Of a stretch of 37,957 bases of DNA, positions 1 through 37,957 are shown piece by piece; within the stretch, counting starts at the first letter, position 1, and each line of letters starts with the position of its first letter. Origin of the DNA: Candidatus Poribacteria bacterium (GTDB lineage: Bacteria > Poribacteria > WGA-4E > WGA-3G). Both the position numbers and the translations under genes were made by a program. The notes under the pieces were generated by a model that saw nothing but the letters and a program-made list of their open reading frames with translations, was not told the origin of the DNA and did not search any database. Where the stretch lies: positions 1 to 37,957 of the forward strand of contig JAAXHI010000460.1 in assembly GCA_012270875.1 (NCBI GenBank), given 5' to 3'.

Positions 1-166
1 AAATCTATATTTAATATTGCTTAATTATATGTATTAATTACATTTTTTTTGAAATCGAATCAGTATCTTTGCATAGGTAGCAACTTAGGTTATTATACCC
101 CTTCTCCACTTTTAATGCAAATGTTCATTTCACAGTGGTTGAAGTCATTCAATATTCAACGCTTCC

Positions 167-195
167 TTGCATACTGACTTTTTTTATGTTATACT
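167..195 (+). promoter_or_regulatory. Putative sigma70-type promoter upstream of the ArsA-like gene (TTGCAT - 17 nt - TATACT)
   Basis: TTGCAT at 167-172 and TATACT at 190-195, 17-nt spacer, about 40 nt upstream of the ATG at 238. Confidence 0.4.
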
Positions 196-237
196 ATAGA
201 CAGTCCAATATGAAATCCGGCATATAGGAACTCAGTA

Positions 238-1434
238 ATGCGAATTATCCTTTACACGGGTAAAGGTGGGGTCGGCAAAACAACCATCGCCGCCGCCACA
301 GGCATCAAACTCTCTGAACTCGGTTATAAGACGATCGTAATCTCTCTTGATGTAGCACATTCACTCCGCGACGCTTTCGATAACCACGAAAAACTCGTTC
401 ACCAAGAAGAAAAAGAAAAACAGATCCAGATCAATGACAACCTATGGATACAGGAAATTAACGTTCAAGAAGCGATTGCCGAATACTGGAACGATGTGTA
501 CAACTACATCCGATCTCTACTGAATCGCTCTGGACTTGACAACCTCGTTGCAGAGGAGATAGCCGTATTCCCGGGGATGGAGGAAATTTGCGCGCTGCTC
601 TATATCAACCAGTATGTTCGCGAGAAAAGTTACGATGTCATTATCCTCGACTGCGCGCCCACTGGAGAGTCCCTCCGATTTGTGAGTATCCCGACGACGT
701 TGGAGTGGTACATGAACCACATTTTCAAATTAGAACGTAATCTCGCAAAGGTCGCCGGTCCCGTGATCGAAAAAGTAAGTTCAGTGCCGATTCCTCGCGA
801 CAACTATTTCCAGAATATCCAAGACCTTTTTGATAAATTGGAAGGGATTGATGGTGTCCTGACAGATCCGAAAATCACGACGGTACGCTTGGTGACGAAT
901 CCAGAGAAAATTGTTATCAAAGAGACACAACGCGCATTCATGTACTTTTGCCTTTACGGACTCTGCATTGATGCAGTGATTATCAATCGTATCTTTCCCG
1001 ATGGCGTTGATGCAGCATATTTTAAAACTTGGAAACAGGCACAACAACACTACATTAAAGAAGCCATGGACTATTTTTCAGATGTACCTATCTGGAAAGT
1101 GGGCCTCTTCGCCGAAGAGATTGTCGGAGAAGCCGGACTGCACCGGTTGGCAGAGGCACTCTATGCCGAGATTGATCCGGCAGATCAGTTTTCTAACGAA
1201 AGACCGTATCAATTCCAAAAGGCAGCAGATGGCTATCAACTGTCTATGCGTCTCCCGTTTCTGAGTAAAGAAGAGATCGGCTTAACAAAACACGGCGATG
1301 AACTGATTATCACTGTCGGAAGTTTCAAACGGCACGTCGCATTACCGCGGACTCTCGCCAATAAAAAGACGACAAGCGCGAAATTAACCGGTGACCAACT
1401 CGTCGTTAAGTTTGAGGGAGAAATCAAAGGGTAA
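238..1434 (+). CDS. ArsA/Get3-family ATPase with C-terminal ArsA HSP20-like domain
   Basis: N-terminal deviant Walker A GKGGVGKTT, switch region DCAPTGESLR, and beta-rich tail (GYQLSMRLPFLSKEEIGLTKHGDELIITVGSFKRHVALP) typical of ArsA_HSP20. Confidence 0.9.
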   Translation: MRIILYTGKGGVGKTTIAAATGIKLSELGYKTIVISLDVAHSLRDAFDNHEKLVHQEEKEKQIQINDNLWIQEINVQEAIAEYWNDVYNYIRSLLNRSGLDNLVAEEIAVFPGMEEICALLYINQYVREKSYDVIILDCAPTGESLRFVSIPTTLEWYMNHIFKLERNLAKVAGPVIEKVSSVPIPRDNYFQNIQDLFDKLEGIDGVLTDPKITTVRLVTNPEKIVIKETQRAFMYFCLYGLCIDAVIINRIFPDGVDAAYFKTWKQAQQHYIKEAMDYFSDVPIWKVGLFAEEIVGEAGLHRLAEALYAEIDPADQFSNERPYQFQKAADGYQLSMRLPFLSKEEIGLTKHGDELIITVGSFKRHVALPRTLANKKTTSAKLTGDQLVVKFEGEIKG

Positions 1435-1452
1435 AAGGAAACTGAGAAGTGT

Positions 1453-2184
1453 ATGGGAATCAAAACGGACAAAGTGGTTTTCGCTGTAACAGGTACGACA
1501 CTTCTAACGTTCTTAATAGTAAGTCGCATTGGGACTATTTGGATGCTTTATCCGAATGTGTTAATTGCGATATTTTTATTGTTTTATTGTATTTGGCAGA
1601 TTGACGAAGATGCGTCACTCCTCTCAAGCAGTTCTATTTTCGGGTGCATAACAGTACTCACATACGCACCGATAGAATGGTTTTTCTCGTGGAAAGCGCA
1701 CCTCATTGTCTATCGGCGTCCAGATTTTTTTGCAAATGTGACCACACCCGTTGCGATAATCTTGAACTGGGTGGTGTTCGCGACAGTGGCGGCCTACTTT
1801 TATCAACGACTCGTGGCAATTTTCCAAACCCGTTTCGAGACTGAATCGGACACGCCGAAGGTTGGCCCCATAACGACTGCAATGTTTGCAACAGTCCTCA
1901 CTGGTATTGGTGCTGCGGTTGGAAGCGTCGTGATTTACGGACTGGGGGGCGTGCATCTCTGGCTATGGAATGCGATACGGATTGATCACATACCACAGAT
2001 TGCATCCGTACCGATTTTTCTGCCGCTCGCTTTTCTATTCACCTTTCTGCTGTGTCCGTACTTCTTCGGGGTAGCAGGCAGTTTTTTGAGGGAACAACAC
2101 GCAGGTGTCGCCGGAATACGATGTGGTATCTTTATGGGGGCATTCCAGTTTCTCAGTTTTCTACTGTTTTATGTATCGAAATAA
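1453..2184 (+). CDS. Hypothetical polytopic membrane protein
   Basis: 243-aa ORF with several hydrophobic segments, starts 19 bp after the ArsA-like gene; no family recognised. Confidence 0.7.
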   Translation: MGIKTDKVVFAVTGTTLLTFLIVSRIGTIWMLYPNVLIAIFLLFYCIWQIDEDASLLSSSSIFGCITVLTYAPIEWFFSWKAHLIVYRRPDFFANVTTPVAIILNWVVFATVAAYFYQRLVAIFQTRFETESDTPKVGPITTAMFATVLTGIGAAVGSVVIYGLGGVHLWLWNAIRIDHIPQIASVPIFLPLAFLFTFLLCPYFFGVAGSFLREQHAGVAGIRCGIFMGAFQFLSFLLFYVSK

Positions 2185-2217
2185 ATCTGTTGATTGTGAG
2201 GAAGGAAGATCAGAAAC

Positions 2218-2772
2218 ATGCGAATTCGTTCAACAACGATTTTAGCCGTTCGGCGTGATGGTCAGGTCGCTATTGGTGGCGATGGTCAAGTCACGCTCGG
2301 AGATACAGCGATTAAACACGGCGCACGCAAAATTCGCAAGATCCATAGCGACAAAGTGCTAATCGGTTTCGCAGGTTCCGCATCGGATGCAATCACGCTG
2401 TATGAAAATTTGGAGAAGAAACTTGAGCAGTACCGTGGTAATCTCCAAAAAGCGGCAGTAGAACTCGCACGGGAGTGGCGAAGCGATAGGGTACTCAGAC
2501 AAGTAGACGCGCTAATGATCGCCGCAGATGCCGACGACGGCTACCTCATTTCAGGGAACGGCGATGTAATTGCCCCTGACGACGATGTGATCGCTATCGG
2601 TTCCGGTGCGTCTATTGCCCTCGCAGCCGCGAAAGCCATGCTCAAATACTCGGACCTGACTGCAGAAGAGATTGTTTCAGAAGCACTCCAACTCACAAGT
2701 GAAATTTGTATCTATACGAATGCTCGAATTGAAATTGACACAATAAAGGAGGAGTTAACAGTTAACAGTTAA
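2218..2772 (+). CDS. hslV: ATP-dependent protease proteolytic subunit HslV
   Basis: TTILAVRRDGQVAIGGDGQVTLG (catalytic Thr after short propeptide MRIRS), GFAGSASDAITLYE, AIGSGASIALAAAKAML, EICIYTN. Confidence 0.97.
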   Translation: MRIRSTTILAVRRDGQVAIGGDGQVTLGDTAIKHGARKIRKIHSDKVLIGFAGSASDAITLYENLEKKLEQYRGNLQKAAVELAREWRSDRVLRQVDALMIAADADDGYLISGNGDVIAPDDDVIAIGSGASIALAAAKAMLKYSDLTAEEIVSEALQLTSEICIYTNARIEIDTIKEELTVNS

Positions 2773-2861
2773 CAGTTGCAAGTGGGATCGGGTTCACCAA
2801 ACGCCTTTCGGTAACCCCAACGTCTCTTAACTGAAAACTGATGACTGATGACTGATAACTA
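2754..2861. repeat. Heptad inverted-array element, site A (hslV-hslU junction)
   Basis: 3x GTTAACA at 2754-2774; right arm TTAACTG AAAACTG ATGACTG ATGACTG ATAACTA at 2827-2861. Contains the hslV stop codon. Confidence 0.7.
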
Positions 2862-2869
2862 ATGAAACC

Positions 2870-4357
2870 TTGGAGAAAACAAATGCAACGTGTGAAAAAG
2901 TCACTTTAGCAGACGCGCTCACGCCGCGGCAGATTGTTGAGGAATTAGATAAATATATCGTCGGGCAGTTTGAGGCGAAACGTTCTGTCGCGATCGCCCT
3001 CCGCAACCGCACGCGGCGACAGATGTTGGGCGAAGATATGCAAGACGAGGTCTCACCTAAGAACATCATCATGATAGGTTCGACAGGTGTCGGCAAAACC
3101 GAAATCGCGCGTAGACTCGCACGGCTTGTTGATGCACCCTTCATCAAAGTAGAAGCCTCGAAGTATACTGAAATTGGTTATGTCGGTCGGGACGTTGAAT
3201 CCATGATTCGCGATCTCGTTGAAACAGCAATTGGTCGCGTCAAAGCCGAACAGGCAGAGGCTGTTGAGGAAAAGGCACGCGAAGCCACTGAAGAAAGGCT
3301 TCTGGATTGTATCTTTCCGCTGCCGCGTTCCCTGCAGCAACGTCCGCACTTAGAAAAAGAAGCACTCGACGAATTAGACGGTGAAGACGATAGTAGTGTC
3401 CTTCAATTGCCTTTCGACCTTGGACCCGACGCGGAAACCGAAGCCGAGGAAGAGCGAGAAAAAGAACGAGAACGCCACCTTAAAACCCGAGAAAAATTTA
3501 GAGATTGGCTACGTGAAGGTAGACTTGAGGATAAACCCGTTGAAATCAACGTCAAGCATCAGAGCATGCCTTTTGTTGAAATCTTCTCGCCCGGCGGTAT
3601 TGAGGAGATGGATATCAACTTCAAGGATATGTTTAGTAACATCCTCCCAAATCAGACGAAGAAACGACGGGTGCCGGTCTCTGAGGCACGCACGATCTTG
3701 ATACAAGAGGAATCTGAAAAACTTATTGATATGGATGCTGTTATCAGCGAAGCCGTTCAACGCGTTGAAAACTCAGGGATCGTCTTTTTAGATGAAATTG
3801 ATAAGATCGCAGGCAGAGAATCACGCCACGGACCCGATATCTCACGCGAAGGCGTACAACGCGATATCTTACCTATCATTGAAGGTAGCACGGTAACTTC
3901 AAAATACGGGGCAGTGCGAACGCACCACATTCTGTTCATCGCCGCAGGCGCATTCCATGTTTCAAGCCCTTCTGACCTTATCCCCGAATTACAAGGCAGG
4001 TTTCCGATTCGAGTGGAACTGAAAAGTCTTAATAAAGACGACTTTAAATCTATCCTCACGGAACCGAAGAACGCCTTAGTGAAACAGTATACCGCACTCC
4101 TGAAAACTGAAGGGATAGAAGCGACTATCACCGATGATGCGATTGACGAAATCGCCGCACTCGCTTTCCAAGTTAATGAATCTGTTGAGGACATCGGGGC
4201 ACGCCGCCTACACACCATCATGGAAAAACTCTTTGAAAGTCTCTTTTTCGATGCACCTGACCTCGATAAGAGTGAGATTACCATTGATGCCGATTATGTC
4301 AAATCAGAATTGTCTGAAATCGTCAAAGACCAAGATTTAAGCAGGTATATCCTCTAA
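2870..4357 (+). CDS. hslU: ATP-dependent protease ATPase subunit HslU (TTG start)
   Basis: [71 protein letters not shown]-terminal DLSRYIL; codon at 2870 is TTG. Confidence 0.96.
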
Positions 4358-4439
4358 TAAGCGGATTGTTGATGGCGATGTTCCCTCTTGCGCATCAGGT
4401 GTCATCCGAGCGGAAGTAGTGTAACTTTATTAACCAACC

Positions 4440-4463
4440 CGCTTGCCCAATAAGGGGTAAGCG
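4440..4463 (+). other. Stem-loop just upstream of the ribosome-binding site of the first WD40 gene
   Basis: CGCTTGCCC-AATAA-GGGGTAAGCG followed by GGAGGGG and GTG start at 4478; no U-run. Confidence 0.4.
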
Positions 4464-4477
4464 GAGGGGAACTCACC

Positions 4478-5635
4478 GTGCGACAATTCCTAATCTCGAC
4501 CTTTCTATCCATTTATATCTTGACCCTACCAACAGGATTCGCGCAAGATGTAACGCAATGGCACACGCCAGAACACGGTTCCCCTTCTTTGAGCGTAACT
4601 GAGACCAACGCTATCGTCTTTTCCACTGATGGGACACGACTCGCTGTTGCAACCGTAAACGGTATTGCCGTTTATGATACCTACACCGGAAAAGAGGTGG
4701 CACTGTTTTCGACACCTCTGGATAACGTGCCTGCGCTGGCGTTCTCACCCGATAACCAGATAATCGCAAGTGCTAACGCAGATGCTACCCTTGATCTCTG
4801 GAACGCACACACCGGTGAACACATAAAAAATTTTGTAGGACATACCTACCCTATTGTAGCGTTAGTGTTCTCACCTGATGGTAACACCCTCGCCAGTGGC
4901 AGTTTCAAAGAGATGTGTCTGTGGAACTTAACCGCAGAGCAGTCTACCCCTGCTTCAGTCCTTCAAGGACACAGGGATATGGTTACCACATTGGTATTCT
5001 CACCCGATGGTAAAACACTTGCCAGTACAAGTTTTTATGGTACAATTCTGTTATGGGATGTGGAAACGGGTCAAATCCGATATAACCTTTCCGCGCATAC
5101 CGCGTCAATCGTGGCTCTTGCATTCTCGCCTGATAATCAAACACTGGCAAGCGGTGGATACTGGAGCCTGGACGCAGAGAATACAATCCACCTATGGAAT
5201 ACAGACACCGGTCAACGCCTAACAACCGTTGAAGGACATACCGATCCGATCTTCGCTTTAGCATTCTCATCCGATGGTCGGACGCTCGCAAGTGCGGGTT
5301 GGGATAACACAATCCGTATGTGGGACCCACGTACAGGGAAGTTACAATCAATTCTTGAAGATAGCACTACCCCGGTCCTTGCCTTGGCGTTTCTATTGGA
5401 TGTCCGCGACAGTTATGAAAACGCGCTCGCAAGCGCAAGTCTTGATGGGACAATTCAGTTGTGGCACATGGTGCCTATGCTAAGATCAGCAGATGTCAAT
5501 ATGGATGGTGTTGTAAACATTTTAGATTTAACCTTTGTTGCTTCACGTTTTGGACAGAATTCACCAGACCTCAACATGGATGGCATCGTCAATATCTTAG
5601 ACTTGGTGTTTGTAGGGCAACACATTGCGGAATAG
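4478..5635 (+). CDS. Secreted WD40-repeat protein (7 blades) with C-terminal dockerin type I-like repeats
   Basis: GTG start, signal peptide (ISTFLSIYILTLPTGFAQ), seven xxALAFSPDG..LAS..xxLWDxxTG blades, tail DVNMDGVVNILDLTFVASRFGQNSPDLNMDGIVNILDLVFVGQHI. Confidence 0.92.
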   Translation: MRQFLISTFLSIYILTLPTGFAQDVTQWHTPEHGSPSLSVTETNAIVFSTDGTRLAVATVNGIAVYDTYTGKEVALFSTPLDNVPALAFSPDNQIIASANADATLDLWNAHTGEHIKNFVGHTYPIVALVFSPDGNTLASGSFKEMCLWNLTAEQSTPASVLQGHRDMVTTLVFSPDGKTLASTSFYGTILLWDVETGQIRYNLSAHTASIVALAFSPDNQTLASGGYWSLDAENTIHLWNTDTGQRLTTVEGHTDPIFALAFSSDGRTLASAGWDNTIRMWDPRTGKLQSILEDSTTPVLALAFLLDVRDSYENALASASLDGTIQLWHMVPMLRSADVNMDGVVNILDLTFVASRFGQNSPDLNMDGIVNILDLVFVGQHIAE

Positions 5636-5646
5636 GAGGACAAGTT

Positions 5647-7767
5647 ATGAGGAGTAAGCAACGGCGTTACCTTATGGGGCTTGTTCATTTTTCTGGGAGC
5701 ATCCAGACGCGATTTTCTACCTTGGTGTTGATTTTAGTCACCTTCTTATTGTTTTCTAACGCCTATGCCCAAGAATATACCCGGATGGGTTTGCCTGAAG
5801 GCGCGAAATACCGCATAAGAAAAGGGGGACTACACCGTGGTATTGCGTATTCGCCGGATGGTACTCGGCTTGCTGTCCCAAGCTCAATCGGTGTTTGGAT
5901 ATACAATGCACACACCGGTGAAGAACTTGCGTTATTCACTGGGCACACGGAACCCGTCTTATCAGTGGCATTCTCGCCGGATGGAAAAATCCTCGCGAGC
6001 GGCGCAGGTAGAAAGTGGAATTGGTGGCGGGAAGATAGCGAGATTCGGTTGTGGGATGCGGATACCGGAGAACACCTTACGACCCTAACAAGACCCTCTG
6101 AAATCGCGTCAGCGTTGCGAGAAATAGGGCAGTTTGAAGTCTGGGAACTGGCATTCTCACCCGATGGCAAAACCCTCGCAAGTACAAGTGGGGACGGGGC
6201 AGTACGACTCTGGGATATAGAGACTGGCGCGTATAGATCCATACTTAGAGGTGATGCGTTTGTCCCTTCAGTGGCGTTCTCGCCGGACGGCAAAACCCTC
6301 GTCAGTGGCGGGTGGGACTACACAATCCAACTGTGGGACATAGCCACAGGGCAGCACCGGACAACACTGGAAGGACACATGGATCGCGTCCATTCTGTTG
6401 CGTTCTCGCCGGATGGCAAAACCCTCGTGAGTGGCGGGTGGGACAAAACCGTGCTGTTATGGGATATAGATACGCTTTCCGTGCGTGAGGTTCTCACTGG
6501 ACATACATCAATTGTCACATCTGTTGCGTTTTCACCGGATGGCGAAACCTTCGCAAGTGCCGGGAACGACCAGAAAATCCGCTTATGGGAGACAGATACA
6601 GGAAAACTGCGTGCTACTCTCTGGAAACATACGGGTTCAGTTGATACAGTCGTGTTCTCACCCGATGGTGCCACCTTCGCCAGTACAAGTTACGATGACG
6701 AAACAATTCGCTTATGGAAGACAGATACAGGCGAACAACATATCACTATTACAGGACATTGGCGTTTGGGACCCGCAGCGTTTTCACCGGATAAAAGAAC
6801 CATTGCAATTGGAGGTGAACCGGAGGCAATCTGGCTGTGGGATGTCGTTACAGATCGAAAATTCGCTACGCTTACTGGGCATACAAGAGATGTTACTGCT
6901 TTGGCGTTTTCATCTGACGGTAGCACCCTCGCAAGTGGGAGTTGGGACAAAACAGTACGGTTGTGGGATGTGGCTACTGGAAAACTACGTGTCACCCTCG
7001 AGAAACATGCAGACACAGTTACAGCTATCGCCTTCTCCCCCGATGGTAAAATCTTGGCGAGCAGTGGGAATACCAATACACTAATTTATCTGTGGGATCC
7101 AGAGACCGGGACCAGACGATCAACCCTCAATACCCACACAGCCGGTATATCGTTGGCATTTTCTCCGGACAGCCAATCCCTTATGGCGGCAGGTGGTGAT
7201 GCCCAAATTCGGTTGTGGGATGTCAATACCGGCGAACTCCACACCACTATTGATGGAGATAGGGATTCGATTGAGGCTGTCGCGTTTTCGCCTGACGGAA
7301 AAACAATCGCAAGTATGAATGGGCACGGTGTTTATTTCTGGGACGCGAATACCGGGCGGCACCGCACAACGCTCTGGGGACGTACTGGAAATTATAGTAC
7401 GTTGGCGTTTTCCACAGATGGTTCTACTGTTGCTGCACCGCAAGTAGGGTATGGCGTTTATATATGGGATGTCCACACCGAGCAGCTACAGACAATTTTG
7501 ACTGGAGTTACCTCTGAAACTGCTGCCTTAGCGTTTTGGCCCGATAACCAGAACCTTATCAGCGCGAATTATGCAAGCATTCTCTTATGGGACCTCGCGC
7601 CGTTCCTTACCGAAACGCCTTGGGATGTCAACAACGATGGGGTCGTGAATATTTTAGATTTGACGCTTGTTGCCTCACAGTTTGGACAAAAAACACCAGA
7701 CCTCAACGGCGACGGCATCGTCAACATTTTGGATCTAACCCTCGTCGCACAGCATATCGGGGAATAG
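5647..7767 (+). CDS. Secreted WD40-repeat protein (14 blades) with C-terminal dockerin type I-like repeats
   Basis: ATG at 5647 preceded by AGGAGGACAAGTT; signal peptide (VLILVTFLLFSNAYAQ); about 14 WD units; tail DVNNDGVVNILDLTLVASQFGQKTPDLNGDGIVNILDLTLVAQHIGE. The track start at 5461 would run through the previous gene's dockerin in another frame. Confidence 0.92.
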   Translation: MRSKQRRYLMGLVHFSGSIQTRFSTLVLILVTFLLFSNAYAQEYTRMGLPEGAKYRIRKGGLHRGIAYSPDGTRLAVPSSIGVWIYNAHTGEELALFTGHTEPVLSVAFSPDGKILASGAGRKWNWWREDSEIRLWDADTGEHLTTLTRPSEIASALREIGQFEVWELAFSPDGKTLASTSGDGAVRLWDIETGAYRSILRGDAFVPSVAFSPDGKTLVSGGWDYTIQLWDIATGQHRTTLEGHMDRVHSVAFSPDGKTLVSGGWDKTVLLWDIDTLSVREVLTGHTSIVTSVAFSPDGETFASAGNDQKIRLWETDTGKLRATLWKHTGSVDTVVFSPDGATFASTSYDDETIRLWKTDTGEQHITITGHWRLGPAAFSPDKRTIAIGGEPEAIWLWDVVTDRKFATLTGHTRDVTALAFSSDGSTLASGSWDKTVRLWDVATGKLRVTLEKHADTVTAIAFSPDGKILASSGNTNTLIYLWDPETGTRRSTLNTHTAGISLAFSPDSQSLMAAGGDAQIRLWDVNTGELHTTIDGDRDSIEAVAFSPDGKTIASMNGHGVYFWDANTGRHRTTLWGRTGNYSTLAFSTDGSTVAAPQVGYGVYIWDVHTEQLQTILTGVTSETAALAFWPDNQNLISANYASILLWDLAPFLTETPWDVNNDGVVNILDLTLVASQFGQKTPDLNGDGIVNILDLTLVAQHIGE

Positions 7768-7821
7768 ACAGCATTTGTATGAACCAGCAGCAAAATTACA
7801 CTACACAAGAGAATTTGCAAC

Positions 7822-7850
7822 TTGACGCAGGCTCTATTGTATGGTAAAAT
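7822..7850 (+). promoter_or_regulatory. Putative sigma70-type promoter for sppA (TTGACG - 17 nt - TAAAAT)
   Basis: TTGACG 7822-7827, TAAAAT 7845-7850, optimal 17-nt spacing, 38 nt upstream of the ATG. Confidence 0.6.
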
Positions 7851-7888
7851 AGCAGTGTAAATTAGATACCAAAAAGAAGGACATATCC

Positions 7889-9724
7889 ATGAAATTACGA
7901 CAAACATGCACATTTCTGCTGGCGTTGCTTGTCCTTGTTTCGCTTGTGTTTGCTGATGAACACGCGACGGAAGAAACGCCGCCTCCTACTAAAAAATATG
8001 TTGAGTTCACGCTGAATGGCACCTACGCCGACACCAAAGTAGTTAGCACCTTTGGGACTTCCTCAACAAAAACGCTGCGCGGTCTCTTTAAAAAATTAGA
8101 CGCACTCAAAACAGACGATGAGATCGCCGGGGTTATTTTCAAGATAGATGGTGTCAGCATGGGATGGGCAACGCTCCAAGAAATCCGTACGAAACTAAAC
8201 GAATTCCAAGATGCGGAAAAAGAGACAATCGGTTATCTCGAAAGCGGTGGCAATGCTGAATATCTCCTCGCTGCTACGATGGATCACATCGTCCTAATGC
8301 CTACGGGAAGTCTCAATCTAACAGGCTTACGCGCCGAAATCCTTTTCTATAAGGGACTCTTAGATAAGTTAGATATCGAAGCCGATATGCTGGCAATGGG
8401 GAAATACAAATCCGGTGTTGAACCCTATATGCGGGACGGTATGTCGGATGCGTTCCGTGAGTCGATGACTGCCCTACTTGACGACCTGTACGCGCAACTG
8501 CTGAACCATCTCGCTGAGAGTCGAGACAGTATCACAACGGAAAATGCATCAGACTTGATAAATCGCGGTCCGTTCACGGCAGAAGAGGCGAAGCAAGAGA
8601 AACTCGTTGACGCGTTACAATACTACGATGAATTAATAGCGGCGTTGAAAGCAGCATCTGAAGACGAAGCGGTTCAAGTCGTCAAAACCGGGTTCGAGCG
8701 TAAACGAAAAGTACCGGATATGAATAGTTTCGCCGGACTTATGCAGCTGTTCAGTATGTTGAATCCACCGCAGCGTGCGCAGGCTGCCGCGGAGAACCAA
8801 ATCGCGCTGATCTATGCCAGCGGTCCCATTTTACCAGATATTGATTCACCTTTCATCTCAATGTCGGCGGTTACGCCGAAGGAATTAAAAAAGGCGTTCG
8901 AGAAAGCACGCACGGATGATACCGTTCAGGCAGTTGTGTTCCGTATAGACAGTCCCGGCGGCTCCGCACTCGCTTCTGACCTCATCTGGCGAGAAGTGAT
9001 GCTCACCCAACGCGAGAAACCTGTTGTCGTTTCCATGGGTGATGTCGCTGCGTCTGGCGGCTACTATATTGCGATGGCAGCAGGGACAATCGTCGCACAC
9101 CCCAGCACACTGACAGGTTCAATCGGCGTGTTCGGCGGTAAACTGAACCTCAAAGGACTTTATAATAAAGCCGGTTTGACCAAGGAGATTATCTCACACG
9201 GTCAGAACGCCACCCTCTATTCGGACTACGGCGGCTTTACACCCACCGAACGCGAACGCGTCGAAAAGATGATGAAAACCGTCTATGAGGATTTCGTCAG
9301 CAAAGCAGCAACAGGCAGAAATAAATCGTTTGACGAAATTGACGAAATCGCACAAGGGCGCGTCTGGACAGGCAAAAAGGCGAAGGAACTCGGACTCGTT
9401 GATGAAATCGGGGGACTTGATACTGCGCTGTCCATAGCGAAGAAACAGGCGGGGTTCGCTGAAGATGACAAAGTTAACCTTATCGTTTTACCGAAGCAGC
9501 GACCTTTTTTTGAACAATTCTTAGAACAGATGATTGAGGATACGGACAGTTCAATTCGTAGGGACTGGGGAACCCAGCCCCTACTACAATTGACAGCCAA
9601 TCATCCTGTGTTATCTATGTTAGGCACACCGTCCCAGCATATCATCACATGGCTGAGTCTGTTTGGCTTTGAAGATGGCACACAAATCGTAACAATTCTA
9701 CCTTACCATATTTTAATTCGGTGA
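7889..9724 (+). CDS. sppA: Signal peptide peptidase SppA, long (67K-type) form
   Basis: Two S49 domains; MGKYKSGVEPYMRDGMS (catalytic Lys region) and GDVAASGGYYIAMAAGTIVAHPSTLTGSIGVFGGKLNLKGLYNKAG (catalytic Ser region). Confidence 0.95.
   Translation: MKLRQTCTFLLALLVLVSLVFADEHATEETPPPTKKYVEFTLNGTYADTKVVSTFGTSSTKTLRGLFKKLDALKTDDEIAGVIFKIDGVSMGWATLQEIRTKLNEFQDAEKETIGYLESGGNAEYLLAATMDHIVLMPTGSLNLTGLRAEILFYKGLLDKLDIEADMLAMGKYKSGVEPYMRDGMSDAFRESMTALLDDLYAQLLNHLAESRDSITTENASDLINRGPFTAEEAKQEKLVDALQYYDELIAALKAASEDEAVQVVKTGFERKRKVPDMNSFAGLMQLFSMLNPPQRAQAAAENQIALIYASGPILPDIDSPFISMSAVTPKELKKAFEKARTDDTVQAVVFRIDSPGGSALASDLIWREVMLTQREKPVVVSMGDVAASGGYYIAMAAGTIVAHPSTLTGSIGVFGGKLNLKGLYNKAGLTKEIISHGQNATLYSDYGGFTPTERERVEKMMKTVYEDFVSKAATGRNKSFDEIDEIAQGRVWTGKKAKELGLVDEIGGLDTALSIAKKQAGFAEDDKVNLIVLPKQRPFFEQFLEQMIEDTDSSIRRDWGTQPLLQLTANHPVLSMLGTPSQHIITWLSLFGFEDGTQIVTILPYHILIR
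9558..9584. repeat. 27-nt palindromic repeat inside the sppA coding sequence
   Basis: GTAGGGACTGGG-GAA-CCCAGCCCCTAC: 12-bp arms with one mismatch. Confidence 0.75.
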
Positions 9725-9728
9725 TTTT

Positions 9729-10583
9729 ATGAATTCCAAGAATGAACTTTCGGCGCAGCTTGCAAGCCGAAACTTGCTTGACAAAAGCCACATTGACTTA
9801 ACCGACGAACAGGTCGCCTTTTTTCAAAATAACGGATACCTGAGCATCCCGCGCATCACAACAGATGAAGAGATTGAATGGCTCAAAGGTATTTACGATG
9901 AACTCTTCACGGACCGAACCGGAGAAGCGCAGGGACGTTATTTCGATCTTGCGGGTCCGCGGGCGCACAACGGGCAGGAGACGTTGCCACAAGTATTGGG
10001 ACCGGAAGCGCAATTCCCTGAACTCCGCGAGACGGTCTATTTCCAAAATGCCCATCGGCTTGCCGCGAAGTTACTCAGCGTAGCAACTGAGAACGTCAAT
10101 GGTGGCGGACACATGATTCTGAAACCCGCTTACTACGGCAACGAAACCCCGTGGCATCAAGACGAGGCATACTGGAACCCCGAAGTCCTACCGCATAGCC
10201 TAAGCGTTTGGCTTCCGCTTGATAAAGCGACGCTTGAGAGCGGGTGCCTTCAATTCATTCCGAAATCGCACAAGGGAGAGGTGCGTTGGCATCGGCATAT
10301 TGACAATGACCCACTCGTACACGGGTTAGTGACAGATGACGTTGACGTATCACAGGCAGTCGCATGTCCGATACCTGCAGGTGGTGCAACATTCCACCAC
10401 TGTCGGACTCTACACTATTCCGCGCCGAATAGCACAGCAGCAGCGCGTAGAGCGTACATCCTCGTTTTTGGGGGTCCCCCGCAAAAATTGGATAAGCCAG
10501 CACACCGTCCGTGGCAGAAGGAAGAGCAAGAAGCACTCGCGAAACTGGAATCGTTAGCCGCACCGAACCGCGTTGCTTCTTAA
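9729..10583 (+). CDS. Phytanoyl-CoA dioxygenase (PhyH) family Fe(II)/2OG oxygenase
   Basis: HxD motif in NETPWHQDEAYW, SVWLPLDKATLESGCLQFIPKSHK, distal His/Arg region HYSAPNSTAAARRAYILVF. Confidence 0.93.
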   Translation: MNSKNELSAQLASRNLLDKSHIDLTDEQVAFFQNNGYLSIPRITTDEEIEWLKGIYDELFTDRTGEAQGRYFDLAGPRAHNGQETLPQVLGPEAQFPELRETVYFQNAHRLAAKLLSVATENVNGGGHMILKPAYYGNETPWHQDEAYWNPEVLPHSLSVWLPLDKATLESGCLQFIPKSHKGEVRWHRHIDNDPLVHGLVTDDVDVSQAVACPIPAGGATFHHCRTLHYSAPNSTAAARRAYILVFGGPPQKLDKPAHRPWQKEEQEALAKLESLAAPNRVAS

Positions 10584-10614
10584 AGTCCCCCTGATAAGGG
10601 GGATTTAGGGGGTT
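10582..10614 (+). repeat. 33-bp hairpin repeat, copy 1
   Basis: AAAGTCCCCCTGATAAGGGGGATTTAGGGGGTT; overlaps the PhyH stop codon, ends 6 nt before the next ATG; stem TCCCCC/GGGGGA. Confidence 0.8.
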
Positions 10615-10620
10615 AAAAAC

Positions 10621-11640
10621 ATGAAAATCATCTGTACTGGCATCAGTTGCTCCGGTCGCAAAGAACTGATGACAAATTTTAAAACTCTCTGCATGAAACA
10701 GAAGTTGAACATCGCTTTCTTCAATGTCGGCGATGTGATGCACCGCGCCGCCGCCGAGTCCCGTGTCCATTTTACAGACAAAGTTCTCGATTCAGATCCT
10801 GCAGTCCTATCATTAGCACGGCGCACCGCTTTTTATGAGATTGCCCGACGTGCGGAAGCCTATGAACACGTTGTCATCGGCTTACACGCCTGTTTTCGCT
10901 GGCGTGGCAGTCTCATCGAAGGATTCTCTTTCAAAGATATTGAGATCCTCCTGCCCGATCTCCTGATCAACGTTGTTGACAATATCACCGATATATCCGG
11001 ACGGATGAAAGAGAGTGCGCAATGGTCGGGTATGGATAATGCAACACTCAATGTCTGGTTAGACGAGGAAGAGTTCCTAACGAAGCAGATCGCACATTTC
11101 ACGGAGAAGCCGCACTACACCGTCGCACGACAACACGATCTTGAGAATTTTTATGAACTCCTCTTTTCGCCGAAACCGAAGTTTTACCTGAGTTATCCGA
11201 TTACACTTCTCAGAGACACCCCCAAAGAAATTGAAAAAATCCGTGATATTGGCGAAAAATTGAGTCGTTCATTTATTGTCTTTGATCCGCTCACGATTAA
11301 AGATATGGCACTGGTAACCGCGGGTGGCGATGGGACTGTCCCTGCGACGACTATGGGTGAGATGGATGATGGCGTGATTGAACAGATCAAAACGCGAACG
11401 ATCTCACGCGATTACCAGTTCGTCCACCAGAGCGACTTTGTGGTTGTCATCTACCCGACAGACAAATTGTCGCCCGGTGTTCTCAGCGAAATGAACTACG
11501 CGACTCGCCACAACAAACCGGTATATGCAGTCTATACAGGAACGCGAAGTATCTTCTTTGAGAACTTATGTGACCGGATATTTGACACTTTTGAAGAATT
11601 AGCAGATTTTTTACAAGAAACGTACAAAACAAACAGATGA
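10621..11640 (+). CDS. P-loop nucleotide kinase-like protein fused to nucleoside 2-deoxyribosyltransferase-like C-terminal domain
   Basis: N-terminal MKIICTGISCSGRKELM (degenerate Walker A); C-terminal FYLSYPIT ... SDFVVVIYPTDKLSPGVLSEMNYATRHNKPVYAVYTG resembling NDT/DUF4406-type folds. Confidence 0.6.
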   Translation: MKIICTGISCSGRKELMTNFKTLCMKQKLNIAFFNVGDVMHRAAAESRVHFTDKVLDSDPAVLSLARRTAFYEIARRAEAYEHVVIGLHACFRWRGSLIEGFSFKDIEILLPDLLINVVDNITDISGRMKESAQWSGMDNATLNVWLDEEEFLTKQIAHFTEKPHYTVARQHDLENFYELLFSPKPKFYLSYPITLLRDTPKEIEKIRDIGEKLSRSFIVFDPLTIKDMALVTAGGDGTVPATTMGEMDDGVIEQIKTRTISRDYQFVHQSDFVVVIYPTDKLSPGVLSEMNYATRHNKPVYAVYTGTRSIFFENLCDRIFDTFEELADFLQETYKTNR

Positions 11641-11665
11641 GGGATAAGAATTTTAAAACGTTCCT

Positions 11666-12547
11666 ATGAAAATCGGCATCCTTTCTCGGGGACCTCAAAA
11701 CCACTCCACGCGTAGCCTCAGCGAAGCCGCCTTTAATGCAGGACACACCGCAGAGATTTTAGACCCTTTCGGTTTCTATCTCCATATCGGTGGCACGGGT
11801 AACCGCCTCACGTATTATGGCGGATCAGCAGAGAATTTTGATGTCGTCATACCACGGCTCAGCCGCACAACGGCACAGTACGGCGAGGAAATCGTGGCGC
11901 ATTTTGAATGGATCGGCACCCCTGTTATCAATCGCGCAAGACCCATCGCAACAGCACGACACAAATTCCACTCCCTGCGTATCCTCGCACAGCACGGCTT
12001 GCCTATCCCACCGAGTCTCACCGTCGGTTCCTCCGAATTTTTAGAAAACGCCGTAGCCGGAATGGGGGATTACCCGTTTATTTTAAAACCGTTTTACGGT
12101 ACACACGGCAGGGGTGTTATGTTATTAGATACACCGACATCGCTCACGTCTGCAGTGGACGCGCTATGTGATTTCCATCACGATTATGTAATCCAACCTT
12201 TTATTGCAGAGGCAGGCGGCGTGGATATCCGCGTCTTTGTTTTAGGGGGTGAAGCAATCGCTGTGATGAAAAGAAGCGCGCCTCCCGGCGAATTCCGAGC
12301 AAATATCCACAAAGGTGGGGTCGGGGAAATGATCGCCTTACCAGAAGACTATATCGATACCGCTATCAAAGCAGCAGCGGCACTGGAACTGGAGATAGCA
12401 GGTGTCGATCTCCTCCAAACAAACGAAGGACCCGTCATCTTAGAAGTTAATCCATCGCCTGGGTTTGAGGAACTGGAGGCGGTCACAGGCATCAATATCG
12501 CAGCTGCGATCATCGAATTTGCAACGAAGTTTGCACAAAAAAATTAA
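11666..12547 (+). CDS. RimK-family ATP-grasp ligase
   Basis: MKIGILSRGPQNHSTRSLSEAA, KPFYGTHGRGVMLLD, DIRVFVLGGEAIAVMKR, VDLLQTNEGPVILEVNPSPGFEELEAVTGINIAAAIIEF. Confidence 0.9.
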   Translation: MKIGILSRGPQNHSTRSLSEAAFNAGHTAEILDPFGFYLHIGGTGNRLTYYGGSAENFDVVIPRLSRTTAQYGEEIVAHFEWIGTPVINRARPIATARHKFHSLRILAQHGLPIPPSLTVGSSEFLENAVAGMGDYPFILKPFYGTHGRGVMLLDTPTSLTSAVDALCDFHHDYVIQPFIAEAGGVDIRVFVLGGEAIAVMKRSAPPGEFRANIHKGGVGEMIALPEDYIDTAIKAAAALELEIAGVDLLQTNEGPVILEVNPSPGFEELEAVTGINIAAAIIEFATKFAQKN

Positions 12548-12631
12548 TTTTTAACTATTGGGTTTCTGCTCCAATTTTTCCGTAAATCGGGTTTCCGATG
12601 AAAAACCAAAAACGTAAGCCGTAATGTAATG

Positions 12632-12728
12632 GAGGCGACTCTACGGAATGAGACTTCAAGTGTCAAACCCACCTAACCGAACCGCAAGGAAATTTAAAAA
12701 AACCGAACCGCAAGGAAATTTAAAAATA
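12632..12728 (+). repeat. CCGAACCGCAAGG dispersed repeat, copy 1 (3' unit duplicated)
   Basis: GGAGGCGACTCTACGGAATGAGACTTCAAG...CCTAACCGAACCGCAAGGAAATTTAAAAA, then a second ACCGAACCGCAAGGAAATTTAAAAA offset by 26 nt; similar sequence at 36312-36380. Confidence 0.75.
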
Positions 12729-13880
12729 TTGATGTTCAATCACGAATTTCCGCCGATCGGTGGTGGCGGCGGTTGGGTCAGTCATTTCTTAGGCAAACAC
12801 TATGCGGCGGCGGGACACGATGTACATCTGATTACGTCACAATTCCAGGATTGTCCAAAAGACGAGGAAGTGGAAGGGATGCATGTACATCGCGTGCGCG
12901 CGCTACGCAAAAGCCCGGATATATGTGCCGTACACGAGATGCTGACTTACGCGATAAGCTCAAGCCTCTACGGATTACGGTTCGCTAAGCAGTTTCAACC
13001 CGATATCGTTCAAGTCTTTTTTGGAATTCCTGCGGGGGGTGGTGCGTATCTGCTACAAAAACTCCGAAACGTGCCGTATGTCGTATTTTTGGGCGGACGC
13101 GACGTACCGAGCCGCAATCCGGATCCTCCCTATTATCGGTGGTTATACCTGCTACTGAAACCGATGATTCGAGCGATTTGGCGCAACGCGGCAACTGTTG
13201 TCTCGTGTAGCGACGGGTTACGAGAACTCGCACGAGAAACGGATACTGATGTAAAAATAGAAGTGATTCCCGATGCTGTAGATTTAGAAACTTTCGCGCC
13301 GGTACAACGGGATGCCTGCCCGAAAAAGGTTCGGGTTCTCACAATCGGAAGACTGATTCCACGCAAAGGTTTTCAATTTCTAATCCGCGCACTCCCGCAG
13401 ATTATTGAAAAAGCAGCGTACAACTTTGAAATTGAAATCGTCGGTGATGGACCGTATCACGGAGAACTCCTGAAATTAGCGGAAAATCTCGGCGTAGCGT
13501 CACATATCCACTTTGCGGGTTCAGTACCCTATCCGGAATTACCGCAAAAGCATTGCGATGCCGATCTCTTAATTTTACCCTCACTCGCGGAAGGGATGCC
13601 GCTCGTCGTTTTGGAAGCGATGGGGACCGGGCTTCCGATTGTTGCCAGTCGTGTTCAGGGTATTGATGAACTCGTGGCGGACGGGGTTAACGGCGCACTG
13701 TTTGACCCCGGCGATGTTGATGGACTCGCGCACTGCCTCACTAAACTGATTAACGCTGGCGAAGGTCGTATTGAGATGGGCAGAGCGAGTGTTGAACGCG
13801 TCAAACCTTATGATTGGAAAAACATCGCCGATGCTTATTTAAGCCTCTATGCTGATATTTTAGCCAAAGGAGAAGAGTAA
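12648..13880 (+). CDS. GT4-type glycosyltransferase
   Basis: MFNHEFPPIGGGGGWVSHFLGKHYAAAGHDVHLIT, TIGRLIPRKGFQFLIRALP, LPSLAEGMPLVVLEAMGTGLPIVASRVQGIDELV. Family-like sequence begins at about 12729/12732; codons before that come from the repeat. Confidence 0.92.
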   Translation: MRLQVSNPPNRTARKFKKTEPQGNLKILMFNHEFPPIGGGGGWVSHFLGKHYAAAGHDVHLITSQFQDCPKDEEVEGMHVHRVRALRKSPDICAVHEMLTYAISSSLYGLRFAKQFQPDIVQVFFGIPAGGGAYLLQKLRNVPYVVFLGGRDVPSRNPDPPYYRWLYLLLKPMIRAIWRNAATVVSCSDGLRELARETDTDVKIEVIPDAVDLETFAPVQRDACPKKVRVLTIGRLIPRKGFQFLIRALPQIIEKAAYNFEIEIVGDGPYHGELLKLAENLGVASHIHFAGSVPYPELPQKHCDADLLILPSLAEGMPLVVLEAMGTGLPIVASRVQGIDELVADGVNGALFDPGDVDGLAHCLTKLINAGEGRIEMGRASVERVKPYDWKNIADAYLSLYADILAKGEE

Positions 13881-13882
13881 AT

Positions 13883-15337
13883 ATGTACCCAATCAAGGTA
13901 CTTGCGATCGGGGCAGGTGGCTTACAACGCGCCCTAACCCATGAATTCGTCCATATCCTCAACGAACGAAATCTTTACAACGGCGGTATCTTCGTCGGAC
14001 AACCGCGCGGTACGGAAAAAGCCGATGCCTTCAACCAGCAAAACGGAGTCTACCATGTCGTCACGTTCGATCTAAACGGTATCCACGACATCCAGCAGGT
14101 TTCAAGCGTCGTCGGGGCAACGACACTCGCTACAGAAACCGGTCGCGAGCAATTCTATGCGCAAACCGAGAATCCACTTGACCTTATCCTCATCGGCGTA
14201 ACCGAAGCAGGGATCGCCAAAGGTGAGTTGGCAATGGATGTATTGGATGAGACCCTCTACCGTCATTTTTCGCATCACGGCGCAGAGGCAACACTCTGTG
14301 TTATCAATACCGATAACCTTCGGAATAATGGCGATATTCTCCGCGATATTCTCTGCAACGAATACCCCAAGCGGAGTGATGGCTACGCTGCGTGGCTGGA
14401 GACAAACGTCGGTTTCCTGAACGAAATGGGCGATAGACTCGTGCCACAAGTCTACGCTGTGCCGGATGAGATTAAGGCAGCCGCACAAGCGCAGATTGAA
14501 GCGCAAGATGAATTAATAACCTACGCCGAGCAGTTTTCCGGAACACCCCTCATCTTAGAAGATTTGGAGAATCGACTCCGCGTCCCCTTCGGTGAACTTG
14601 ACGATTACGGCGTTATTGTCAGTCAGGAGAGCATTGAACCGTATCACGATTGGAAATTGCTTTTGGTGAATTCCGTGCACGTGCCGGGAATTACGCACAA
14701 AGGAACACTCTCTGGCATTGAGTATGTCAACGAAGCAGCATTACACCCAACGTTTGCACCGCATTTGGAACGCCTGATGAACGGATATGCCGAAATCGTA
14801 GAAGCGGACATCCCCATAGCCGGTAAAAGCGCACACGCATATACATTGGAGTTCGTAGATCGTATCCGCCGAGTCAAAGACGACAACGCTCGGATTAACA
14901 TCATTGAAACGGTGAAACTCCGCGAGCGCGCCGCAGATATCGTCCGCTCACCAAACTACGATGCCAGCACAGAACTGTTCAAATGCGACTTCGCCTACTC
15001 CTTTGCAACAGTGCTCCGATTTCTAACGCCGAATGCAATCTCGTCTCTTGATGACTATAAAGGTATCACCGATATCGGCACGGAATACGAAATCCGAGAT
15101 CCTGACCGGACGATACAGGACATTCTGAGGGGGGCATTTGGCGCGAGCCAAATAGACGTAAAAGAGCGGATTGAAGATATCTTCTCAAATGCAGCCCTAT
15201 GGTCACCCGCTGGAGCCGCGTCGCCGACAGGTTTGGACGCGAATCAGGACTTTATGGAACGGGTTGGGCAGTATTATCATCGGTTGGTTAACGGAGAGAC
15301 GTGTCTTTCGGTCTTAGAGAGTATCAATGCAGAGTAG
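13883..15337 (+). CDS. Mannitol dehydrogenase / tagaturonate reductase-like long-chain dehydrogenase
   Basis: N-terminal Rossmann VLAIGAGGLQRAL; CVINTDNLRNNGDILRDIL and VGFLNEMGDRLVP resemble the TDNLxxNG and FPNSMVDRI motifs of the family. Confidence 0.65.
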   Translation: MYPIKVLAIGAGGLQRALTHEFVHILNERNLYNGGIFVGQPRGTEKADAFNQQNGVYHVVTFDLNGIHDIQQVSSVVGATTLATETGREQFYAQTENPLDLILIGVTEAGIAKGELAMDVLDETLYRHFSHHGAEATLCVINTDNLRNNGDILRDILCNEYPKRSDGYAAWLETNVGFLNEMGDRLVPQVYAVPDEIKAAAQAQIEAQDELITYAEQFSGTPLILEDLENRLRVPFGELDDYGVIVSQESIEPYHDWKLLLVNSVHVPGITHKGTLSGIEYVNEAALHPTFAPHLERLMNGYAEIVEADIPIAGKSAHAYTLEFVDRIRRVKDDNARINIIETVKLRERAADIVRSPNYDASTELFKCDFAYSFATVLRFLTPNAISSLDDYKGITDIGTEYEIRDPDRTIQDILRGAFGASQIDVKERIEDIFSNAALWSPAGAASPTGLDANQDFMERVGQYYHRLVNGETCLSVLESINAE

Positions 15338-15358
15338 CCGTCAGTCATCAGAGGACTG

Positions 15359-15425
15359 GTTATCAGTTATCAGTTATCAGTTACAAGAGATTTTTGATAA
15401 TCCCAATGTAAGTACTGATAACTGA
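15359..15425. repeat. Heptad inverted-array element, site B
   Basis: 3x GTTATCA at 15359-15379 then GTTACAA; opposing ACTGATAACTGA at 15414-15425; further matching heptads CTGACGACTGATAACTAC beyond the MITE at 15571-15588. Confidence 0.7.
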
Positions 15426-15439
15426 AAGATTTTTTTCTA

Positions 15440-15554
15440 ATGAAGTTTAATAAAATATTTGGGTGATTCTATATTTTCCCCAGGCCCGGTAGGTTCGGTT
15501 TCCTAACCGAACCGGACTTCCCTAAAATTACCCGATTAAATTCTTAATCTTCAT
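15440..15554. mobile_element. MITE-like palindromic element, copy 1 (~115 bp)
   Basis: Imperfect terminal inverted repeats ATGAAGTTTAATAAAATATTTGGGTGATT / AATTACCCGATTAAATTCTTAATCTTCAT, central hairpin GGTTCGGTT-TCCT-AACCGAACC; near-identical to 26701-26816. Confidence 0.8.
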
Positions 15555-15590
15555 ACGAAAAAAATCGTACTGACGACTGATAACTACTTG

Positions 15591-16538
15591 CTAAAGGCTA
15601 ATAACGCCTTTTTTGCGTTGAAGCACGGCATCATAGAACCGCATTGTACCAACGCAGTCTTGGATACTCGATACCGGTTCCCGACCCTCACGAATCGCGT
15701 TAGCAAACTCAGTAAGGCTGATACCATCACCTGTTAATTCGCCATTGCGTTGATCAGAGAAGTTTGAAGTGAAACTGTTTCCAGATTCGGTGAAGTGCTG
15801 AGCACCCCACAACCCGTCTAAAACGATATATTCGTGCTGACCGGTGATTTCGATGTAGTCATAGTTGCGCTGCCATAGCCGTTGGCTGCTCAGCTGCAAA
15901 CTTCCCACTGCACCGTTGGTATATTCTACGCTAACAGCGAATGCGCCTTGTCCATCGACTTCATTGTGAAAAACGCAGAGTTCTTTCACATCCGCACTAG
16001 CGATGTGCCTCGCTAAATCGAAGTGGTGAATCGCAAAATCGAGCAGGTAACTTTTGACCGTCGGATATTTCCCGCTACAGAACGAGCAGAAAAGTTGTGT
16101 CAGTGTACCGAAGGATTCGGTCTGCATGATCCGCCTTGCCTCTCGGACACCGAGGCTGAACCGCCGTTGGAAGTTCACCATGAGGGTCTTACCGTGTTTT
16201 TCTGCGGTTTCTGCCAAAGCAATCGTTTCTTCGAGAGATGGCGCAGGCGGTTTTGGCGTGAATACATGATATCCCGCCGCGAGCGTCTCAAGCACAAGCG
16301 GCTGCCTCGGGTCAGGTCCCATGGAAATAATCACGGCTTCTAAATCTTCTTTTTCAAACATTTCGTGCCGATCGGTGTAATATCTACCTGTGCCGAATTT
16401 ACCAGCAGCATCCTTAGCACGATTTTCGTCGGCATCGCAAACGGCTTGCAATGCAACAGGTGCGAGGTGAAGGGCAGGATAAATAGTGTGCCGCGCGAAA
16501 CCGCCAGCACCGAGAAATCCAATCCGAAGAGGGTCCAT
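15591..16538 (-). CDS. Gfo/Idh/MocA-family oxidoreductase
   Basis: MDPLRIGFLGAGGFARHTIYPAL, VFTPKPPAPSLEETIALAETAEKHGKTLMVNFQRRFS, IHHFDLARHI. Confidence 0.94.
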   Translation of the reverse strand: MDPLRIGFLGAGGFARHTIYPALHLAPVALQAVCDADENRAKDAAGKFGTGRYYTDRHEMFEKEDLEAVIISMGPDPRQPLVLETLAAGYHVFTPKPPAPSLEETIALAETAEKHGKTLMVNFQRRFSLGVREARRIMQTESFGTLTQLFCSFCSGKYPTVKSYLLDFAIHHFDLARHIASADVKELCVFHNEVDGQGAFAVSVEYTNGAVGSLQLSSQRLWQRNYDYIEITGQHEYIVLDGLWGAQHFTESGNSFTSNFSDQRNGELTGDGISLTEFANAIREGREPVSSIQDCVGTMRFYDAVLQRKKGVISL

Positions 16539-16551
16539 ATCTGTTTCCTTT

Positions 16552-16569
16552 AGTGGTTATTATACCACT
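16552..16569 (-). promoter_or_regulatory. Dyad containing a TATAAT -10-like box upstream of the minus-strand oxidoreductase
   Basis: AGTGGT-TATTAT-ACCACT; on the minus strand AGTGGTATAATAACCACT, about 14 nt upstream of the ATG; no clear -35. Confidence 0.35.
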
Positions 16570-16686
16570 TCTAAATAAATACTTCTCATTAACGAAAAGC
16601 CGGTTCGTAGTTGCGCAATTCATTGCGCTCTTACAGAATAGCGTTCCAAAATCTCTATAATGTGACTTTATTTTTCAGATTTGGTA

Positions 16687-16802
16687 TTAGTTATAAGTTA
16701 TTAGTTACTGTGCTGTGGCATTGAGATATGCTGTGGCATCCACAATAAAATTGAATGCCACAAGATGGTAACTAAAAACCAACAACTTATAACTAACAAC
16801 TA
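16687..16802. repeat. Heptad inverted-array element, site C
   Basis: Left TTAGTTATAAGTTATTAGTTAC (16687-16708) versus reverse complement of right TTAGTTATAAGTTGTTGGTTTTTAGTTAC; arms differ in length by 7 nt. Confidence 0.75.
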
Positions 16803-16934
16803 TTAGAAAAGTTTATACGCAATTTAGCACAACTTCGGGGCATTGTAAAGGAAATTTGTTTCAGGACAACACCATTAAGTTCTCCCGAAAATCCGCTAAA
16901 TTACCTTGCAATTTTGGCGTACCCAAGCACAAAA

Positions 16935-16972
16935 ATCCGTGTCATCCGCGTCATCCGCGATAATCCGTGATT
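16935..16972 (+). repeat. Short degenerate tandem ATCCGYG repeat
   Basis: ATCCGTGTC ATCCGCGTC ATCCGCGATA ATCCGTGATT, four 9-10-nt units. Confidence 0.6.
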
Positions 16973-17053
16973 CAGACAAACAACGATCAAAATTTCTATT
17001 CAACCTAATTCCGAAAATTGTGTCAAAAGATAAGGTGCAGAATTTTGCATGCA

Positions 17054-17193
17054 TTAAGGTAAATTAAAAAACAAAAACATAGCCTTGAACAACTTTCAAG
17101 GCGGAACTACGGAAATTAAACTTATTAATCAGAGCAACCTGACCGAACCGCAAAGTAAATTAAAAAACACCGAACCGCAAGGTAAATTAAAAA
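17054..17193 (+). repeat. CCGAACCGCAAGG dispersed repeat, copy 2 (diverged, tail unit repeated)
   Basis: AAGGTAAATTAAAAAAC; hairpin CCTTGAA-CAACT-TTCAAGG; GGCGGAACTACGGAA; ACCGAACCGCAAAGTAAATTAAAAAAC; ACCGAACCGCAAGGTAAATTAAAAA. Confidence 0.65.
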
Positions 17194-18545
17194 TCCAACG
17201 ACGGAACTTCCGATTTGCGCTGCTTCAAGGCACCTTCATGCGTATTAACCTCGCATTTGCGGATTCATCGACGGTGCTTCCTGCTTTTATCCATAAATTA
17301 AGCGGTTCCGACCTGCTGGTAGGTTTAACCGGTTCAATGATGACAGCAGGCTGGATGTGGCCCCAACTGTTGATGTCCAACCTACTGGAACACCGTCCCC
17401 GCAAAATGTCCTTCTACGCACTCGGTATGAGTGTCCGCGTATTGGCATGGCTCGCCATCTTTTTCTGCACCATCGCAATCGGCGAGCAAAACCCGATGTT
17501 GCTCGCTGCCTGCTTTCTCGGATTCTATTTCTTATCTTCCTCCGCTATGGGCGTTTCGACGCTCCCTTACATGGACATCGTCTCCAAATCCATAGAACCG
17601 CAGCGGCGCGCCCGTTTCTTTAGTTTACGGCAACTGTACGGCGGTTTTTTCGCCATCTGGGTCGGGTTCCTCGTGCGTGCTGTCCTCGGAAACGAAGACG
17701 AATTTACGGGGATACTCGGCAGTATTACGCAAACCTTCAAAACGTTCACCATGTATTTCATCAGTTCTATCTGTAATGTGGAGACGGATCTCGGTTTTCC
17801 CTATAACTACGCCTTCCTCTTTATCTGTTCGGTGACCGCAGCGTTTCTTTCATTCGTCAGTTTCTTAGGCGTGCGTGAACCGATCCACCCTGTCCAACCG
17901 ACACGGCAACCCATCTCTGAACATTTAAAGCAGGGACCGCACTTCCTCCGGACAGACGCGAATTACCGACGTTTTATTCTTTTTCGCGTCTTTGGACATG
18001 TTTCTGGGATGGCATCTCCCTTTTATATCCCTTACGCGCTGGACGGACTCGGACTTTCTGAGGCGACAATAGGCTTTTTTATCGTCTGTTCCGCGTTGAG
18101 CGGTGTGATTTCAAACACAATGTGGGGGTATGTCGGTGAGAAGTATGGCGTACGATGGCTCCTGATTATCACCGCAGGACTGATGGGGATCCCTCCCGCA
18201 ATCGCCTTTTCTTCGGGTGTATTGCCAGTGTCGTTCCAAATGCCAGCCTTTTTGCTGATTTTCATAGTCGGCGGTATTTTGGGGAACGGCATGATGGTCG
18301 GTTTCATGGCGTACATGCTGAACATCGCACCCCCACGGAACCGTCCGACTTACATCGGTTTTATGAACACGTTGCTCATGCCTGTGAGTTTCGCGCCGGT
18401 GTTAGGTGGGCTTCTTGCACCCTATATCGGTTATCGGTGGTTGTTCGCACTCTCAATCGGCATCTCTATTGCAGCCTTCCGCATCGCTACCGGTCTGCAA
18501 GAAATTATGCATGATAACGAAGTAGAAACTGAAACCGACGACTGA
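17085..18545 (+). CDS. Major facilitator superfamily transporter (N-terminus repeat-derived; start uncertain)
   Basis: Many hydrophobic segments, FRFALLQGTFMRINLAFADSSTVLPAFIHKLSGSDLLVGLTGSM, ISNTMWGYVGEKYGVRWLLIITAGLMG. Track start is TTG in a hairpin; first in-frame ATG at about 17238. Confidence 0.85.
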   Translation: MNNFQGGTTEIKLINQSNLTEPQSKLKNTEPQGKLKIQRRNFRFALLQGTFMRINLAFADSSTVLPAFIHKLSGSDLLVGLTGSMMTAGWMWPQLLMSNLLEHRPRKMSFYALGMSVRVLAWLAIFFCTIAIGEQNPMLLAACFLGFYFLSSSAMGVSTLPYMDIVSKSIEPQRRARFFSLRQLYGGFFAIWVGFLVRAVLGNEDEFTGILGSITQTFKTFTMYFISSICNVETDLGFPYNYAFLFICSVTAAFLSFVSFLGVREPIHPVQPTRQPISEHLKQGPHFLRTDANYRRFILFRVFGHVSGMASPFYIPYALDGLGLSEATIGFFIVCSALSGVISNTMWGYVGEKYGVRWLLIITAGLMGIPPAIAFSSGVLPVSFQMPAFLLIFIVGGILGNGMMVGFMAYMLNIAPPRNRPTYIGFMNTLLMPVSFAPVLGGLLAPYIGYRWLFALSIGISIAAFRIATGLQEIMHDNEVETETDD

Positions 18546-18572
18546 ATGCCTGCATTGCCCTTTATAAAGTCC

Positions 18573-18601
18573 TTGAAGTTTAATGCCACCTTCGGTATAA
18601 T
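18573..18601 (+). promoter_or_regulatory. Putative sigma70-type promoter (TTGAAG - 17 nt - TATAAT)
   Basis: TTGAAG 18573-18578, perfect TATAAT 18596-18601, 17-nt spacer, followed by a GC-rich CGCGCG...CGCGCG stem in a roughly 100-nt leader. Confidence 0.5.
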
Positions 18602-18704
18602 ATAGACGTTCATAGCCGCGCGTTTATTACGCGTCGCGCGCTTCTACGTGCTCTTCGTCGTCAATATTTGCGTTAACTCTGCATGCTAATGAAAAAAATC
18701 TAAA

Positions 18705-19325
18705 ATGGAGTTTTCAGCAATGGCTTATAGTAACTTCACCTTAGAAACCGTACAGAAAACGTTTCAACTTGAAAAGATTGAATCTACAGACATCTTTTCT
18801 CATATTGAGCCGGTAGAGCCAAGCGAAGACCTCACGAGGGAATTGGCAAAAAAAGTGCCGTTAGCGATCGCCATAAGAACAGAGAAAGCGCGCTCGGAAT
18901 TGATTGTCGCTAACATTCTCGTTGAACTCCGCGAGCACTTTAAGCATCGCATCAGTTTTTTTTCGGGGATTGACTTCAGCGTTGATCCCGAAAGTGGATT
19001 AACAGGTGTGTGCGATTTTTTGGTGAGTCTATCGCCAGACCAATTCTATCTGGAGGCACCTGCCATTATCCTTGTTGAAGCAAAGAATGCTGATCCCGCA
19101 ACTGGATTGGGACAGTGCGTTGCGGAGATGCTCGCAGCCCAACGCTTTAACGCAGAAAAAGGGAATGAGATTCCCTGCATTTATGGAGCCACGACTACTG
19201 GCACTGAGTGGCTATTCCTCAAATTGGAAGGACAAAAACTCTATGTTGATATGGGAGTTTACCAGATTAGACAGTGCAGCGAGATCCTCGGCATCCTCTC
19301 AAGCATGATTGACCAAAAGGCATAG
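18705..19325 (+). CDS. Orphan PD-(D/E)XK nuclease-fold-like protein
   Basis: Pattern CDFLVS ... ILVEAKN ... GLGQCVAEMLAAQRFN ... YGATTTGTEWLFLKLEG fits D...ExK...Q arrangement of this fold; no adjacent restriction-modification genes. Confidence 0.55.
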   Translation: MEFSAMAYSNFTLETVQKTFQLEKIESTDIFSHIEPVEPSEDLTRELAKKVPLAIAIRTEKARSELIVANILVELREHFKHRISFFSGIDFSVDPESGLTGVCDFLVSLSPDQFYLEAPAIILVEAKNADPATGLGQCVAEMLAAQRFNAEKGNEIPCIYGATTTGTEWLFLKLEGQKLYVDMGVYQIRQCSEILGILSSMIDQKA

Positions 19326-19480
19326 GAACAAAAAATGCAAATGGGCCCCGGCCTATTAACCGCACCTACTGTGTAAGAACAGGCGTCCTTCCCTGATTTG
19401 CATCCGTAAGTTCATTGTAGAGACAAAGTTACCTTAGCAATATATTCTATCAGAACAGTCGATATTTATTTTGGTTATTG

Positions 19481-19513
19481 AACCCCCTAAATCCGCCTTA
19501 TCAGGGGGACTTT
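19481..19513 (-). repeat. 33-bp hairpin repeat, copy 2 (inverted)
   Basis: AACCCCCTAAATCCGCCTTATCAGGGGGACTTT, 32/33 identical to the reverse complement of 10582-10614. Confidence 0.8.
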
Positions 19514-19598
19514 AAGAGGGAATCTGTAAGTCCTATCCATGTGCCGGCACGAATGCTCAATTCACAGTTCACTTACATAGTGAAGGGAGATATGACAG

Positions 19599-20363
19599 AT
19601 GAAAATCGTAGTAGCGAATTTAATGCTTGCGTGTGTCAGTTTAATCGTTCTAAGTTTGGTGTTTACCGGCATCAGTAACGCTGAATTTGATCTAAAAACT
19701 GTTGCCGGGATGTGGTTCTTTGATGAAGGTAAGGGGAATATAGCGGCGGATGCCTCTGAAAATGGTAAAGACGGAGAAATTATGAACGCTCCGAAATGGA
19801 TAAAGGACGGTAAATTCGGAGCCGCACTGGAATTTGATGGCAATGAGAGTAAAGGGCATGTTCTTGTCGGGAATTTAGAGTTGGCTGGAGAGGTCACAGT
19901 GGTGCTGTGGGCGAAACCGAGTGATGTTGCCAATGATGATCGGTTAATATCGAATGTCAGTGGACCAACGAACCCTGCTTTCGCAATTCGGTTCCAAAAT
20001 GGCGCAGTTGACATTTGGGGCAGGGCATGGAAACCCGTCATCCCAAAATTTGATGAGGATAAATGGGGACACTATGCGTTTGTATTGGATGATGAAGGAA
20101 ACGCAACGGGCTATTACAACGGCAAAGAAGGTGCCACAGTTGCCGACACCTATGTTTTTACGGATATCAGTATCGGGGCAACTTTTTTGCATCAATGGGG
20201 ACAATATTATTCCGGGGTCTTTGACGATATCGCGTTTTTCACTGTCGCGTTGACTGCGGCTGATATTAAAACCATCATGACAACGGGTCTCAAATCCGCG
20301 TTGGCGGTTTATCCCGCTGGCAAATTAGCCACCACATGGGGAAATATAAAGAGCAATTGGTAA
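19599..20363 (+). CDS. Secreted LamG/concanavalin A-like domain protein
   Basis: Signal peptide; VAGMWFFDEGKGNIAADASENGKDGEIMNAPKW, FDDIAFFTVALTAADIKTIMTTGL. Confidence 0.88.
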   Translation: MKIVVANLMLACVSLIVLSLVFTGISNAEFDLKTVAGMWFFDEGKGNIAADASENGKDGEIMNAPKWIKDGKFGAALEFDGNESKGHVLVGNLELAGEVTVVLWAKPSDVANDDRLISNVSGPTNPAFAIRFQNGAVDIWGRAWKPVIPKFDEDKWGHYAFVLDDEGNATGYYNGKEGATVADTYVFTDISIGATFLHQWGQYYSGVFDDIAFFTVALTAADIKTIMTTGLKSALAVYPAGKLATTWGNIKSNW

Positions 20364-20375
20364 GGGTTAAACTCA

Positions 20376-21809
20376 GTGCAAAGCAACTTTTATCAGGTAG
20401 AATCCGATTTACTTAAGACAATCCTCGTCGTCATGGCAGTAGTAATAGGTCTCTCGGTTTCCTATGCGGAAGATCGTGTTGCAGGGCATTGGGCGGGAGA
20501 GATTGAGATTCCCGGTCAACCCATCGCTGTGAAGATTGATCTCACTATCAACGACAGTGACTGGAGCGGAACTATCGACATTCCAGCACAAGGTGCGAAA
20601 GGCTTGCCGCTATCTGAAATCGGCGTTACGGAAAACGATGAGGGTGTACAGGTCAAGTTCTCAATTCGCGGCATTCCGGGGAATCCGACCTTTGATGGAG
20701 AACTACAAGACGGTGCTATCAGTGGTAGGTTCAGCCAAAGTGGTGCCACATTCGATTTCCGCCTTTCCCGTGATATAGTCGTCAAGGATCCCAAAAGACC
20801 GCAAGAACCCAAACCGCCGTTCCCCTATAAAATCGAAGAGGTAGCATTTCAAAACGGCACGGTTAACCTCGCTGGAACTTTGACGTTACCCCAAGGGGAC
20901 GGTCCGTTTCCGGCGGTGCTGCTCATCTCCGGCAGTGGTCTACAGGATCGAGATGAGACATTGGTCGGACACAAACCGTTTTGGGTGCTTGCCGACCATC
21001 TGAGCCGCGCAGATATTGCTGTGCTTCGTGTGGATGATCCCGGTATCGGCAAGTCAACGCCGCATCCCAAACCGCCAACAACAGCGGATTTCGCAACGGA
21101 CGTGGAAGCAGGTGTGGCGTTCCTTAAGCGGGATAGACGCGTCAGCAGTATTGGGTTGATCGGTCATAGCGAAGGCGGTCTCATCGCAGCCATCGTCGCG
21201 AGTCGCAGCAGTGATGTCGGTTTCATTGTGCTGATGGCAGGTCCTGGTGTACCTGGTGCTGAGTTGTTGCGGAAACAGAACGAACGCATTTTTGGTGCAG
21301 CGGGCATCGCCGGTGAGCGGAAACAGAATTTACTGGTGATCCTCGATCAGTTGTTTCCGATCTTGACTTCAGAAGATATGGCGGCGGACAAACGGCGACA
21401 AGCGGTTGAGGAAATTGTACGCAAGCAGTATGAAATTAACGGTGTGCCGCCTGCACAACAGGACAAGGCACACATACGGGCACTCGCGGAACAGTCGCTG
21501 ACCCCGTGGATGCGCTATTTCCTTACTTTCGATCCACGTCCTGCTCTTGAGAAAATCCGAGTGCCTGTCCTCGCACTCAACGGTGAACTGGATGTGCAGG
21601 TTGACGCTGAGCAAAACCTCACTGCTATCGTCGCAGCTCTCAAAAAAGGCGGCAATCACAAAATTACTGTGCATCGTTTGCCGGAGCATAACCATCTGTT
21701 CCAGCGCGCTAAAACGGGCTTAGTCAACGAGTACGGGACCATTGAGGAGACTATCTCACCGATGGTATTGGACTTGATTCGAGACTGGGTGTTGTCGGTA
21801 ACGCAATGA
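20376..21809 (+). CDS. Secreted alpha/beta hydrolase (esterase/acyl-peptidase-like) with N-terminal beta domain
   Basis: Signal peptide; GDGPFPAVLLISGSGLQDRD, nucleophile GHSEGG, C-terminal VLALNGELDVQVDAEQN and PEHNHLFQ. GTG start at 20376. Confidence 0.88.
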   Translation: MQSNFYQVESDLLKTILVVMAVVIGLSVSYAEDRVAGHWAGEIEIPGQPIAVKIDLTINDSDWSGTIDIPAQGAKGLPLSEIGVTENDEGVQVKFSIRGIPGNPTFDGELQDGAISGRFSQSGATFDFRLSRDIVVKDPKRPQEPKPPFPYKIEEVAFQNGTVNLAGTLTLPQGDGPFPAVLLISGSGLQDRDETLVGHKPFWVLADHLSRADIAVLRVDDPGIGKSTPHPKPPTTADFATDVEAGVAFLKRDRRVSSIGLIGHSEGGLIAAIVASRSSDVGFIVLMAGPGVPGAELLRKQNERIFGAAGIAGERKQNLLVILDQLFPILTSEDMAADKRRQAVEEIVRKQYEINGVPPAQQDKAHIRALAEQSLTPWMRYFLTFDPRPALEKIRVPVLALNGELDVQVDAEQNLTAIVAALKKGGNHKITVHRLPEHNHLFQRAKTGLVNEYGTIEETISPMVLDLIRDWVLSVTQ

Positions 21810-21865
21810 GAAGAAGGCGATGTTTTATACGCTTTTGAAAATCTTCAAATATATGGAGAGAACAC

Positions 21866-24800
21866 ATGGAATATCAAGTACTCATTACTGTCTTTGTAGT
21901 CGTTGCACTGGTATTGGCAAATGAACTTAGTAGTGTGATGGCAGCTGAACCTGAAGGACTTGTCGGTCATTGGGATTTTGATGATGGCACAGGAACTGAT
22001 CTCTCTGGGAACGGTAACCACGCCGTTCTTGGTGGAACAACAATCTATTCACTCGGTGAAGGACGTGCTTGCATCGAAGTAATGCGGAAGACAGAGCCGA
22101 TGCGAATCCCTGTGTCTGAGAATTCCCCACTTGCGATATCGCGTGGCACAATCTGTTTCTGGTTAAATGCGGGATCGGATAGGTCCAACATCCTCGAATA
22201 TAACAACAATGCGATCGAAATTAACAACTATCGTGGCTGTTTTCAAGTGCGTTTTCGGGGTGAAAAGGATTTTGAATACTGGGAAGGGATCCTTGATTAC
22301 GACTGGCCCAAGTACGACCTGCGCGAATGGGCGTTTTATCCACACGTGAAAGCCTCCGTTGGTGATTCCGAGTGGCATCTGTTCGCGGTCGCCTACGATG
22401 ACGAAGCGAAGCAGATCGTCGGATGGCGTGATGGTGAGCAGATCGCAACAATTGATTTATCTACAGTGGACATGGAACCGCTGCGCCGGGAGGGTTTAAC
22501 TGAGATTCAGACCAGTGGAGACTTTACTGGCTATCTCGACGATCTCCGTATCTATAACAAGCCGCTGACCGACGCTGAAATCCGTCAGATTTACGATGCG
22601 ACGAAAGCCATCTATGCGGGAAGACGGGATACGAATCCTACCGATAAAGAGCGGAACACTTACAAATACCAAGAAGTAGACAGGACGCTCTACAAGACGT
22701 GGCTACAGTTCAATCCACTCGCGACTGAACAGCCGAATCAGGATCTGTTTAAAAACATTGTTGCTGAAGGCACAAATTCGACCGTCCAGACGGCTGCTGC
22801 TGAATTGGCACAGGCGGCGGAATCTATGTTTGGTTTCAAGCCTGCTGTTTCGGAGACCGCCACTGTCACTGGACCGAAGGTTATTCTCGGAACAGCCGAG
22901 ACCTCCAACTGGATACGCGATCGCGCTGAAGACCTCCAACTGGATCGAATCGAAGGTGATGGGTTCGTCATCAAGGCGATGGAAGGGGCGGTTGTTGTTG
23001 CGGGCGGGATACCCGCAGGCGTTATTTTTGGGGCATTCGATCTGATCCGTCGCATTCAAATCGGGCAAGACCCGCTTGAACTCGATGTACTCGAAAATCC
23101 AACGGTGCCTATCCGTATGGTCGCACACTGGTCCTACTTCCGTGGGCTTTTCGGAGATAGATGGCGTGGGGGTGGCAGAGACAACTCAATTTTCAGTTGG
23201 GAAGAGTTACGCACCGGCGATACCAAGTTAATCCGAGATTGGGTGCGTATGCTGGCATCGTGCGGTTGGAACGCGCTCTGTCCGAGTGAGATTAACTGGC
23301 ACTACCGAAACAATTTCTTAGAGCATTTGGATGAGGTCGAAAAACTTGGCGACATCTGCCGAGACTACGGTATCAAACTCTATTGGAGTCCGAATTATCT
23401 CCTTGCACTCGACCAAGAGACCGCTGACGCGCTCTATGCTCGCGTGCCCGACTTCGGTGGATACATGATGAAACTCGGTTCAGAGAAACAGAACGGCGAT
23501 CCACGTCCCCCGATGGTGAACCGCATTGCCGACACACTGAAGCCTTACGGTGGAAAAGTACTTGTACGGGCATTCGTCTACGGTAACCTCCGATACACGC
23601 CAGAACCCTACCGAAACCTAATCCCTTACGACTTATTCGCACACGAAGATGGCAACTTCCGGGATAACGTCATTATAGTGCCCAAAGGCAGCCCCTTGGA
23701 TTGGGACCTTGCGGCACCCATTCCTTCTCTTGATGGCGCGATTCAGAAAAATTTATATGGCAGTGAACTCGTCATTGACAAAAGTTGGCCCGTCTCCTGG
23801 GTCAAGAAATGGAAATGGTGGTTTGAGCAGGATACCTATCGCAACGGACCGGGAAGCCTGAACAAATTCAATGTCGATTGCATCATGGGTGTGTCTATGA
23901 TCTCACCTGCACCCGCATGGACGAAATCTCCATTGAACGCTGTGAATTATTACGGATTGGGGCGACTCTCTTGGAACCCAGACCTCACAGTGGATGAGAT
24001 CTACACAGAATGGATTCAGCAGACGTTTGGCGATGATCCAGAGGTGCTAAGGACAACCAAAACGATCTTGATGATGCTCGAAGAAGTCACGCGCAAGACC
24101 TATAACTACCGTGGGTATCGCGGCATCTGGCTTGACTCCAGCGACCCCGGTATGGCACAAGTCAAGACTCCGTATGTAGTCAATAAAGAGGGCGCAGGTA
24201 CTATAACACCGGCGTTGCGTGAGCGTGTGTTAGCACAGTATGCGCCAGGGCTTCGTGAGATATATGGAGATCCGTTACGCGGAGAAGTACATCTCACTGC
24301 CTTCCACTTCACAGCACACGATCGGCGACTCTCTATCGGCAGAACCCTCATACAGGACATCTATGCCAACATGGAAGAGGGCGTTGAGATGGCTGCGCAG
24401 GCAGCCGAGTTGTGGAGAACGCTTGAAGGCAAGGTAGATACCCATAGATACGAATACACCCTACAGACCTTGATAGACTATACCGCGTCCGTACGTAGCA
24501 TGACCCTTAAGAAATGGGTGACGAACTTTGAAGCACATACCGGCAGGACACGCGAGGACACACTCGCAGGATTAACGCAAGAAGCACTTGCAGAGGTCGG
24601 TACCTACAACGTGCGACATTTCGGTGCTATTGCCGATGGAAAATCCGATGATGCAGATGCAATCAACCGAGCTATCGCTGCCTGCAACGCTGCTGGTGGT
24701 GGCACTGTTCTCGTGCCGTCTGGGGTCTATGCAACCGGCGCTATCCACCTGAAAAGCAACGTTACCCTTGCTATTGACGCAGGGGCGACACTCAAGGCTT

Positions 24801-25210
24801 TGCCTGACACAGATGTAGCACTGCTTATGGGAGAAAACCTCGAAAATGTAAACATTTACGGTCCCGGTACCGTTAATGGAATAGGCAACAACGGTATTAC
24901 GCTACAACACTGCAAAAATGTGGAAATCCGCAATTTGAGCGTCTATCGCGGTGGTGATTCCGCGATTCTTGCCTTAGGTTGTGACGGTATGCTGATAGAT
25001 AACGTCAACATCCGAACCGATCGTGATGGTCTCAATATCTCTGAGTGTAGAAATGTGACGGTTAGCGACTGTCGTATCGACGCTGTACGCCGCGAATACG
25101 GGAGACCTATTGGCGGCGGTGAGGCGATCAAGGTCGATGACGAAGTCCTCCCATCAAAAAGTGTTACCGTTCAAGATTGCTTCCTCGTCAATGGGGATAC
25201 CCTTCAATGA
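21866..25210 (+). CDS. Multidomain LamG - GH67 alpha-glucuronidase-like - GH28-like beta-helix (C-terminally short) protein
   Basis: LamG (GLVGHWDFDDGTGTDLSGNGNHA); GH67-like RVPDFGGYMMKLGSEKQNGD, HEDGNFRDNVIIVPKGSPLDWDLAAPIPSLDGAIQKN, NYYGLGRLSWNPDLTVDEIYTEWIQQTFG; C-terminal YNVRHFGAIADGKSDDADAINRAIAACNAAGGGTVLVPSGVYATGAIHLKSNVTLAIDAGATL. Confidence 0.85.
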   Translation: MEYQVLITVFVVVALVLANELSSVMAAEPEGLVGHWDFDDGTGTDLSGNGNHAVLGGTTIYSLGEGRACIEVMRKTEPMRIPVSENSPLAISRGTICFWLNAGSDRSNILEYNNNAIEINNYRGCFQVRFRGEKDFEYWEGILDYDWPKYDLREWAFYPHVKASVGDSEWHLFAVAYDDEAKQIVGWRDGEQIATIDLSTVDMEPLRREGLTEIQTSGDFTGYLDDLRIYNKPLTDAEIRQIYDATKAIYAGRRDTNPTDKERNTYKYQEVDRTLYKTWLQFNPLATEQPNQDLFKNIVAEGTNSTVQTAAAELAQAAESMFGFKPAVSETATVTGPKVILGTAETSNWIRDRAEDLQLDRIEGDGFVIKAMEGAVVVAGGIPAGVIFGAFDLIRRIQIGQDPLELDVLENPTVPIRMVAHWSYFRGLFGDRWRGGGRDNSIFSWEELRTGDTKLIRDWVRMLASCGWNALCPSEINWHYRNNFLEHLDEVEKLGDICRDYGIKLYWSPNYLLALDQETADALYARVPDFGGYMMKLGSEKQNGDPRPPMVNRIADTLKPYGGKVLVRAFVYGNLRYTPEPYRNLIPYDLFAHEDGNFRDNVIIVPKGSPLDWDLAAPIPSLDGAIQKNLYGSELVIDKSWPVSWVKKWKWWFEQDTYRNGPGSLNKFNVDCIMGVSMISPAPAWTKSPLNAVNYYGLGRLSWNPDLTVDEIYTEWIQQTFGDDPEVLRTTKTILMMLEEVTRKTYNYRGYRGIWLDSSDPGMAQVKTPYVVNKEGAGTITPALRERVLAQYAPGLREIYGDPLRGEVHLTAFHFTAHDRRLSIGRTLIQDIYANMEEGVEMAAQAAELWRTLEGKVDTHRYEYTLQTLIDYTASVRSMTLKKWVTNFEAHTGRTREDTLAGLTQEALAEVGTYNVRHFGAIADGKSDDADAINRAIAACNAAGGGTVLVPSGVYATGAIHLKSNVTLAIDAGATLKALPDTDVALLMGENLENVNIYGPGTVNGIGNNGITLQHCKNVEIRNLSVYRGGDSAILALGCDGMLIDNVNIRTDRDGLNISECRNVTVSDCRIDAVRREYGRPIGGGEAIKVDDEVLPSKSVTVQDCFLVNGDTLQ

Positions 25211-26448
25211 AAATCACAGAGATTGAGGTTCATGAGATCACCCTTGAATACGAAGATTTTCTCGCCTATCAACTCAATCACTACTACGGTCCAATCCGGC
25301 GTACCGTGTATGTTGTCCACACGGATACAGGTTTAGAGGGGTTGGGTGAGAGTGGGAGACCTGAACCTCAAAATGTCATTGACCAGTACATCAGGACGAA
25401 CCCGTTTGACTGGATAGGAGACGAAACCTCGCTTGGGCTTGGCACGGCGATGTACGACTTGATAGGGAAGGCAGCAGGCGTGCCTGTCTATAAACTTTTC
25501 GGGCAAAAGTATCGTTCATGGGTACCTGTGGGATGTTGGACCGTCTCAACGGACCCTTCGCGCATGGCGGATACCGTCGCTACCTACGCAGCACAGGGAT
25601 ACACGTGGATGAAGTATCATCTCTCGCCCTTTGAGAATGTGCTCGATCAGACCGAGGCGATGGAAGCCGTTGCACCAGAGGGATTCAAGATCCACTACGA
25701 CTTTACGATGGGCGGTACAGATGACCATATCCCTGAGTTGGTTGATGCGTTGTCTAAATATCGGATTGCGGGTTGCTTTGAAGATCCGTTACCTGGGGAG
25801 GACATACAGGGGTACATTGAACTCCGCCAACGCTCACGGCTCCCGATTGTGCTCCACCATTTTCCGATGGGGGCAACTTACGAGGTGTTCATGAATCCCG
25901 CGGATATTTACATGCTCGGTCACGCCAAGATCGGCGATGCTGTTCGACGCGCAGGTCTTTTTGCTGCGAACGAGAGTCCATTTATGCTTCAGAATGTCGG
26001 TGGGAATATCACGCGCGCGATGACAACTCACATGATGGCAGCGTTTCCAACAGCGACCTTTCATTTCCATTCGGATACCGAGACATGGAAGACGGATGTA
26101 GTCAACGAAGCGTTGACACCGATTAACGGGTTTGTGCGTGTCCCCGAATCTCCTGGGCTTGGTGTGACGCTGAATCGTGATGAATTGGAGCGTCTGAAGG
26201 CTTTAGAACTACCTGAACAGAAGCCGTGGATCCTCAAATCTCGATTTAGGAACGGCACGCGTATGTATAACATCGCGGACCCCAGAAACTCGCTCTTCAT
26301 GGTCCGTCCGGATCGGAGTCGGTTGATTCCGATGCGTTATACCTCCCCGATTTCTACAACCTATTGGGACGACGATGGCACTTCCGAATATAGAACAACC
26401 TTTGCGCGTATTGAACGGGAAGGTGTGGTTTTGGAGAGCGGTGTGTAG
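25207..26448 (+). CDS. Mandelate racemase/muconate lactonizing (enolase superfamily) enzyme, probable sugar-acid dehydratase
   Basis: MKITEIEVHEITLEYEDF, YDLIGKAAGVPVYKLFG, WMKYHLSPFENVLDQTEAM, GCFEDPLPGEDIQGY; ATG overlaps the upstream TGA (ATGA). Confidence 0.9.
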   Translation: MKITEIEVHEITLEYEDFLAYQLNHYYGPIRRTVYVVHTDTGLEGLGESGRPEPQNVIDQYIRTNPFDWIGDETSLGLGTAMYDLIGKAAGVPVYKLFGQKYRSWVPVGCWTVSTDPSRMADTVATYAAQGYTWMKYHLSPFENVLDQTEAMEAVAPEGFKIHYDFTMGGTDDHIPELVDALSKYRIAGCFEDPLPGEDIQGYIELRQRSRLPIVLHHFPMGATYEVFMNPADIYMLGHAKIGDAVRRAGLFAANESPFMLQNVGGNITRAMTTHMMAAFPTATFHFHSDTETWKTDVVNEALTPINGFVRVPESPGLGVTLNRDELERLKALELPEQKPWILKSRFRNGTRMYNIADPRNSLFMVRPDRSRLIPMRYTSPISTTYWDDDGTSEYRTTFARIEREGVVLESGV

Positions 26449-26700
26449 ATTGGTTGAACCTTAGTGAAACCCATAGGTGGCAATTTATATAGGACTTACG
26501 CATTGAGGTGTTGTCCATCTGACCATCCTGATAAAAGTTTGATGCTCGAAAATTGCTTAAGGTCTGCCGACATTCCTATTTCAGTTGTAATCCTCAGTCT
26601 ATGTTTGGTATACTATCTCGTGTAGAATAAAAGTGTACCGATATAGACATGAAATAGCCAAGATTCCATCCAATATTTGGGAAAAGAACTGCCGTTTCTC

Positions 26701-26816
26701 ATGAAGTTTAATAAAATATTTGGGTAATTCTATATTTTCCTCAGGCCCGGTAGGTTTGGTTTCCTAACCGAACCGGACTTCCCTAAAAATTACCCGATTA
26801 AATTCTTAATCTTCAT
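26701..26816. mobile_element. MITE-like palindromic element, copy 2 (~116 bp)
   Basis: Near-identical to 15440-15554: same terminal repeats and central TAGGTTTGGTTTCCTAACCGAACCGG; a few differences only. Confidence 0.8.
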
Positions 26817-26857
26817 CTGAACAGCATTGCCTATCTCCCTTCACAAAATTATAGATA

Positions 26858-28291
26858 ATGTATTTCAACAAAAAGTTTGCCCTCCTGTTTCTCGGTAGCA
26901 TCATATTATCCATGGCGACAGGTTGCTTCACGGATACCGCTGAACAATCTGAGCCATCTAAAAAGGCGTTTGTCTCTAACCCCACCAATACTGAAAAAGG
27001 CTTAAGTCGCACTGAGGCTTTTTCATCAAATCTGCCAATTATTATTATTGATACCTCTGGAGAATGGATTCGCGACGAACCGAAAATTCCGGCGCGGATG
27101 AAGATAATTTATGATGAATCCGGCGGTAGAAACACCCTAAATAGCCGACATATTGATTTCGATGGAAAAATCGGCATTGAGTTGAGAGGAAAGACGTCGC
27201 TCCGGTTCCGAAAACATCAGTACGGTGTTGAAATCCAAGACGATGCGGGTAACGACAAAGATGCATCGTTATTGCAATTGCCAGCGGAATCAGACTGGGT
27301 GCTGAATGGACCTTATTCCGATAAAACCCTCATGCGAAATTATTTGGCGTACGAGTTCAGTAATCGCATCGGCAGATACGCAAGTAGAACAAAGTTTGTT
27401 GAAATGTTTCTCAACGATAAAAGGGATCCAACAATCGGAGACAAACATTACGTCGGAGTCTATCTACTCATAGAAAAGATTAAACGCGGAAAAGACCGTG
27501 TTGATATTAAATCGCTGAAACCCGCGGACATCACCGGCGGCTATATCCTGAAAATCGACAAAATGGACTGGTACGAGACCTATTTCTCCACACATTATGG
27601 CACACGGTTGTTTCATGTTTATCCGAAAGGACGCGAGATGTCCGACCCCCAAAAAACGTGGATTCAGAACTATATGAACGAATTTGAATCCACGTTGGCT
27701 GGAAAGGATTTTAAGGACCCCGAACACGGATACGCCAAGTACATAGATACCGACGCATTCATCGACCATTTCATCATCAACGAACTCTTCAGGAACATAG
27801 ATGGGTTTCGGAACAGCACATATATGTACAAAGACAGAGGCGGCAAACTGACAATGGGTCCCGTCTGGGATTTCAATCTCTCAATGGGCAATTCAAGTTT
27901 CAATCAGGGTTGGAGAGCGGATGGGTGGTTGATTTACACAAACCCTGTCCCTTTCTGGTGGGATCGACTGCTAACAGATAGAAATTTCACACGAAAACTC
28001 CTCAAGAGATGGCAAGAACTCCGGAAAGATACACTCGCCACTTCAGAACTCCTTAAGGAAATTGATCAGGCTGCCGAATTGCTGTCCGAAGCACAAGAAC
28101 GAAATTTCCAGAGATGGCCCGTGCTGGGTCGCACTATGTTTGGGAATCCCAACCGGGGTTATGCTACATATCAGCGAGAGGTCAAACAGATGAAAATATG
28201 GATAAATGCCCGTCTGAAATGGATGGATAAACATATCGCATCGCCACGTTCATCTCCTTTCAACGTTCAGAGACCGGAACGTTTCCGGTAA
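26858..28291 (+). CDS. CotH-family (kinase-like) lipoprotein
   Basis: Lipobox SMATGC; GIELRGKTSLRFRKHQYGVEI, SDWVLNGPYSDKTLMRNYLAYEF, GVYLLIEKIKRGKDRVDI, NELFRNIDGFRNSTYMYKDRGGKLTMGPVWDFN. Confidence 0.9.
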   Translation: MYFNKKFALLFLGSIILSMATGCFTDTAEQSEPSKKAFVSNPTNTEKGLSRTEAFSSNLPIIIIDTSGEWIRDEPKIPARMKIIYDESGGRNTLNSRHIDFDGKIGIELRGKTSLRFRKHQYGVEIQDDAGNDKDASLLQLPAESDWVLNGPYSDKTLMRNYLAYEFSNRIGRYASRTKFVEMFLNDKRDPTIGDKHYVGVYLLIEKIKRGKDRVDIKSLKPADITGGYILKIDKMDWYETYFSTHYGTRLFHVYPKGREMSDPQKTWIQNYMNEFESTLAGKDFKDPEHGYAKYIDTDAFIDHFIINELFRNIDGFRNSTYMYKDRGGKLTMGPVWDFNLSMGNSSFNQGWRADGWLIYTNPVPFWWDRLLTDRNFTRKLLKRWQELRKDTLATSELLKEIDQAAELLSEAQERNFQRWPVLGRTMFGNPNRGYATYQREVKQMKIWINARLKWMDKHIASPRSSPFNVQRPERFR

Positions 28292-28419
28292 AACTCTTAA
28301 CCGGTAACTGACAACCGTTTGCCATTTTCTCAAATTATGCATCTTTTGCACCTATAAATTGCGTCACTAATAATTAGAACCTTATATTTCATACGATACG
28401 CTATTGATGGATAAATTTT

Positions 28420-28466
28420 GCCCCGTTTTGTGCAAGGTAAATATAGAGGATGCCCCGTTTTGTGCA
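28420..28466 (+). repeat. 15-bp direct repeat pair GCCCCGTTTTGTGCA
   Basis: Exact copies at 28420-28434 and 28452-28466, 32-nt period, upstream of the MoxR gene. Confidence 0.8.
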
Positions 28467-28601
28467 GCTGCTTTTGAACGGTACGCTATCGCTGAGATGG
28501 CACGGAATTTGCTGCTACGGTATTAAGGCAAAATTTGTCTCTGTTAACAACAATATCACCTAACCTCATAGTTGCGTACTGATAACACGAAAGGAAAACT
28601 A

Positions 28602-29621
28602 ATGACAACGACACCAAACACTGACGCAATGCATGCCGACGATGTCGCTGCAATTGACGAACTACGCGAAGTCTACGACCAATTAAAACAGACACTTGCT
28701 AAAATCATCGTCGGTCAAGATCAGGTTATTGAAGACTTGGCGATCTGCCTGTTTTCGCAAGGACACGCACTCTTGATGGGTGTTCCCGGCTTAGCAAAAA
28801 CACTGTTAGTGAGCCGATTCGCCGAGACGATGGCGTTACAGTTCAGCCGAATCCAGTTCACGCCTGATCTGATGCCGATGGACATCACCGGAACCGACAT
28901 CCTTCAGGAAGTCCCAGGCGGTAAGCGGGAATTCGAGTTCGTAAAAGGTCCGCTCTTCGCCAATCTCATCCTCGCTGACGAGATTAACCGTGCCCCCTCA
29001 AAAACGCAAGCCGCCATGCTTGAAGCGATGCAGGAATACAAAATCACGGTCATCGGTAGAACATACCAACTGACACCCCCCTTCTTCGTACTGGCGACCC
29101 AGAACCCCATAGAGCAGGAGGGGACATATCCGTTGCCGGAGGCGCAACTCGATCGTTTCATGTTCAGAATTGAGGTAGACTATCCGGCGCGGTCTGAGGA
29201 GATAGAGATTGCCCGGACCACAACGGGTGTGGCACTCCCAACACTTGAACACGTCCTAACAGGCGAACGCGTGCTCGCATTTCAAGACCTCGTGCGTCGG
29301 GTGCCAGTAGCGGAGCATATCTACGAATTCGCCGTTGATTTGGTACGGAGCACACGTCCGAAGGACGATGCATCACCTGACTGGTTGAAGCCGCTTGTGG
29401 CTTGGGGTGCCGGTCCGCGGGCGGTTCAATACTTGATTTTGGGTGCGAAAGCACGCGCTGCACTCAGTGGCAGCTACATGGCACGACTCGAAGATGTCGT
29501 CGCTGTGGCGAATCCGGTGTTGGCACACCGCGTCATTACATCGTTCGCAGCGGAATCCGAGAACATCACCAGCCAAGACATCGTCAATCGTCTCGTTGAA
29601 GAGTTGTCGGAGCAGGGGTAG
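28602..29621 (+). CDS. MoxR-family AAA+ ATPase
   Basis: KIIVGQDQVIEDL, HALLMGVPGLAKTLL, GPLFANLILADEINRAPSKTQAAMLEAMQE, FFVLATQNPIEQEGTYPLPEAQLDRFMF; ATG at 28602 with GAAAGGAAAA ahead. Confidence 0.96.
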   Translation: MTTTPNTDAMHADDVAAIDELREVYDQLKQTLAKIIVGQDQVIEDLAICLFSQGHALLMGVPGLAKTLLVSRFAETMALQFSRIQFTPDLMPMDITGTDILQEVPGGKREFEFVKGPLFANLILADEINRAPSKTQAAMLEAMQEYKITVIGRTYQLTPPFFVLATQNPIEQEGTYPLPEAQLDRFMFRIEVDYPARSEEIEIARTTTGVALPTLEHVLTGERVLAFQDLVRRVPVAEHIYEFAVDLVRSTRPKDDASPDWLKPLVAWGAGPRAVQYLILGAKARAALSGSYMARLEDVVAVANPVLAHRVITSFAAESENITSQDIVNRLVEELSEQG

Positions 29622-29624
29622 ACT

Positions 29625-30530
29625 ATGGCACTGCAACTCAAACGGGATTATCTCAATCAGAAGGTCTTGGAACGCCTCTCCACACTCCAATTGCACGCTC
29701 GACTCCCTATGATCGGAAATGTGTCTGGTAAACACCGGAGTCCGATTCGCGGCTCCAGCCTCGAGTTTGCGGAGTACCGTAAGTACGTCCCAGGCGATGA
29801 CACACGCCGACTCGATTGGCGTGCTTATGCGCGGAATGACCGCTACTACATCAAGGAATTTGAAGCCGATACGAACCTGCGGATGTGCTTGATTGTGGAT
29901 ACCAGCGGTTCAATGGATTTCGCACACAACGGTATGAGTAAACTTGACTACGCACGTCGCGTGGCGGGCACCTTAGCCTATATAGCCGCGCTACAGGGGG
30001 ATGCCGTTGGACTCTACTGTGCGGGTAAAGAATTTCACATAGAAATCCCACCGAAACGGAGTGCAACACATCTGAGTGCTGTCCTTGATGAATTAGGAAC
30101 CATCGAGGCATCGGGTGAGACCGGGTTGGCTGATGTTCTCCACGAAACCGCCGAACGTGTCCCACAGCGCGCACTGATTGTCGTCGTTTCGGATCTATTC
30201 ATTGAACCCGGAATCGTCCGAAATTGTTTTGAGCACCTACGATTCCGTAAGCATGATGTCGCTGTGTTTCACCTTATGGAGCAGAACGAACTGGAATTTG
30301 AATTTGATCGTCCGATGCGATTTGTTGACATGGAAGGCGGCGAACCGATACTCGCGGATCCAACTGTCATCGGCACGCAGTACCGGCGCGCGATGGAAAT
30401 ATACCTCGAAAGTATGGACGAGGTCATTCGGGATACTGAGGTCGATTACCACCGTATCTTCATCCACGAGGATTACGGCGACGTATTGGCGCGGTTCTTG
30501 TTAGGACGGACACCGAAAAAACAGAAGTGA
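29625..30530 (+). CDS. DUF58 domain protein (MoxR-associated, VWA-like)
   Basis: GSSLEFAEYRKYVPGDDTRRLDWRAYARNDRYYIKEFEADTNLRMCLIVDTSGSM. Confidence 0.95.
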   Translation: MALQLKRDYLNQKVLERLSTLQLHARLPMIGNVSGKHRSPIRGSSLEFAEYRKYVPGDDTRRLDWRAYARNDRYYIKEFEADTNLRMCLIVDTSGSMDFAHNGMSKLDYARRVAGTLAYIAALQGDAVGLYCAGKEFHIEIPPKRSATHLSAVLDELGTIEASGETGLADVLHETAERVPQRALIVVVSDLFIEPGIVRNCFEHLRFRKHDVAVFHLMEQNELEFEFDRPMRFVDMEGGEPILADPTVIGTQYRRAMEIYLESMDEVIRDTEVDYHRIFIHEDYGDVLARFLLGRTPKKQK

Positions 30531-30534
30531 GGGA

Positions 30535-30630
30535 TGGCTATCAGCTGTCGGCTATCAGCAATCAGTTAAGAGGGTTCCGATAAAGTTAGACTTCTCTTAC
30601 TGACTGCCGACGGCTGACCGCTGATAGCCA
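30535..30630. repeat. Heptad inverted-array element, site D
   Basis: Left TGGCTATCAGCTGTCGGCTATCAGCAATCAGTTAAGAG; reverse complement of right TGGCTATCAGCGGTCAGCCGTCGGCAGTCAGTAAGAG. Confidence 0.85.
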
Positions 30631-30642
30631 TTAGGAGGAACA

Positions 30643-32709
30643 ATGAGTTTTTTGCAACCGTTAGCATTAATCGCACTCCCCTTAATGGCACTGCCGATCA
30701 TTATCCATCTAATCAATCAGCAGCGGCACCGGACCGTCCCTTGGGCAGCGATGATGTTCCTAATGCGTGCGAAGCGTATGAGCAGAGGCATGGCACGGCT
30801 TCGGCATCTGCTTATCCTATTAATGCGTGTCCTCGCTATCGGTGCTTTGATTTTTGCGATTAGCCGTCCACTGTCGGGTGGCTGGTTAGGAAGCGTCGGA
30901 TTGAGTAAGCCGGATGCCACGTTGATTCTTCTCGATCGCTCCGCCAGTATGGAAGTCCAAGACCTGCAGGCGGGAGAGTCAAAAAGATCCACAGCACTGA
31001 AACGGCTCGCGCAATTATTGGAACAAGGCGATTACGGAACACATTTGCTGCTAATTGACAGTGCCAGCGGGCAGCTGCAAGAAGTCGATTCACCGAAAGC
31101 ACTGTTGGGTCTACCGATGACCGAAGCCAGTGCCGCCAGCGCGAATATTCCGGGGATGCTTGAGACGGCTTTGGCGTATCTCAAGGCAAATGAGTCAGGA
31201 CGCGCCGAAATCTGGATCTGTTCGGATTTGAAGGAGAACGATTGGGATGTCCATAGTGGTCGCTGGAACGCGATGCGTGAGGAATTCGCTCAGTTGGAAG
31301 GTGTCCACCATTTCTTGCTGGCATATACAGATCCACCTGCCAATAACTTATCGGTCCGAGTGGAAAACGTACAACGCTGGGAACGTGGCAACGCTGCAGA
31401 ACTCCTGCTTGATGTAATCGTGCGCACCGAGGGTGAAGTCCCGTCTCTTACGACCGAAGAACGCAGTGTGGTGCGGCGCGTGCCGATTGAATTTGAAGTC
31501 AATAACGTGCGATCCGTGGTTGAAGTGGAGCTTGACACGCTCGGTGCGTCTTTGAAAGGACACCGCATCCCTATTGATACGAAACTTAGTTCGGGGTGGG
31601 GATCGGTGAGTTTGCCGGGTGATGCGAACCCGTTGGACAATCGGTTTTTCTTTACCTTTTCTGAACCGCCGGTACGAAAAGCAGTCGTCGTCAGTGATGA
31701 CCCAAAAGTGGGTGAAGCGTTCCGTAGAGCACTTGCTATTCCGACAGATGTTCGACTACAACACCATGTTGATGTGATGCCTATGAACCGAGTCGCCGAA
31801 ATCGACTGGGAAAATACTGGATTGTTGATTTGGCAGGGAACACTACCAAGCGGGTTGGTAGCGGAACAGATTCAGCATTTCGTCAATAACGGACGCGTGG
31901 CTATGTTCTTTCCGTCGAAGTTACGCACACAAACCGCTACGGGTAAGCCATTCTTTGCTTCACGCTGGGGAGATTGGCAATCTACTACGGGTGAACAGTC
32001 CGATACAACAGGCGATATCTCGTGGTGGCGTGGCGATGCGGATATACTGGCACACGCAGAGAGTGGAGATGCTTTGCCGTTGAGCGAACTCCGTACCTAC
32101 CAATATCGCACCTTTGAGAGCCAAGGGACACTCTTGGCAAGGTTTGACAACGATGCACCTTTACTAACACGGGTGGCTACCGATCAGGGAGCAGCATATT
32201 TTTGTAGCACACTCCCGACAGCACAATTTTCTTCGCTCGAACGGGACGGTGTCGTCTTTTATGTCATGTTACAACGGGCATTGGCTGAAGGGTGTCAGAC
32301 GTTGGCTGTCGCATCGCAACGCGACGCAGAAATTGATGCCCTCGCTGACCGAAATCAGTGGGAACCTGTGGCGCCTGCTGAGGACAATGCGTCTCTCTCA
32401 CAACGTGGATTACATGCAGGCGTTTATCGAGACGAGGCGTATTGGGCAGCTGTCAATCGCAGCCAAGCGGAGGACACTGCAAAGACATCGCCGCTTGAGA
32501 CGGTTGACGCGTTGTTTGATGGGTTGTCGTACCGGAGAATTGATGTTAATGTCGGCGATACATCCGCCTTAGCGAGTGAACTCTGGCGTATCTTTCTCAT
32601 AGCGATGGCAATCGCACTCATTCTGGAAGCGGTGCTGAGTTTGCCGAGCCGAAAAACCGAAAGCAGCCCCTTAATAGATCTCGCAGTCGCGGAGGGAACG
32701 ACAGAATAG
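30643..32709 (+). CDS. BatA-type membrane protein with VWA-like domain
   Basis: FLQPLALIALPLMALPIIIHLINQQRHRTVPWAAMMFL, ATLILLDRSASMEVQD, C-terminal TM segment. Confidence 0.88.
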   Translation: MSFLQPLALIALPLMALPIIIHLINQQRHRTVPWAAMMFLMRAKRMSRGMARLRHLLILLMRVLAIGALIFAISRPLSGGWLGSVGLSKPDATLILLDRSASMEVQDLQAGESKRSTALKRLAQLLEQGDYGTHLLLIDSASGQLQEVDSPKALLGLPMTEASAASANIPGMLETALAYLKANESGRAEIWICSDLKENDWDVHSGRWNAMREEFAQLEGVHHFLLAYTDPPANNLSVRVENVQRWERGNAAELLLDVIVRTEGEVPSLTTEERSVVRRVPIEFEVNNVRSVVEVELDTLGASLKGHRIPIDTKLSSGWGSVSLPGDANPLDNRFFFTFSEPPVRKAVVVSDDPKVGEAFRRALAIPTDVRLQHHVDVMPMNRVAEIDWENTGLLIWQGTLPSGLVAEQIQHFVNNGRVAMFFPSKLRTQTATGKPFFASRWGDWQSTTGEQSDTTGDISWWRGDADILAHAESGDALPLSELRTYQYRTFESQGTLLARFDNDAPLLTRVATDQGAAYFCSTLPTAQFSSLERDGVVFYVMLQRALAEGCQTLAVASQRDAEIDALADRNQWEPVAPAEDNASLSQRGLHAGVYRDEAYWAAVNRSQAEDTAKTSPLETVDALFDGLSYRRIDVNVGDTSALASELWRIFLIAMAIALILEAVLSLPSRKTESSPLIDLAVAEGTTE

Positions 32710-32711
32710 CA

Positions 32712-32732
32712 GCCGACTGCCGATAGCCAAAA
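32712..32732. repeat. Partial heptad array, site F
   Basis: GCCGACT GCCGATA GCCAAAA, directly followed by GAGGAAATATAAAAAA-ATG. Confidence 0.5.
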
Positions 32733-32749
32733 AGAGGAAATATAAAAAA

Positions 32750-34996
32750 ATGCAAGAACAACAGGGAAGCTTAGAGTTCCTCTCAAACAATTCCGTCACG
32801 GTCTTAGGACTGATTATTGTGGTTGTGACAGGTGTATTATGCTGGCTGGCATGGCACCGCAGCGGTTATCGTAAGCAAACCGGATGGCTTGAGTTACTGC
32901 GTTTTGTGTTGGTCTGCTTAGTGGTTGTTACCTTGAATCAGCCGGAATGGTTGAAGACACAGCCTCCGGATCGGCGCTCGACACTCGCAGTTCTCTGGGA
33001 CCAATCCAAGAGTATGGAGACGCGGGATGTCTTTGAAGATCAAGAGGTATCCGGTGCGCGTAAGAGTCGCGCTGAGACGATTCAACCGCTGATGTCTGAG
33101 GAAGTCTGGAAAGCCGGGTCCCCCTCCGATAATGGCGACAGGCAAGATGCAACCGATCTCAATATTGTGTTTGAGCCGTTCTCTTCGCAGTTGGATCCCG
33201 CAGATGAAGCGACGGATTTGAACGCCGGACTTTCACATGTGCTTGATACGCATACAAACCTTCGCGGCGTGGTCCTGCTATCGGACGGTGATTGGAATGT
33301 CGGGAACTCGCCAGTGGAGGCGGCTACAAGGTTTCGGATGAAAGGGATTCCTGTCTTTGCAATAGGCATCGGGAGCAAAGTACCCCTCCCCGACCTCGAA
33401 TTAGTCAGGATGGACGCGCCGACCTATGGTGTCGCAAACAAGCAACTTCGGATCCCGTTTGTCGTGCGTAGTACCTTAGGGCAGGATCGGGATGTCCGTG
33501 TCACACTCAGCGTTGATAAGAAAGCGACAGTTACGAAAACGGTCCGTGTGCCAGCCATGAGTCAAGCGCAGGAGAATATCGTCTGGACACCGGGCGCGGA
33601 GGGGCAGGGAACAGGGGATTATACGCTAAACCTCCGTGTCGAGCGCGACGCAGCGGAATTGATCCCTGAGAATAATGAAATCTCTGCACCCATATCAATA
33701 CGTAAAGAACAATTGAAAGTACTCGTCATCGAATCTTATCCGCGATGGGAATACCGCTATCTCCGAAACGCTTTAGAACGGGATTCGGGTGTTGAAGTAA
33801 CATGCCTCCTCTTTCACCCCGAACTCCCTGATGTTGGCGGCGGTCGCACCTATATTAAACGTTTTCCTGACCCCAGAGAGTTAAGTCGTTATGATGTCGT
33901 GTTTCTTGGGGATGTCGGCGTGCAGGAAGACCAGTTGACGGTCGAACAGACACGGGAATTACGCAAATTAGTTGCTGCCCAAGCCTCAGGTCTCGTCTTT
34001 ATGCCGGGGCGGGACGGCGCGCATCATTCGTTAATCCCCGGTCCCCTTGCCGACCTCTATCCTGTGGTCTTAGATTCGGCAACACCGGACGGGATCGGTT
34101 CAAGTATGCAAGGATATTTCGCACTCACAGCGTCCGGACAGCGTAGTTTGCTAACACGCCTTGGGGATACAGACCTTGACAACGGCGAAGTGTGGCGGAA
34201 GTTGCCTGGGTTTTTCTGGTACACTGGCATCAAACGTGCTAAGGTGGGTACCGAGACACTGGCAGTTCACGATCAAGTAGCGACTGCCGCCGGACGCGTA
34301 CCACTGATCGTGACCAAAACATACGGCACCGGTAAAGTCTTATTTATGGGGACAGACAGTGCTTGGCGTTGGCGGCAAGGCGTTGAAGATAAGTACCACT
34401 ACCGCTTCTGGAGTCAAGTCGCACGCTGGATGGCATATCGACGGCAAATGGCACAAAGCGAATTGATACGACTCTTCTACTCCCCTGACCGACCCAACGT
34501 TGATGATGTGCTGACGTTGCATGCCAACGCTATTGATAACGTCGGCGGTCCCTTGGATAGAGGTTCCGTTGTTGTACAAGCGATTTCACCATCAGGCAAA
34601 ACGCAAACGATTCAATTGCAACCCGGGACAGAGGATATGACGGGTCTGTTCGTCGGTGCGTTTGTACCGAAAGAACCCGGAAACTACCGTCTCGTTGCGA
34701 GCAGTAGCGAAACCGGGGCATCTGTTCAAACGGATCTATCCGTACAAGGCTTAAATCGGGAACAGCAAGGACGTTTGGCACGTTTCGATGTATTAGAAGA
34801 AATTACCAAGATTACCGAAGGTAAGTTGGTCCCGATTTCTGAAGTGCCGAATCTATTAGAATATCTCGCAGCCTTACCAGAACCCGCACCGACTGTCCAT
34901 CGCACACGGATCTGGGCACACCCAATCTGGGCGGGTTTCCTTGTCTTTTTACTCGGTGTGTTCTGGGTCGCACGAAAAATGAACGGAGCAGTGTAA
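32750..34996 (+). CDS. VWA-domain membrane protein, glutamine amidotransferase-like, MoxR cluster
   Basis: N-terminal TM segments, TLAVLWDQSKSMETRD, VVLLSDGDWNVGNSPVEAATRFRMKGIPVFAIGIGS, VLVIESYPRWEYRYLRNAL, C-terminal TM helix. Confidence 0.88.
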   Translation: MQEQQGSLEFLSNNSVTVLGLIIVVVTGVLCWLAWHRSGYRKQTGWLELLRFVLVCLVVVTLNQPEWLKTQPPDRRSTLAVLWDQSKSMETRDVFEDQEVSGARKSRAETIQPLMSEEVWKAGSPSDNGDRQDATDLNIVFEPFSSQLDPADEATDLNAGLSHVLDTHTNLRGVVLLSDGDWNVGNSPVEAATRFRMKGIPVFAIGIGSKVPLPDLELVRMDAPTYGVANKQLRIPFVVRSTLGQDRDVRVTLSVDKKATVTKTVRVPAMSQAQENIVWTPGAEGQGTGDYTLNLRVERDAAELIPENNEISAPISIRKEQLKVLVIESYPRWEYRYLRNALERDSGVEVTCLLFHPELPDVGGGRTYIKRFPDPRELSRYDVVFLGDVGVQEDQLTVEQTRELRKLVAAQASGLVFMPGRDGAHHSLIPGPLADLYPVVLDSATPDGIGSSMQGYFALTASGQRSLLTRLGDTDLDNGEVWRKLPGFFWYTGIKRAKVGTETLAVHDQVATAAGRVPLIVTKTYGTGKVLFMGTDSAWRWRQGVEDKYHYRFWSQVARWMAYRRQMAQSELIRLFYSPDRPNVDDVLTLHANAIDNVGGPLDRGSVVVQAISPSGKTQTIQLQPGTEDMTGLFVGAFVPKEPGNYRLVASSSETGASVQTDLSVQGLNREQQGRLARFDVLEEITKITEGKLVPISEVPNLLEYLAALPEPAPTVHRTRIWAHPIWAGFLVFLLGVFWVARKMNGAV

Positions 34997-35126
34997 ACTG
35001 ATAATCCTGAAAAGTCAAAAGCAGATAGACACCTACGATAAAACATGATATTATATACCATAAACAGGTGAATACGGGAGCCAAACCGATAACCAACGAC
35101 CCATTCTGAAATAGAAGGAATTTATA

Positions 35127-36134
35127 ATGCCTAAGAACTATAAAGTGGCAATAGTCGGTTGCGGTGGAATTTCTCACATGCACACCGGATGGTATGTCAA
35201 TGAACCGAGAGCGACGTTGACCGCACTCGCCGATGTTGACCAAGAGCGTATGAAAGCCTACGGCGAACAGTACGGCGTCGAGAAACAGTATACCGATTAT
35301 GTTGAGATGCTCGAAACAGAGGAGATTGATATTGTTTCGGTCTGTACGCGTCCGAAACTGCACGCACCCCTCGTGATTGGTGTCGCACGTTCTGGGGGCG
35401 GTGTGAAAGGAATCCTTTCTGAAAAACCGATGGCGGAAAATCTCGGACAGGCGCGGGAGATGCTTGAGACGTGTGCACAGCACAATGTGAAATTAGCGAT
35501 TGACCATCAACTCCGGTTTAACGCGCCCTATGTCGTCGCAAAAGAGATGATTGCTGACGGTCAGATCGGTGAACTCTTCCGAATCCACGGTATCTGCGGC
35601 GGCGGCGACCTGAAGGACAATGCCACGCATACCGTCGATCTGATGCGGTTTATTTACGGCGATCGTCCGATTAGTTGGGTCATGGGACAGATTGAACGGA
35701 TCGGTACACCGACCAAATACGATCTACACTCTGAGAATTTCGCAGTCGGGTACTTCAAATTTGAAGACAACGTCCGTGGCATCATTGAATCAGGCAACGA
35801 TACCGCACCCGGCTATCACCATATTTACTGCTACGGGACAGAAGGCGAAATCGAGTTGAGTGCCCCAGGTGGACCGGCACTCCGTATCCGTAACCAGCAA
35901 TCTGGCGGCGCGTGGGTAACACCGGAATTACCTTCAGAAATTACGCCAGTACAAGACCTGATTGCAGCCATTGACGAGGATCGAGAACACCGATCAAGCG
36001 GTTCTCAGGGATACGCTTCTTTAGAACTCCTTATGGCGATTTATGAGTCGTCTCGGAAACGACAGCGGGTTCATCTGCCCCTCGAAGAGATGGAATCGCC
36101 GTTAACATTAATGATTGATGATGGATGGGTATAA
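35127..36134 (+). CDS. Gfo/Idh/MocA-family oxidoreductase
   Basis: YKVAIVGCGGISHMHTGWYVNEPRATLTALADVD, GILSEKPMAENLGQAREML, LAIDHQLRFNAPYVVAKEMI. Confidence 0.94.
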   Translation: MPKNYKVAIVGCGGISHMHTGWYVNEPRATLTALADVDQERMKAYGEQYGVEKQYTDYVEMLETEEIDIVSVCTRPKLHAPLVIGVARSGGGVKGILSEKPMAENLGQAREMLETCAQHNVKLAIDHQLRFNAPYVVAKEMIADGQIGELFRIHGICGGGDLKDNATHTVDLMRFIYGDRPISWVMGQIERIGTPTKYDLHSENFAVGYFKFEDNVRGIIESGNDTAPGYHHIYCYGTEGEIELSAPGGPALRIRNQQSGGAWVTPELPSEITPVQDLIAAIDEDREHRSSGSQGYASLELLMAIYESSRKRQRVHLPLEEMESPLTLMIDDGWV

Positions 36135-36171
36135 TAGTATTTCGGGATTATACAATTAAATCAGTGGAATA

Positions 36172-36240
36172 GTCGTCAGTCGTCGGCGAGAGGTTCTTTG
36201 CTGATGGCTGATGGCTGATAGCCGATAGCCGATGGCTAAA
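36172..36240. repeat. Heptad inverted-array element, site E
   Basis: GTCGTCA GTCGTCG GCGAGAG ... CTGATGG CTGATGG CTGATAG CCGATAG CCGATGG CTAAAAG. Confidence 0.8.
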
Positions 36241-36311
36241 AGGAAATATAAAAATCTGGTAGTTTGTAGCATAATCTGTTATCCGTAACCGTAGCCTGCT
36301 ACAACGGACGC

Positions 36312-36380
36312 AGGCGGATCTACGGAATGGGACTTTCAAATCCAAATCTGCCTAACCGAACCGCAAGGAAATATAAAAAA
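36312..36380 (+). repeat. CCGAACCGCAAGG dispersed repeat, copy 3 (supplies the ribosome-binding region)
   Basis: AGGCGGATCTACGGAATGGGACTTTCAAATCCAAATCTGCCTAACCGAACCGCAAGGAAATATAAAAAA immediately followed by ATG. Confidence 0.75.
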
Positions 36381-37957
36381 ATGAACCAAACACAAGAAAA
36401 ACCACGCGATAGTGGACAGCAGCAGCAAAAAGTCAACTTACCACCTCGTATGAAGGCGGCACTTGAACAGTACCAAAAACGGGTATGGATCATCAAACTC
36501 GTTGAAGGAACTCTGGCGGCAATCTTCGGTATCATGATTTCGTATCTGATCGTGTTTGGCTTAGATCGAATGTTTGATACACCTACGTTCTTACGGGTAC
36601 TTATCCTACTGACCGGGATGCTCGGAATGGTGCTCTTTTTGCCCCTGAAGTATTATAATTGGGTATGGAAGCATCGGCAGTTGGAAGGGATTGCCCGACT
36701 GCTGCAACATAAATTTCCACGTTTTGGTAACCACGTACTCGGCATCGTGGAACTCGCATCCAATAGATCGGATAGATCCGCAAGTCCCGCTTTGGTCGAG
36801 GCAGCGATGCGGCAGGTTGACGACGAGGTGGCGAAACATAATCTCGCAGACGCTGTGCCGAATCCACGACATCGCCGCTGGGCATGGGTGGCAGGGATCC
36901 CCTTAATACTGGTTGTGATTGGGATAATTGTGATCCCCGCAACGAGTCGGAACACGCTGGCGCGGTGGCTAACGCCGTGGCGCGCTGTGGAGCGGTACAC
37001 CTTCGCGCAACTCGAAGGCGAAACCGGGCTTCGGGTCGTCGCTTATGCGGAACCTTTTGATGTCGAAGCACGACTGAAAAACGATTCACCGTGGAAGCCT
37101 GAATCAGCGGAGGCGCGATACGCCGATCAGACACCCATCGTTGCCGAACGGGACGGCGCAGCCTACAAATTTCAGTTGCCACCACAAACGGCGGATGGGG
37201 ATGTCAAGCTTCGGGTCGGAGACGCACAGCGTTCCATCCCAGTTGAACCCAAATTGCGTCCCGCGCTGAAAGACCTTACTGCCAAAGTCGAATTGCCGGA
37301 TTATCTACAACACCAAGAACCGCGAGTAGATGATGTCCGCGGCGGGATCGTGAATTTAGTGAAAGGCAGTACCGCCGTTTTGGAGGCTACCACTACACGG
37401 GAACTGTCAGAAGCGACACTCAACAATCGTCCACAAAAGGTGGATGGCGCACGCCTAACAACCGAACCCATATCTGTAGAGACGACAACGGAAATGCAAC
37501 TCACATGGCGCGACCGGTTTGGACTCTCTGCGCGTGAGCCACAAGTCCTAAGATTCGAGGCACTTGATGATGAGGAGCCAACGGTTGCCTTCAATAAACT
37601 AAAGAACAATCAGGTCCTCATTTCTGATGAAGTGCTTCCCTTTGAAATTCAAGCAACGGACGATTTTGGTGTGAAGCGGATCGGCTTGGAATGGGCGGGG
37701 ATCGCCAACCCAGTCCACAATCCCGAACCCGCAAGCGGTGAGAAAACCGTGTCGGCAGGTACGCCGACGGCAGACACCTTGACCGTAGCTGCCACATTTT
37801 CTGCCAAACGTGAAAATATAAAACCACAGAGTCTGCGATTACGTGCGTATGTTGAGGACTATCTACCCGATCGCGAGCGTGTCTATTCACCCTACCTCGT
37901 CCTCCACGTGCTTACGCCAGCAGAACACTTCAGGTGGTTGGTTGGACAGATGCAGCT
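36381..37957 (+). CDS. Large membrane protein (DUF4175-like) of MoxR-DUF58-VWA clusters, partial at window end
   Basis: Open frame with no stop from ATG 36381 to the window end, absent from the track because unterminated; N-terminal TM segments, DDFGVKRIGLEW, LRAYVEDYLPDRERVYSPYLVLHVL. Confidence 0.8.
   Translation, partial: MNQTQEKPRDSGQQQQKVNLPPRMKAALEQYQKRVWIIKLVEGTLAAIFGIMISYLIVFGLDRMFDTPTFLRVLILLTGMLGMVLFLPLKYYNWVWKHRQLEGIARLLQHKFPRFGNHVLGIVELASNRSDRSASPALVEAAMRQVDDEVAKHNLADAVPNPRHRRWAWVAGIPLILVVIGIIVIPATSRNTLARWLTPWRAVERYTFAQLEGETGLRVVAYAEPFDVEARLKNDSPWKPESAEARYADQTPIVAERDGAAYKFQLPPQTADGDVKLRVGDAQRSIPVEPKLRPALKDLTAKVELPDYLQHQEPRVDDVRGGIVNLVKGSTAVLEATTTRELSEATLNNRPQKVDGARLTTEPISVETTTEMQLTWRDRFGLSAREPQVLRFEALDDEEPTVAFNKLKNNQVLISDEVLPFEIQATDDFGVKRIGLEWAGIANPVHNPEPASGEKTVSAGTPTADTLTVAATFSAKRENIKPQSLRLRAYVEDYLPDRERVYSPYLVLHVLTPAEHFRWLVGQMQ

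What the first reader, a model, noticed from the sequence alone, without database searches (positions are those of the whole stretch)
30535..30630. Heptad inverted arrays: a degenerate repeat family with conserved architecture and drifting sequence (site D is clearest)
Each arm is a head-to-tail run of 7-mers (GCTATCA GCTGTCG GCTATCA GCAATCA) and the opposite arm is the reverse-complement run (ACTGACTGCCGACGGCTGACCGCTGATAGCCA), about 20 nt apart. Other sites (2754, 15359, 16687, 36172) have different 7-mers but the same plan, consistent with arms diverging together or being rewritten from one another. Heptanucleotide repeats in cyanobacteria (STRR) are a partial analogy; long inverted paired arrays in operon gaps look different.
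Basis: partly seen in the sequence, partly recalled or inferred. Interest (0 to 1): 0.7.

Follow-up and report, generated by a model that had tools for sequence, protein, structure and literature searches.

The report
Heptad arms of S23-protein hopping elements
The paired runs of 7-letter repeats between genes of this sponge bacterium look like the two ends of a widespread, barely noticed class of small insertion elements; full copies carry a gene for a four-helix 'S23' protein, and the copies in this window have lost or lack it.

Summary
Site D (30534-30566 / 30599-30631, 82% complementary) lies between two co-directional genes (DUF58 and BatA) and folds at -54.9 kcal/mol, z = -7.9. Such heptads recur about 75 times in this Candidatus Poribacteria genome and in all 24 congeners tested, but are nearly absent from sister families. 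At the same gap in other species the space between the arms holds a gene, or decayed ends of one, for the 23S-rRNA-intervening-sequence protein (IVP, S23, TIGR02436, PF05635). Around 73 IVP genes from Poribacteria, Cyanobacteria, Alphaproteobacteria, Bacteroidota and Gemmatimonadota, matched inverted arrays of mostly 7-nt units are strongly enriched: 48 exceed the 99th percentile of ordinary genes. The unit differs between elements, but the two arms of one element match. Two Nostoc plasmids with a 99.7%-identical operon gene carry different IVP elements in different gaps, each matched by a near-empty gap in the other. I read the heptad pairs as the ends of IVP elements and the window copies as gene-less derivatives. 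The mobility mechanism is unknown. RNase III excision, the classic IVS route, is unlikely here because RNase III is undetected in the whole order. I found no compensatory substitutions. Open-access literature searches did not show this link.

The parts
30534..30566 (+). Site D left arm: heptads GCTATCA GCTGTCG GCTATCA GCAATCA, starting 3 nt after the DUF58 stop codon
30567..30598 (+). Site D loop with inner AAGAG...CTTCTCTT; place where IVP gene or its remnants lie in orthologous gaps of other species
30599..30631 (+). Site D right arm, inverted heptads ACTGACTGCCGACGGCTGACCGCTGATAGCCAT, ending 11 nt before the BatA-like start codon at 30643
2752..2779 (+). Site A left arm GTTAACA x3 in the hslV-hslU gap
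2828..2863 (+). Site A right arm (ACTGAAA ACTGATG ACTGATG ACTGATA ACTAAT), preceded by TCTCTTA
15359..15383 (+). Site B left arm GTTATCA x3.6 between two convergent genes
15414..15428 (+). Site B inner right arm ACTGATAACTGAAAG
15569..15586 (+). Site B outer right arm ACTGACGACTGATAACTA, beyond a nested second inverted repeat
16685..16707 (+). Site C left arm; 18 nt GTTATAAGTTATTAGTTA identical to the left arm of the intact IVP element of the same genome (L202)
16770..16808 (+). Site C right arm AACTAAAAACCAACAACTTATAACTAACAACTATTAG
36170..36187 (+). Site E left arm TAGTCGTCAGTCGTCGGC
36200..36237 (+). Site E right arm GCTGATG x2, GCTGATA, GCCGATA, GCCGATG

Best explanation
The heptad pairs are the terminal inverted arms of small intercistronic insertion elements whose full form is: left heptad array, a gene of about 120 codons for the IVP/S23 four-helix-bundle protein, right heptad array. 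The five window sites are gene-less (internally deleted or non-autonomous) copies. Shown here: the strong enrichment of IVP genes bracketed by matched heptad arms across several phyla, decayed IVP ends between arms at site-D orthologs, alternative occupancy of gaps between near-identical plasmids, and sense-strand placement between co-directional genes. Inferred: that the element moves as a unit, that the arms work as a recognition and stem structure in DNA or in the operon transcript, and that the IVP (fold of the reverse-transcriptase partner Avd) acts on that stem, possibly with a reverse transcriptase in trans. The stem needs only complementarity, so its sequence can drift while the plan stays.
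For: IVP gene or remnants between arms at the DUF58-BatA gap: L057 nearly full length, L090 partial, L088 with an internal deletion (positions 1-42 and 189-360), C-terminal ends in L071, L081, L095, L070; 0 of 200 random control stretches significant. Inverted-arm scores around 73 IVP genes: median 33 against 16 for 232 ordinary genes; 48 of 73 above the 99th percentile, including 19 of 23 plasmid genes; one per insertion site in Poribacteria, Mann-Whitney p = 3e-9; 7 of 8 IMG/VR loci score 31-46. Arm self-identity peaks at lag 7 (0.57 against 0.22-0.35 elsewhere). Own arm partner ranks first in 15 of 22. Orientation between co-directional genes 37:2 (Poribacteria, orthologs included) and 15:3 (plasmids). 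Nostoc plasmids: operon gene 99.7% identical, IVPs 36% identical, units GTCAGGA and GGGAAAA, each gap near-empty in the other. An IVS inside an Azospirillum 23S rRNA gene has the same kind of heptad arms. Gene-less and gene-bearing elements of genome G038 share the unit GATTGAC. CTCTT, as at the IVP gene's 3' end, precedes the right arm in 10 of 31 own-genome sites, 1 of 31 in the control. IVP fold: pLDDT 94.5, TM 0.95 to XCC0516, about 0.80 to Avd.
Against: The window copies carry no recognisable IVP remnant, so their derivation is inferred. Only 2 intact IVP genes against about 75 array sites are seen in this genome. Some IVP genes lack detectable arms (L230, L286, L289) or show an array on one side only (L231). 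With one Poribacterial element per insertion site only 11 of 28 pass the 99th percentile. No transposase or clear target duplication was found; only an ATG is doubled at one Nostoc site. RNase III is undetected in all 74 genomes of the order searched.
Confidence: 0.72

Rival explanations
1. The heptad hairpins are an independent repeat family (mobile hairpins or slippage products); IVP genes merely insert into or survive best inside them.
For: Gene-less pairs far outnumber IVP genes; some IVP leaders contain a complete extra hairpin upstream of the gene (L211, L217).
Against: Unit sequence is element-specific and matched on both sides in many phyla, even inside a 23S rRNA gene; Nostoc gaps are near-empty, without any array, when the IVP is absent.
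Confidence: 0.17
2. Post-transcriptional regulatory repeats, as proposed for TAACTGA repeats in Beggiatoaceae (MacGregor 2015, PMC4679880): binding sites for S1, Csp or Csr-like proteins just upstream of start codons.
For: Same heptad TAACTGA; right arms often end a few nt before a start codon.
Against: Here arrays are commonly paired and inverted and vary in unit; presence differs between close relatives at one gap; no common gene function noticed.
Confidence: 0.06
3. Classic IVS logic: the arms pair in the transcript and RNase III excises the insert, making it neutral.
For: True for 23S rRNA IVSs (PMC4990558); the fold is strong.
Against: No RNase III domain in any of 74 searched genomes of this order, against 10 of 12 in the rest of the phylum.
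Confidence: 0.05

Closest known systems
23S rRNA intervening sequences with an S23 ORF (Coxiella, Leptospira)
   Same: Same protein family; insert bounded by complementary ends forming a long stem; proposed to be mobile or selfish (PMC4990558). An Azospirillum IVS shows the same kind of heptad arms.
   Different: Here the inserts sit between protein genes, many copies have no gene, and RNase III is undetected in the host order.
TAACTGA heptamer repeats of Beggiatoaceae, Cyanobacteria and Bacteroidetes (PMC4679880)
   Same: Same heptad, intergenic, often just upstream of start codons.
   Different: Described as direct repeats (one inverted among 170 sets), with no link to IVP genes found in the sections read.
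GGGAATC heptad repeats of Xanthomonas (PMC4692102)
   Same: Heptads, with 70-75 closely spaced inverted pairs per genome.
   Different: Different unit, read as G-quadruplexes, reported as generally not associated with mobile elements; X. campestris has an IVP (XCC0516), whose flanks I did not examine.
Cyanobacterial STRR heptanucleotide repeats
   Same: Seven-nt tandem units between genes.
   Different: STRR sequences themselves were not compared here; the link is through cyanobacterial plasmid IVP elements.
Avd of diversity-generating retroelements
   Same: Same fold, TM about 0.80; weak profile match.
   Different: About 10% identity, below the Avd model cut-off; no retroelement seen at the window sites.

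Membership tests
23S rRNA IVS with S23 ORF | Inserted in an rRNA gene | tested here: not met
   Site D lies between DUF58 and BatA genes and no Rfam family matches in the window; met only by the relative L251
23S rRNA IVS with S23 ORF | Contains an IVP/S23 reading frame | tested here: not met
   Window copies have none; orthologous gaps and other elements do
23S rRNA IVS with S23 ORF | Complementary ends forming a long stem | tested here: met
23S rRNA IVS with S23 ORF | Excision by host RNase III | tested here: not met
   No RNase III domain (PF00636, PF14622) found in the host genome or order
TAACTGA heptamer repeats | Tandem direct heptads of this sequence between genes | tested here: met
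TAACTGA heptamer repeats | Direct, rarely inverted | tested here: not met
   Pairing with the upstream side prevails in 23 of 31 sites
MITE | Terminal inverted repeats | tested here: met
MITE | Target-site duplication | tested here: inconclusive
   ATG doubled at one Nostoc site, none clear elsewhere
MITE | Parent element with a transposase | tested here: not met
   The gene in full elements is an IVP, not a transposase
REP/REPIN with RAYT | Y1 transposase parent in the genome | tested here: inconclusive
   One weak Y1 hit only
DGR Avd | Score of the Avd equivalog model | tested here: not met
   25.3 bits against a cut-off of 80
DGR Avd | Reverse transcriptase and template/variable repeats alongside | not tested
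   Neighbouring retroelements of the IVP genes were not searched

The most novel reading that the evidence does not exclude
Heptad tandem repeats in many bacterial phyla are the ends and remains of one class of RNA-mediated insertion element, in which an Avd-like IVP protein binds the heptad stem in an operon transcript and a reverse transcriptase in trans copies it into new intercistronic gaps; 23S rRNA IVSs are the special case of insertion into rRNA.
Probability: 0.25. Interest if true: 0.92.

Novelty: new variant of a known kind. Interest (0 to 1): 0.72.

Why it matters
It joins three unexplained things: abundant heptad repeats in Cyanobacteria, Xanthomonas and Beggiatoaceae; the widespread 'four helix bundle protein' family of no known role; and the origin of 23S rRNA intervening sequences, long suspected to be mobile. 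It gives the family a testable role and gives the repeats a source. The searched library is open-access only, so an earlier report in a subscription journal cannot be excluded.

Tried and rejected
Compensatory substitutions at the hslV-hslU orthologs: none. IVP remnants at the own-genome sites by DNA profile: none significant. A strict inverted-alignment test of the 31 own-genome arrays had little power (3 above threshold), so a duplex-energy test with the downstream side as control was used. RNase III excision: considered first, weakened. Known RNA family: none in the window.

Full report
WHAT IS THERE. The stretch folds far better than shuffled sequence on both strands. Site D begins 3 nt after the stop codon of a DUF58 gene and ends 11 nt before the start of a BatA-like gene, in a MoxR-DUF58-BatA gene cluster; site A lies between hslV and hslU. 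Degenerate heptads of this type occur 96 times (about 75 sites) in the genome against 24 for the reversed control, in all 24 genomes of the genus, and almost never in 16 genomes of other families. Named relatives are Candidatus Poribacteria; that these are mostly sponge symbionts is general knowledge.

THE SAME GAP IN OTHER SPECIES. The DUF58-BatA gap varies strongly between species. Some have paired heptads of another unit (GTTATAA, GTTATCA, GCTNTCG). Some have half an element followed by a different repeat. Some have none (L091, L098). Several have, between the arms, a reading frame beginning MQDFKKLQVW. [quoted passage not shown] none of 200 control stretches is significant. The gene is the IVP/S23 family, TIGR02436, E = 4e-40. 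Its model (pLDDT 94.5) matches XCC0516 at TM 0.95, BT_0352, and Avd of diversity-generating retroelements at about 0.80.

ARE THE ARMS PART OF THE IVP ELEMENT? I took 73 IVP loci from Poribacteria and from plasmids of Cyanobacteria, Azospirillum, Riemerella and Gemmatirosa. The best inverted match between the two flanks has a median score of 33, against 16 for 232 ordinary genes; 48 of 73 lie above the 99th percentile of the ordinary genes (29 of 50 Poribacterial, 19 of 23 plasmid). Many Poribacterial loci are orthologs; one per insertion site gives 11 of 28 above that percentile (p = 3e-9, rank test). Seven of eight IMG/VR loci, two of them near-duplicates, also have arms. The arms repeat with period 7 (self-identity 0.57 at lag 7; period 8 or 10 in a minority). 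The unit differs from element to element (AAAGCTA, GTCAGGA, GGGAACA, AAGGTTC and others), yet the two arms match: in 15 of 22 plasmid elements the own partner is the best of all 22. One member lies inside a 23S rRNA gene, a classic intervening sequence, and has the same kind of arms.

DOES IT MOVE? Two Nostoc plasmids share an operon gene at 99.7% identity. One carries an IVP with GTCAGGA arms in one gap, the other an unrelated IVP (36% identical) with GGGAAAA arms in the next gap, and each gap is near-empty in the other plasmid. IVP genes occur inside cas6-cas4, cas10-cmr3 and sufA-sufB neighbourhoods (the sufA name is my reading of an iron-sulfur accessory gene). Between co-directional genes they point the same way in 37 of 39 Poribacterial loci and 15 of 18 plasmid loci. 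In the tree most Poribacterial IVPs group by insertion site, so many insertions are inherited, while the gap before the MLEL gene appears to have been hit more than once. This shows insertion of discrete units; it does not show how.

THE WINDOW COPIES. They hold no recognisable IVP piece. That they are gene-less derivatives is inferred from shared features. Site C shares an 18-nt stretch of heptads with the intact IVP element of this genome. CTCTT, as at the 3' end of the IVP gene, precedes the right arm in 10 of 31 own-genome sites against 1 of 31 in the control (p = 0.006). Decay series are seen at the orthologous gap. In another genus (G038) a gene-less pair shares its unit with that genome's IVP element.

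HOW IT MIGHT WORK. A stem built of tandem units needs complementarity, not a fixed sequence, which fits 'conserved plan, drifting sequence'. In rRNA intervening sequences the stem lets RNase III cut the insert out (PMC4990558). That is unlikely here: RNase III is undetected in 74 of 74 genomes of this order, against presence in 10 of 12 genomes of the rest of the phylum and 8 of 14 control genomes. The Avd-like fold and 13 reverse-transcriptase hits in the genome make an RNA-based route thinkable but untested. Selection for compensatory changes is not supported at the one site that could be followed.

WHAT IS KNOWN. TAACTGA repeats (PMC4679880) and GGGAATC repeats with 70-75 inverted pairs (PMC4692102) were described without a mobile-element source. 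Open-access searches returned no paper linking heptad arrays with the four-helix-bundle family. I rate it a new variant of a known kind: an intervening-sequence-type element outside rRNA genes with heptad arms.

Noticed in passing
Order of the window's genome (74 genomes, families f1-f4): RNase III (PF00636) is undetected in all 74 genomes of the order, several of them closed, but present in 10 of 12 genomes of other orders and classes of the phylum: an order-wide loss worth its own study.
   Followed up: partly
15428-15566: A second inverted repeat (44-nt arms, 77% complementary) with a CCGGTAGGTTCGGTTTCCTAACCGAACCGG core is nested inside heptad site B.
   Followed up: no
12675-12726, 17142-17193, 36352-36380: Boxes ACCGAACCGCAAGGTAAATTAAAAA, sometimes in tandem, lie shortly upstream of genes and also occur in other Poribacterial gaps; possibly a promoter-like or repeat family.
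   Followed up: no
L055, L056, L058, L059 (DUF58-BatA gap): In four of the closest relatives the right arm of site D is missing and another repeat (CTGGTGAAAAATCCAAAACGTAAGCCCGTAATG...) follows the left arm.
   Followed up: no
L061, L064, L065, L067, L211: A small palindrome like GTACGATTTTTTCTACGAAAAAATC is inserted within heptad arms, another nested repeat.
   Followed up: no
L242, L243, L245: IVP elements sit inside CRISPR neighbourhoods of cyanobacterial plasmids (cas6-IVP-cas4 and cas10-IVP-cmr3).
   Followed up: partly
Whole genome G000: Thirteen reverse-transcriptase domain hits in this genome; possible partners of the Avd-like IVP.
   Followed up: no
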